A DNA stretch of 46,753 nt. It comes from Candidatus Nitrosopelagicus sp. (lineage in GTDB: Archaea; Thermoproteota; Nitrososphaeria; Nitrososphaerales; Nitrosopumilaceae). The notes beneath the pieces are model-generated. The model saw only the letters and a program-made list of their open reading frames with translations. It was not told the DNA's origin and ran no database searches. Each line of letters opens with the position of its first letter. Within the stretch, counting starts at the first letter, position 1. This document shows, one piece after another, positions 1-46,753 of this stretch. Both the position numbers and the translations under genes were made by a program. The stretch covers positions 1 to 46,753 of the forward strand of contig JAOMCQ010000008.1 in the NCBI GenBank assembly GCA_028345095.1, read 5' to 3'.

Positions 1-576
1 TTCACGTTTTTTTGCAGATTCAAATTTCTTTGATGCATGATCCAGTTTTTCCTGTGCTGTTTTTGCTAATTTTGTAAGTTCAGGTTTTGATTGAATATTT
101 TTCTTAATAGTTTTTGTAACAGAATTCTTTTTTTTCTCAATTTCAGAAACTGCTTGAGAAAACTTTTTTTCCATAGAGGTTCTTTGTTTTATTTCATTTT
201 TGATTTCATCAATTGAAGAAAGTATTGAATTTAGCCTATATTCTAAACCTTGTTTTTCTTCAGAAGTATCAGCAAAATCTATTTCACTTTCAATTTGGTC
301 TTTATTTTGAATTTCAATATTCAATTTTTCCTGAGCAGCTGATTTGAGTCTTTGAACACTTTCCATTTGAGCAATTTTTTGACTCAATATTTGATTAATA
401 TCATCAGCATTTTGTTTGAATGTTTCAATTCTTTTTTGAGTTGATTTTAGAGATGAGGAATATTTTCTAGACATGGATTTGACTTTTTTATATTCATTTT
501 CTCCTTTACGTCTAATCTTACTAATTTCAGATTTTTGTGTAGTTAATTGTTTTAATTTATTTTTTAATCCAACCAT
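1..576 (-). CDS. Coiled-coil protein of unknown function, 3' end cut off by the window
   Basis: An open frame runs from an ATG at 576 to the left edge without a stop (192 codons visible). The protein starts MVGLKNKLKQLT and is almost entirely Lys, Glu, Gln, Ser and Ile/Leu in heptad-like spacing, with no Cys or Trp and no signal peptide or membrane segment. It therefore reads as a long, highly charged, cytoplasmic coiled coil. I do not recognise a family; an SMC-like or cytoskeletal-type filament protein is possible but unproven. It is divergent from the small gene at 697, with 120 bases between them. Its C-terminus lies outside the window. Confidence 0.75.
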   Translation of the reverse strand, partial: MVGLKNKLKQLTTQKSEISKIRRKGENEYKKVKSMSRKYSSSLKSTQKRIETFKQNADDINQILSQKIAQMESVQRLKSAAQEKLNIEIQNKDQIESEIDFADTSEEKQGLEYRLNSILSSIDEIKNEIKQRTSMEKKFSQAVSEIEKKKNSVTKTIKKNIQSKPELTKLAKTAQEKLDHASKKFESAKKRE

Positions 577-696
577 AATATAATCGAGAATTATTATTGC
601 TTAAGTTATTCAGAATGTGAGGTTTTGACTTATCCGTAAAGAAAATTGACATGATTTGCATCAAAAAATTTTTTTAGGTATAAAAGATCGTAAAAT

Positions 697-1017
697 ATGG
701 AATTTCATCCTTCAAAGATCCCTATTTCTAAAACATTTGATGTAAAAGATGAAAAACAAGCGACTGAGGCTGCACATGAAATGGTTATGATCGGGTTTGA
801 TAAAGAAGATAAAGGATACAAAGTTTTGATGTTAAAAGAAAATGAAAAAATTGCGAAACGGATCGGATATACAGTAACTACAACTGTGACTTACGCATTA
901 AGGAAAACAAATCAAGAAAGAGATGTACGTTATTGGACATATCATGAAGACGATGAACATTATGCCATAGTTTTTGTTAGTTCTAAAGTTTTAGAGAAAC
1001 TAGATTTTTCGTGGTAA
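697..1017 (+). CDS. Small conserved-looking hypothetical protein (106 aa)
   Basis: The gene starts at an ATG preceded by AT-rich promoter-like DNA, including TATAAAA at 678-684. The product is soluble and mixed alpha/beta, with Lys/Glu-rich segments, a strand-like VTTTVTYALRK stretch and an aromatic acidic patch WTYHEDDEHY before a hydrophobic strand (AIVFVSS). There are no Cys residues, no signal peptide and no family I recognise. Its last 18 bases overlap the 3' end of the convergent PAP2 gene. Codon use resembles the neighbouring genes, so it is probably a real small gene. Confidence 0.65.
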   Translation: MEFHPSKIPISKTFDVKDEKQATEAAHEMVMIGFDKEDKGYKVLMLKENEKIAKRIGYTVTTTVTYALRKTNQERDVRYWTYHEDDEHYAIVFVSSKVLEKLDFSW

Positions 1018-1671
1018 AAATATTTCATCTAGTTTTAGTCTTTTTGAAACATATCCTGCTAGGAATATACCTAAAATGGTTCCACCAATTACATCTAATG
1101 GATAATGTTGTAGAACATAGATTCTACTAAATGACATCAGTATAGGATAGAGCCAAATTAGATGAGCACCTCTAGGAAATTTCTCTGATAGTACATACAC
1201 CATTACAAATGCAAATATTGCAGAACGTGCAGCATGTCCAGAAGGAAATCCAGCTGTCCAACTTCGCCCTTCACAAAAAAGTGAAAAGCTGTCGGGTTCT
1301 ACTTCAACTGGAAGTTCACTTCCAAGCCAATCTAAAAATGGTCTATCTCTGTCAACTCCACATTTTACATATCCAGTAAGAATTGTTGAGATCACAAGTA
1401 AGATTAGTAAAATCATTCCAATTCTTCGCGTTTTTCTGATAACTAAGAGTATTATGCTAAATGGAAGCAATACAAAGACATTACCTGATTCAGTTAGAAG
1501 CCACACACCATAATCAATGAATGGGTTTCCAGCAGATTTTTGAATATTAGTCATGAATTCTTTTTCAGATTCCAAAGTTGATTGTGAAATTGCAATAAAT
1601 GTCAAAATAAGAAATACAGTCAAAAGTATGAAGAATGGTCGTGATCTAATACCAAATAGAATATTTTGCAA
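1000..1671 (-). CDS. PAP2-family membrane phosphatase
   Basis: This 223-residue integral membrane protein belongs to the PAP2 superfamily (lipid phosphate phosphatase / undecaprenyl-pyrophosphatase-like). The three signature blocks are visible: KCGVDRDRP (KxxxxxxRP), PSGHAARSA (PSGH) and SRIYVLQHYPLDVIGG (SRxxxxxHxxxD). Hydrophobic segments lie near residues 12-30, 55-80, 82-102, 150-165 and 190-210, with the active site expected on the outer face. It probably dephosphorylates a lipid or polyprenyl carrier, but the substrate cannot be told. The start is a TTG just before a first membrane helix that the family needs. It converges on and overlaps the small gene at 697 by 18 bp. Confidence 0.85.
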   Translation of the reverse strand: MQNILFGIRSRPFFILLTVFLILTFIAISQSTLESEKEFMTNIQKSAGNPFIDYGVWLLTESGNVFVLLPFSIILLVIRKTRRIGMILLILLVISTILTGYVKCGVDRDRPFLDWLGSELPVEVEPDSFSLFCEGRSWTAGFPSGHAARSAIFAFVMVYVLSEKFPRGAHLIWLYPILMSFSRIYVLQHYPLDVIGGTILGIFLAGYVSKRLKLDEIFLPRKI

Positions 1672-1742
1672 TTATTTCTCATTTATTCAATAACTGACGA
1701 TAATATGTCATTTACCATCATTAGCAACATGATCGGATAAAC

Positions 1743-1752
1743 GAATTTTAAC
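1743..1752 (+). promoter_or_regulatory. TATA-like promoter of the phosphoglycerate kinase gene
   Basis: The AT-rich element GAATTTTAAC is centred about 26 nt before the GTG at 1773. This is the spacing expected for an archaeal promoter producing a leaderless transcript, and it supports the GTG start over two overlapping out-of-frame GTGs. Confidence 0.5.
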
Positions 1753-1772
1753 CGGAGAAATAAATTCTGTGT

Positions 1773-2981
1773 GTGGGCATACTAACATTAGATGATTTTG
1801 ATGTTAAAGGCAAAACCGTGTTACTTCGTGTAGACATGAATTGCCCTATTCATCCAGATACTTGTGAAATTTTAGGAACAAAAAGAATCGAAGAGGTAGT
1901 TGAAACAATAAATGCATTAGATGGAGCAAAAATTGTGGTCATATCGCACCAAGGAAGGGTGGGTAGAGATGATTTTGTAGGAATGGAAGAACATGCAAAA
2001 CAATTAGAAAAATTTTCAAACAAAAAAGTAAGATATGTTGCAGATGTTATAGGTTCATTAGCTCAAAAAGAAATTAAAGAAATGACTAGTAATGAAATAA
2101 TCTTACTTGATAATCTTCGATTATGTGCTGAAGAAAATTATGAGTTTTCATTAGAAGAAAGTGCAAGAACAATCATGGTTCAAAGATTAAAAGATTTATT
2201 TGATTTATTTATTTTAGATTCATTCCCAAGTGCACATAGAACCCATCCATCACTTGTAGGATTTGCTCAAGTATTACCAACATGTGCAGGACGTTTATTA
2301 GAAAAAGAAGTCAAACAATTAGATAATATACTGACTGTTGCAAAATCCCCATTCACAGTTGTACTGGGAGGATCGAAAGTTGATGATAGATTAAAGGCAA
2401 TAAAATTATTAATAAAAAAAGAACGTGCAGATCATGTTTTACTAACTGGAGTCATTGCAAATGTTTTCTTACGAGCACAAGGCAGAATAAAATTTCCATT
2501 AAATATTAAAGATGAAGATGAAATGGTTGCAAAAGCTCATTCTTTAATTGGTGAACATCCAGATGTATTTTCAACACCAGTAGATATCGCAGTTAACAAA
2601 GATGAAAAACGAATTGAAATTGATGTGAGAGATTTGTCAAAAGATGATGAGATATTTGATATTGGTACAAAGACTTTAGAGCATTATTCAAAAATAATTT
2701 CTAGTGCAGGAACTGTATTTATGAGTGGGCCAGCAGGACTTTTTGAGAAAAAAAATTTCCAGTTTGGAACAAAATCTATGCTTGAATCAATATCAAATTC
2801 CATGGCAACTTCAATAATTAGTGGAGGACATCTAACATCGGCTCTCAGAGAATTTAATTTGACTGAAAAAGTGAATCATGTCAGTACTGCAGGAGGTGCA
2901 TTAGTGAGATATCTTACAGGACAGAAATTGCCTATGATAAAATGCTTAGAAGATGCTGCAGAAAGACACACTAAAGACTAG
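1773..2981 (+). CDS. pgk: Phosphoglycerate kinase
   Basis: This gene encodes a 402-residue phosphoglycerate kinase, interconverting 1,3-bisphosphoglycerate and 3-phosphoglycerate in the cytoplasm, probably gluconeogenic in an autotroph. Family landmarks are LLRVDMNCP near the N-terminus (substrate loop), SHQGRVG, FPSAHRTHPSLVGF, the nucleotide-side GGSKVDDRLKAI near residue 205, MSGPAGLFE, SGGHLTSAL, and a C-terminal STAGGALVRYLTGQKLP. Length is normal for an archaeal PGK. The start is a GTG, supported by the TATA-to-start spacing. The C-terminal glycine loop reads TAGGA rather than the more usual TGGGA. The last 11 bases overlap the convergent zinc-ribbon gene. Its product can feed SerA, encoded at about 15.4 kb. 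Confidence 0.95.
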   Translation: MGILTLDDFDVKGKTVLLRVDMNCPIHPDTCEILGTKRIEEVVETINALDGAKIVVISHQGRVGRDDFVGMEEHAKQLEKFSNKKVRYVADVIGSLAQKEIKEMTSNEIILLDNLRLCAEENYEFSLEESARTIMVQRLKDLFDLFILDSFPSAHRTHPSLVGFAQVLPTCAGRLLEKEVKQLDNILTVAKSPFTVVLGGSKVDDRLKAIKLLIKKERADHVLLTGVIANVFLRAQGRIKFPLNIKDEDEMVAKAHSLIGEHPDVFSTPVDIAVNKDEKRIEIDVRDLSKDDEIFDIGTKTLEHYSKIISSAGTVFMSGPAGLFEKKNFQFGTKSMLESISNSMATSIISGGHLTSALREFNLTEKVNHVSTAGGALVRYLTGQKLPMIKCLEDAAERHTKD

Positions 2982-3303
2982 CGCCACAATCTGAATTTGG
3001 ACAAATTCGAGATTCTTCCTTACCAAGATAGATATCAGAGTTGCAAGAAGTACAATTAATTTTTTCAACATCATCGAATATCTTAAACCATTGAGTTGTA
3101 AAGTTCTGTGCAATACAACGAACTAATCCATCATCTTCAATTTTTTTAAAATCACTTTCAAGATCATCTATGGTTTGTGATTGATCAAAGTTATCATTTT
3201 TTTTCAATAATTCATAGATTTCATCATTATTGAAGCGCAAATCTATCTCATTGAAATTTTCAAAAATTATTTTTCTAATTTGAAGTATGTTAGAATTTGT
3301 CAT
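2971..3303 (-). CDS. Small protein with C-terminal zinc ribbon
   Basis: This 110-residue protein has an acidic helical N-terminal part (about residues 1-80, winged-helix-like in length and pattern) and a C-terminal CxxC...CxxxxC zinc-ribbon, with cysteines in CTSCNSD and CPNSDC. The ATG follows the sufU stop directly (TAG then ATG, no gap), so it is translationally coupled as the last gene of the Suf operon. The function is unknown. A nucleic-acid-binding or Fe-S-related regulatory role would fit the domain and position but is inference. It overlaps the convergent pgk 3' end by 11 bp. Confidence 0.75.
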   Translation of the reverse strand: MTNSNILQIRKIIFENFNEIDLRFNNDEIYELLKKNDNFDQSQTIDDLESDFKKIEDDGLVRCIAQNFTTQWFKIFDDVEKINCTSCNSDIYLGKEESRICPNSDCGASL

Positions 3304-3753
3304 CTAGTATAGATTAGCAGCCTCTTCATTTAAGTTTCCTGCAGATTCAGAATCTTTCATCTTATCAACAAAATAGGAATAGATTCCAAATTTCAGGCTC
3401 TTAAGAGACAATAATGCACATTTAATTCGAACAGGACTTGTTTTAACTAGATGTTCAAGACCTAATTCAGATAATAATTCATCTTTATCAAATTTCTTAA
3501 CATCATCAAGAGTTTTTCCTTTAATCATTTCAGTGAGTACTGAACAGCACGCCATACAAATTGCGCATCCATGTCCATCAAATTTTACTTCACTAATCTT
3601 GTTGTCATCAATGTTAAGATATAGATCTATAGTATCACCACACAATGGATTTGCGTCATGTTGGTGGATATGTGCATTATCTATTTTTCCAAAGTTAGAC
3701 GGATTACGAGAATATTCAATAATCATTTCAGTATATATTGGATCTCCACTCAT
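3304..3753 (-). CDS. sufU: SufU/IscU-type Fe-S scaffold or sulfur-transfer protein
   Basis: The 149-residue product is an IscU/SufU-fold protein. The ligand residues are in the expected places: Cys38 and Asp40 in PLCGD, Cys63 in GHGCAI and Cys112 in RIKCALL. Extra cysteines lie in ICMACC (66, 69, 70). Family members accept persulfide sulfur from the cysteine desulfurase and either build a cluster or pass sulfur to SufBCD. The ATG overlaps the end of sufS by 4 nt (ATGA), so the two are coupled, as expected for a desulfurase-acceptor pair. Whether it acts as a zinc-dependent sulfurtransferase or a true scaffold cannot be decided from sequence. Confidence 0.9.
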   Translation of the reverse strand: MSGDPIYTEMIIEYSRNPSNFGKIDNAHIHQHDANPLCGDTIDLYLNIDDNKISEVKFDGHGCAICMACCSVLTEMIKGKTLDDVKKFDKDELLSELGLEHLVKTSPVRIKCALLSLKSLKFGIYSYFVDKMKDSESAGNLNEEAANLY

Positions 3754-4994
3754 AGTTTGAACACCTTTGCTACATTTTGTAATGCTGCGATTAATACATC
3801 AATCTCTTCTTTAGTATTGTATATGTAAAAACTTGCACGGTTTGTGGCTGAAACATTTAGTTTTTCCATTAATACTTGTGCACAATGATGACCAGATCGA
3901 ATGGCAACACCGTCTTTATCAATTATAGTTCCAACATCATGAGGATGTACATCATTAAAATTAAATGAAATAACACCTCCACGTTTTTCAGGTTCTTTTG
4001 TGCCATACAATGTAAGACCTGGAATCTTTTTCATTTCTTCAAGAGCATATTTTGTTAATTCTAATTCATGATTTCTAATATTGTCCATTCCAATTTTTTC
4101 AAGATATTCTATTGCTTTAGCAAAGCCAATTACATCAGCAATATTTGGAGTTCCAGCCTCAAATTTGTATGGTAAATCATTCCAAGTTGTTTCATATTTG
4201 TGAACTTCACGAATCATATCACCGCCCCCAAGAAATGGACTCATTTTTTCAAGAATTTCTTTTTTAGCCCATAAAACACCAACGCCTGTTGGACCTAGCA
4301 TTTTATGACCAGAAAATACAAAGAAATCACAACCAATTTCATTTAGATTAACTTTCATATGCGGAACAGATTGTGCAGCATCAATCAAAACTTTCACTCC
4401 AGCATTTTTACATTTTGAAACAATTTTTTCAACAGGTGAAATTGTTCCCAAAACATTTGACATATGACTAAATGTTACAAGTTTTACTTTTCCTGTTGAA
4501 AGATAATCATCCAATTGATCAAGCATTAGTTCACCGTTATCATCAATGTCAATGTATTTGAGTTGTGCCTTTTTTTCTTGAGTAAGTAATTGCCAAGGTA
4601 CAATGTTAGAGTGATGTTCATATTCAGTAGTAACAATGATGTCACCTTCTTTTACATTATCACGGCCCCAAGCATATGCAACTAAATTGATACCCTCAGT
4701 TGTACCCCTAACAAATATAATTTCTCTAGAATCTTCAATGTTTAGAAATTTTGCTACTATGTCTCTAGTATTTTCAAAGGCTTCAGTAGATTCTTCAGCC
4801 AAAGCATGTACAGCACGATGAATATTTGAATTGTAGTTCTGATAATAATCAGAAATTGCATCTATAACCTGGTTAGGCTTTTGAGTAGTTGCGGCATTAT
4901 CAAAATACACTAATTTCTTATCATCTCTGACACGTCTGTTTAAGACTGGGAAATCTTTTCTTAGATCTTCGAAAGCATCAGCAGTTGATTGCAT
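3750..4994 (-). CDS. sufS: Cysteine desulfurase SufS
   Basis: This is a 414-residue class V, PLP-dependent, group II cysteine desulfurase. It takes sulfur from cysteine as an enzyme persulfide for Fe-S assembly. The PLP lysine is Lys231 in FSGHKMLGPTG; the catalytic cysteine is Cys371 in RSGHHCAQ, as in SufS/CsdA rather than IscS. YFDNAATTQKP near residue 30 and TTEYEHHSN near 122 are also typical. It lies 2 nt after the Rieske gene and is coupled to sufU by a 4-nt overlap. The usual partner SufE is not present here; SufU takes that place. Confidence 0.95.
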   Translation of the reverse strand: MQSTADAFEDLRKDFPVLNRRVRDDKKLVYFDNAATTQKPNQVIDAISDYYQNYNSNIHRAVHALAEESTEAFENTRDIVAKFLNIEDSREIIFVRGTTEGINLVAYAWGRDNVKEGDIIVTTEYEHHSNIVPWQLLTQEKKAQLKYIDIDDNGELMLDQLDDYLSTGKVKLVTFSHMSNVLGTISPVEKIVSKCKNAGVKVLIDAAQSVPHMKVNLNEIGCDFFVFSGHKMLGPTGVGVLWAKKEILEKMSPFLGGGDMIREVHKYETTWNDLPYKFEAGTPNIADVIGFAKAIEYLEKIGMDNIRNHELELTKYALEEMKKIPGLTLYGTKEPEKRGGVISFNFNDVHPHDVGTIIDKDGVAIRSGHHCAQVLMEKLNVSATNRASFYIYNTKEEIDVLIAALQNVAKVFKL

Positions 4995-4996
4995 AA

Positions 4997-5305
4997 TTAT
5001 ACCTCAATCAAGATATTATTATCTTGTATTTTTGTTCTGTAAGTTTGTAATGGGTCTTCAGCAGGTGGGTTTTGGGGTACACCATTTTCAATTTTGAATA
5101 CGGAAAGATGTAAAGGACATGTGAGACCAGTTTCAGTTAATATTCCATTAGCTAAATCTGCTTCTGCGTGTGTGCATATTCTGTCAGTAGCAAAGATTTT
5201 TCCATTCATGTTTGTTAATAGTAATTTCTTTTCATTATGATCAAAACTAAACATTTCACCTTGACCTAAACTGTCAGTACTACACGCGGTTATCCAATCA
5301 GCCAT
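4997..5305 (-). CDS. Rieske-type [2Fe-2S] ferredoxin inside the suf operon
   Basis: This 102-residue soluble Rieske protein is of the NirD/BphF ferredoxin type. The two ligand boxes are CTHAEADL (Cys44, His46) and CPLHLSVF (Cys63, His66). There is no signal peptide or membrane anchor, so it is cytoplasmic. A Shine-Dalgarno-like GGTGA, which also holds the sufD stop, sits about 6 nt before its ATG, so it is probably translated with sufD. Its place between sufD and sufS suggests an electron-transfer job in cluster assembly or repair, but that is inference. A general ferredoxin is the alternative. Confidence 0.85.
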   Translation of the reverse strand: MADWITACSTDSLGQGEMFSFDHNEKKLLLTNMNGKIFATDRICTHAEADLANGILTETGLTCPLHLSVFKIENGVPQNPPAEDPLQTYRTKIQDNNILIEV

Positions 5306-5311
5306 TTGATT

Positions 5312-6709
5312 TCACCGATATTTGTAATGTTGTTCAATTTCAGCATTTTCATTATAACGAGTTTCTTCAACCTCAACTAATGCTTTCAATTGTTCATCGT
5401 TGTTAATTGATAATTCTTTTCCTTCCCACTTTGATTCAATAAGATATGCAATCCAAGCACGTACTTGATAAGACATTGAACGTGACATGGGTTCCAAAAA
5501 TCCTTCTACAATAATTCTTTCAGCCTCAGGTTTGCTTAAACAACGTGTTCCCAGATAGAATAATTGTTCTTCATCCATTTGTGCAACAGATGCAGAATGT
5601 GTTGCTTTTACATCGTTTGTGAGAATCTCTAATCCAGGAATTGCATCGGATTTTGCATCTTTGTCTAACAAAATGGAACGACCAGAAAGGAATGAATTTG
5701 AATGTGCCGCGTTTTCATTGATTTTGATCATTCCTTTAAACAATGATTTTGATTTATTTTTTAAGATTGATTTTTCTACAACCTTTCCTTCAGTAGATTT
5801 TTCATTGTGATTTACAATTGTATTTAGATCAAAAGATTGTTCATTATTTCCAAATACAACTTCAGAATCAGTTGCAACAGCACCAGTTCCATTAAGGTGA
5901 TAATCAATTCTATATCTAGACAACATTGCCCCAAAGAGTCCAAGATACCAATTAATTTTTGAATCTTGTGCAAGGTGCGAGCTTCGTGTGGAAAAATTGA
6001 TTGACGATTGATCCATCATTTGAAGTGACGTTACATCAAGACTACTATTTGCGCCAACTGATGTATTCATTAATTCTAGGTATGCTTGTTGTTGTCCGTT
6101 TTGAGGAGAGTATAATTCTTGAACAAGGTTTGCTTTAGCATTATCTTCAACGATTATGATATTTCTAGATATTGTAGACAAACCATCATCAGATAGACAA
6201 GAAAATAGATGAATTGGTTCATCAATAATTTGGTTTTTTGGTATGTAAACAAATAATCCAGAATTAAATGCTGCATTGTTTAATGCAGTGTATTTATCCT
6301 CATTAGAGTTTGAAGATTTGATTGTTTTTTCTATTAATTCCTGATGTTGTTTTAATGCATCATCTATAGATGAAACAATAACACCTTTGGATTTTAATTC
6401 ATCAGATAAGTTAGTAGAGATGATATTTGTTCCTACCTGTATCAATCCATTTTCTTTTTTTACTTCTTCGACACGTTTTGAGAGAAAGTCAGGTAAATTA
6501 GAATTGGAGATTGTAGATAATGATACCTTGTCAGGATCCATACGTTTTGCATCGGTGTATTTACCATAAAGTGGTGACACCTCAGCAGGTAATTCATTAT
6601 AGATATTCAATGAATTTTTTCTGTATTCTTTTAGCCATTCAGGTTCATTTTTTGATGAAGAAATTTCTTCAACTAAAGAATTTTCAATTGAGGATAGCTT
6701 TTGTTCCAT
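5312..6709 (-). CDS. sufD: Fe-S assembly protein SufD
   Basis: This 465-residue member of the SufB/SufD family is assigned as SufD from its position directly after sufB and its lower conservation. It has the right-handed beta-helix core and the C-terminal helical segment typical of the family: KATHSASVAQMDEEQLFYLGTR, shown here only as its key pieces THSASV and QLFYL. Near residue 115 comes a DALKQH segment that parallels SALKEH in the SufB of this operon. SufD and SufB form the heteromeric scaffold that is driven by the ATPase SufC. The gap to sufB is 21 bp. A sufC gene is not found in the window. Confidence 0.9.
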   Translation of the reverse strand: MEQKLSSIENSLVEEISSSKNEPEWLKEYRKNSLNIYNELPAEVSPLYGKYTDAKRMDPDKVSLSTISNSNLPDFLSKRVEEVKKENGLIQVGTNIISTNLSDELKSKGVIVSSIDDALKQHQELIEKTIKSSNSNEDKYTALNNAAFNSGLFVYIPKNQIIDEPIHLFSCLSDDGLSTISRNIIIVEDNAKANLVQELYSPQNGQQQAYLELMNTSVGANSSLDVTSLQMMDQSSINFSTRSSHLAQDSKINWYLGLFGAMLSRYRIDYHLNGTGAVATDSEVVFGNNEQSFDLNTIVNHNEKSTEGKVVEKSILKNKSKSLFKGMIKINENAAHSNSFLSGRSILLDKDAKSDAIPGLEILTNDVKATHSASVAQMDEEQLFYLGTRCLSKPEAERIIVEGFLEPMSRSMSYQVRAWIAYLIESKWEGKELSINNDEQLKALVEVEETRYNENAEIEQHYKYR

Positions 6710-6730
6710 GATTATAATGATAGATTAATT

Positions 6731-8131
6731 CTAACCGACTGAATTATCCATCTCTAATTTGATGAGTCGGTTTAATTCTACTGCATATTCCATAGGAAGT
6801 TCTTTTGTAAAAGGTTCCATGAAACCATTAACAATTAGAGTTAATGCTTCTTCTTCAGTGAAGCCTCGAGTCATCAAGTAAAAAATTTGATCATCACCAA
6901 TTTTACCAACTGTAGCTTCATGAGTTATAGTTGCATCTTCTTGATTGATTTCCATGTATGGGTAAGTATCAGTCTTTGATGTTTCATCTAATAACAATGC
7001 ATCACATCTAACAGTGGATTTTACATTAGTTGCACCTTTTGCAACATTAAGTAATCCTCTATATGTTGAACGACCAGTAGAACGACTTACAGATTTTGAA
7101 GTAACTTTAGATGTTGTATTAGGTGCTAGATGAACCATTTTTGCACCAGTATCTTGGTGTTGACCTTTTCCTGCAAAAGCAATTGAAAGAGTTTCGCCAT
7201 AGGCTTTTTGACCCATCAAATAGATTCCAGGATATTTCATTGTAATTTTACTTCCGATGTTACCATCAATCCATTCAACTGATGCACCTTCATATGCGTA
7301 AGCACGTTTAGTAACAAGATTGTATACATCATTACTCCAATTTTGAATTGTTGTGTATCTTAATTTTGCATCTTTGTGTGCAACAAGTTCCACTACAGCA
7401 GAATGTAATGATTCAGATGAATAAACTGGTGCAGTACAGCCTTCGATATAATGTACTTCAGAACCTTCATCAGCAATTATTAGTGTTCTTTCAAATTGAC
7501 CTATATTTTCTGCATTAATTCTAAAATAAGCTTGTAACGGCATGTCAACTTTAACACCAGGAGGAATGTAGATGAATGAACCACCGCTCCATACTGCACT
7601 GTTTAATGCGGCGAATTTGTTATCTTCAGGTGGAATCATTTTTCCAAAGTATTTTTTGAATATTTCTGGGTGTTCTTTTAGAGCACTGTCAGTATCTAAG
7701 AATAATACGCCCTGTTTTGCTAAATCTTCTCTCAAACTATGATAGACTACTTCAGATTCATATTGTGCACCAACTCCGGCAAGGAATTTCTTTTCTGCTT
7801 CAGGAATACCAAGTTTATCAAATGTATTTTTGACATCTTCCGGAACATCATCCCAATTTTTTTCAGTTTTTTCAGATGCTTTAGCATAGTAGTAAATATT
7901 TTGAAAATCGATATGACTAAGATCTGCACCCCAGTTTGGCATAGGTCTTTTCATGAATGCTTCATAAGATCTTAATCTAAAATCAAGCATCCACTGTGGC
8001 TCATCTTTCATTTTGCTAATTCCAATTACAGTATCTTTTGAAAGACCTTTTTTGCTCAAGTGAACATACATTTCAGTAGAGTCTTTGAAATCATACTTGG
8101 AATAATCCATATCAAAATTTTCTGTTGCCAT
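6731..8131 (-). CDS. sufB: Fe-S assembly scaffold SufB
   Basis: SufB is the conserved core of the SufBCD scaffold that assembles Fe-S clusters. The 466-residue protein has [35 protein letters not shown] and the C-terminal segment with [13 protein letters not shown] and QIFYLMTRG, all typical of SufB. I chose the ATG at 8131 rather than an in-frame TTG at 8137. The ATG lies about 25 nt from a clear TATA box (8151-8160), as expected for a leaderless message. This box also makes the suf genes a transcription unit distinct from hemD, which ends 60 bp upstream on the same strand. Confidence 0.95.
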
Positions 8132-8150
8132 ACACAAAATACAACGTTGT

Positions 8151-8160
8151 TATTATAAAA
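8151..8160 (-). promoter_or_regulatory. TATA box of the suf operon
   Basis: On the minus strand the element reads TTTTATAATA, centred about 25 nt before the sufB ATG at 8131. It lies in the short gap after hemD, so the suf operon can be transcribed on its own. Confidence 0.6.
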
Positions 8161-8191
8161 GTCCGAGGAAATTTAGCCCAGCCTAAATAGG

Positions 8192-8992
8192 TTAAGCTAA
8201 CGACAATTCATTAACAATTACATCAACTGACCCTGCTACAGTATGAACATCTGCAATGATATTTTGCACATCAAATTTCTTTAATTCATCTGCAGTGAAT
8301 GGACCAATTGCTATTACCTTAGTTTTTTGTAAATTTTCTAAAAGCTGAGAATGTTCAAAATCTTTAGTCATTATTTCAAAAAATGCTCTAACAGAAGATG
8401 CACTGGTAAAGATAATTCCGTCCACTGAATTTTGTGAAAAAAGAGATCTAAATTCATTCCATTGAGAAGTATCTCTAAATGCACAAACATCATAAAGATA
8501 CAGCTCGATAATTTCTAATCCAATTTTTTCAAGAAGATCTTTTAGAAATGGGGTAGATGCACCACTTCTAGGAACAATTACCTTTTTTCCAACAGCGTTT
8601 AATTTTGTAAAGACCTCACCAACACCAACAGATGAATATCTTGTTGGCATATATGAGACCTTAATATTTTCATCTTCTAATGCTTCTTTAGTTTTTGGAC
8701 CAACTGCAATTACAATAGTATTAGTAATTGCAAGTCTTAATTCCTCAAATTTTGAAACTTTTTTAGAACTTTCAATTAATAGTTTTACAGCTTTTGAACT
8801 CATAAATACAGAATAATCTGGATTGTCAGATTTAACAGATGTTAAAAAATCATCAACTATTTTTTCACCCTTACTAACAAGTTCAATAGTTGGAAGCGTG
8901 ATTGGAGTTGCATTGTATTTTGTAATTAGTTGAATAAATTCCTCAGAATCATCTTTTGAACGTGTTATGGCAATAGTTTTTTCTTGACTCAT
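8192..8992 (-). CDS. hemD: Uroporphyrinogen-III synthase
   Basis: HemD closes and inverts ring D of hydroxymethylbilane to give uroporphyrinogen III, the branch point to siroheme, heme and cobalamin. The family is weakly conserved, but the two-domain Rossmann-like pattern is visible: an N-terminal TIAITRSKDDSEEF, SVFMSSKAVKLL near residue 65, VIAVGPKTKEAL, and the late GIIFTSASSVRAFFEIM followed by VIAIGPFTADEL. Position after hemC and SUMT confirms it. I prefer the ATG at 8992, which gives a 4-nt ATGA overlap with the SUMT stop, over the in-frame ATG at 9001. The first choice gives 266 residues. Confidence 0.9.
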   Translation of the reverse strand: MSQEKTIAITRSKDDSEEFIQLITKYNATPITLPTIELVSKGEKIVDDFLTSVKSDNPDYSVFMSSKAVKLLIESSKKVSKFEELRLAITNTIVIAVGPKTKEALEDENIKVSYMPTRYSSVGVGEVFTKLNAVGKKVIVPRSGASTPFLKDLLEKIGLEIIELYLYDVCAFRDTSQWNEFRSLFSQNSVDGIIFTSASSVRAFFEIMTKDFEHSQLLENLQKTKVIAIGPFTADELKKFDVQNIIADVHTVAGSVDVIVNELSLA

Positions 8993-9732
8993 TTTTTCCA
9001 TCCTATGATTTTATGCAGTTTAACAACCTCACCTATAATTATATTTGCAGGAGGGGACATTTTTTCTTTTTTGAGTTTAGTTGCAATATTAGTTAAATTA
9101 CCAACAATCATTTTTTGTTTTGGTGTTGTTCCATTCTGAATAACTGCAACAGGAGTAGATTTTTTCATTCCACCATCAATAAGTTGTTTTGAAATAATTC
9201 CAATTCTCGAAAGTCCCATCATTATGACAATGGTATCAACAGATTTTGCAAGTTTTTTCCATTTTACAATTTCTTCATTTTTTTCAGGATCCTCATGACC
9301 AGTAACAAATACTGCAGAAGATGCGTATTTTCTATGTGTCAATGGAATTCCAGCATATGTTGCAGAACCAATTCCAGAAGTAATTCCAGGAACTATCTCA
9401 TATTTGACATTAAATGATTTAAGAAATTCAGCTTCTTCTCCACCACGTCCAAAGATAATTGGATCACCACCTTTGAGTCTAACGACATTTTTATTTAATT
9501 TTGCATACTTAACCATTAGTTCATTTGTTCCGTCTTGATGTCTAGTATCATCTCCAACTGCACGACCAACATAAATTGATTTTGTACGTTTTGGAATCAT
9601 AGAAATTATTTTTTTACTAACCAATCTATCATATAGAACAACATCTGCAACTTTCAATAATTCAACTGCACGTAATGTTATCAATTTGGGATCTCCAGGA
9701 CCTGCTCCAACTAAGTATACTTTTCCAGTCAT
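8989..9732 (-). CDS. cobA: Uroporphyrinogen-III C-methyltransferase (SUMT)
   Basis: This 247-residue SAM-dependent methylase converts uroporphyrinogen III to precorrin-2, committing it to siroheme and cobalamin. Signature stretches are VYLVGAGPGDPKLITLRA at the N-terminus, VLYDRLVS, RLKGGDPIIFGRGGEE near residue 80, VPGITSGIGSATYAGIPLTHR near 115, and VIMMGLSRI. It is a single-domain enzyme with no CysG dehydrogenase/ferrochelatase part and no HemD fusion. ATGA overlaps join it to hemC before and hemD after. Its product feeds the cobalamin used by the methionine synthase encoded at 22.6-26.1 kb. Confidence 0.95.
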   Translation of the reverse strand: MTGKVYLVGAGPGDPKLITLRAVELLKVADVVLYDRLVSKKIISMIPKRTKSIYVGRAVGDDTRHQDGTNELMVKYAKLNKNVVRLKGGDPIIFGRGGEEAEFLKSFNVKYEIVPGITSGIGSATYAGIPLTHRKYASSAVFVTGHEDPEKNEEIVKWKKLAKSVDTIVIMMGLSRIGIISKQLIDGGMKKSTPVAVIQNGTTPKQKMIVGNLTNIATKLKKEKMSPPANIIIGEVVKLHKIIGWKK

Positions 9733-10664
9733 TGTTTATTCCACTCTTCTAGTTTTTCTCTCCAATTAGAAGCAATCTCTGATACACCTTGTGATTTTAA
9801 TTCATTTCCAATTTTTTTGCCTAATTCAAATGGATTATCAATTTTGCCATTTTCTTCTATTATAATTGATTTTTTCCCATCCATGGAATAAACACCTACT
9901 TTTAGAATTAATGAATCGGACTTTACAGAAGCATATGCTCCAACAGGAAATCTACAGCCAGAATCAATATGTTCAGATAATGAACGTTCAGCTTCCACTT
10001 CAATTCGAGAGTTTTTATCTTCAATTTTTTTTAACATTTCAATTGTTTTTGAATCATCACTTCTACAAATTATAGCTAAAGCACCTTGACCAGGTGACGG
10101 AAGAAAATCATCTTTTGATAAAATGGAGTATTTTGTTTTTACACCCAATCTAGAAATTCCAGCCTTTGCAAGTACAACTCCATCAATTTTTTTTTCAGCT
10201 ACTTTGTTAATTCTTGTTTCAATATTTCCTCGAATTGGTTTAACATTAAGATCAGGACGTTTTCTTGAAATTTGAACTGCACGTCTTAAACTACTACTTC
10301 CAATTATAAAACCTGAAGGAATTGAATCGAGTGAAAAACCATCGTTTGTAATTAAAACATCATTAACAGATTCACGTTTTGGAACACAAGCAATAGTTAA
10401 CGATGAATCCAATGTGGAAGGAACATCTTTCATACTGTGAACAGCAAAATCTACTCGTTTTTCAGAGACTGCACGATCAATCTCTTTTTCAAAAATTCCC
10501 TTTTGTTCCATTTCAAATAATGGTCTAGTATCAGTATCACCTTTGGTTGTGATTTTTTCAATATGAAATGTTAAAGATGGATTAGTGTTCTTCAGTTCAT
10601 CCAAAACCCAATTAGTTTGTGCCAAAGATAAAGGACTACCACGTGTTCCTAATTTGTAACTCAA
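9729..10664 (-). CDS. hemC: Porphobilinogen deaminase (hydroxymethylbilane synthase)
   Basis: HemC polymerises four porphobilinogens into hydroxymethylbilane. The 311-residue protein shows the whole family pattern: LGTRGSPLSLAQT at the start, AVHSMKDVP with catalytic Asp80, GSSSLRRAVQ, RGNIETRINK, and the dipyrromethane cofactor cysteine Cys237 in SGCRFPVGAYA. The start is a TTG that overlaps the hemL stop by 4 nt (TTGA). Length is normal. It is the second gene of the hemL-hemC-SUMT-hemD operon. Confidence 0.96.
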   Translation of the reverse strand: MSYKLGTRGSPLSLAQTNWVLDELKNTNPSLTFHIEKITTKGDTDTRPLFEMEQKGIFEKEIDRAVSEKRVDFAVHSMKDVPSTLDSSLTIACVPKRESVNDVLITNDGFSLDSIPSGFIIGSSSLRRAVQISRKRPDLNVKPIRGNIETRINKVAEKKIDGVVLAKAGISRLGVKTKYSILSKDDFLPSPGQGALAIICRSDDSKTIEMLKKIEDKNSRIEVEAERSLSEHIDSGCRFPVGAYASVKSDSLILKVGVYSMDGKKSIIIEENGKIDNPFELGKKIGNELKSQGVSEIASNWREKLEEWNKQ

Positions 10665-11938
10665 TTTTTCACCGCTTTTAGTGACAATCCATAAGCTCCT
10701 AATGCTTTTGTAATATCTTGATCAATATGTGCATCTGATAAAAATACAGTTTCATATTGAGAAGGTGCAGTAAATACTCCATTTTTTAATAAATTTATAA
10801 ATAATTTATGGAATTTTTTTGTGTTTGATTTTTTTGATGTTTTATAATCAATAACTTTCTGATTGGTGAAGAAAATTTGGAACATAGATGCTATAGAATT
10901 GATAGTATGAGGTATTTTATAATCAGTTGCAAGATCATCTATTTCATCTACCATCATTTTACAATATCTTTCTAATTTAGGATACATCTTGTTTTTTATT
11001 TTATTAATTGTTTTAATTGAGCTTATTGCTGCGGCCACAGAAATTGGATTTCCAGCAAAGGTACTTGCTTGATACACTTTACCATTTGGAGATAAGAGAT
11101 TCATGATTTCATTTTTGCCACCTACAGCAGATATAGTAAAACCATTTCCCAATGCTTTACCAAGAGTGGTAATATCCGGCTTTATACCAAACTTTTGTTG
11201 TGCTCCACCTTCAGAAATTCTGAAACCATTTACAACTTCATCAAATATCAAAGGAATATCAAATTGTTTTGTAATTTTTCTCAGATCTTTTAAAAAATTT
11301 TTTTCAGGAAGAACTAATCCCATGTTTGCCAATACAGGTTCAACAATTAATCCAGCTACATCTTTATTTTTAGATAATGTTTTCTCAAGTTCATCAATAT
11401 CATTGTAAGGTACTACTAACGTATTACGAGAAACTTCATCTAAACCACCATCAGATATTGAGATTCCATTATGTGCAGAACCAGAACCTGCTTTAACCAA
11501 AACAGTGTCGTATGCACCGTGATAACAACCTTCAAACTTGATAATTTTTTTCTTTTTTGTAAAACCTCTCGCAAGTCGAATTGCAGTCATTGTTGCTTCT
11601 GCACCTGTATTAACAGTTCGTACTTTTTGTATTGATGGAAAATTCTTTATGATTAATCTTGATAATTCAATTTCCAATGAGGTGGGAGCAGTGTATAATG
11701 TACCATTTTTCATTTGCGATAATACTGAATTAATAATTTCTTTTCTTGTATGACCTAGTAGTAATGCACCATAACCATTACAAAAATCAACAAATCTATT
11801 TCCATCTTCATCCCATAAAGATGAACCATTTGAACGCTTAACAAAAAATGGATAAGGTTCAAAATAACGTACAGGACTATTAACTCCAGAAGGAATTACT
11901 TTTTTTGCATCTGAGAATAATTTTTTAGAATTATTCAA
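10661..11938 (-). CDS. hemL: Glutamate-1-semialdehyde 2,1-aminomutase
   Basis: This PLP enzyme makes 5-aminolevulinate by the C5 route. The 425-residue protein is a class III aminotransferase with the HemL signatures PSGVNSPVR, GYGALLLGH, NTGAEATMTAIRLAR, FEGCYHGAYD, IFDEVVNGFR and the PLP lysine Lys261 in TTLGKALGNG. The start is a TTG; an AT-rich box about 28 nt upstream fits a leaderless promoter. It opens the tetrapyrrole operon. The other early genes of the pathway (glutamyl-tRNA reductase and porphobilinogen synthase) are not in the window and must lie elsewhere. Confidence 0.96.
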   Translation of the reverse strand: MNNSKKLFSDAKKVIPSGVNSPVRYFEPYPFFVKRSNGSSLWDEDGNRFVDFCNGYGALLLGHTRKEIINSVLSQMKNGTLYTAPTSLEIELSRLIIKNFPSIQKVRTVNTGAEATMTAIRLARGFTKKKKIIKFEGCYHGAYDTVLVKAGSGSAHNGISISDGGLDEVSRNTLVVPYNDIDELEKTLSKNKDVAGLIVEPVLANMGLVLPEKNFLKDLRKITKQFDIPLIFDEVVNGFRISEGGAQQKFGIKPDITTLGKALGNGFTISAVGGKNEIMNLLSPNGKVYQASTFAGNPISVAAAISSIKTINKIKNKMYPKLERYCKMMVDEIDDLATDYKIPHTINSIASMFQIFFTNQKVIDYKTSKKSNTKKFHKLFINLLKNGVFTAPSQYETVFLSDAHIDQDITKALGAYGLSLKAVKN

Positions 11939-12024
11939 TAACTACTATAGTAACTAGGGATTATTAATCTAATATCAAATTGAACGATGATTTGAAATTA
12001 TGTTATGGTAGAATTTGCGTTATC

Positions 12025-12032
12025 TTTTTAAT
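12025..12032 (+). promoter_or_regulatory. TATA-like box of the redoxin gene
   Basis: The element TTTTTAAT is centred about 26 nt before the ATG at 12055. The spacing marks that ATG as the start of a leaderless message, and puts the box inside the 5' extension of the longer possible reading frame. Confidence 0.5.
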
Positions 12033-12054
12033 AGAATCTAAAACCACAAAATTT

Positions 12055-12711
12055 ATGGTAGTAATTGGTGAAAAAGCACCAAATCTCAAATTAGGAAAAT
12101 GGGTACAAGGTATTGAAACAAATTTTGACAAGGAAGGAGACAATGTGAAACTAGTTGAAGTGTTTCAAGTAAATTGCCCAGGTTGTTTTATGCATTCAAT
12201 TCCAGAAATAATTAACATTTATCAAAAATTCAAGTCAGATGGATTAACTGTAATGGGAGTAGCAACTGCTTTTGAAGATTATGATAAAAATACATTAGAA
12301 AATTTGGAGATGCTTCTTACAACGGGAGAAGTTGTAGGCGATACAAAACAAGCATTATCACAATACGGTCAACTTAAGGAAGGAAAATTACCTTATAAAA
12401 TTCCGTATCCAGTTGCAATGGATTCATTAGTAAAAGAAGTAGAAGAACCATCCAAAGAAAAAATGACTGCATTTATCAAGAATCAACTTCCAGATTTTGA
12501 ATCTCAACCAGAAGATTACAAAGAGCAGATTTTTTCTAGAGTGAAAGAATATTTTAAATCCAAACAATATTCAGCTGAAACATTTGAAATGTACTCGTTG
12601 CAAGGAACACCATCAACAATTTTAGTTGATAGAAAAGGAATTTTGCGTGATGTTTCGTTTGGTCAAATATCTAATTTGGAATCAATGATTGAAAAATTAT
12701 TAAACGAATAA
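12055..12711 (+). CDS. Thioredoxin-fold redoxin (AhpC/TSA/TlpA-like)
   Basis: The product is a 218-residue cytoplasmic thioredoxin-fold protein. It begins MVVIGEKAPNLKLGKW, typical of the peroxiredoxin/TlpA group, and has a vicinal active site Cys41-Pro-Gly-Cys44 (NCPGCFMHSIPEI). Near the C-terminus the cis-proline loop LQGTPSTILVDRKG matches TlpA-type redoxins. It lacks the PxxxTxxC peroxiredoxin site, so a disulfide reductase or thiol-handling role is more likely than peroxidase. A middle insertion (about residues 90-165) is longer than in minimal thioredoxins. The frame is open upstream to 11980, but the TATA position argues for 12055. Its 3' end overlaps the convergent PEF-type gene by 12 bp. 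Confidence 0.85.
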   Translation: MVVIGEKAPNLKLGKWVQGIETNFDKEGDNVKLVEVFQVNCPGCFMHSIPEIINIYQKFKSDGLTVMGVATAFEDYDKNTLENLEMLLTTGEVVGDTKQALSQYGQLKEGKLPYKIPYPVAMDSLVKEVEEPSKEKMTAFIKNQLPDFESQPEDYKEQIFSRVKEYFKSKQYSAETFEMYSLQGTPSTILVDRKGILRDVSFGQISNLESMIEKLLNE

Positions 12712-13479
12712 TTTTTTATATTTTCTCAGAATTATCAAACCAACAAAAGAAGTTGTAAGAACTAATGGAGCAATCTCATAAAATTCAGGAATAACATGTG
12801 CTCCAAAAACTTCTATTGTTTCATTGTTAGAAACAAAAGTAATACTAAGAACATCTCCATCAATTACATAATCAGATTCTACACCATCAAGCATGACAAT
12901 GAAAGATCCATCATTAAAAGGAGTTATTACATCATCGGATAGATTTATTGATAATTTTCCATTATCGCCAGGATCAAATAGTGTAAAAATTATAGAATTT
13001 TTAGAAATATCAGATTGGATGTCATCAACATACCCATCAGATATTTTATAATCAATTACATCTTTAATTTCAAAAACATCAAGATATGTAGTGCCAAAAA
13101 TTTCTATTTTGTGTGTTCCTATTCCAGTAAAATCCATTGTCATAAATGTAACATTCGTTCCTTCTTGTATCGACGGATAAAATTCAACATCATCTAAGAA
13201 AAATGTATAATCCCCACCAACTAAATCTTGAGGAAAACTAATCTCAAGTGAGTTATTTTCAAGAGAACTTAGAGTAAATAATGTAATTGATTTTTGTTCT
13301 TTATCAAAATCAAGATTAGTTACTTCCAAGTTTCCAGTAACTTCAATAACAAATGAATAATCATCAGTTTTTATAGGAAATGTAAATTTTAGACCGGTCT
13401 TATCAGAAAGTGGTACTGCATCAACAAGTGGAATGACTATTGAAATAATGACTAATAATATTAAAAAAAATTTTATCAT
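12700..13479 (-). CDS. Exported surface protein with PEF(G)-CTERM-like anchor
   Basis: The 259-residue protein has a signal peptide (about residues 1-21, ending VDA), two tandem beta-rich domains of about 100 residues each, and a C-terminal IPEF motif, hydrophobic helix and basic tail (IPEFYEIAPL... then RKYKK). This tripartite tail resembles the thaumarchaeal PEFG-CTERM sorting signal, with Tyr in place of Gly. The domains end in KIEIFGT and TIEVFGA. The same ending occurs in the proteins encoded at 14656-15429 and 26956-28416. The ATG overlaps the eL15 stop by 4 nt (ATGA), an odd pairing of a surface protein with a ribosomal protein. Function unknown. Confidence 0.8.
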   Translation of the reverse strand: MIKFFLILLVIISIVIPLVDAVPLSDKTGLKFTFPIKTDDYSFVIEVTGNLEVTNLDFDKEQKSITLFTLSSLENNSLEISFPQDLVGGDYTFFLDDVEFYPSIQEGTNVTFMTMDFTGIGTHKIEIFGTTYLDVFEIKDVIDYKISDGYVDDIQSDISKNSIIFTLFDPGDNGKLSINLSDDVITPFNDGSFIVMLDGVESDYVIDGDVLSITFVSNNETIEVFGAHVIPEFYEIAPLVLTTSFVGLIILRKYKKLFV

Positions 13480-13934
13480 GCAGCAGTAGAGATTACTCTT
13501 TTTCTTAATTCTTTATCTTTCGCTATTCTTGGGTGAGATGGATCAGCCAAAATTACTTCGTACCAATAATGTTTTCCATCTTTGTATAGAAAATAAGAAC
13601 CTAAAAGTTTCATATTTGGGTATTTCTCAAGTACACGTCTATTTGCTACAGTTTTCATATTATCATCTTGTTTTATTCGAGTTACACCAAGATGTTTTGG
13701 ACGTCTTCCACCTCGTGGTCTTTGTCGTCTCATTCCACCAGTTCCAACTCTCATTCTAATTACAACTATTCCTTGTTTTGCTTTATACCCGAGTCGTCTT
13801 GCACGAAGAAGTCTACTAGGTCTTTCGATACGTGTTACTGCATCTTCTTTTCTCCATACAATTGCACGTTCTCTTAATACGATGGAATTTTCCTTCCACA
13901 TCTTATACCATACACTATCTTGACTAGTTGTCAT
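13476..13934 (-). CDS. rpl15e: Ribosomal protein eL15 (L15e)
   Basis: This is a large-subunit ribosomal protein found in archaea and eukaryotes. The sequence is strongly basic with family blocks VWRKEDAVTRIERPSRLLRA, LGYKAKQGIVVIRMRV, GGMRRQRPRGGRRPKHLG and a late YWYEVILADPSHP; at most 20 residues of each are quoted. I start at the ATG at 13934 (152 aa): a TATA-like TTATTAA lies 27 nt before it, while an in-frame ATG at 13943 would be only 18 nt away. The 4-nt overlap at the 3' end couples it to the exported protein gene. Confidence 0.95.
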   Translation of the reverse strand: MTTSQDSVWYKMWKENSIVLRERAIVWRKEDAVTRIERPSRLLRARRLGYKAKQGIVVIRMRVGTGGMRRQRPRGGRRPKHLGVTRIKQDDNMKTVANRRVLEKYPNMKLLGSYFLYKDGKHYWYEVILADPSHPRIAKDKELRKRVISTAA

Positions 13935-13957
13935 TAGATTCATAGAAAAAAATCCCC

Positions 13958-13964
13958 TTAATAA
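13958..13964 (-). promoter_or_regulatory. TATA-like box for eL15
   Basis: On the minus strand the element reads TTATTAA. It is centred about 27 nt before the ATG at 13934, which supports that start for a leaderless transcript. Confidence 0.45.
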
Positions 13965-13992
13965 TCCTATGATAGAATAAATGTGAAATTCA

Positions 13993-14000
13993 TTATATTG
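13993..14000 (+). promoter_or_regulatory. TATA-like box for the exported protein gene at 14021
   Basis: TTATATTG is centred about 25 nt before the ATG at 14021. With the eL15 promoter it forms a compact divergent promoter region. Confidence 0.5.
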
Positions 14001-14020
14001 TGTAAAGATTACATAAAACT

Positions 14021-14686
14021 ATGAGACAGTATTTACTGGTAATTCTTGGTATTAGCATTATTTTTTCAGGCAATGTGTTTGCTCAATATACACCAGATGT
14101 GGATATACTAATTTCATCACCTAATTATAATTATGGAGATAAATTGGATTACAAAATCATAGTATCTGAAGTTACAGGAGAAGATGCAACAATTTTCATA
14201 ACAAATACAATTGGAAATAAAAGTCAATTACTAACATTACCAATAGTACAGGAAGAATCAAGGGTAATTGCCCCATTTGCATTTGATAGTGTGATATGGA
14301 ATGAGGGAATGTATGAATTGGAAATACAATATTCAGGTGCTACATCAGTTACAACATTCATAATTGAAAATGATGGAACTATCGGTATTCCATATTGGAT
14401 AAAAGATATATCAAAAATGTGGACAAGTGGACAAATGAAAGAAGCAGAATTTGCAAAATCAATTCAATTTTTAATTGATGAAAATATTATTTTTAATTCT
14501 AAAGCAGGACAGGAATTAGAGATACCAGAATGGTTCAAATTTACAACATCATGGTGGGCAAATAATCAAATTCCAGATACAATTTACGGGAATTCATTAC
14601 AATTTTTAATTGATGAAAGAATAATTGTGATTCCTATTGATCAAAAATCATTTAATCAAGAATCATCTTCAGATAAAACTTTATGA
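14021..14686 (+). CDS. Exported protein with two W-rich 35-40-residue repeats
   Basis: The 221-residue protein starts with a signal peptide (MRQYLLVILGISIIFSGNVFA, cleavage likely after the last Ala). A beta-rich domain (about 22-120) follows, resembling a carbohydrate-binding or Ig-like module. Two copies of a helical motif come next: IPYWIKDISKMWTSGQM...IQFLIDENII and IPEWFKFTTSWWANNQI...LQFLIDERIIVIP. The motif (IPxW, then a W, then I/LQFLIDExII) is familiar from thaumarchaeal exported proteins, but I know of no assigned function. No membrane anchor follows, so it may be secreted. Its last 31 bp overlap the convergent gene at 14656. A leaderless TATA fits the ATG. Confidence 0.8.
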   Translation: MRQYLLVILGISIIFSGNVFAQYTPDVDILISSPNYNYGDKLDYKIIVSEVTGEDATIFITNTIGNKSQLLTLPIVQEESRVIAPFAFDSVIWNEGMYELEIQYSGATSVTTFIIENDGTIGIPYWIKDISKMWTSGQMKEAEFAKSIQFLIDENIIFNSKAGQELEIPEWFKFTTSWWANNQIPDTIYGNSLQFLIDERIIVIPIDQKSFNQESSSDKTL

Positions 14687-15429
14687 CTTCTTTTTCCTAT
14701 TCCCCATAGAATCATTGTAATTATAATTCCTAACGACATAGCAATTACTATAGAATAGATAAGAGGACCAGTTCTAAAATTAGCTGCGTTTTTTTCCATA
14801 GGTGATAAGACACATTCACCGTTTTCATAGATTGTTCCATCACCACATGCATTCATTAATTTTTCAAGTTTTTCTTCTTCATCTAGTTTAGCATCAGCAT
14901 CTGCTTGTGCTTTTGCATCAGCATCTGCTTGTGCTTTTGCATCAGCATCTGCTTGTGCTTTTGCATCAGCATCTGCTTGTGCTTTTGCATCAGCATCTAC
15001 TTGTTTTTGTTCCTGTTCTATCAAAAAAGAGTTGTTTGCAAGAATAGTTCCAATAATTTCTATTTCTTCAGTTCCTGCAGAAAGTGAAAATGATAAAGTT
15101 CTAGATCCGTCTGTTTTTATTTCTTCAAATTCAATTTCATCACCATCAGATAAGATGAAAAAATCATCATCAGAATATCCTATTTTTGCATCAAAAAAGT
15201 CTCGTTCAAAAGTAATAGATACATCACCATTAGACCCAGATACTTCAGTTTCAAAGATCAAAGATATGAAGTCAAGGTCTGCAGTAGCAGTTTTTAAAAT
15301 TATATTATTTCCAGTATAATCAATATCATAACTAATACCATCAATTTCAGTAGAAATTGAATCAGCAAATGCTGAAGGAATAGTTATTGTGACAATAAGT
15401 GCAGCTACATATGCAATATTTAGTTTCAA
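14656..15429 (-). CDS. Exported membrane-anchored protein with ADADAKAQ tandem repeats
   Basis: The 257-residue protein has a signal peptide (to about residue 22, PSAFA), a beta-rich domain ending GTEEIEIIGT near residue 130, a run of 8-residue ADADAKAQ repeats (about 143-180), a short Cys pair region (MNACGDGTIYENGECVL), a membrane helix and a basic/acidic cytoplasmic tail. The repeat is likely a stiff helical stalk between the outer domain and the membrane. The start is a TTG, 2 nt after the serA stop, so it is probably co-transcribed with serA. Its beta domain resembles those of the PEFG-CTERM proteins in the window, but its own C-terminus lacks the PEFG motif. Function unknown. Confidence 0.8.
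   Translation of the reverse strand: MKLNIAYVAALIVTITIPSAFADSISTEIDGISYDIDYTGNNIILKTATADLDFISLIFETEVSGSNGDVSITFERDFFDAKIGYSDDDFFILSDGDEIEFEEIKTDGSRTLSFSLSAGTEEIEIIGTILANNSFLIEQEQKQVDADAKAQADADAKAQADADAKAQADADAKAQADADAKLDEEEKLEKLMNACGDGTIYENGECVLSPMEKNAANFRTGPLIYSIVIAMSLGIIITMILWGIGKRSHKVLSEDDS
14891..15008 (-). repeat. 24-bp tandem repeat (four perfect copies plus a diverged fifth)
   Basis: Perfect 24-bp units begin at 14891, 14915, 14939 and 14963, with a changed copy from 14987. The unit keeps the reading frame and encodes ADADAKAQ. The identical copies at DNA level point to recent expansion or replication slippage. Confidence 0.95.
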
Positions 15430-15431
15430 TC

Positions 15432-16364
15432 CTAGATAACGCCTCTAAGGATTTGTATTATCTTTTCTGCTATAACATTTGCAGCTAAAGACTGAGCTTC
15501 TTTTGTCTGAGCACCCATGTGAGGCGTGGAAATAAAGTTTGGTAGGCTTGCTAGATTGTTTGAAGTAGCAGGTTCAACCTCAAATACATCTAATGCTGCA
15601 CCACCAAGTTTTCCATTCTTTAGATATTCATACAGAGCATCTTCATCAATTACACCACCTCGTGACGTATTAATAATACGTGCAGTGTTTTTCATCGTAT
15701 CCATTTTTTCAGAATTTATCAAATGTTTAGTACTGTCCAATAAAGGAACATGTAACGAAACATAATCAGAGCTTGCGAGAAGAGTACCAAGATCTGCCTT
15801 CATAAGTCCAACCTCCTTAGAAAATTCTTCATCTATTGGAACAACATCATATCCAATAATATTCATGTTTAATGCTTTAGCAAGTCGGCCCAATCTTTTT
15901 CCAATATTTCCTAACCCAACAATTCCCAAGTACTTACCACGCAATTCAGTACCCATCAATTCTTTTTTAATCCAGTTTCCATTACGTACTTCTCTATCAG
16001 CTCGCGGAATTTCTCTTGCCAAGGATAACATTAAACCAATAACCAATTCTGCAACTGCATTCATTGCACCTTCAACTGCATTAATTACACGAATATTTTT
16101 TTCCTTTGCAGCTACCTGATCAATATTATCTAATCCAACACCAACTCTAGCTATTATTTTACATTTTTCAGCCTTTGTGATCATATCTTTAGTAATTTTT
16201 GTTCTGCTTCGAACTATGACAACCTCAAAGTTTCCAATTTTTTCTTCAATTTGCTCAGAAGTTATTTCAGGTTCATATGAAATTTTTAAACCATTTTTTT
16301 CTAAAATCTCATTTAAAGTAGGGTTAACTTGATCACATATCAAAACAGATTGATTAATACTCAT
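15432..16364 (-). CDS. serA: D-3-phosphoglycerate dehydrogenase-type 2-hydroxyacid dehydrogenase
   Basis: The 310-residue enzyme is an NAD-dependent D-2-hydroxyacid dehydrogenase most like SerA, oxidising 3-phosphoglycerate as the first step of serine synthesis. It shows the Rossmann motif GLGNIGKRLGRLAKAL near residue 147, the catalytic Arg block NTSRGGVIDEDALYEYL, a Glu in FEVEP and the catalytic His in STPHMGAQT. It is the short form without a C-terminal ACT or ASB regulatory domain, so classical serine feedback is not expected. A TATA box lies about 24 nt before its ATG. Another D-hydroxyacid substrate cannot be ruled out. Confidence 0.9.
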   Translation of the reverse strand: MSINQSVLICDQVNPTLNEILEKNGLKISYEPEITSEQIEEKIGNFEVVIVRSRTKITKDMITKAEKCKIIARVGVGLDNIDQVAAKEKNIRVINAVEGAMNAVAELVIGLMLSLAREIPRADREVRNGNWIKKELMGTELRGKYLGIVGLGNIGKRLGRLAKALNMNIIGYDVVPIDEEFSKEVGLMKADLGTLLASSDYVSLHVPLLDSTKHLINSEKMDTMKNTARIINTSRGGVIDEDALYEYLKNGKLGGAALDVFEVEPATSNNLASLPNFISTPHMGAQTKEAQSLAANVIAEKIIQILRGVI

Positions 16365-16383
16365 GCAACAAGCCTGAATTCAT

Positions 16384-16392
16384 TTAATATAA
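16384..16392 (-). promoter_or_regulatory. TATA box of serA
   Basis: On the minus strand the element reads TTATATTAA, centred 24 nt before the serA ATG at 16364, so a leaderless transcript is likely. Confidence 0.6.
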
Positions 16393-16445
16393 TCATTGTG
16401 AGGCATAGATTTCCATAAATTATGTGTATGATGATATGAAGCATA

Positions 16446-16538
16446 TGGATTATGTTCAGATAATACCAATAGTGTGCATTATTGCAGCAGTTGGAATTTT
16501 TTGTAGGTACAAGAATCTGGATTATGTTCAGATAATAC
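16446..16538. repeat. 21-bp direct repeat with internal dyad, upstream of serA
   Basis: Two identical 21-bp copies occupy 16446-16466 and 16518-16538, exactly 72 bp apart. Their core is GATTATGTTCAGATAATA, which holds the inverted half-sites ATTAT and ATAAT six bases apart. They lie in the 261-bp spacer between the nirK 3' end and the serA promoter. They look like paired protein-binding sites; no coding frame explains them. Confidence 0.7.
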
Positions 16539-16594
16539 AGATAATGTGTTTGTTCTTGAAATAAAATTTGTACGAGCTAGAATCCACTTGGTTC

Positions 16595-16612
16595 ATAAAA
16601 TAAAAGGAAAAA
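16595..16612 (-). terminator. Probable T-rich terminator after nirK
   Basis: Just past the nirK stop, the minus strand reads CCCCTTTTTCCTTTTATTTT. A pyrimidine/T-rich run like this is typical of archaeal termination. No stem is needed or seen. Confidence 0.4.
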
Positions 16613-16625
16613 GGGGTATGGTAGT

Positions 16626-18044
16626 TTATCCTTGTGCAGATGCTAATACAGCTGGGATTACTTCCCATAGAGGTAAAGCGCCGTTTTCAATTGCTGCATT
16701 TGCAACATCATCAGTACACATACAATGTACGTTCAATGCTGGATGTGAAATTGTATTCAATCCTGCTGGTGGAACTGCATCGTGTGGGTTACCTAATACA
16801 CCTGCATATGAACCTGCATCGACTGCACCTTGGACTACGCCAAGTGCGGTTGCGGTTTCATTTACTGGGTCTAATGGAAGACCTGCAACGAAGATAGTTG
16901 CTGCACCACTATAGATAGCTGCATAATCATGGTTAACTGCTGCGTAAACGCCAGGTTCATCAAAGACCATATCTACGATCATATTTTGTGAACCACCTAG
17001 TAACCATGTTTCAGTACCTTGTGCTTGAACTCTGTTACCTTGTACTACTCTGTCGATGATTTCACCGACAACGTGCCAGTATACTGGTTCATTACCTTGG
17101 TTTTCAATGAACATGCGAACATGTTCTCCAGTTGGTATGAAGAGTAGTTGTGATTGATGTTGTTTTAAGTCCATTGAATTCCATGGTTGTGCAACGAAGA
17201 TGTTCTTGTTTGCATCACCGAACATGAGTAAGTTATGGATTCCGTTTGGAACATAACCAAATGCTTGTCCGTTAACAACAGTTTGGGATGTGGAGTGTGC
17301 CATCATCTTTGACATGTCGTATGTACCAGCGTCAGTTAAGTACAACTGGTTGTATTGCAATTGGAACTCTAGTGCATCTGCATCATAGAATTGTTTGTCC
17401 TTTACAACTTCACCGCCCTCTAGTGCTGTTTTTTCCACCATTAGTCTTTTGTAACCATCGAGTGGGTCAACAATGGTGATACCATACATACCAGATAGTA
17501 CGTGTTGGTCCATTGCTGCAATGTTAACACCAGAGCAGTGATACTTGAAAACACCTGGGACTTCTGCAATAAAGCAGTACTCACCGGTTTCACCGATGTT
17601 TACTGCACCCATGTAAGGTTTTGATGACATTTGTGATGCATGCATATCGTTTCCGTGTTGAGTTACCTCATCACCTGGAATTGTCAATGTCATGTGTACA
17701 ACGTCACCTTGTGTAACTCTAAGGGTTGGTCCTGGTATTGTCTCACTGAATGTCATTGCACTGTAAGTGCCTGACAATGATGGGAGCTCTACGCTCACAC
17801 CAGTAAGGTCAAAGTTTACCACTGGACGACCTGAGTTTAACAAGTCTGCACATGGGCCTGCTGCATAAGCTTCAGGCATTACTAGTTCTAATCCACCCAT
17901 TGCTGCTACTTTTTTGATTGGGTCTGCATTGATTTCAAATGCTGATCCACCAACAGTTGGGGCAGTAAAAGAACTTCCGAATAGTGCGCCGCCCATAACT
18001 GCGATTGCAGCTACGGTCATGATAGTACTAATACGTCTATTCAT
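16626..18044 (-). CDS. nirK: Copper nitrite reductase (multicopper oxidase), NirK
   Basis: This exported two-cupredoxin-domain NirK reduces nitrite to NO and is associated with ammonia oxidation in these archaea. Numbered from the ATG at 18044 (472 aa): type 1 copper ligands His130, Cys170, His181 and Met186 (HVLSGM); type 2 ligands His135, His169 and His372 (VNHDY); catalytic Asp133 (HGNDMH) and His323 (WHVVG). All match known NirK, with a two-residue insertion between Cys170 and His181. A signal or anchor sequence follows MNRRISTIMTVAAI. About 80 residues extend beyond the second cupredoxin domain and include HCMC. The TATA box at 18067-18075 sits 27 nt before this ATG, so the longer frame up to 18107 is probably not translated. 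Base composition is richer in G+C than the neighbours, as in highly expressed genes. Confidence 0.93.
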   Translation of the reverse strand: MNRRISTIMTVAAIAVMGGALFGSSFTAPTVGGSAFEINADPIKKVAAMGGLELVMPEAYAAGPCADLLNSGRPVVNFDLTGVSVELPSLSGTYSAMTFSETIPGPTLRVTQGDVVHMTLTIPGDEVTQHGNDMHASQMSSKPYMGAVNIGETGEYCFIAEVPGVFKYHCSGVNIAAMDQHVLSGMYGITIVDPLDGYKRLMVEKTALEGGEVVKDKQFYDADALEFQLQYNQLYLTDAGTYDMSKMMAHSTSQTVVNGQAFGYVPNGIHNLLMFGDANKNIFVAQPWNSMDLKQHQSQLLFIPTGEHVRMFIENQGNEPVYWHVVGEIIDRVVQGNRVQAQGTETWLLGGSQNMIVDMVFDEPGVYAAVNHDYAAIYSGAATIFVAGLPLDPVNETATALGVVQGAVDAGSYAGVLGNPHDAVPPAGLNTISHPALNVHCMCTDDVANAAIENGALPLWEVIPAVLASAQG

Positions 18045-18066
18045 GTTCTTCGATGCTTGAACTAGA

Positions 18067-18075
18067 TTATATAAA
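18067..18075 (-). promoter_or_regulatory. TATA box of nirK
   Basis: On the minus strand the element reads TTTATATAA, centred 27 nt before the ATG at 18044. It lies inside the longer possible reading frame and therefore decides the start. Confidence 0.65.
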
Positions 18076-18179
18076 ACCTCCAGTTTTTTGACTTCTCTAC
18101 TACTCATTATGAGATCATAGAATCACAAGAAAATGATGTAAAAATATGAGGAAAAAAAGAAAAAATTCAATTTTTATTC

Positions 18180-19562
18180 ATGGATGTTTTAGATATTATA
18201 TTGAAGTACCGATCAGATAAAGATTCTCTAGGTCCAGTAAAAATTCCAGAAAATGCCTATTATGGCCCATTTACTGGAAGGGCAATCAAACAGTACAATG
18301 TAACAGGTAGACCATCTCATCGAAATTTGATCAAGTCATTTGTTATGATAAAACGTTCAGCAGCAGTTGCAAATATGAAGACAAAAGCAATTAACAAAAA
18401 ACAAGGGACTGAAATAGTCAAGGCGTGTGATAAAATTCTTTCAGGAAAATATATTGATCAATTTGTGGTTGACATGATAAACTCAGGTGCAGGAACAGCA
18501 TTCAACATGAATTCTAACGAAGTAATTACAAACGTTGCATTGAGAGGCTTAGGTAAAAAGCAAGGACAGTATGAATTTCTTCATCCAAATGATCATGTGA
18601 ACATGTCTCAATCAAGCAATGATACATATCCTACTGCAATGCACATGTCAATATTATTTTCATTCAAAGAAATGATTCCGGTAATTGATAAATTGATAAG
18701 ATCAATTAACAAAAAAGCAAAACAATTTTCTAAATATAAAAAACTTGGACGCACTCATTTGATGGACGCCCTTCCAGTTACACTTGGAAGTGAGTTTATA
18801 GCTTATTCAACCTCATTAACTAATGCAAAAAACCAAATTATTGCATCACAAAAAGAGTTGGAACAAATTGCATTAGGAGGTACTGCAGTAGGTAGTGGTG
18901 CAAATACACCTAAAGGATATAGGAAAACAGTAATTATTGAATTAAGTAAAATATCAAAATTATCACTTAAACCACAAAAAGATATGCAGTATGCATTACA
19001 AAGTAAATTTCCAGTTGCAAATGCATCATCTGCACTGAAAAATTTTGCAATTGAATTAGGTAAAGTTTCTAACGATGTTAGATTAATGGCATCGGGACCA
19101 ATTGCAGGTTTAGCAGAATTAGGAATTCCGGCAGTTCATGCAGGTTCATCAATCATGCCAGGAAAGGTAAATCCGTCTTTAGCAGAATGTATGAATATGA
19201 TTTGTTTTAGCATAATAGGAAATGATACCACAGTTTCATTTGCTGCACAAGCAGGTCAGTTTGAACTAAATGTTATGTTGCCAGGAATGTTAAAAGCAGT
19301 ATTAGATTCAACAGATATGCTAACGAACTTTTTACCAGTATTTTCTGCAAACCTAATTGATGGTTTAACTGCAAATCAGACAAGACTTAGAGAGAATATT
19401 GAAAATAGCCCAGTTATAGTAACACTACTTACACCAAAAATCGGATATCTAAAATCTGCAGAATTATTCAAAGAATCTCTAAAGACTGGAAAAACAATTA
19501 GAGAATTAGTCGTGTCAAAGAAATTGATGACAAATAAAGAAGTCAGTGTATTATTAGGTTAA
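18180..19562 (+). CDS. Class II fumarase / aspartase family enzyme
   Basis: The 460-residue protein belongs to the fumarase/aspartase superfamily. It has the three family regions: SGAGTAFNMNSNEV (about residue 102), LGGTAVGSGANTPKGY (about 238) and the signature GSSIMPGKVNP (about 323). The MPGKVNP form and QSSNDTYPTAMH resemble class II fumarase. The N-terminal DSLGPVKIPENAYYGPFT and the stretch IGNDTTVSFAAQAGQFELNVMLPG resemble aspartase (my comparison from memory). Fumarase, acting in the partial TCA/4-hydroxybutyrate network, is the more probable role. No C-terminal truncation is apparent. The methylthiotransferase gene follows after 1 nt, so they are one unit. Confidence 0.85.
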   Translation: MDVLDIILKYRSDKDSLGPVKIPENAYYGPFTGRAIKQYNVTGRPSHRNLIKSFVMIKRSAAVANMKTKAINKKQGTEIVKACDKILSGKYIDQFVVDMINSGAGTAFNMNSNEVITNVALRGLGKKQGQYEFLHPNDHVNMSQSSNDTYPTAMHMSILFSFKEMIPVIDKLIRSINKKAKQFSKYKKLGRTHLMDALPVTLGSEFIAYSTSLTNAKNQIIASQKELEQIALGGTAVGSGANTPKGYRKTVIIELSKISKLSLKPQKDMQYALQSKFPVANASSALKNFAIELGKVSNDVRLMASGPIAGLAELGIPAVHAGSSIMPGKVNPSLAECMNMICFSIIGNDTTVSFAAQAGQFELNVMLPGMLKAVLDSTDMLTNFLPVFSANLIDGLTANQTRLRENIENSPVIVTLLTPKIGYLKSAELFKESLKTGKTIRELVVSKKLMTNKEVSVLLG

Positions 19563-19563
19563 G

Positions 19564-20832
19564 ATGGCAAAAATTTGGGTGGAAGCTTATGGTTGTTCTG
19601 CCAGTTATTCAGACTCTGAAATGATTTCAGGCTTAATTGTTAATGGAGGACATATTTTAGCAGAAAATTCAGAGGATTCAGATCTCAATGTGATTGTAAC
19701 GTGTTCAGTAAAAGATGCAACTGCAGATAAAATGATTCGCAGAATTATGGATTCTAGTTCAAAACCTCTTGTTGTTGCAGGATGCCTGCCAAAAACAGAA
19801 CAAACCAAAGTAGAAAAATTTGCTCAAAATGCAAGTCTATTAGGTCCAAATTCAATTGGACAAACTCTCCAAGTCATTCAATCGACACTCAAAGGTAAAA
19901 AAACTATCGCATTGGAGGATTCAGATATTTCAAAGGTCGGATTACCAAAAATTCGTCTCAATCCAGCAGTAGGAATTGTTGAAATTGCAAGCGGATGCAT
20001 GAGTGAATGTACATTTTGCCAGACAAAAATATCAAAAGGAGATTTACAAAGTTACCGAATTGGAGATATTGTAAGACAAGTAAAAACAGAGTTGTCAGAT
20101 GGATGTTGTGAGGTATGGTTAACATCAACAGACAATGGATGTTATGGTTTTGATATTAATTCAGATTTACCAGAATTAGTAAATGCAGTATCACAGATTC
20201 CAGAAAAATTCTTTATGAGAGTGGGAATGATGAATCCAATGTATATGCCAAAAATCCGAGAAGAATTACTTAAGTCATTTGAAAGTGGTAAAGTTTTCAA
20301 ATTTTTGCATGTACCAGTTCAAAGTGGAAGTGATAAAGTTCTAAATGACATGAAAAGGGGACATACAGCAAAAACATTCAAAGATGTCACACAACGATTC
20401 AGAGAAAAGTTTGGTAAATTTACAATTTCAACTGACATCATAGTAGGATTTCCAACCGAAACTGAAGAAGATTTTCAGATGACTATGAAATTATTAGAAG
20501 AGACAAGACCAGATATTGGGAATTTATCAAGATACAGTCCAAGACCTGGAACAGATGCAGCAGAAATGGTACAAATTGATATGAAAGAAATGAAACGGAG
20601 AAGCAAAATGGCTTATGAATTAATCTGTAAAATTTCAAAAGAAAATAATGAAAAATGGATTGGATGGAAAGGAGAAGCAGTTTTTGATGAGGAATTCGAG
20701 AATCAGAAGAGAGGCAGAAATTTTGCTTATAAACCAATATTCGTAAATGAGGAGCCTAAGATTGGAGATATCAAAACAGTTGAGATTACGGATGCTACAG
20801 TTCATAGTCTAATTGGAAAAATAGTCAAGTAA
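19564..20832 (+). CDS. tRNA threonylcarbamoyladenosine methylthiotransferase (CDKAL1/e-MtaB type)
   Basis: This 422-residue radical-SAM enzyme of the MiaB/RimO/MtaB family most resembles the archaeal/eukaryotic CDKAL1 branch, which makes ms2t6A at position 37 of tRNA. The N-terminal UPF0004 domain supplies cluster cysteines in VEAYGCSAS, IVTCSVKD and VAGCLPK. The radical-SAM motif CxxxCxxC is in GCMSECTFCQTKI near residue 143. A HVPVQSGSDKVLNDMKRGHT block and a C-terminal TRAM-like domain (about 360-422) follow. It needs Fe-S clusters, so it is a likely client of the Suf system. It starts 1 nt after the fumarase-like gene. Confidence 0.93.
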   Translation: MAKIWVEAYGCSASYSDSEMISGLIVNGGHILAENSEDSDLNVIVTCSVKDATADKMIRRIMDSSSKPLVVAGCLPKTEQTKVEKFAQNASLLGPNSIGQTLQVIQSTLKGKKTIALEDSDISKVGLPKIRLNPAVGIVEIASGCMSECTFCQTKISKGDLQSYRIGDIVRQVKTELSDGCCEVWLTSTDNGCYGFDINSDLPELVNAVSQIPEKFFMRVGMMNPMYMPKIREELLKSFESGKVFKFLHVPVQSGSDKVLNDMKRGHTAKTFKDVTQRFREKFGKFTISTDIIVGFPTETEEDFQMTMKLLEETRPDIGNLSRYSPRPGTDAAEMVQIDMKEMKRRSKMAYELICKISKENNEKWIGWKGEAVFDEEFENQKRGRNFAYKPIFVNEEPKIGDIKTVEITDATVHSLIGKIVK

Positions 20833-20910
20833 AAGGACTCAAGAATTTTAGATCGGAATTATAATCAAAACTAAGTAAAGAGTTTTTTATCAGAAATTGC
20901 GATACTGTAC

Positions 20911-21855
20911 ATGACTTTTGAAGTAAAAGAGCCAGTATTAGTTATAGGCTTAGGAGGAGCAGGAATAAAATTAGCCTCAGAAATTAGAGAGATCCTAGGC
21001 GCAGATTCATTAAAAATTAGTCAGGATAAAAAAGACATTTCAGAGCATAATTCGATTCATATCACAACAAAATCAATCATTAATCCATCAGTACAATTGA
21101 TTCGAGGTTGTGCAATGGAACAAAGTGAAAAAATTTCAGAACATATGAGTACATATGAGACAGTCATAATCATTGCAAATCTTGCTGGGAAATCAGGAGC
21201 CGCATTAGCACCAGTGATATCTTCAATTTGTAAAGAACAAAACAAAAATGTCCTATCATTTGCAATAATGCCTTTCAAGTTTGAAAAAGATAGAATTTTC
21301 CAGTCTGGAATTTCATTGAAGAGATTGAGAATGAATTCAGATTCTACAATAATAATTGATAATGATGCAGTATTGGATAGTAACCCAGATCTAACTGCAG
21401 AAAAATGTTATGATATAACAAATGATGCAATAAAATGTCTTTCAACATCAATCAAATCATCGTCATTAACAGATGAGACCAATATAATGTCAACATCACG
21501 TAATGTAAAAAATATGGAAGATTCAGTAAAGAATTCAATCAGAATGCTATATGAAGATGCACCACCAAATAGTATCAAACGTTCAATGTTGTATGTTTAC
21601 GGAGCAAGTAAAATTCCAGTCGGAGTAATAAACTCAATTTCAAATATACTTGGTAAAATTTTTGATGAGAATAATTCTCAAGTAGACATGTCAACATCTG
21701 GAAACACAAACGTTGTACTCTTAAGTGCAATTGCAGGAGAAACACGTTTTGATAAATATGATCCATTAGGAATAATTTCAAAGGATAAGATGTTAGACTG
21801 GGATGAACCAGAAACTAGTTTTAATTGTGAATTAGATCTAACACAAATAGAGTAA
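20911..21855 (+). CDS. Highly divergent FtsZ/tubulin-like GTPase
   Basis: The 314-residue protein has an FtsZ-like N-terminal phosphate loop VIGLGGAGIKLASEI (glycines 13-18) and overall FtsZ/tubulin order. The tubulin signature GGGTGTG is replaced by LAGKSGAALAPVIS (about 91-104), and no NxDxxD synergy loop is visible. GTP hydrolysis on polymerisation is therefore doubtful. Thaumarchaea divide with ESCRT-like Cdv proteins and keep a divergent FtsZ homologue. I recall the Nitrosopumilus FtsZ homologue gene lying close to nirK, as here. A TTTTTTA box lies about 25 nt upstream of the ATG. Its real role is unknown. Confidence 0.75.
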   Translation: MTFEVKEPVLVIGLGGAGIKLASEIREILGADSLKISQDKKDISEHNSIHITTKSIINPSVQLIRGCAMEQSEKISEHMSTYETVIIIANLAGKSGAALAPVISSICKEQNKNVLSFAIMPFKFEKDRIFQSGISLKRLRMNSDSTIIIDNDAVLDSNPDLTAEKCYDITNDAIKCLSTSIKSSSLTDETNIMSTSRNVKNMEDSVKNSIRMLYEDAPPNSIKRSMLYVYGASKIPVGVINSISNILGKIFDENNSQVDMSTSGNTNVVLLSAIAGETRFDKYDPLGIISKDKMLDWDEPETSFNCELDLTQIE

Positions 21856-21861
21856 ATAATT

Positions 21862-22437
21862 TTATTCTTTAGCTTTTGGTTTTGATTCTTTAGCTTTTGG
21901 TGCTTCTGCTTTAGCTTTTGATTCTTTAGCTTTTGGTGCTTCTGCTTTAGCTTTTGGTTCTTTAGCTTTTGGTTCTTCTGCTTTTGGTTCTTCTGCTTTT
22001 GGTTTAGCTACTTTCTTTTTTGGTTCTTCTGCTTTTGGTTTTGATTCTTTAGCTTTTGGTGCTTCTGCTTTAAGAGTCTCTTCTGTTACTTCAATTGCAT
22101 CAGTGTCATCTGTTTGAGGTTCAACTTTTTGCTCAATCTCAGGAGATTTCTTTGAATCTTTTTCATCGGATTCTGCATCATCTTGATAATTAGTAACTAA
22201 AATGTAGCCATCATCAGTCTTTGTCAATTTAACACGAATTTTACGTGGAGGACTTCTGACACCTTTAGACCAAATTAAATGTGCAACTTCTTCATCAATC
22301 TTAATTTCTTGTGTTTTCATATGCTTTCTGGCAAATTCACGAATCATGTTAATTGCTCTAACAGCTCTATGTTGACTTTGAGAAAGAAGCACTTTTCCTA
22401 AAGGAATTGTGTATACACGTTCAAGTTCTTGTGACAA
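21862..22437 (-). CDS. rpl31e: Ribosomal protein eL31 with long KAE/P-rich C-terminal extension
   Basis: Residues 1-85 are a normal eL31: ERVYTIPLGKVLLSQSQHRA, RAINMIREFARKHMK, EVAHLIWSKGVRSPPRKIRV. From about residue 85 to 191 an extension follows, first acidic and then Lys/Ala/Glu/Pro repeats such as APKAKESKPKAEEPK, like a histone-H1 tail. Ordinary archaeal eL31 is about 90 residues. The start is TTG at 22437, directly after the eL39 stop. A strong Shine-Dalgarno GGAGGT lies 7 nt before it (minus strand of 22445-22450), and no ATG exists before residue 31. It converges on the FtsZ-like gene, 6 bp away. Confidence 0.92.
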   Translation of the reverse strand: MSQELERVYTIPLGKVLLSQSQHRAVRAINMIREFARKHMKTQEIKIDEEVAHLIWSKGVRSPPRKIRVKLTKTDDGYILVTNYQDDAESDEKDSKKSPEIEQKVEPQTDDTDAIEVTEETLKAEAPKAKESKPKAEEPKKKVAKPKAEEPKAEEPKAKEPKAKAEAPKAKESKAKAEAPKAKESKPKAKE

Positions 22438-22596
22438 CTATCCAACCTCCACATCAGTTCTACGCCATGCTCTAGCCTTCGGATTAGTTCTAACTGAACG
22501 TTTTGTCTTTAGAATAACCCATGCCGGGACAGCAGATGCTTGTTTTGTTTTCTTGATTAATCTGATTTTTCTTGCAGATGTCTTTCTAGCTCCCAT
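22438..22596 (-). CDS. rpl39e: Ribosomal protein eL39 (L39e)
   Basis: This 52-residue, strongly basic protein reads MGARKTSARKIRLIKKTKQA and continues with AVPAWVILKTKR and NPKARAWRR. These are the hallmarks of eL39, which lines the exit tunnel of the large subunit. The ATG at 22596 is 27 nt from a TTTAAAA box, so the message is probably leaderless. The TAG stop is followed at once by the TTG of eL31, giving the usual archaeal eL39-eL31 pair. The eIF6 gene that often follows this pair in archaea is not present here. Confidence 0.95.
   Translation of the reverse strand: MGARKTSARKIRLIKKTKQASAVPAWVILKTKRSVRTNPKARAWRRTDVEVG
22444..22450 (-). promoter_or_regulatory. Shine-Dalgarno site that sets the eL31 TTG start
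   Basis: On the minus strand the site reads GGAGGTT, inside the last codons of eL39. It ends about 7 nt before the TTG at 22437. This is a full anti-16S match in a genome where first genes are mostly leaderless, and it supports internal initiation by coupling. Confidence 0.7.
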
Positions 22597-22620
22597 GAAA
22601 TTTGAAACCAATTTTCCTCT

Positions 22621-22627
22621 TTTTAAA
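22621..22627 (-). promoter_or_regulatory. TATA-like box of the eL39-eL31 unit
   Basis: On the minus strand the element reads TTTAAAA, centred about 27 nt before the eL39 ATG. Confidence 0.5.
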
Positions 22628-22644
22628 TCAAGCGTGGTTTTGTG

Positions 22645-25146
22645 TTATAAAACAAAGTATTCTGCTTCTGGATGATGGACAACTATTGCTGCAGTTGATT
22701 GCTCAGGAATGATTTGTCCAGATTCTGTTAACTCCATACCAGATTTTTCCCCATGAATTAATTTCCATACAAGATGTTGTTGAGTCGTATCAGGGCAACT
22801 TGGATATCCCCAACTGTATCTTAAACCACCTTTATGAGATAATCCTAATTCAGTTTTAATTTTCTGATTAATCCATTCTGCCATTGCCTCTGCTGTTTCA
22901 ACAGCAAGACCATGCAAATAATATGCATCAGTATATTTGTCCTCGTTATCCCATTTTTCAATTAATTCAGCAGCTTTTGTACCAACAGTTACAGATTGGA
23001 ATGCAACAATATCATTTTCACCAAAGTAATCTGTTAAACACAGATGTTTAGTTTTTGATGAACGAGGAAAATCAAATATTACATTTTGACCATCCAATCC
23101 ATCTACAACTAATTTATCATCACGATTATGACATGAAAAATATCCATACACAGCTTGTGGTTCAAAGAGATTATCATTTATCACACGTTGTTTCCACTCC
23201 TCAAGAAGTTTTTCAGGATCATCAATAGTATCAGTTTTTGAATTTCCTTTGATACCCCAAGATAACTTGAAGAGTGATTTTTTATTTAGATAGTTCCAAA
23301 TTTCGTTTAGATCAAAATCTTCAGATTTCAGTCTGATGACATCATGGAGTTTTGGTGGAGTTGGAGGAGAAATAGGTTTTACATCACTTCTAGGAAGATC
23401 CTCAGATGCGATTTGTTTAACTTTATTTTCTTCCCATTTGGATAGTTTTTCTTTCCAATTACTAACAAACTCATCCTTTTCTTCAGATACTAATTTGTCC
23501 ATTGTTTTAAGGCCATCAAACATAGTTCCACAATAAAAGAGTCCAGGCTCATAAATTCCATCTTGTTTTGCAATTCGATTAATGTAATTGCTGTTTATTG
23601 CAGCACCGCCACATAGTACTGGAATATTAACATCAGTTTTTCTTGCATGTTCAACAAAAAATTGCATTTGTTTTGAGGTAGATACCAACAAAGCTGATAA
23701 TCCAACTGCATCAGGTTTGACTTCTTTAATTTTTTCAACAAATTTTTGGAGTGGTACTTGTTTACCTAGATCATGTACAGTATAACCATTATTTTCAAAA
23801 ATTGTTTTTACCAAATTTTTTCCAATATCATGTACATCACCATAAACTGTACCTAAAACTAGAATTCCCTTACTAGTTCCCTCTTCTTTTAGAAGATATT
23901 TTTCTAATTCTTTAACTGCAGCCTTCATGCATTCTGCAGATTTGAGTACAAATGGAAGAATTAATTCTCCAGCGCCAAATTTGTCACCAACAATTTTCAT
24001 AGCAGGTAAAAGATCCTCATTTAATGTTTGAATAGCACCTTGATGGGTGATTTCCTTACTAGCATTAATTGATAAAATTCCATCATTATCAGTTAGTAGA
24101 TCTTTCTCAGATAATTTTTCAGCAATAGCAGAGACCACATCATTTTGAATTCCATCTTTAAGACGATTAATTATTCTGAAGTTTGAACGTTTACCAGCAG
24201 GCCAGGATGGATCAACATCAACTTTCTTTTTTTGTGATGTGGAGTCTTGACTAATATTTTCAAAATGAGAAATTAGATCAGATAATGCATTTGAATGAGT
24301 ATTAAAAATTAAATCTTCTACAAGTTTTCTTTCTTTTTCATCAATTTCAGTATAAGGCGTTATTTCTCGTGCATTAACAATAGCACTATCAAGACCTGCT
24401 TGAACTGCATGATATAGGAATACAGAATTTAAAACACGTCGTGTTTGTGGAGCCAAACCAAAACTAATGTTACTCAATCCAAGAGTGGTAAATGAATTTG
24501 GGAATCTTTCTTTAACAAGTTTAATTCCTTCCAAAGTATTTTTTCCAGCATCAAGAAATTCATCCTCACCAGTTGCAAGTGTGAAAGTTAAGACATCAAA
24601 GATGAATTGGTCTGCACGTAAACCATATTTTTTTCCAGATTTATATAATAATTCTGCAGTTTCAACCTTTTGAGTTGGAGTTTTTGCCATTCCTTCAGGT
24701 CCAATACACAATGCAATGGCTGGAAGTCCATATTTTGCCATTAAAGGGGCTAATGCTTTGAATCGACTTCCATCACCTTCTAAATTAATTGAATTGATAA
24801 TGGGTTTACCAGGAATTTGTTCAATTGCAGATTCAATTACTTCAGGATCTGTAGAATCAATTACAAGAGGCGCATCGATCTCGAGACTCAGACTTTTTAC
24901 TAATTTCAGAATGAATGCTTTTTCATCTGAACGTTCAGTTGTTGCCACACAGACATCAATGCAATGAGCACCATCTTCAACTTGATTTCTTGCAAGATCA
25001 ACTAACCCATCAAAATCATCATTTAGAACAAGCTGTTTTGCTTTTTTTGAACCCTGTGTGTTTAATCGTTCTCCAATGATAAGAGGTCCTACCTCTTGTT
25101 TCAGATCAACAGATTTTATTGATGAGCTTATTCTAGGCTTTAACAT
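22645..25146 (-). CDS. metH: Cobalamin-dependent methionine synthase, pterin/B12/activation domains
   Basis: The 833-residue protein carries MetH domains 2-4. The pterin-binding barrel (about 20-290) begins LIIGERLNTQGSK. The cobalamin-binding module (about 330-560) has the cap helices and the DxHxxG motif at Asp437-His439 (GDVHDIGKNL). The C-terminal SAM-binding reactivation domain (about 610-833) has LRYSWGYPSCPDTTQQHLVW. The homocysteine domain is absent and is encoded separately just upstream (25185-26135), 38 bp away. Together they remethylate homocysteine from methyl-tetrahydropterin. The presence of the activation domain indicates a SAM-rescued, true B12 enzyme. It starts with an ATG. 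Confidence 0.95.
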   Translation of the reverse strand: MLKPRISSSIKSVDLKQEVGPLIIGERLNTQGSKKAKQLVLNDDFDGLVDLARNQVEDGAHCIDVCVATTERSDEKAFILKLVKSLSLEIDAPLVIDSTDPEVIESAIEQIPGKPIINSINLEGDGSRFKALAPLMAKYGLPAIALCIGPEGMAKTPTQKVETAELLYKSGKKYGLRADQFIFDVLTFTLATGEDEFLDAGKNTLEGIKLVKERFPNSFTTLGLSNISFGLAPQTRRVLNSVFLYHAVQAGLDSAIVNAREITPYTEIDEKERKLVEDLIFNTHSNALSDLISHFENISQDSTSQKKKVDVDPSWPAGKRSNFRIINRLKDGIQNDVVSAIAEKLSEKDLLTDNDGILSINASKEITHQGAIQTLNEDLLPAMKIVGDKFGAGELILPFVLKSAECMKAAVKELEKYLLKEEGTSKGILVLGTVYGDVHDIGKNLVKTIFENNGYTVHDLGKQVPLQKFVEKIKEVKPDAVGLSALLVSTSKQMQFFVEHARKTDVNIPVLCGGAAINSNYINRIAKQDGIYEPGLFYCGTMFDGLKTMDKLVSEEKDEFVSNWKEKLSKWEENKVKQIASEDLPRSDVKPISPPTPPKLHDVIRLKSEDFDLNEIWNYLNKKSLFKLSWGIKGNSKTDTIDDPEKLLEEWKQRVINDNLFEPQAVYGYFSCHNRDDKLVVDGLDGQNVIFDFPRSSKTKHLCLTDYFGENDIVAFQSVTVGTKAAELIEKWDNEDKYTDAYYLHGLAVETAEAMAEWINQKIKTELGLSHKGGLRYSWGYPSCPDTTQQHLVWKLIHGEKSGMELTESGQIIPEQSTAAIVVHHPEAEYFVL

Positions 25147-25184
25147 GTATATTTTTAAAATAAATTTTGTAAATACTTATCTCA

Positions 25185-26135
25185 TCAATCTTTCTTTTGC
25201 TGGTCGATAATTTTTCTTAATTGTGAAATATGCTCAGGATTTGTTCCACAGCATCCACCAATTATGTTAATTTGTGGATACTCTTCAATGAATGAATTAA
25301 GTGCTGATGCCATTTTTTCAGGTGTCATTTTGTATACTGCCTGACCACCTACATTTTCTGGCATTCCAGCATTTGGAACTATCAGTAAGGGTTTATGTTT
25401 TTGATCATTTAGCCACTGTATGCTTGGTTCCATCTCAATTGGACCAGTAGAACAATTTAGACCAAAAATATCAATTCCCATATCAGAGACAGTGGTATAT
25501 GCAGATTGAACATTTGTTCCTAACAGCATTTTCCCATATTGGTCCAAAGTAACATTTGAAATTAATGTAACCTTCCTTCCAATCTTCTCCATTGCTGAAT
25601 GAGATGCTTCAACTGCCAATTTCACTTCGAGAATATCTTGACTAGTTTCAATCAGTAATGCATCTACGGTTCCTTTGATTAATCCCTCAGCTTGTAATTC
25701 AAAAGCTTCTCTTATTTGAGATAAAGGCATCTGACCAAGATCAGCATCATTGGAACTAGGAAGATAGCCAGTAGGTCCCATAGAACCAACAACGAATCTT
25801 TGTCTATCAGTAAATTCATCACATACACTTCTTGCTAGTTCTGCATTTTTTTGATTTAGTTCAACGGTTTGTTCACCAAAACCATATTCATCAAGTTTAA
25901 TTTTATTTGAACCAAAAGTGTTAGTTTCAATACAATCTGCACCAGCAGTAAGATATTTTCTATGAATTTCTTTTATCCAATCAGGTTTTGTTGTAGATAA
26001 TCCATCATTGAATCCGTCTTTTCCATCTGGAAAATCTTCAGATTTTGGATCATATCTTTGAATTTCTGTTCCCATCGCACCATCAAAAAGAAGAATTCGA
26101 TTTTCTAATGCGTCAGCAAATGTTTCTTTATTCAA
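25185..26135 (-). CDS. Homocysteine S-methyltransferase domain protein (MetH N-terminal part)
   Basis: The 316-residue protein is the homocysteine-binding barrel of methionine synthase as a stand-alone gene. It begins FADALENRILLFDGAMGTEI and contains TNTFGSNKIKLDEYG and the three zinc cysteines, one in GLNCSTGP and two in the C-terminal GGCCGTNPEHI (Cys295-Cys296). The next gene supplies domains 2-4 of MetH, so both products probably work as a complex. The start is a TTG overlapping the metF stop by 4 nt (TTGA). Both pieces are complete with clean domain borders, so this is a genuine split and not a frameshift. Confidence 0.92.
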   Translation of the reverse strand: MNKETFADALENRILLFDGAMGTEIQRYDPKSEDFPDGKDGFNDGLSTTKPDWIKEIHRKYLTAGADCIETNTFGSNKIKLDEYGFGEQTVELNQKNAELARSVCDEFTDRQRFVVGSMGPTGYLPSSNDADLGQMPLSQIREAFELQAEGLIKGTVDALLIETSQDILEVKLAVEASHSAMEKIGRKVTLISNVTLDQYGKMLLGTNVQSAYTTVSDMGIDIFGLNCSTGPIEMEPSIQWLNDQKHKPLLIVPNAGMPENVGGQAVYKMTPEKMASALNSFIEEYPQINIIGGCCGTNPEHISQLRKIIDQQKKD

Positions 26136-26866
26136 TTTTGTAATCGTGTTAAGAAATCTAAAGCTCCTTTAAAATCATTTGGAGATGTGAGTAAAACATC
26201 TCCAGTAATACTCTCAATTTCGAGAACAAAAGACGAGAAGTTATCCTCATAGTTAGACCAATCAAGGTTAAGAAATTGTGCAGAACGTGAATTTTTAGGT
26301 GAAGGGAATAACAAACAAGGAATTATAGAAAATCCTTTTGGATTCAGATAATCATGTAATCTTTTAACTTGAGAGGTATCATGTACTACCTGCGTTACAA
26401 AACCATTTGGATTAGAGTTTACTTTCTTAGATATTTTTTCAAAGTTAGGTCTACTTGGTAATGATAAATAGAAATTGATTTTTTCTCCAAAACCATTTTG
26501 AATTAAATGATTAACAGCAAAGCTTGGAATAACTCCAGATTTGTAATTATTTTCAGGAGAAGGATCACCCATCAAAATTAAAATTCCATCAAGATTGGCA
26601 TGTATTGCAGAATCAACAAAATCAACAATCTGAGGAATTTTTTTATCAATTACTCGTAAACTAATAGTTACTCTAAGTTTTGGATATTTTTGTTTAATTT
26701 CTGCACCAATAATTAATGGAGATATTCTCTCAATTCCCAAAACAGAATCAGTTACATGAATTCCATCACAAAATTTACTAATCTGTTCGATTCTCTCATC
26801 TAGTAACTCAATTCTTGAGGAAGGATCAGACACCTTTGGAGGGTTAATCTCATATCTTATTGTCAT
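26132..26866 (-). CDS. metF: Methylenetetrahydrofolate-reductase-like protein
   Basis: This 244-residue TIM-barrel protein of the MTHFR family probably makes the methyl-tetrahydropterin used by the methionine synthase encoded downstream. The visible family features are an N-terminal YEINPPKVSDPSSRI (like the EFFPPK of MetF), DGIHVTDSVLG, a GILILMGDPSP block and GFVTQVVHD. It is shorter than bacterial MetF (about 290), and several MetF residues are not obvious, so the reductase assignment rests partly on the operon. A TTTTAAT box lies about 27 nt before the ATG. It is the first gene of the metF-hcy domain-metH unit. Confidence 0.82.
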   Translation of the reverse strand: MTIRYEINPPKVSDPSSRIELLDERIEQISKFCDGIHVTDSVLGIERISPLIIGAEIKQKYPKLRVTISLRVIDKKIPQIVDFVDSAIHANLDGILILMGDPSPENNYKSGVIPSFAVNHLIQNGFGEKINFYLSLPSRPNFEKISKKVNSNPNGFVTQVVHDTSQVKRLHDYLNPKGFSIIPCLLFPSPKNSRSAQFLNLDWSNYEDNFSSFVLEIESITGDVLLTSPNDFKGALDFLTRLQN

Positions 26867-26955
26867 ATGGAAAATGATGAAACACTTGATTAAAACTTCT
26901 CTATGTTTAATGATTTACTGATTAGGTTTTTATCTAATTTTTACAGATTTGATGT

Positions 26956-28416
26956 ATGAGAAAATTCGCTTTTGTAATAGTATCATTGGCACTGTTTTCA
27001 GTATTTTATCCCGGATTAGCAGATGCAGGGATGTACGGAGAGGTATACATTCCAGAACATGAGTTTGTAGGATTTTATGATGAAGACGGCGTGTACACAG
27101 TATTTGCTGGTGTAAAAAATAAAGAATATTTCACAATACAACCAACTATCACACTTTCTGTCACGGATGGTAACCAAAGATTTGAACAAACTCACAAGTT
27201 ATCTGCAATCGAACCTGACAAAATGCTTCCATTGAAATTACAATTTTCTGAAGTTACAGGTCCATCACCAGTTTTAGAAGAACCATTGATAACATATGAA
27301 GAAACAATAAATCAATATGTTGGAGGGTACGTGCTTTACGATTCTTTAGACATACAAGATGATGGCAGTATTGTTGGAAAGATTAGAAATGGAGGAGAGA
27401 CAACATTTGAAAAATTTCGAATTTATGCTTTGATAAAAGATGAAGATGACAACATATTGGATGTTTCATCATCAGAAATATTTCATGCAATGAAACCTGG
27501 CGAGGTTTTAGATTTCAAAATGCTTGCATCACCACATATTTCACAAGATGTTGATTACTACAGTTGTTTTGCATTTGGAGATGATGCAATAATGCCTTTG
27601 ACAGTAAAACAAAATGATGAAACATTCACTTTCAGATATACTGCAAATGCATGGTTCAAAGATGCAAAATTTACAGATGATGGAACTGAATTAAACATGT
27701 ATTCAACAAATGGATTCCAGCTTCCAGTTATAGGAAGTTTTGAATTTCCTACAAATTCCCTTAATGAAAAATATGAAGTAGTTTTAGATGGAGAAAAAAT
27801 GGTCAAAGGTGCAAGTGCAAAAGATCCTAAAATTAAATTTACAGAAACAGTGGAAACATTACAGAGTATAGATGAAATGGGAAATTGGCATCTCTACTTT
27901 GAAGTACCAGAAGCATTTCAAGGAAATGTAAAAATTTCAGGTTTCATGGAGAATGATGGAACTGCAGTGGTACCTGATGAAATTGATTTAACAACTCTAA
28001 TTTATTATGAGATTAAAGGAGGCGAGGTTTTAGACATTACAGCAAAACCAAAAAAAGCATCATTAGTTATCAACATGGATACAACTGAAGATGGCGAATT
28101 ATCATTGAAAATTAATGATTTTCTTGTAAGACCATTTGACAATGGTGAGTTTATAGCACAAATTCATTCTGAGCCAGGTTTGTTTAATGATGAAGTAGAG
28201 ACATTGTACATAACAGATGAATTTGGATTTGAGAAAGGATTAACAATTACTATTCCATTCAAGAAAGGTACTGAAAAAATAGAGATTTTTGGTAGTTATG
28301 TTGTCCCAGAATTCGGCCAAATGGTGATGATAGTCTTGGCAGTGACAATTATTGGAATTGTGATTATTTCAAGAAAGACAAACTCATTTAGTAATTTGTT
28401 TTACACAAAAATGTGA
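26956..28416 (+). CDS. Large PEFG-CTERM surface protein
   Basis: The 486-residue protein has a signal peptide (about 1-24, ending LADAG). Several beta-rich domains follow, including a C-terminal one with RPFDNGEFI and TEKIEIFGSY. Then comes the sorting signal VVPEFGQMVMIV, a hydrophobic helix and a basic tail (SRKTN). This is the thaumarchaeal PEFG-CTERM pattern, thought to be processed by an archaeosortase. Low Cys content suits an extracellular structural or adhesive protein; no enzyme motif is seen. A TTTTTAT box about 25 nt upstream fits a leaderless start. The Nudix gene start overlaps its stop (GTGA). Confidence 0.85.
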   Translation: MRKFAFVIVSLALFSVFYPGLADAGMYGEVYIPEHEFVGFYDEDGVYTVFAGVKNKEYFTIQPTITLSVTDGNQRFEQTHKLSAIEPDKMLPLKLQFSEVTGPSPVLEEPLITYEETINQYVGGYVLYDSLDIQDDGSIVGKIRNGGETTFEKFRIYALIKDEDDNILDVSSSEIFHAMKPGEVLDFKMLASPHISQDVDYYSCFAFGDDAIMPLTVKQNDETFTFRYTANAWFKDAKFTDDGTELNMYSTNGFQLPVIGSFEFPTNSLNEKYEVVLDGEKMVKGASAKDPKIKFTETVETLQSIDEMGNWHLYFEVPEAFQGNVKISGFMENDGTAVVPDEIDLTTLIYYEIKGGEVLDITAKPKKASLVINMDTTEDGELSLKINDFLVRPFDNGEFIAQIHSEPGLFNDEVETLYITDEFGFEKGLTITIPFKKGTEKIEIFGSYVVPEFGQMVMIVLAVTIIGIVIISRKTNSFSNLFYTKM

Positions 28417-28967
28417 GTGTAAACAAAATTAGAGAATCATTAACATCTGAAATTTATCCAGTTTTAGAAGAGAATTATGAAACAAAATTAGCATCAGTTT
28501 TAATTATAATTTTTGCGGATTCACCAAAAATTTTAATGATTAAAAAACCAATCACAATGAACCATCACGGAGGAGAAATAGCATTTCCAGGAGGAAAGAT
28601 ATCTGATGAGGATAATGACTTGTTAGACACCGCAATTAGAGAAACCAAAGAAGAAACCGGGATTATAGTTCAGCGTGGAGAAATTTTAGGTCAACTGAAA
28701 CCTGTTACAACATTAAATTCAGGATTTACAATTTTACCATTTGTCTGTATGTTAAATGAAATTAAAAATTTAATACCTAATTCAGAAGTAGATGAATTTT
28801 TAGAGATCCCATTGATGCCATTTTTACAAACACTTGCAGATGATTCAGATCCAGAACATAACTCAATTCAAGAAATGTACACATTCACATTTGAGAAACA
28901 CCTGATATGGGGTGCTTCAGCAAGAATGCTGAAGCAGATTGTAACAAAATTGAGAACGAATGGTTAA
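28413..28967 (+). CDS. Nudix hydrolase, CoA-pyrophosphatase (NudL)-like
   Basis: The 184-residue protein has the Nudix box: GGKISDEDNDLLDTAIRETK then EETGI, preceded by HHGGEIAFPGG as in coenzyme-A diphosphatases of the NudL/NUDT7 type. The loop before the REx2EExG core is slightly longer than the textbook box, as in that subfamily. Substrate assignment to CoA is inference from the HGGEIAFPGGK pattern. The start is a GTG overlapping the stop of the preceding surface-protein gene by 4 nt, so translation is coupled. Neighbouring functions do not explain the pairing. Confidence 0.85.
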   Translation: MSVNKIRESLTSEIYPVLEENYETKLASVLIIIFADSPKILMIKKPITMNHHGGEIAFPGGKISDEDNDLLDTAIRETKEETGIIVQRGEILGQLKPVTTLNSGFTILPFVCMLNEIKNLIPNSEVDEFLEIPLMPFLQTLADDSDPEHNSIQEMYTFTFEKHLIWGASARMLKQIVTKLRTNG

Positions 28968-29009
28968 GTTAACCTCTTCTTTCAAATTAGGTGATTAAAG
29001 AATAAACAT

Positions 29010-30137
29010 GTGTTACAAAGGGATAATCTAAATAACTTAGTTAGAGGAACGACATTTTTCCAACATTCTGGAATAGCAATTACATTTGTTTTTATGCCAA
29101 TTATTGCAAGCCTTGTTGCGGAATCTGTTTTTGAGATTGGAATAATTGTTGCATCATTTGCGTTTGCACAAATTCTAACTGAGACATATTTTGGTCGTAT
29201 GTCAGATAGAAAAGCAAAACGATTACTATTCATAAGAGTAGGTTTTATTTTATGTGCAATTACATTTGGTTTGCATTATTTTGCAGACAATACAACATAC
29301 CTAATCATAGCGAGATTAGGTGCAGGAATTGCATCAGGAATTATGATTCCACCAATGTTAGCATACGCATACGAGGCAGGAAAAGGAAAATCCAAGGTTG
29401 CATCAGTAATATCATTTCATGCTTTAGGATGGATGGCAGGCATAGTTGCAGCAGGACTAGCTAACGATGAAAAATTAATTTTTGTGGTGAGCAGTTGTTT
29501 TTTCATCATAGGATTTATCATTTCATTGAAACTTCCTAAAATACAAACGGAAAAAATTGTAGAAAAAGGAATAATCAAGAAGATCATTGTAAAAAACAAA
29601 TTTCTTTTTTCATCATTACTAATTCGCCATATTGGTGCTGCTGCTGCATGGACAGTTTTACCCATCATGTTAATGGAGTATTTTGGTGCAGAATTATATC
29701 AAGTTTCAATGATATATGTAGCAAATACACTAACTGCATTTCTCGTAATGAATTTGATGTCAAAGAGAATTCAGATTCAAAATATAACAAAATTCAAGAT
29801 TGGAATAGGAATGACGGTCATAGTATTTGTTGGATTAGCATTAATTACAGATTGGTGGATGGCATGGCCATTCATGGCCATAGTTGGATGTTCATGGGCA
29901 TTTTTGTTTATTGGAGGAAACTTCCATCTGATGGAAAACAATCCAAGATCAACATCGACAGCAATTTTTAGCTCTACATTAGCAATTTCCACAGTTATTG
30001 GTCCAGTGATTGCAGGAATCATTGCATACTATACAGACTATACAGCAGTCATGATTTTTGCAGTTGTAGTTACACTAACAGCATTCATAATTTCAACTAA
30101 AATGAAGTCAGAAAAACCTAACGAAGTCCCCATTTAG
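29010..30137 (+). CDS. Major facilitator superfamily transporter
   Basis: This 375-residue polytopic protein has about 11-12 hydrophobic helices in two halves. The loop between helices 2 and 3 reads FGRMSDRKAKR, the MFS signature (G-x-x-x-D-R-x-x-R/K). Charged loops separate helix pairs, with a longer central loop near residue 175-200. Substrate is unknown; drug or metabolite efflux are options. The start is a GTG; an out-of-frame ATG lies 2 nt earlier and stops quickly. Its 3' end overlaps the convergent ABC permease gene by 20 bp. No operon partner is seen on its strand. Confidence 0.85.
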   Translation: MLQRDNLNNLVRGTTFFQHSGIAITFVFMPIIASLVAESVFEIGIIVASFAFAQILTETYFGRMSDRKAKRLLFIRVGFILCAITFGLHYFADNTTYLIIARLGAGIASGIMIPPMLAYAYEAGKGKSKVASVISFHALGWMAGIVAAGLANDEKLIFVVSSCFFIIGFIISLKLPKIQTEKIVEKGIIKKIIVKNKFLFSSLLIRHIGAAAAWTVLPIMLMEYFGAELYQVSMIYVANTLTAFLVMNLMSKRIQIQNITKFKIGIGMTVIVFVGLALITDWWMAWPFMAIVGCSWAFLFIGGNFHLMENNPRSTSTAIFSSTLAISTVIGPVIAGIIAYYTDYTAVMIFAVVVTLTAFIISTKMKSEKPNEVPI

Positions 30138-30876
30138 TCATAACTTTATCTTCTAATTTTTTAAAGACAAAGCCATCAATTAGAATTCCAATTCCCATTA
30201 TTACAAGCATCATTGCAATAACTTGAGATACATCATTTAGTTGCCTTCCAACATTTAACAAGAATCCAAGACCCAAAAATGAGAAAAGAAGTTCTGCACC
30301 AATTACACCTCTCCATGCAAACGCCCATCCTTGTTTGAATCCAGAAATCATATATGGAAATGCAGCAGGTATGAGGATTGTCGTTACCAGTTGACCGCCT
30401 TTAGCACCCATATTTCGTGCAGCTTCAATAAATGACGGATCGATATTTTTCACTCCAGTGTACGTATTGATTGTGACAGCAAAAATTGCACCAATTGCAG
30501 TCACAAAGATTATTCCAGAATCAGACAGACCAAACCATAAGATTGCAAGTGGAACCCAAGCTACAGAAGGAATTGATTGTAATCCAAGTACAAGGGAACC
30601 AATAGTTTGATTTACAGTCTCAACACGAGCCATGAATATTCCAAGTAACATTCCACCACCAATTGCAATGGATAATCCAATTACCAAACGCCACATGCTA
30701 GTTCCTATTCCATAAAACAGACTTCCATCAGATATACCATAAAGTAGATCTTCTCCAACTTCTATAGGAGAAGGAAATATGTTATCAGGCCAGATTTCTG
30801 CAGAATCAATTCCTTGCCAAACAATTATGATTAGTACATAAAATGCAATTTTTTTACCTAAGAGATTTGTTTTCAT
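30118..30876 (-). CDS. ABC transporter permease, NitT/TauT family
   Basis: The 252-residue inner-membrane permease has about six helices and the EAA cytoplasmic loop (FIEAARNMGAKGGQLVTTIL) that contacts the ATPase. It is of the SsuC/TauC/NrtB type, with VPLAILWFGLSD as a typical piece. It is the third gene of an SBP-ATPase-permease operon on the minus strand, 11 bp after the ATPase. Such systems import sulfonates, taurine, nitrate, bicarbonate, or thiamine precursors. Which one is not decidable from sequence alone. Confidence 0.9.
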   Translation of the reverse strand: MKTNLLGKKIAFYVLIIIVWQGIDSAEIWPDNIFPSPIEVGEDLLYGISDGSLFYGIGTSMWRLVIGLSIAIGGGMLLGIFMARVETVNQTIGSLVLGLQSIPSVAWVPLAILWFGLSDSGIIFVTAIGAIFAVTINTYTGVKNIDPSFIEAARNMGAKGGQLVTTILIPAAFPYMISGFKQGWAFAWRGVIGAELLFSFLGLGFLLNVGRQLNDVSQVIAMMLVIMGIGILIDGFVFKKLEDKVMTKWGLR

Positions 30877-30887
30877 TGAATAAACAC

Positions 30888-31643
30888 CTATTTTGGCCCC
30901 TGATGCCTTAATGCAGCAAGAATTTGTTTTTCAAATTTTCCTAAATTTTCATCTTCTGCAACACGAGGTCTTTTGTAATCAATATCAAGAGATTTTTTTA
31001 CAACTGAAGGTCTGTGGCTAAATACTGCAACACGTGAACCAAGTACAGCTGCCTCAGGCACATTATGCGTTACAAATATGATGGTTTTTTTCGTTTTTTG
31101 CCAAATCATTTGCATTTCAACCAAAAGTAAATCTCTAGTCTGAGAATCAAGGGCTGCAAAAGGCTCATCCATTAATAATACATCAGGATCCATCACAAGT
31201 GCACGTGCAATAGCAACACGCTGTTTCATTCCAGTAGATAATTGATACGTGTATGAATTTGCAAATTGAGATAATTGCATCATGTCAAGATATCTTTTGG
31301 ATATATCATGACGTTTTGTCTCCGGTATACCTGCAACTTTCAAACCATATTCAACATTATCTTCTACAGTTAACCATGGAAATAATGCACCTTCTTGGAA
31401 TACCATTATTCTATCAGGCCCAGTGTTAACAAGTTTTTTTCCATCAAGCAATATTTCTCCTTCGTCGGGTTTTTCCAATCCTGCCAAAATTCTAAGAAAA
31501 GTTGATTTACCACATCCAGATGGACCGACTATACAAACAAACTCCCCATCATCAACGGTGAGATTCACTCCACCAATGGCTTTGAGAGGTTTGCCATCAT
31601 GTTGAAAATATTTTACAATATTTTTTGCTTCTATCTTACCCAT
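30888..31643 (-). CDS. ABC transporter ATP-binding protein, NitT/TauT family
   Basis: This cytoplasmic ATPase of about 251 residues has Walker A GPSGCGKST, the Q-loop in MVFQEGALFPW, the signature LSTGMKQRVAIARAL, Walker B VLLMDEPFAALD, and a switch His in FVTHNVPEA. The signature is LSTGM rather than LSGGM, a small change. I prefer the ATG at 31643 (MGKIEAKN), overlapping the binding-protein stop by 8 nt, over an in-frame ATG five codons earlier. No C-terminal regulatory domain is present. Confidence 0.93.
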   Translation of the reverse strand: MGKIEAKNIVKYFQHDGKPLKAIGGVNLTVDDGEFVCIVGPSGCGKSTFLRILAGLEKPDEGEILLDGKKLVNTGPDRIMVFQEGALFPWLTVEDNVEYGLKVAGIPETKRHDISKRYLDMMQLSQFANSYTYQLSTGMKQRVAIARALVMDPDVLLMDEPFAALDSQTRDLLLVEMQMIWQKTKKTIIFVTHNVPEAAVLGSRVAVFSHRPSVVKKSLDIDYKRPRVAEDENLGKFEKQILAALRHQGPK

Positions 31644-32667
31644 TATGATTTTCCTCATTTGATGTCACTGATATATTTTCATGATAAAAAATTCCATCTA
31701 GTGTGTAACCATCACGTCCAAGATATCCAAGTGTATCAGCACGTTCAGCAAATGTATGTACAGAATTTTCTAATGGTTCAGATGTAATTATTATGTTTGA
31801 GAATGATTTTTCCACAATATTTTCAGGTAATGTTCTTCCCATGTAACTTTTCAAAAATTCATTGTAAAGTTTTTTGGATTCATCAGGATGATTATTTATC
31901 CATTGAACAGTTTGTTTATTTGCATTTATCCATTTTTTAATTATTTCAGGATTTTTTTCAATGTAATCAGATCGACCTATTAACAATACAGATGAAAATT
32001 GATTTTCTGGCCAAAATTCATTTTCATCAAACAAACGAATTCCATCCAACTCTTCAACTAGCATAGTTGCCCAAGGTTCAGGAACCCATGCACCATCAAT
32101 GTCACCCTTTGCAAAGAGGGTGTAAATATCAGGATTTGCAATATTCAAGACAAATATATCGCCTCCTTTTTCAGCAGGCTTTAACCCATTTTCTGCAAGA
32201 TAATGACGAAGTGACACATCTTGTGTGTTACTAATTTGAGGAGCAGCAACTCTCTTTCCAGAATAATTTTCAATTAATTCCAGTCCAGAATTCTTTTGTA
32301 TCACATAACTTGCACCACCATTTGCTGCACCAGCGAGAATTTGTAGGTCATTACCATCAGACTTAAGAAAACCATTGATTACAGGTCCAGGTCCAACATA
32401 TGCAATGTCAACGGAATTTGAAAAAATTGATTCAATTACTTGAGGACCACTATCAAATATTTTGACTTCTATGTCTAAGTCATCATCTAGATTATCGGCA
32501 AAAGTTTGAGTTTCCATTCCTACAATTGGAACTGCATGAAGAATACTTGGAAAAAATGCCACACGTATTTTGTTTTGAGAATCATCAATAGAAGCTTGAG
32601 TCAAGCCTATGAGAGCGATAATTCCAATAATTGCAATTGCAATGCCAACCAGATACGGGATTTTCAT
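31636..32667 (-). CDS. ABC transporter substrate-binding protein (SsuA/THI5/NMT1-like)
   Basis: The 343-residue exported protein has an N-terminal signal anchor (about residues 5-25) and no lipobox cysteine, so it is probably held to the membrane by its uncleaved helix. The type 2 periplasmic-binding fold is visible: IRVAFFPSILHAVPIVGMET, VDIAYVGPGPVINGF, YSGKRVAAPQ, GDIDGAWVPEPWATML. The WVPEPWA stretch is usual for nitrate/sulfonate/taurine-like binding proteins. It is the first gene of the operon and a TATTTAAC box lies about 26 nt before the ATG. The true ligand is unknown. Confidence 0.88.
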   Translation of the reverse strand: MKIPYLVGIAIAIIGIIALIGLTQASIDDSQNKIRVAFFPSILHAVPIVGMETQTFADNLDDDLDIEVKIFDSGPQVIESIFSNSVDIAYVGPGPVINGFLKSDGNDLQILAGAANGGASYVIQKNSGLELIENYSGKRVAAPQISNTQDVSLRHYLAENGLKPAEKGGDIFVLNIANPDIYTLFAKGDIDGAWVPEPWATMLVEELDGIRLFDENEFWPENQFSSVLLIGRSDYIEKNPEIIKKWINANKQTVQWINNHPDESKKLYNEFLKSYMGRTLPENIVEKSFSNIIITSEPLENSVHTFAERADTLGYLGRDGYTLDGIFYHENISVTSNEENHNG

Positions 32668-32800
32668 AAAACAGCGTTATACCTGAAAGTTAAATAGCCA
32701 TCGAATTTTAGCTGTAGCTATTCATTTTCTAAATGGAATCTTGAGCCCAAAAATGTTATCATAAAAGATAAATGCCCACATACATTCAAACAGTTGCATT

Positions 32801-33976
32801 ATGAAACAAAAATCAATACTTGCATTTTCAGGAGGACTAGATACATCAGTAGTTGTAAAATATATGCAAGACATACATGATATGGATGTAATTACAGTAA
32901 CAGTCGACGTAGGTCAAGGAGATGACAATAATAAAATTGCAAGTAAGGCAAAAAAACTAGGAGTTAAGAAACATTACAATATTGATGCAAAAAAAGAATT
33001 TGTTACAGACTATATTTTTCCAGCAATCAAGGCTAATGCGTTATATCAAAAGAAATATTGTCTTGCAACAGCATTGGCAAGGCCATTAATTGCACACAAA
33101 GTACTTGATATTGCAAAAAAAGAAAAAGTTTCATCATTAGCACATGGTTGTTCAGGTAAAGGAAATGATCAAGTACGTTTTGATAATACATTAAGAGCAG
33201 GATCTAATCTTCCAATCATCGCTCCAATTCGTGATATGAATTTAGACCGTGAAACTGAATTAAAGTTTGCAAAAAAACATGGAATTGAGATAGACAATGT
33301 TGCAAAAAAATTCAGTATTGATCAAAATTTATGGGGAAGGGCAATAGAAGGCGGAGTTTTAGAAAATCCATTCAATGAACCACCCGATGATGTATTCATT
33401 TGGATTAAGACAAAGAATTTACCTGAAAAGCCTACCTACTTGAAAATCAAATTCAATAAAGGAATACCAGTTGAAGTAGATGGTAAAAAAATGCCTCCAG
33501 TAAAATTAGTAGAATATATAAATAAAAAAGCAGGTTCCCAGGGTGTAGGAATAATTGATCATATAGAAGATAGAGTGGTTGGAATAAAATCTCGAGAAGT
33601 CTATGAAACACCAGCTGCAATTTGTCTAATTGAAGCACACTCAGATCTTGAGAAAATGGTACATACAAAACATGAAACAAAATTCAAGACATTGGTTGAC
33701 GATGAATGGGCATGGTTAGTTTATTCAGGATTATGGGATGATCCATTGAGAAAAGAATTGGATGAGTTCATAGAACAGGCTCAAAAACGTGTAACAGGAA
33801 CTGTAAAACTAAAACTTCACAAAGGTAGTGTCAGGGTTGTCGGAAGGGAATCAAAATATTCTCTGTATAGTCACGACATAGCCACATATGGAAAAGATTC
33901 AACATTTGATCAAAAATTAGCAAAAGGATTTGTTGAATTATGGGGAATGCAGTCAACAGAAGCTAATAAATTCTAG
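32801..33976 (+). CDS. argG: Argininosuccinate synthase
   Basis: ArgG joins citrulline and aspartate using ATP. The 391-residue protein has the P-loop-like LAFSGGLDTSVVVKYM at the N-terminus, AHGCSGKGNDQVRF near residue 115, and APIRDMNL. Length is normal. It is the first gene of the long plus-strand arginine/lysine cluster and lies 20 bp before the LysW carrier gene. The argininosuccinate lyase (ArgH) and carbamoyltransferase (ArgF) genes are not in the window. Confidence 0.96.
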   Translation: MKQKSILAFSGGLDTSVVVKYMQDIHDMDVITVTVDVGQGDDNNKIASKAKKLGVKKHYNIDAKKEFVTDYIFPAIKANALYQKKYCLATALARPLIAHKVLDIAKKEKVSSLAHGCSGKGNDQVRFDNTLRAGSNLPIIAPIRDMNLDRETELKFAKKHGIEIDNVAKKFSIDQNLWGRAIEGGVLENPFNEPPDDVFIWIKTKNLPEKPTYLKIKFNKGIPVEVDGKKMPPVKLVEYINKKAGSQGVGIIDHIEDRVVGIKSREVYETPAAICLIEAHSDLEKMVHTKHETKFKTLVDDEWAWLVYSGLWDDPLRKELDEFIEQAQKRVTGTVKLKLHKGSVRVVGRESKYSLYSHDIATYGKDSTFDQKLAKGFVELWGMQSTEANKF

Positions 33977-33996
33977 AGATTGGTGCAAAAAAAAAT

Positions 33997-34164
33997 ATGA
34001 ATTGTCCAGAATGTGACGCAAATATGAAAATCCCAGAAGATGCCGCTGTAGGTGAAATTGTTTCTTGTGGAGATTGTGGTGCAGACTACGAAATCTCAAA
34101 AAAAGAAGGTTCCAATATTGAGTTAAAAGAAGCAGAAACCGTTGGCGAAGACTGGGGAGAGTAA
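33997..34164 (+). CDS. lysW: LysW1: amino-group carrier protein ending in EDWGE
   Basis: The 55-residue acidic protein begins MNCPECDANMKIPEDAAVGE and has a zinc-binding CPxC...CxxC (Cys3, Cys6 and the CGDC pair). It ends in the conserved carrier tail EDWGE. In this family the C-terminal Glu accepts the amino group of glutamate or 2-aminoadipate, so the intermediates stay protein-bound through the LysX-Z-Y-J-K steps. The next gene, its ligase, starts on the base after the stop. The gene is too short for usual ORF cut-offs and is easily missed. Confidence 0.93.
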   Translation: MNCPECDANMKIPEDAAVGEIVSCGDCGADYEISKKEGSNIELKEAETVGEDWGE

Positions 34165-35022
34165 TTGCAGAAAATTTGCATAGTATTTGATAGGTTAAGA
34201 ACCGAAGAAAAACTACTGCAAAAAAATGCAGAAGAACTAGGTTATGAAACATCTATGATTGATGCAAAGATCACTAGTTTTGATACAGACAGTAAACCTG
34301 AGAATTTTGAATTTGGAGATGTTGTTTTAGAACGTTGTGTTAGTTATTACCGCGGATTACATTTCACAGCATGTTTAGAGTTCATGGACATACCAGTGAT
34401 TAACAAATTTGATGTTGCAAATACTTGTGGAAATAAAATGATAACATCAATGTTGTTAAAGAAAAATAATATACCTACACCAAAGACTTATTTTTCTTTT
34501 TCAGCAGAGGCAGCATTAGAAAATTTTGAAAAAATTGGATATCCATTAGTTATAAAACCAATAATTGGAAGTTGGGGAAGAAGTGTTATGCCAATTAAGG
34601 ATAAAGATACAGCAGAAGCTGTAATTGAAAATAGGCAAGTAACAGATGGACCTCAAGATAGAATTTATTATTTACAAGAAATGATTGATCGTCCACCACG
34701 AGATATTCGTGTAATTACCGTAGGAGACCAAGCTATATCAGCGATGTATAGAAAATCATCAGGAGGTTTTAAAACAAACATTGCACTAGGTGCAGACCCA
34801 GAACTTTGTGAAATTACAAAAGAGATTGAAGACTTGTGTGAAAAAACATCTAAAGCAGTAGGGGGAGGAATTCTAGGAATTGACTTAATGGAAGATAAAA
34901 AGAAAGGTCTAGTTGTACATGAGGTGAATAATACTGTGGAGTTTAAAGGATTAGTAAAAGTCTCAAAGAAAAATATTCCAAAAGAGATGATCGACTATGC
35001 AGCTAGTAATATCAAGGGATAA
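34165..35022 (+). CDS. argX: LysX1/ArgX: ATP-grasp ligase for LysW, probably glutamate-specific
   Basis: This 285-residue ATP-grasp ligase of the LysX/ArgX/RimK group attaches an amino acid to the LysW C-terminus. ATP-grasp pieces include PLVIKPIIGSWGRSVMPI (about 130), RPPRDIRVITVGD (about 175) and HEVNNTVEFKG (about 255). The specificity region reads FKTNIALGADPELC, unlike the NTxxGG form of LysX2 and (from memory) of Thermus LysX. With argG adjacent, this favours glutamate and the arginine route; that is inference. The start is a TTG directly after the LysW1 stop. Confidence 0.88.
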   Translation: MQKICIVFDRLRTEEKLLQKNAEELGYETSMIDAKITSFDTDSKPENFEFGDVVLERCVSYYRGLHFTACLEFMDIPVINKFDVANTCGNKMITSMLLKKNNIPTPKTYFSFSAEAALENFEKIGYPLVIKPIIGSWGRSVMPIKDKDTAEAVIENRQVTDGPQDRIYYLQEMIDRPPRDIRVITVGDQAISAMYRKSSGGFKTNIALGADPELCEITKEIEDLCEKTSKAVGGGILGIDLMEDKKKGLVVHEVNNTVEFKGLVKVSKKNIPKEMIDYAASNIKG

Positions 35023-35062
35023 TGGTAATTACTGTTAAATTATGCTTTTTTAAGAATAGGAT

Positions 35063-36109
35063 ATGAAAGTAGGAATTGTAGGAGCCTCAGGATATGTAGG
35101 AGGAGAAGTTCTCAGATTACTTCTCAGTCATCCTAAAGTTGAAGTTTCAATGGTAACATCGAGACAACATGTAGGAAAATTTCTACACAAAGCTCAACCT
35201 AGTCTAAGAGGTTTTACTGATTTGAAATTTTCAGAACTAGATTATGAGAAAATGAGTGATAATTGCGATGTAGTTTTCACTGCGGTTCCACATGGAACAG
35301 CAACTGAGATTGTAAAAGCATTGTATGATAGAGGAATGAAAATTATTGATTTAAGCGCAGATTATCGTTTGCATAATCCAGAGGATTATGGAAAATGGTA
35401 CGGCTGGGAACATCCACATCCAGATTATTTAGAAAAATCAGTATTCGGAGTACCAGAATTACATAGAGAAGAAATTAAAAAATCACAATTGGTTTCATGT
35501 CCAGGATGCATGGCAGTAACTTCAATGCTTGCATTGAATCCATTAATTAAAAATAATTTAATTGATGAAGAACATATTGTAGTTGATTCAAAAATTGGTT
35601 CTTCAGGTGCAGGTGCAGGTGCAGGAACAGCACATGCAATGCGTGCAGGAGTTATCAGACCATACAAACCAGCAAAGCATAGACATACAGGAGAAATTGA
35701 ACAAGAATTAAGTCAAACAGCAGGTAGGAAAATCAAAGTATCAATGAGTCCACATGCAGTAGATGTAGTTAGAGGAATTTTATGTACAAACCATACATTC
35801 CTTAAGAAAGACATTGATGAAAAAGAACTTTGGAAAATATACAGAGCAGAATACAATGATGAACGATTTATCAGATTAATTAGAGATAAAGATGGTCTGC
35901 ATAAATTCCCAGACCCAAAATTCTTAGTTGGTTCAAATTTCTGTGATATTGGATTTGATTTAGACAGAGATAACAACCGATTGGTTGCACTATCGGCATC
36001 AGATAACCTGATGAAAGGCGCAGCAGGTTCTGCAATTCAAAACATGAACGTCATGGCAGGATTTGATGAGTTCGAAGGAATTATGTATTCCCCACTAACA
36101 CCAGTATAA
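35063..36109 (+). CDS. lysY: LysW-glutamyl/aminoadipyl-phosphate reductase (LysY/ArgC)
   Basis: The 348-residue NADPH-dependent semialdehyde dehydrogenase has the Rossmann start VGIVGASGYVGGEVLRLL, the catalytic cysteine in SCPGCMAVTS near residue 150, GSSGAGAGAGTAHAMR, and an HRHTGEIEQEL block (reads KHRHTGEIEQEL). Only one such reductase is in the cluster, so it probably serves both LysW-bound glutamyl- and aminoadipyl-phosphate, as in Sulfolobus. The lysZ gene follows 3 bp after the stop. Confidence 0.93.
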   Translation: MKVGIVGASGYVGGEVLRLLLSHPKVEVSMVTSRQHVGKFLHKAQPSLRGFTDLKFSELDYEKMSDNCDVVFTAVPHGTATEIVKALYDRGMKIIDLSADYRLHNPEDYGKWYGWEHPHPDYLEKSVFGVPELHREEIKKSQLVSCPGCMAVTSMLALNPLIKNNLIDEEHIVVDSKIGSSGAGAGAGTAHAMRAGVIRPYKPAKHRHTGEIEQELSQTAGRKIKVSMSPHAVDVVRGILCTNHTFLKKDIDEKELWKIYRAEYNDERFIRLIRDKDGLHKFPDPKFLVGSNFCDIGFDLDRDNNRLVALSASDNLMKGAAGSAIQNMNVMAGFDEFEGIMYSPLTPV

Positions 36110-36112
36110 TAG

Positions 36113-36913
36113 ATGATTACAATAAAAATTGGCGGGAGTGTAGTAGATAATTTACATCCATCAACAATAGTTGATATCAAAAAAGTTGTGGAACAAGAGG
36201 GCGTCATACTAGTTCACGGTGGAGGTAAAGAAGTGACAAAAGTTACAGAGCAATTAGGTAAAGAACCTAAATTTGTCGTATCACCTAGTGGGATAAAGAG
36301 TCGATATACAGATAAAGAAACTTCTGAGATTTTTACAATGGTAATGTCAGGAAGAATAAACAAGGCAATTGTTCAGATGTTACAAAAAAATGGAATCAAT
36401 GCCATTGGATTGTCAGGTATGGACGGAAAAACAATTGAGGCCAATAGGAAAAAGAAATTAATGATTATGAATGAAAAAGGAAGAAAACAGGTAATTGATG
36501 GCGGATATACAGGTAAAATTTCAAATGTAAATTCAGATTTAATCAAAACTATCATGGATAAAGGATACACTCCAGTAATTTCTCCAATTGCAATAAGTGA
36601 GGAGTCTGAATTTCTAAATGTTGATGGAGATAGGGCAGCGGCTAATGTAGCAGGACATGTCAAGGCAGATAAGGTGTTATTTATTACAAATGTAGACGGA
36701 TTGCTCATGGAAGACAAATTGGTTGAAAAATTATCATTAGAAGAGGCAAAAGAAATAATGCCAAAAATTGGATTTGGTATGGAAAAAAAGATTCTAGCTG
36801 CAACAGAAGCACTTGAAATGGGAGTTACAGAAGCATTAATTGCAAATGGTCAAAAGGAGAATCCAATTTCATCAGCTATAGCACATAACAATTGTACGGT
36901 GATAACTAAATGA
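36113..36913 (+). CDS. lysZ: LysW-linked acetylglutamate/aminoadipate kinase family (LysZ/ArgB)
   Basis: The 266-residue amino-acid kinase phosphorylates the side carboxylate of the LysW-bound substrate. Family motifs are IKIGGSVV at the start, VLVHGGGKEV (reads ILVHGGGKEV), GLSGMDGKTIEA near residue 98, NVDGDRAAANVAG near 170 and FITNVDGLL. The lysine in IKIGG and the glycine-rich loops match ArgB/LysZ. It overlaps the aminotransferase start by 4 nt (ATGA). One kinase for both pathways is likely. Confidence 0.94.
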   Translation: MITIKIGGSVVDNLHPSTIVDIKKVVEQEGVILVHGGGKEVTKVTEQLGKEPKFVVSPSGIKSRYTDKETSEIFTMVMSGRINKAIVQMLQKNGINAIGLSGMDGKTIEANRKKKLMIMNEKGRKQVIDGGYTGKISNVNSDLIKTIMDKGYTPVISPIAISEESEFLNVDGDRAAANVAGHVKADKVLFITNVDGLLMEDKLVEKLSLEEAKEIMPKIGFGMEKKILAATEALEMGVTEALIANGQKENPISSAIAHNNCTVITK

Positions 36914-38085
36914 GTGAAGATAAATTTCTTGGGAATCTTTATCAAAGATTTCCAGTAACAATAGAAAAAGGCTTAGGCGCACATGTATGGGATACCGATG
37001 GTAAGGAATACATTGATTGTATGGGAGGCTATGGAGTTGCATTACTTGGACACCAAAATGAAAGAGTTACCAATGCATTGAAAGCGCAACTTGAAAAAAT
37101 TATTACAGTTCACAGTTCACTTTACAGTAAAACTCGTGAAGAATTTTTGGAAAATCTTTTCAAAGTTGCTCCAAAAAATTTGTCACAAGTTCATTTGAAT
37201 AATAGTGGTGCAGAAGCAGTTGAAGCTGGAATGAAATTTGCACGTAAATTTACAGGAAAAACCGAGATGGTTGCAATGAATGGTTCATACCACGGAAAAA
37301 CACTAGGTGCACTTTCAATAACATTTAATCCAAAATACAGAAAGGCGTTTAAACCACTTGTAGAAAAAGTATCATTTTCACCTTTCGGGGATATCGAAAA
37401 GCTTCGTGAAACAGTTAATGATCAAACAGCATTTATTATTTTAGAACCCATTCAAGGAGAGAGTGGAATTCATGTTGCTCCTGATGGATTTTTACAAGAT
37501 GTCAGAAAATTATGTGATGAAAAAAATATTCTATTAATTTATGATGAAATACAGGCAGGACTAGGACGTACCGGAAAGATGTGGGCACATCAACATTGGG
37601 ATACCGCACCAGACATACTATGTTTAGCAAAAGGAATTGCAGGAGGAGTACCAATGGGTGCGACATTAGTCAAATCAGAAATTTTAGATTGTATCTCAAA
37701 GGGAGAGCACTCATCAACATTTGGAGGAAATCCATTATCATGTGCAGCAGGAACCGCTACAATGCAGGCTTTGACACAAGATAAACTAGTGGAAAATTCT
37801 GCAAGTATGGGAAAATTATTTAGAGAAGGGTTAGACAAATTAAAAGAAAAACATCCAGTGATTAGAGAGGTTCGAGGTAAAGGATTGATGATAGGAATTG
37901 AATTAAAATTTGAAGTTAGAGATATACTAATGGAAGGTATTGAAAAAGGATTACTTTTACTATATTCTGGAAGAAATATCTTAAGATTACTTCCTCCATT
38001 AGTAATAACACATGATGATGTAATGAAATCTTTACAAATACTAGATGAGTTATTTACTAATGAGGAAAAGAGAAAAAATGGCTAA
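36910..38085 (+). CDS. lysJ: LysW-ornithine/lysine aminotransferase (LysJ/ArgD)
   Basis: This 391-residue class III PLP aminotransferase converts the LysW-bound semialdehyde to LysW-lysine or LysW-ornithine. It shows MGGYGVALLGHQN, NNSGAEAVEAGMKFARK, FILLEPIQGESGI-like (IILEPIQGESGIHVAP), IYDEIQAGLGRTGKMWA, and the PLP lysine in CLAKGIAGGVPMGA (about residue 240). Length is normal for ArgD. The stop overlaps the start of the Lrp regulator by 8 nt, so the regulator is in the same operon. Confidence 0.94.
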   Translation: MSEDKFLGNLYQRFPVTIEKGLGAHVWDTDGKEYIDCMGGYGVALLGHQNERVTNALKAQLEKIITVHSSLYSKTREEFLENLFKVAPKNLSQVHLNNSGAEAVEAGMKFARKFTGKTEMVAMNGSYHGKTLGALSITFNPKYRKAFKPLVEKVSFSPFGDIEKLRETVNDQTAFIILEPIQGESGIHVAPDGFLQDVRKLCDEKNILLIYDEIQAGLGRTGKMWAHQHWDTAPDILCLAKGIAGGVPMGATLVKSEILDCISKGEHSSTFGGNPLSCAAGTATMQALTQDKLVENSASMGKLFREGLDKLKEKHPVIREVRGKGLMIGIELKFEVRDILMEGIEKGLLLLYSGRNILRLLPPLVITHDDVMKSLQILDELFTNEEKRKNG

Positions 38086-38497
38086 AGATAAGATTGATGA
38101 GAAGATTTTAGATTATTTGAAAGATGATTCTAGAGAATCATTTGTAGAGATTGGGAAAAAGTTAAAGCTTTCAGAATCTGCAGTTCGTAGAAGAGTAAAG
38201 AATTTGGTGGATAGTAAAGTTATTGAAAAATTTACAATTGAGATGGGAGAGTCTAATTCTACAAGTGCAATAGTTTTGATATCTGTTGATTCAACTACAG
38301 ATACATCAAAAGTATCATCCAGATTAACAAAATTGTATGCGGTGAAAACAGTTTATGAAATTACAGGACAATATGATATCAGTGTGATCATAAAAGCACC
38401 AAGTATAACTGAAATTAATGCTGCAATTGATGAACTAAGAAAAATTCCAGGTGTAATTGACACAAATACAGTGATTATTCTAAGAACAATCAGATAA
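38078..38497 (+). CDS. Lrp/AsnC-family transcription regulator
   Basis: The 139-residue protein has an N-terminal winged helix (IGKKLKLSESAVRRRVKNLV) and a C-terminal RAM/AsnC ligand-binding domain (about 65-139) with the usual alpha-beta sandwich, including ITGQYDISVIIKA. It probably senses an amino acid and controls the surrounding lysine/arginine genes, like Lrp-type LysM of Sulfolobus; that is inference from position. I start at the ATG at 38078, which has GAGG about 12 nt upstream and overlaps the lysJ stop (ATGGCTAA). The longer frame from 38045 would overlap lysJ by 41 nt. Confidence 0.9.
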   Translation: MAKDKIDEKILDYLKDDSRESFVEIGKKLKLSESAVRRRVKNLVDSKVIEKFTIEMGESNSTSAIVLISVDSTTDTSKVSSRLTKLYAVKTVYEITGQYDISVIIKAPSITEINAAIDELRKIPGVIDTNTVIILRTIR

Positions 38498-38500
38498 ACG

Positions 38501-38519
38501 AAAATCGATACGATTTTTT
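38501..38519 (+). terminator. Hairpin-plus-T terminator after the Lrp gene
   Basis: AAAATCG-ATA-CGATTTT forms a 7-bp stem with a 3-base loop and ends in a run of Ts, 3 bp after the Lrp stop. It probably separates the argG-lysJ-lrp unit from the homocitrate synthase unit. Confidence 0.6.
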
Positions 38520-38578
38520 AAATTCATACTAAATTAGATGCGAATAGACCGGATATCTGCGAAGCTAGTACGATTATG

Positions 38579-38587
38579 TTTATATTA
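38579..38587 (+). promoter_or_regulatory. TATA box of the homocitrate synthase-lysW2-lysX2-lysK unit
   Basis: TTTATATTA is centred about 30 nt before the ATG at 38613, giving a very short leader. Its presence after a terminator supports separate control of this second half of the cluster. Confidence 0.55.
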
Positions 38588-38612
38588 ATCATTTATTTCA
38601 ACGAAATTAGTA

Positions 38613-39794
38613 ATGACTGATCCGAATCACTATGCAGACATGTATAACTCATATGAAAAGACTCCAAAAAAAATTCGAGTGTTAGATTCAACTCTACGAG
38701 AAGGTGAACAACATCCAGGAGTTTCGTTTACAAACAAACAACGAATTCAGATAGCATGGATGCTAGATTATTTTGGCGTTGATCAAATTGAAATTTCACC
38801 GGTTGTGTCACCAGATCATAAAGAAGCAACAAAAACAATCATTCAACAAGGACTAAGAGCAGATATTGTTTCACATGGAAGAGCATTAAGACAAGATATT
38901 GATACATCACTAGCATGTGATGCAAAATGGGTAGCTGCATATCTAGGAATATCAGATATTCATCTAAAAGATAAATTACGAATTACAAGAGAAGAAGCGT
39001 TAGAACGTGCAGTGGATACAGTAACTTATGCAAAAGATCATGGATTGAAAATTAGATTTACAGTAGAAGATGGAAGTAGAGCAGAACCTGAGTTTTTGTT
39101 AAAATTATGTAAATCGATTGAAGATGCAGGAGTTGATAGAATTAGTTTACCAGATACAGTTGGAATAATGCGACCAATTGGAATGTATAATTTTGTTAAG
39201 AAAGTGCGTTCTGAAATAGAAACACCACTTGATGTTCATGTACACAATGATATTGGATTTGCATTAGCAAATGCATTTTCAGCATGTGATGCAGGAGTTG
39301 ATCAAATTCATACTACGATAGATGGAATTGGAGAAAGAACAGGTATACCAGCGTTAGCAGAAGTAGCAGTTGCTTTAACATATCTCTTCAAATCTCCAAA
39401 TGATTTTAGATTGGATATGTTAGCAGATCTTTCAAGACTAATAGAACAATACACCACCATTCAACCATACGATTCAAAACCAATTGTCGGATCATCAGCT
39501 TACAAGCATAAAGCAGGAACACATTTAGCAGCAATTCTCAATAATCCAGCAGCCTATGAGCCAATCCCACCAAGAGTAGTTGGAAATAGAAGGAAGATAG
39601 TATTCGGAGAATTAGCAGGTAAAACAGGCGCAGGGTATCTCATGTCATTATTAGGAATAAAGAAAGATCCTGAAACTGCAAAAAATGTTGCAGCAGGGTT
39701 AAAAAATCTTAGAATGGGGGATGTTTTAGAAATACCACTAGAGGATCGCCTTGAACGTAAAATAATTAAGGATGAAAAAAGAGAGGAAAAATAG
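38613..39794 (+). CDS. Homocitrate synthase-type acyltransferase (LysS-like)
   Basis: The 393-residue protein is a DRE-TIM metallolyase (IPMS/homocitrate synthase group). The barrel opens with VLDSTLREGEQHPGVSF, and the metal-binding HVHND box is at LDVHVHNDIGFALANAF (about residue 209). GIGERTGIPALAEVA and a C-terminal SSAYKHKAGTHLAAI are typical of homocitrate synthase and shorter isopropylmalate synthases. It lacks the LeuA regulatory domain. Neighbouring LysW, LysX and LysK point to homocitrate synthase for the aminoadipate lysine route rather than leucine or citramalate synthesis. The downstream isomerase and dehydrogenase genes are not in the window. Confidence 0.85.
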   Translation: MTDPNHYADMYNSYEKTPKKIRVLDSTLREGEQHPGVSFTNKQRIQIAWMLDYFGVDQIEISPVVSPDHKEATKTIIQQGLRADIVSHGRALRQDIDTSLACDAKWVAAYLGISDIHLKDKLRITREEALERAVDTVTYAKDHGLKIRFTVEDGSRAEPEFLLKLCKSIEDAGVDRISLPDTVGIMRPIGMYNFVKKVRSEIETPLDVHVHNDIGFALANAFSACDAGVDQIHTTIDGIGERTGIPALAEVAVALTYLFKSPNDFRLDMLADLSRLIEQYTTIQPYDSKPIVGSSAYKHKAGTHLAAILNNPAAYEPIPPRVVGNRRKIVFGELAGKTGAGYLMSLLGIKKDPETAKNVAAGLKNLRMGDVLEIPLEDRLERKIIKDEKREEK

Positions 39795-39800
39795 GTAAAA

Positions 39801-39968
39801 ATGGCAAATTGTCCCGAATGTGATGCAAACATAGGTATTCCTGACGATGCAGTAGAAGGCGAAATTGTCACCTGTCCAGATTGCGGCGCGAGTTTTGAAC
39901 TTAGCAAAGCATCCGAAGGTTTTGAGTTAAAACCAGCTCAAACAGTCGGAGAGGATTGGGGACAGTGA
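39801..39968 (+). CDS. LysW2: carrier protein paralogue ending in EDWGQ
   Basis: This second 55-residue carrier begins MANCPECDANIGIPDDAVEG, with CPxC and CPDC zinc cysteines and the TVGEDWG tail. Its last codon is CAG (39963-39965), so the C-terminal acceptor Glu of LysW is Gln here. The reading frame is continuous from the ATG, and the stop TGA overlaps the GTG of the next gene. It is 6 bp after the homocitrate synthase gene and directly before LysX2, so it should be the lysine-side carrier. How a Gln tail would be loaded is unclear (see findings). Confidence 0.92.
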   Translation: MANCPECDANIGIPDDAVEGEIVTCPDCGASFELSKASEGFELKPAQTVGEDWGQ

Positions 39969-40810
39969 CCGGCAAAATTTCAATCCTTTACGATACAATC
40001 CGTCTTGAAGAAAAATTACTAATTGAATCTGCAAAGAAAAATGATATTTCAATAGACATGGTAGATTGTAAGAAATTGTTTTTGGATTTGAATGAAAAAA
40101 ATTGTTTAGAGGGACCAGTATTACAAAGATGCGTTAGCTATTATAGAAATTTGCACTCAACTGCAGCTCTTGAAGGTCAAGGTGCCAAAGTAGTGAATTG
40201 TTTAAACACAGGAATCTTTGCTGGAAATAAATTATTCACACATATGTTGTTGCAGAAAGCAGGAGTTCCAACACCAGATGCAACAGTTGCATTCTCAAAA
40301 GATTCCGCATTAGATGCATTGAAAAAACATGGATTTCCAAAAATTATCAAGCCAACAGTAGGTAGTTGGGGAAGAATGGTTTCAAAATTGAATGACATGG
40401 ATGCTGCAGAAGGAATTATAGAAGGAAGAGAAGCAATGTATCCAATCCACCATATTCATTTTTTAGAAGAATTTGTACAACGTCCACCACGAGATATTCG
40501 TGTGATTGTCATAGGAGATAATGTTGCAGCTGCAATATATAGAAATTCAGGAGATGGAAATTGGAAAACAAATACACATCTCGGGGGATCAGCAGAAACA
40601 TGCAAAATTACTAATGAACTTGAAGAAATATGCATTAAAGCAAAAAATGCAGTATTTGGAGACATTGTAGGTATTGATCTAATGGAAAGTAACGAGAAAG
40701 GAATGGTTGTACATGAAATAAACAATACAACAGAATTTAGAAATGTTGTTAGAGTCACAGGAGTAGACATTCCAAAAATAATGTTAGAATATCTAAAGGA
40801 GTTAACATAG
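39965..40810 (+). CDS. lysX: LysX2: ATP-grasp ligase for LysW, probably aminoadipate-specific
   Basis: The 281-residue ATP-grasp ligase is paralogous to LysX1. It has PKIIKPTVGSWGRMVSKL, RPPRDIRVIVIGD and VHEINNTTEFRNVV. Its substrate region WKTNTHLGGSAETCKIT and the ending TGVDIPKIMLEYL resemble Thermus LysX as I remember it, so 2-aminoadipate is the likely substrate. Position between homocitrate synthase and LysK agrees. I take the GTG at 39965 (4-nt GTGA overlap with LysW2) rather than the TTG at 39956. Confidence 0.88.
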   Translation: MTGKISILYDTIRLEEKLLIESAKKNDISIDMVDCKKLFLDLNEKNCLEGPVLQRCVSYYRNLHSTAALEGQGAKVVNCLNTGIFAGNKLFTHMLLQKAGVPTPDATVAFSKDSALDALKKHGFPKIIKPTVGSWGRMVSKLNDMDAAEGIIEGREAMYPIHHIHFLEEFVQRPPRDIRVIVIGDNVAAAIYRNSGDGNWKTNTHLGGSAETCKITNELEEICIKAKNAVFGDIVGIDLMESNEKGMVVHEINNTTEFRNVVRVTGVDIPKIMLEYLKELT

Positions 40811-41932
40811 ATGGATGAACATTTAGAAACTTCTAGATATGCAATCAAAACTTTGGAAAAAGCATTACGAATCTACACTCCATCATTAAGTGAAAAAGCC
40901 TTAGCTGATTTTCTTGCAGACAGATGTGATGATTTAGGATTTAGAGATATTCATCAAGATGAAGTTGGGAATTTAATTGCAACTAAAGGTTCAGGGGAAC
41001 CAAAGATCATGTTATGTGGGCATATGGATGTAGTTCCAGGAAAGATCAAAGTTAGAATTGAAGGCGATATGCTACACGGTAGAGGTGCTTCAGATGCAAA
41101 AGCACCATTAATTGCAATGTTATTTGCTGCGGCAAGTATAGAAGAAAATCAAGGAACAGTAACATTTGTTGGAGCAGTTGATGAAGAGGGTAATGCAACA
41201 GGGATAAAGAATTTGGTAAAAAATAAGCCTAATGTTGATTATGCAATTTTTGGAGAACCAAGTAGTATTCAAAAAGTTACAATCGCCTACAAGGGACGTT
41301 TAGCAATAAATCTCAGAGTGAATGTAAAAGATAGTGCTCATGCAAGCGCTCCATGGTTAGCAAAAAATGCAATAGAAGAAATATCATCAGTTGCAACTGA
41401 ATTGAAAAATGAGTTAGAAGGAGGTCAAGAAGAAAAAAGTAAGGGAATGATGCTTACTGCAACTCTTACGGAAATTCGTGGTGGTACAAGCCATAATGTT
41501 ACACCAAAAGAATGTGTAGCAACATTAGACATTAGAATTCCAGTTGACATGAATTGTAATGATATTGAAGAGAAGATTACCAGAATAGTTAATGAAATAT
41601 CAACAAAAAGAGAGATTGAAGTTTTGTATTCAGTAATAGATGAGACAGAACCATTTGAGGCAGCACATAATTCGCCATTAGTAAGAGCATTAACATTGTC
41701 AGTGCTAGATGTAGAAAAGAAAAGACCAATGTTAATTAGAAAAACAGGTACAGGAGACATGAATGTTATAGGAAATCAGTTAAAGATACCAGTAATTACA
41801 TACGGCCCAGGAGATCCTCATGAGGCACATACAATTGATGAAAAAGTTTCAATTGATGAATTTGTCAAAGGAATAGAAATTCTAAAAAAATCACTATACC
41901 ATTTAAAAAGACTACATGACAGAACGAAATAA
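40811..41932 (+). CDS. lysK: LysW-lysine/ornithine hydrolase, M20 family (LysK/ArgE-like)
   Basis: This 373-residue M20 metallopeptidase releases lysine or ornithine from LysW. The metal and catalytic residues are seen in LCGHMDVVPG, HGRGASDAKAPL, AVDEEGNATG and IFGEPSS. A lid/dimer domain (about 175-285) carries ASAPWLAKNAIEEI, and the late metal His is probably in the GDPHEAHTIDE segment. It starts on the base after the LysX2 stop. It is the only such hydrolase in the cluster, so it likely finishes both pathways. Confidence 0.92.
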   Translation: MDEHLETSRYAIKTLEKALRIYTPSLSEKALADFLADRCDDLGFRDIHQDEVGNLIATKGSGEPKIMLCGHMDVVPGKIKVRIEGDMLHGRGASDAKAPLIAMLFAAASIEENQGTVTFVGAVDEEGNATGIKNLVKNKPNVDYAIFGEPSSIQKVTIAYKGRLAINLRVNVKDSAHASAPWLAKNAIEEISSVATELKNELEGGQEEKSKGMMLTATLTEIRGGTSHNVTPKECVATLDIRIPVDMNCNDIEEKITRIVNEISTKREIEVLYSVIDETEPFEAAHNSPLVRALTLSVLDVEKKRPMLIRKTGTGDMNVIGNQLKIPVITYGPGDPHEAHTIDEKVSIDEFVKGIEILKKSLYHLKRLHDRTK

Positions 41933-42969
41933 TGCTGTGGTTTATCGGATTAGGACTTTCAGGTATTTCAGAATTATCAGATAGTACATTAGATGTAATA
42001 AAAAATGCAGAAATTGTATATTTAGAATCATTTACCAGCCCAATTTCAGAGACTGAAAAAAAACAGTTAGAAGATATTTCAAATGGTGAGTTTAAGATTG
42101 CAAAAAGATGGGTAGTTGAGGATGGTAAAGAAATTTTAGATAATGCAAAAAATGAAGAGACAGTATTAATTTCATATGGCGACCCATACATTGCTACAAC
42201 ACATCTTGAGTTAAAGACACGAGCAATGAGAGATGGAATAGAAACAAAAACAATTCATTCAGCTTCAATTGTTTCATCATTAATTGGAGAAGTAGGATTA
42301 CACTATTACAAAGTTGGAAAAGTGTTAACCATCATGAATGATCCAAAATCAATGATCACTCCATACAATACAATTTTTGATAATTTATTGAGTAAAACAC
42401 ATTCAGTGATTTTACTTGAATATAATGAAGATAAATCATTTTTTTTAGATCCAAAAGATGCATTTTCATTATTGTTAGATGCTGAAAAGACGCAGAATCG
42501 TAAAGTCATTTCAGAAGAGACTTTTGCAATTGTTGCATCTAGAATTGGAAAAAATAATCAAAAAATAATTTCAGGAAACATATCAAATTTAATTAAAAAA
42601 GAATTTGGAGAATCGCCACACAGCATAATTATACCTGGAAGATTACATTTTACAGAATCAGATGCACTGAAAACTATTACAGAATATCTTGATGAGCCAA
42701 AGGATAATTCAGCAGATGTAAAGAGTATTTCAGAACAAATGATTGAAAAATATGTTCCAATGGTAAGAGAAGCACTAGAAGAAATTAGACCACATTATGA
42801 TAATCTTAAAGAATATGAGGATATTTTGATAAATGCAAAATTGTACATTGATGATGCAGAAAATTTTCTAAAAGAAGGAAAAAAAGAATATGCAGTACTA
42901 AGTATAGGTTATGCAGACGGTCTAGTCGATGCATTACGCATTGCAAAAGGTTTTGACCCAAAAATGTGA
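41932..42969 (+). CDS. dphB: Diphthine synthase (DphB) fused to a DUF357-like domain
   Basis: Residues 1-255 are a DphB-type tetrapyrrole-methylase-fold enzyme: MLWFIGLGLSGISELS, VYLESFTSP, SYGDPYIATTH, and HSASIVSSLIGEVGLHYYK. DphB methylates the growing diphthamide of elongation factor 2. Residues about 265-345 are a separate helical domain with LINAKLYIDDAENFLKEGKK and YAVLSIGYADGLVDAL, the pattern of DUF357 proteins, which are usually separate in archaea. Usual DphB is about 260 residues, so the fusion adds about 80. The start overlaps the last base of the lysK stop (TAATG). Confidence 0.9.
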   Translation: MLWFIGLGLSGISELSDSTLDVIKNAEIVYLESFTSPISETEKKQLEDISNGEFKIAKRWVVEDGKEILDNAKNEETVLISYGDPYIATTHLELKTRAMRDGIETKTIHSASIVSSLIGEVGLHYYKVGKVLTIMNDPKSMITPYNTIFDNLLSKTHSVILLEYNEDKSFFLDPKDAFSLLLDAEKTQNRKVISEETFAIVASRIGKNNQKIISGNISNLIKKEFGESPHSIIIPGRLHFTESDALKTITEYLDEPKDNSADVKSISEQMIEKYVPMVREALEEIRPHYDNLKEYEDILINAKLYIDDAENFLKEGKKEYAVLSIGYADGLVDALRIAKGFDPKM

Positions 42970-42996
42970 TAACGATGAGTTGAAATTGGACATAAC

Positions 42997-43470
42997 ATGA
43001 ATGAAAATGAAATGAAAACACTTGAAGAAATACAAAAATCTTCGTCAAAGATTGTTTTAGCAGGAGGAGTTTTTGATATAATTCATCCTGGACACATCCA
43101 TACATTAAATGCTGCAAAAAAATTAGGAGATATTTTAGTTGTTGTTGTAGCTACAGACAAAACATCCATTAAAATGAAAAAACGTGAGCCATTACATAGT
43201 GCTCAATTAAGACAAGAGTTAGTTTCATCATTAAATATGGTAGATTTATGCATCATTGGAAATGAAGAAGATATTTTCAAAACAGTTGATTTGGTAAAAC
43301 CACAGATAATTGCACTAGGTTATGATCAAACACATCAAGAAAAATTCATTACAGAAGGATGTAAGAAAATAAACTTGGACGTTATAGTAGCTAGATTAGA
43401 GTCTCCAAGACCTAAGACCTCAAGCTCAATTATTCAAAAAGAATATGGCAAAGATATTCACGGTCTTTAA
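42997..43470 (+). CDS. ribL: Archaeal FAD synthase (RibL-type nucleotidyltransferase)
   Basis: The 157-residue nucleotidyltransferase has the HxGH motif in GGVFDIIHPGHIHTLNAAKK and the later SSSIIQKEYG, close to the ISSTxIR-type motif. Archaeal RibL adenylylates FMN to FAD. A glycerol-3-phosphate cytidylyltransferase is the family alternative. The riboflavin kinase gene is the convergent neighbour and shares 4 bp at the 3' ends, which strongly supports the flavin role. An alternative ATG lies five codons in. Confidence 0.88.
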   Translation: MNENEMKTLEEIQKSSSKIVLAGGVFDIIHPGHIHTLNAAKKLGDILVVVVATDKTSIKMKKREPLHSAQLRQELVSSLNMVDLCIIGNEEDIFKTVDLVKPQIIALGYDQTHQEKFITEGCKKINLDVIVARLESPRPKTSSSIIQKEYGKDIHGL

Positions 43471-44159
43471 CCAAAATTACCTAAAATGGAAATTTTTACT
43501 TTAGTATTTGAGTTATCAGAAATTTTTAATGATTTCCGAATATTATTTTTTGAAATAAATTCAACAATTGTTGTATCATGATGGGTTCGTTCAAGTAAGA
43601 TCAATTCACAATCAACTTTATTATTAATTTTTGATTTAAAACATTTTACCCATCCAAATGTTCGTTTACCATCAGAAAATGAATTAATCTTTATTCCTTC
43701 ATAATTTGATAATTGTGAAATAGCCTGAGAGAATTTTTTTTCATTTAATCGAATATTCAGTGTTCCAGGAAAAGGAACATATCCTAATTTTGATTTGAAT
43801 TGTTTTGTATATCCTTTCATCGACATATAGTATGCACCTTCTCCCATTCCAGAAGTTATGGTACCTGTAAGCATTAAGGAATTAGTAGATTTTGATATTA
43901 ATTTTGATAAAAGATTATGAAGTGTCGATAATTCAATGAATCCTTTATTTGTAATTTTTATCGATTGTTTTCGTCCAGATTGGATTCTTTCAATAAATCC
44001 ACCTAATTCTAATTCTTTTAAATGTAAAGATGCAGATTGTTGAGATTTACCTATTTCTTTTCCAAGAGATGTAGTAGTTATGTTAACAAAATTATGTTTT
44101 CCACCTTTGGATAAAATATGTGCTAGAGTAAGGAGGTGTTGTGTCTTTAGATCAGTCAT
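43467..44159 (-). CDS. ribK: CTP-dependent riboflavin kinase with N-terminal HTH
   Basis: The 230-residue protein has an N-terminal winged helix (about 1-85, SLGKEIGKSQQSASLHLKEL) and the archaeal RibK domain (about 95-230). The latter has LTGTITSGMGEGAYYMSMKG, FPGTLNIRLNE and LILLERTHHD. It phosphorylates riboflavin to FMN using CTP in characterised relatives. The HTH form is thought to regulate flavin genes as well; that is not proven here. Its ATG overlaps the dnaG stop by one base (TAATG), so the two genes are coupled on the minus strand. Confidence 0.92.
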   Translation of the reverse strand: MTDLKTQHLLTLAHILSKGGKHNFVNITTTSLGKEIGKSQQSASLHLKELELGGFIERIQSGRKQSIKITNKGFIELSTLHNLLSKLISKSTNSLMLTGTITSGMGEGAYYMSMKGYTKQFKSKLGYVPFPGTLNIRLNEKKFSQAISQLSNYEGIKINSFSDGKRTFGWVKCFKSKINNKVDCELILLERTHHDTTIVEFISKNNIRKSLKISDNSNTKVKISILGNFG

Positions 44160-45307
44160 TAATTAGATGCTATACCAAGTTCTCTAAATGTTTTTAATGA
44201 AACACCGTCAGAGTCAGATAATTTTGCAGTTCTATGACCAATTATATTTTCTATACCAGCAATTTTTGCAGCATCAACTAATCGTTGAGTAATTATTCCA
44301 TCTAGAATTAGATATTTTATTCCAGATTGACCATTAATTTTACCAACTAATTCAGGAATTGCAACTCTGAATACTTCAGTCTCACTTGAATCAAGTGCAA
44401 TTGCTTCTAGAGATTCATTTAATTCTAAAAATTTATTTTTGCACAACTCTGCAAGAGGATTATCATCAACATTTTTAATTTCAGGTGCAGATAATTCATC
44501 TTCCATCTGTTTTTTAACAGGACTCAAAAGTTCATCAACTCTTTTTGGAGTTAATTCTTCAACCTCAATTCCAGTATCAGCACGTAATTCAACATCGACA
44601 TGTACAACAGATTTTAATTCTTTTAAAATGAATCCACCAGCTCTATCACCATCGGTAAATGCTACAACCTTCTCTTTTTCTTCACATATCTGTTTAATTG
44701 ATTCATCAATTCTTCCACCTTCAAATGCTAATGCATTATCATAACCTGCTCTCAAGAGATTTATTATATCAGCACGTCCTTCTACTAAAATTATCCATTT
44801 AGAGTCAAATATTCCCGTGCTACAATGAAGTTTTTTAGGACCATATGTTGTAATTTTCTCAGAATTATTTTCATGAACTTGTTCAAGCATTTCCTGTCCC
44901 TCACTTACAGAATTTGTAGACCATTTTTGTTTAATTTCTTTAGCACGCTGTAAGATATCCTGTTTTTTTGTTGCTCTCACATCGTCGATACCTTCTAATC
45001 TGAATGTACTATCAAATGGACCAACTTTATCTATGCTTTCAATTGCAGCAGAGATTAAGGAACATGTGTCAATATCAGTGCTCATTGGTAACAATGCATC
45101 ACCTTTAGTAGTATTTTCAGTACTGAAAGTATTTACTTCAATTCGACCGACCTTAGATACTCTTTGTAACTCATTCAGATTCATCTCAGGTCCCAAAAGA
45201 CCTTCAGTTTGTCCGAAGATTGCTCCGATTATATCTGCTCTTTCGACAAGCCCATCAACTTCGAATGAAAGTTTAACGTGGTACTTGACAATACCTGTAT
45301 ATGGCAA
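44159..45307 (-). CDS. dnaG: Archaeal DnaG-like protein (Toprim domain)
   Basis: The 382-residue protein is the archaeal DnaG homologue. The N-terminal domain begins YTGIVKYHVKLSFEVDGLVE and has IGAIFGQTEGLLG. The Toprim domain (about 168-245) has Glu176 in LVEGRADIINLL and the DxD pair Asp219/Asp221 in AFTDGDRAGG. Archaeal DnaG is linked both to primase activity and to the exosome in RNA handling. There is no zinc-binding domain or DnaB-interaction domain as in bacterial primase. The start is a TTG; no ATG or GTG precedes the conserved N-terminus. Confidence 0.95.
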   Translation of the reverse strand: MPYTGIVKYHVKLSFEVDGLVERADIIGAIFGQTEGLLGPEMNLNELQRVSKVGRIEVNTFSTENTTKGDALLPMSTDIDTCSLISAAIESIDKVGPFDSTFRLEGIDDVRATKKQDILQRAKEIKQKWSTNSVSEGQEMLEQVHENNSEKITTYGPKKLHCSTGIFDSKWIILVEGRADIINLLRAGYDNALAFEGGRIDESIKQICEEKEKVVAFTDGDRAGGFILKELKSVVHVDVELRADTGIEVEELTPKRVDELLSPVKKQMEDELSAPEIKNVDDNPLAELCKNKFLELNESLEAIALDSSETEVFRVAIPELVGKINGQSGIKYLILDGIITQRLVDAAKIAGIENIIGHRTAKLSDSDGVSLKTFRELGIASN

Positions 45308-45382
45308 TTATTTATCATCTCCTTATTATTCAATATTCAGAGATATAATTTGAGATTTATAAACGATTTGAATAAATTAAAT

Positions 45383-45405
45383 GAAAAATAGAGAAAGAGA
45401 AAAAA
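45383..45405 (-). terminator. Probable T-rich terminator after the A-type Fe-S gene
   Basis: On the minus strand the segment reads TTTTTTCTCTTTCTCTATTTTTC, shortly after the stop at 45409. It is a pyrimidine-rich run typical of archaeal termination. Confidence 0.4.
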
Positions 45406-45408
45406 TGT

Positions 45409-45885
45409 TTACTCAGTACTGAATGAAGAGCCACATGAACAAGATTTTGTTACATTTGGATTGTTGATTTTGAAACCAGAACCCATTAGGCTTTCAATAT
45501 AATCGACATTTGCGCCATTGAGATGATCAATGCTCATACTGTCAACTAGTACTTTGACACCATTTTCTTCCATTATGCTATCATCTTCTTCAGCTTCTTT
45601 TTCAAAGCCCATTCCGTATGATAGACCAGAACAACCACCACCTTGAACGTAAATTCTTAGGAACTGTGGTTTTCCTTCTTCTTCAGCCATGAATTCTTGA
45701 ATTTTTTCAGCGGCTTTTGAAGTGATTGTCACCAATTTACCTGATTGTGTTTTAGGTTGTTCTAATTCTGCAGATGCTTGTTGTGATTTTGGAGGTTCAG
45801 CATGAGCCTCGTGATTTGTACCACATCCACACCCATGATCATCATGTGATTCATGAGCTGCATCGTGAGTTTGTTCAGTTGCCAT
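45409..45885 (-). CDS. A-type Fe-S carrier (IscA/ErpA/HesB) with His/Cys-rich N-terminal extension
   Basis: The C-terminal 110 residues are an A-type carrier: VTITSKAAEKIQEFMAEEEG, the first cysteine in GGGCSGLSYGMGF and the last two in KSCSCGSSF. These three cysteines carry or transfer Fe-S clusters or iron. Before it, about 45 extra residues include HESHDDHGCGCGTNHEAHAE, with six His and two Cys, followed by a Gln/Pro linker. Such tails can bind metal. Usual A-type proteins are 105-120 residues. It stands alone with its own upstream AT-rich promoter and is separate from the suf operon. Confidence 0.92.
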   Translation of the reverse strand: MATEQTHDAAHESHDDHGCGCGTNHEAHAEPPKSQQASAELEQPKTQSGKLVTITSKAAEKIQEFMAEEEGKPQFLRIYVQGGGCSGLSYGMGFEKEAEEDDSIMEENGVKVLVDSMSIDHLNGANVDYIESLMGSGFKINNPNVTKSCSCGSSFSTE

Positions 45886-45939
45886 ACAGATTTTTAATCC
45901 TCAAATTATAAGAAGCTTTTCCCCCTTTGTAGGGTATTA

Positions 45940-45962
45940 ATAAAGAAAATAAAGAAAAATAG
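45940..45962 (-). terminator. Probable T-rich terminator after the crotonase gene
   Basis: On the minus strand the segment reads CTCTATTTTTCTTTATTTTC and continues T-rich just after the stop at 45969. It is a U-rich transcript end without a stem. Confidence 0.4.
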
Positions 45963-45968
45963 AGAGTT

Positions 45969-46730
45969 CTATTTTTTGGATTTATTCACAAAGTCTACCA
46001 TACGTTTTTCCCTATCAGGATCAGAGAAACAATTTCTCCAGGCTAATAGTTCGACACCTAATCCGGTATCTAGATCTGCATTTCGTCCTTTGTTAATAGC
46101 TGTTTTTGACATGCGAACTGCAAGTGTAGCATTTGATGCAATAGTTTTTGCCATATTCATAACCTCTTCCATTAGAGATTCTAACGGAACGACATTATTT
46201 ACAAGACCAATCTCTTTTGCTTCAGCAGCCTTGATCATTTTTCCAGTATAGACAAGTTCTTTTGCTTTTGCAATACCAACTATTCGCATCAATCTTTGTG
46301 TTCCACCCCATCCAGGAGGAATTCCGATTGTAACTTCAGGTTGGCCCATTCTTGCATTTTCAGATGCGATTCTAATGTCACAAGACATTGCAACTTCACA
46401 ACCACCACCTAATGCAAATCCGTTTACTGCAGCAATTGTTGGTTTTGAAACATTTTCAACAGTTGCAGTTACTTCTTGTCCAAGCTTTGCATATACTTCA
46501 GATTCATCAGCAGATATTTTTGACATGTATTCAATGTCAGCTCCAGCTGAGAATGCTTTATCACCTTCGCCAGTCAAAACAATTACTTTTACACTATCAT
46601 CTTTATCGAGTTGCTGAAAAGTAGAAATAATTTCTCTTGCAACATCAACACTCATAGCGTTAAGCTTTGTTGGGCGATTAATCTTTACGATACAAACGCC
46701 TTCATCTTTGCTTGTTGTAATCATTGACAT
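45969..46730 (-). CDS. Crotonase: enoyl-CoA hydratase / 3-hydroxypropionyl-CoA dehydratase
   Basis: The 253-residue protein is a crotonase-fold enzyme. Visible features are the oxyanion-hole segments [13 protein letters not shown] (about residue 60) and [19 protein letters not shown] (about 104), and two acidic catalytic candidates, Glu in GGGCEVAM and Glu in [24 protein letters not shown] follows. In ammonia-oxidising archaea a crotonase of this type hydrates crotonyl-CoA and dehydrates 3-hydroxypropionyl-CoA in the carbon-fixation cycle. That specific role is inferred from the organism. It has no 3-hydroxyacyl-CoA dehydrogenase fusion. It is monocistronic in the visible part. Confidence 0.93.
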
Positions 46731-46753
46731 ATAGAAAACGAATAGAATGTAAA

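Follow-up and report, generated by a model that had tools for sequence, protein, structure and literature searches.

A C-terminal glutamine in the LysW carriers of ammonia-oxidising archaea suggests an additional activation step in lysine and arginine biosynthesis

The LysW/ArgW carriers described from Thermus, Sulfolobus, Thermococcus and Natrinema are zinc-ribbon proteins with CxxC pairs and an EDWG tail, encoded next to LysX/ArgX and together with the same set of pathway genes, and their acceptor is a C-terminal Glu. The ligases differ in a specificity motif, for which Gly-Phe is reported in the ArgX of Sulfolobus and Asn-Thr in its LysX (PMC10433800). A terminal Gln is known from another small protein, Pup, as Mycobacteria and others encode Pup with this residue and Dop then deamidates it, a step that has been described as the chemical equivalent of its depupylation (PMC8223512, PMC8599861). 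Here we describe a LysW protein, LysW2, that resembles the known carriers in all of the features above and differs from them in having Gln at the position of the acceptor Glu. In the open-licence literature we found no biochemical work on Gln-tailed LysW, and the string EDWGQ was absent from the open-licence papers searched, although the residue may still have been noticed in some alignment.

LysW2 is encoded in a stretch of 46,753 nucleotides from Candidatus Nitrosopelagicus sp. (contig JAOMCQ010000008.1), hereafter the window, within an arginine/lysine cluster with the order ArgG-like gene, LysW1, LysX1, ArgC, LysZ, ArgD, Lrp regulator, homocitrate-synthase-like gene, LysW2, LysX2 and LysK (Table 1). 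Both LysW1 and LysW2 score above the cut-offs of the curated NCBIfam model for the LysW/ArgW carrier (NF041070) and of the Pfam model PF21344. The LysW2 product has 55 amino acids (MANCPECDANIGIPDDAVEGEIVTCPDCGASFELSKASEGFELKPAQTVGEDWGQ); its four cysteines form the two CxxC pairs of a LysW-type zinc-ribbon domain, the EDWG motif occupies residues 51-54, and the gene is linked to LysX and to other genes of the pathway. It departs from the carrier family at the acceptor Glu, since the last codon is CAG, and this Gln is conserved in relatives. The original prediction, that LysW2 ends in EDWGQ and LysW1 in EDWGE, was thus confirmed in the window DNA, where the DNA pattern of the tail is found twice against 0.03 expected occurrences. 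A sequencing error or a private mutation is ruled out as the source of the Gln tail by its conservation across relatives. The stop codon of LysW2 (TGA, 39966-39968) overlaps the LysX2 gene, which starts with GTG at 39965.

Table 1. Genes of the arginine/lysine cluster in the window and the terminal codon of LysW2
Feature	Position	Strand	Basis and remarks
ArgG, argininosuccinate synthase-like, adjoins LysW1	32801..33976	+	Sequence and position; adjacency to LysW1 conserved in relatives
LysW1, carrier with standard tail EDWGE (GAG TAA)	33997..34164	+	NF041070, PF21344
LysX1, ArgX-type ligase	34165..35022	+	TIGR02144, 311.1 bits; EFKGL signature (Gly as in glutamate-specific ArgX)
ArgC/LysY reductase, common to both branches	35063..36109	+	TIGR01850, 417.9 bits; single gene in cluster
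LysZ/ArgB [LysW]-aminoadipate/glutamate kinase, common to both branches	36113..36913	+	NF010662, 310.6 bits; single copy in 13/13 genomes
ArgD/LysJ aminotransferase, common to both branches	36910..38085	+	TIGR00707, 439.5 bits
Homocitrate synthase-like protein, upstream of LysW2	38613..39794	+	PF00682, PF22617
LysW2, amino-group carrier protein with C-terminal Gln	39801..39968	+	NF041070, 90.7 bits (cut-off 75); PF21344, 51.2 bits (cut-off 27)
CAG codon, terminal Gln of LysW2	39963..39965	+	Last base is the G of the LysX2 GTG start; C/G state compared across relatives
LysX2, LysX-type ATP-grasp ligase	39965..40810	+	TIGR02144, 311.6 bits (cut-off 275.6); EFRNV signature (Asn as in aminoadipate-specific LysX)
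LysK, M20-family [LysW]-lysine/ornithine hydrolase	40811..41932	+	TIGR01902, 273.4 bits (cut-off 163.1)

LysX2, the ligase partner of LysW2, matches the LysX family model and carries the GSWGR motif and the conserved ATP-grasp residues when aligned to the solved LysX/ArgX structures 3vpd and 3vpb. The signature position in both ligases was located by alignment with solved LysX/ArgX, and read by the rule of PMC10433800 the two signatures make LysX1 the probable glutamate ligase of the arginine branch and LysX2 the probable aminoadipate ligase of the lysine branch. The homocitrate synthase-like protein does not reach the curated cut-off of any named NCBIfam model for homocitrate synthase. Two further observations concern the surroundings of these genes. 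At 39951-39956 the Glu codon of the LysW2 tail is always GAG in Nitrosopumilaceae, giving an invariant GAGGA inside LysW2, and this sequence, just ahead of the LysX2 GTG, looks like a ribosome-binding site for LysX2. Adjoining the arginine cluster, on the minus strand at 30118-32667, are three genes that look like an ABC transporter (permease, ATPase and substrate-binding protein).

The nearest named records to LysW2 are from marine Candidatus Nitrosopelagicus and other Nitrosopumilaceae. In a first set of about 100 LysW2 sequences, picked by similarity to the window LysW2, every tail ended in CAG-TGA. The alignment of LysW2 last residues proposed with the original prediction was extended to 96 distinct LysX2-linked loci from Nitrosopumilaceae, where Gln was found in 91 and Glu in 5 (G147, G148, G113, G169 and G161), and the Gln-tail pattern was present in 277 of 400 genomes of the order. 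A GAG codon in relatives had been named as grounds for rejecting the Gln tail; it does occur in this small minority, yet Gln is the majority state and the tail stands. The five Glu-tailed loci keep the overlap as GAGTGA, and Gln is also found without the overlap, as CAATAA, in G526 and G550, so Gln is not imposed by the GTGA overlap, as the original prediction held, and the overlap is ruled out as its cause. Mapped on the LysX tree, the base deciding between Gln and Glu (C or G) shows at least 2 changes, against at least 14 at the silent third position of the Gly codon before it, a rough comparison as the tail base counts one specific transversion. Since the tail base changes little while the neighbouring silent base drifts, this fits with selection keeping Gln at the LysW2 tail in Nitrosopumilaceae. 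Two single records from this survey deserve mention: in a Nitrosopumilaceae genome of 3.2 Mb (G005, L298) the LysW search gave LysW1 and no LysW2, and a contig binned as Candidatus Thioglobus (L057, JAKUUR010000053.1, 1-3308) carries a marine thaumarchaeal LysW2-LysX2 locus and is probably mis-binned.

The original prediction treated the Gln tail as an oddity of one gene, a view that has to be given up, as it is a widespread variant found in LysW1 as well as in LysW2. In family f3, one genus (G433, G526 and G550) has a single, Gln-tailed LysW, having lost LysW1 and kept both LysX1 and LysX2, and another genus (G578, G646 and G648) has two carriers that are both Gln-tailed, as has G444. LysW1 with Gln and LysW2 with Glu are combined in G635, G652, G656, G688, G721 and one contig of G726, and the reverse arrangement is seen in G493 and G719. 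In family f2, g23 has Gln in LysW2 and Glu in LysW1 and G618 has Glu in both, and the members read of families f4, f67, f68, f71, f74 and f75 have Glu only; the tail counts per family come from samples. Farther away in the phylum the sole LysW is Gln-tailed in 13 genomes (G257, G271, G278, G285, G299, G354, G359, G379, G264, G292, G364, G440 and G367) and Glu-tailed in their relatives G305, G339, G311 and G332, and G343 has one carrier of each kind. Members of the same genus differ between Glu and Gln by a one-base change (G367 against G332; G359 and G379 against G305 and G339). Parsimony on the LysX tree, a quick FastTree reconstruction with identical sequences pooled and several of the genomes metagenome-assembled, put the number of Glu/Gln switches at 15 or more, and 10 independent pairs lay on supported branches. 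Two matches to the Gln pattern, one in G277 and a second one in G433 that ends in TGG rather than a stop codon, were chance occurrences and not LysW.

The genomes of G433, G526 and G550 are each a single contig, 99% complete, and contain one LysW, Gln-tailed, alongside the two LysX genes and a complete pathway. Protein searches found no second LysW in Gln-only genomes, including closed genomes at 99% completeness, and the EDWGE tail pattern was absent from G433, G444, G526, G550 and G578, where patterns allowing Glu or Gln gave the same counts as patterns allowing Gln only. ArgJ, a marker of the acetylated arginine route, and DapB, a marker of the diaminopimelate lysine route, were both absent in 12 of the 12 genomes tested, most of them Gln-only; among the controls ArgJ was present in 10 of 14 and DapB in 11 of 14. 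Because some complete genomes hold only Gln tails and the sampled alternative routes are absent, the Gln-tailed LysW is almost certainly functional. A decayed or regulatory protein that loads no substrate, with the Glu-tailed LysW doing the work, would be conceivable in the window, where LysW1 ends in Glu; the gene is intact, though, its tail is conserved throughout Nitrosopumilaceae and many genomes hold no LysW other than a Gln-tailed one, which makes this reading, also raised in the original prediction, highly improbable and in effect refuted. Decay as such is ruled out by the sole-carrier genomes. In G433, G526 and G550 (L204-L206) the one carrier apparently serves both the arginine and the lysine branch, with ArgX and LysX.

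A gamma-amide cannot simply be phosphorylated like a carboxylate by an ATP-grasp ligase, which calls for either some conversion of the terminal residue or another chemistry of attachment. In archaea, Gln-tRNA is generally made by way of Glu-tRNA(Gln), and this intermediate of the indirect pathway, if used at the CAG codon, would leave a fraction of LysW2 with Glu, as would slow spontaneous deamidation; a recycled, catalytic carrier need not be fully active and a small active pool could be enough. Such a pool is nevertheless very unlikely to be the whole explanation, as Gln seems to be kept by selection and a sole carrier present mostly as inactive protein would be wasteful.

No residue of the ligase or of the hydrolase tracked the tail convincingly. 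The best LysX column agreed in 4 of the 10 pairs and was a conservative Ile/Leu swap, and in LysK nothing convincing was seen among about 5 informative pairs, a comparison of low power. The LysX fold, the GSWGR motif and the conserved residues occur with both tails, the motif in 152 of 153 Gln-paired and in 64 of 86 Glu-paired LysX rows. A single closely similar LysK was found in each of the 13 genomes in which LysZ was counted, with weaker paralogues in some, and in complete Nitrosopumilaceae the Glu-tailed and the Gln-tailed carrier of one cell share one LysZ and one LysK. No accompanying amidase gene was recognised among the neighbourhood genes annotated by homology to window genes.

There are two ways in which LysX could load a Gln tail by itself. 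The first, and the main alternative, is that the terminal residue receives the substrate on its alpha-carboxylate. As a member of the RimK alpha-L-glutamate ligase family (TIGR00768), LysX is homologous to the alpha-glutamate ligases RimK, MptN and CofF and could in principle use this group. Other members of the RimK family make alpha links. With the side chain irrelevant, Glu and Gln would be exchanged freely with no need for an extra enzyme. However, characterised LysX and ArgX differ from RimK, MptN and CofF in using the gamma-carboxyl of the LysW Glu, the link in Thermus, Sulfolobus and Thermococcus being described as such (PMC10433800), and a haloarchaeal ArgW E54A mutant is an arginine auxotroph even though it retains the alpha-carboxylate. 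The conserved residues and the GSWGR motif are moreover those of standard LysX, and the retention of Gln in Nitrosopumilaceae amid drift at silent sites is left unexplained, which together make alpha ligation unlikely. Alternatively, LysX itself may phosphorylate the amide oxygen of Gln, as happens with citrulline in ArgG, after which ammonia would be displaced by the amine, or Glu would first be formed by hydrolysis. We know of no ATP-grasp ligase of the LysX family that activates a Gln amide. This route needs no further gene and thereby fits both the easy exchange of Glu and Gln and the lack of a recognised accompanying amidase, and the chemistry has a proposed precedent in the action of Dop on PupQ (PMC8599861). 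On the other side, no LysX residue marks the Gln-paired enzymes, and we regard direct activation of the amide as improbable, more so than alpha ligation.

We lean, if only modestly, towards deamidation of the terminal Gln to Glu before loading, which would make the Gln-tailed LysW a working carrier stored as an amidated pro-form. LysX or ArgX would then join aminoadipate or glutamate to the gamma-carboxyl in the same way as in standard LysW, and the loaded carrier would be processed by the shared LysZ, LysY, LysJ and LysK. We favour this reading because both tails occur with the same LysX features and without a column that tracks the tail, because in Nitrosopumilaceae the same downstream enzymes have to work on both carriers, most simply if both end up with Glu, and because close relatives swap Glu and Gln by one base, as is the case for Pup. 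A hidden deamidase, as with Pup, was one of the options in the original prediction; the mosaic distribution, the shared downstream enzymes and the lack of co-variation in LysX make this hypothesis the best supported of them. Possibly the deamidase is LysK, by analogy with Dop, as product release by LysK already involves hydrolysis of an amide at the gamma-carbonyl of the LysW C terminus. This is the leading candidate and the most speculative part of the model, since enzymes of the M20 family usually recognise the amino acid that leaves, and LysK may not hydrolyse a bare amide.

Taken together, we consider it likely that the only lysine/arginine carrier of ammonia-oxidising archaea and several other Thermoproteota operates through an undescribed activation of its C-terminal Gln, either by a LysW deamidase (a Dop analogue, possibly LysK) or by direct activation of the amide by LysX. 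If so, current descriptions of the lysine and arginine pathways lack a step in archaea that rank among the most abundant of ocean and soil, and this step is skipped in published models that transfer the Sulfolobus scheme to Nitrosopumilus (PMC6038301). Should deamidation be wrong, LysX would form its linkage by a non-textbook chemistry in these lineages, a result of equal interest, and the natural Glu/Gln pairs inside one genus make the question directly testable.

The conversion of a terminal Gln before ligation would provide a second, unrelated case of the PupQ/PupE type, placed in central biosynthesis. Like LysW, the Pup of Actinobacteria is a small protein whose terminal residue is encoded as Gln or as Glu depending on the lineage. 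Its ligase needs the gamma-carboxylate, and Dop performs both the deconjugation of Pup-lysine and the deamidation of Pup-Gln. In Pfam and NCBIfam, LysW2, LysX2 and LysK showed no homology to Pup, PafA and Dop, their matches being to the LysW, ATP-grasp and M20 families. LysK is an M20 hydrolase and not glutamine-synthetase-like as Dop is, and a deamidase role for it would be by analogy only. Pup and LysW also differ in function, as Pup tags lysine side chains of proteins and LysW carries biosynthetic intermediates.
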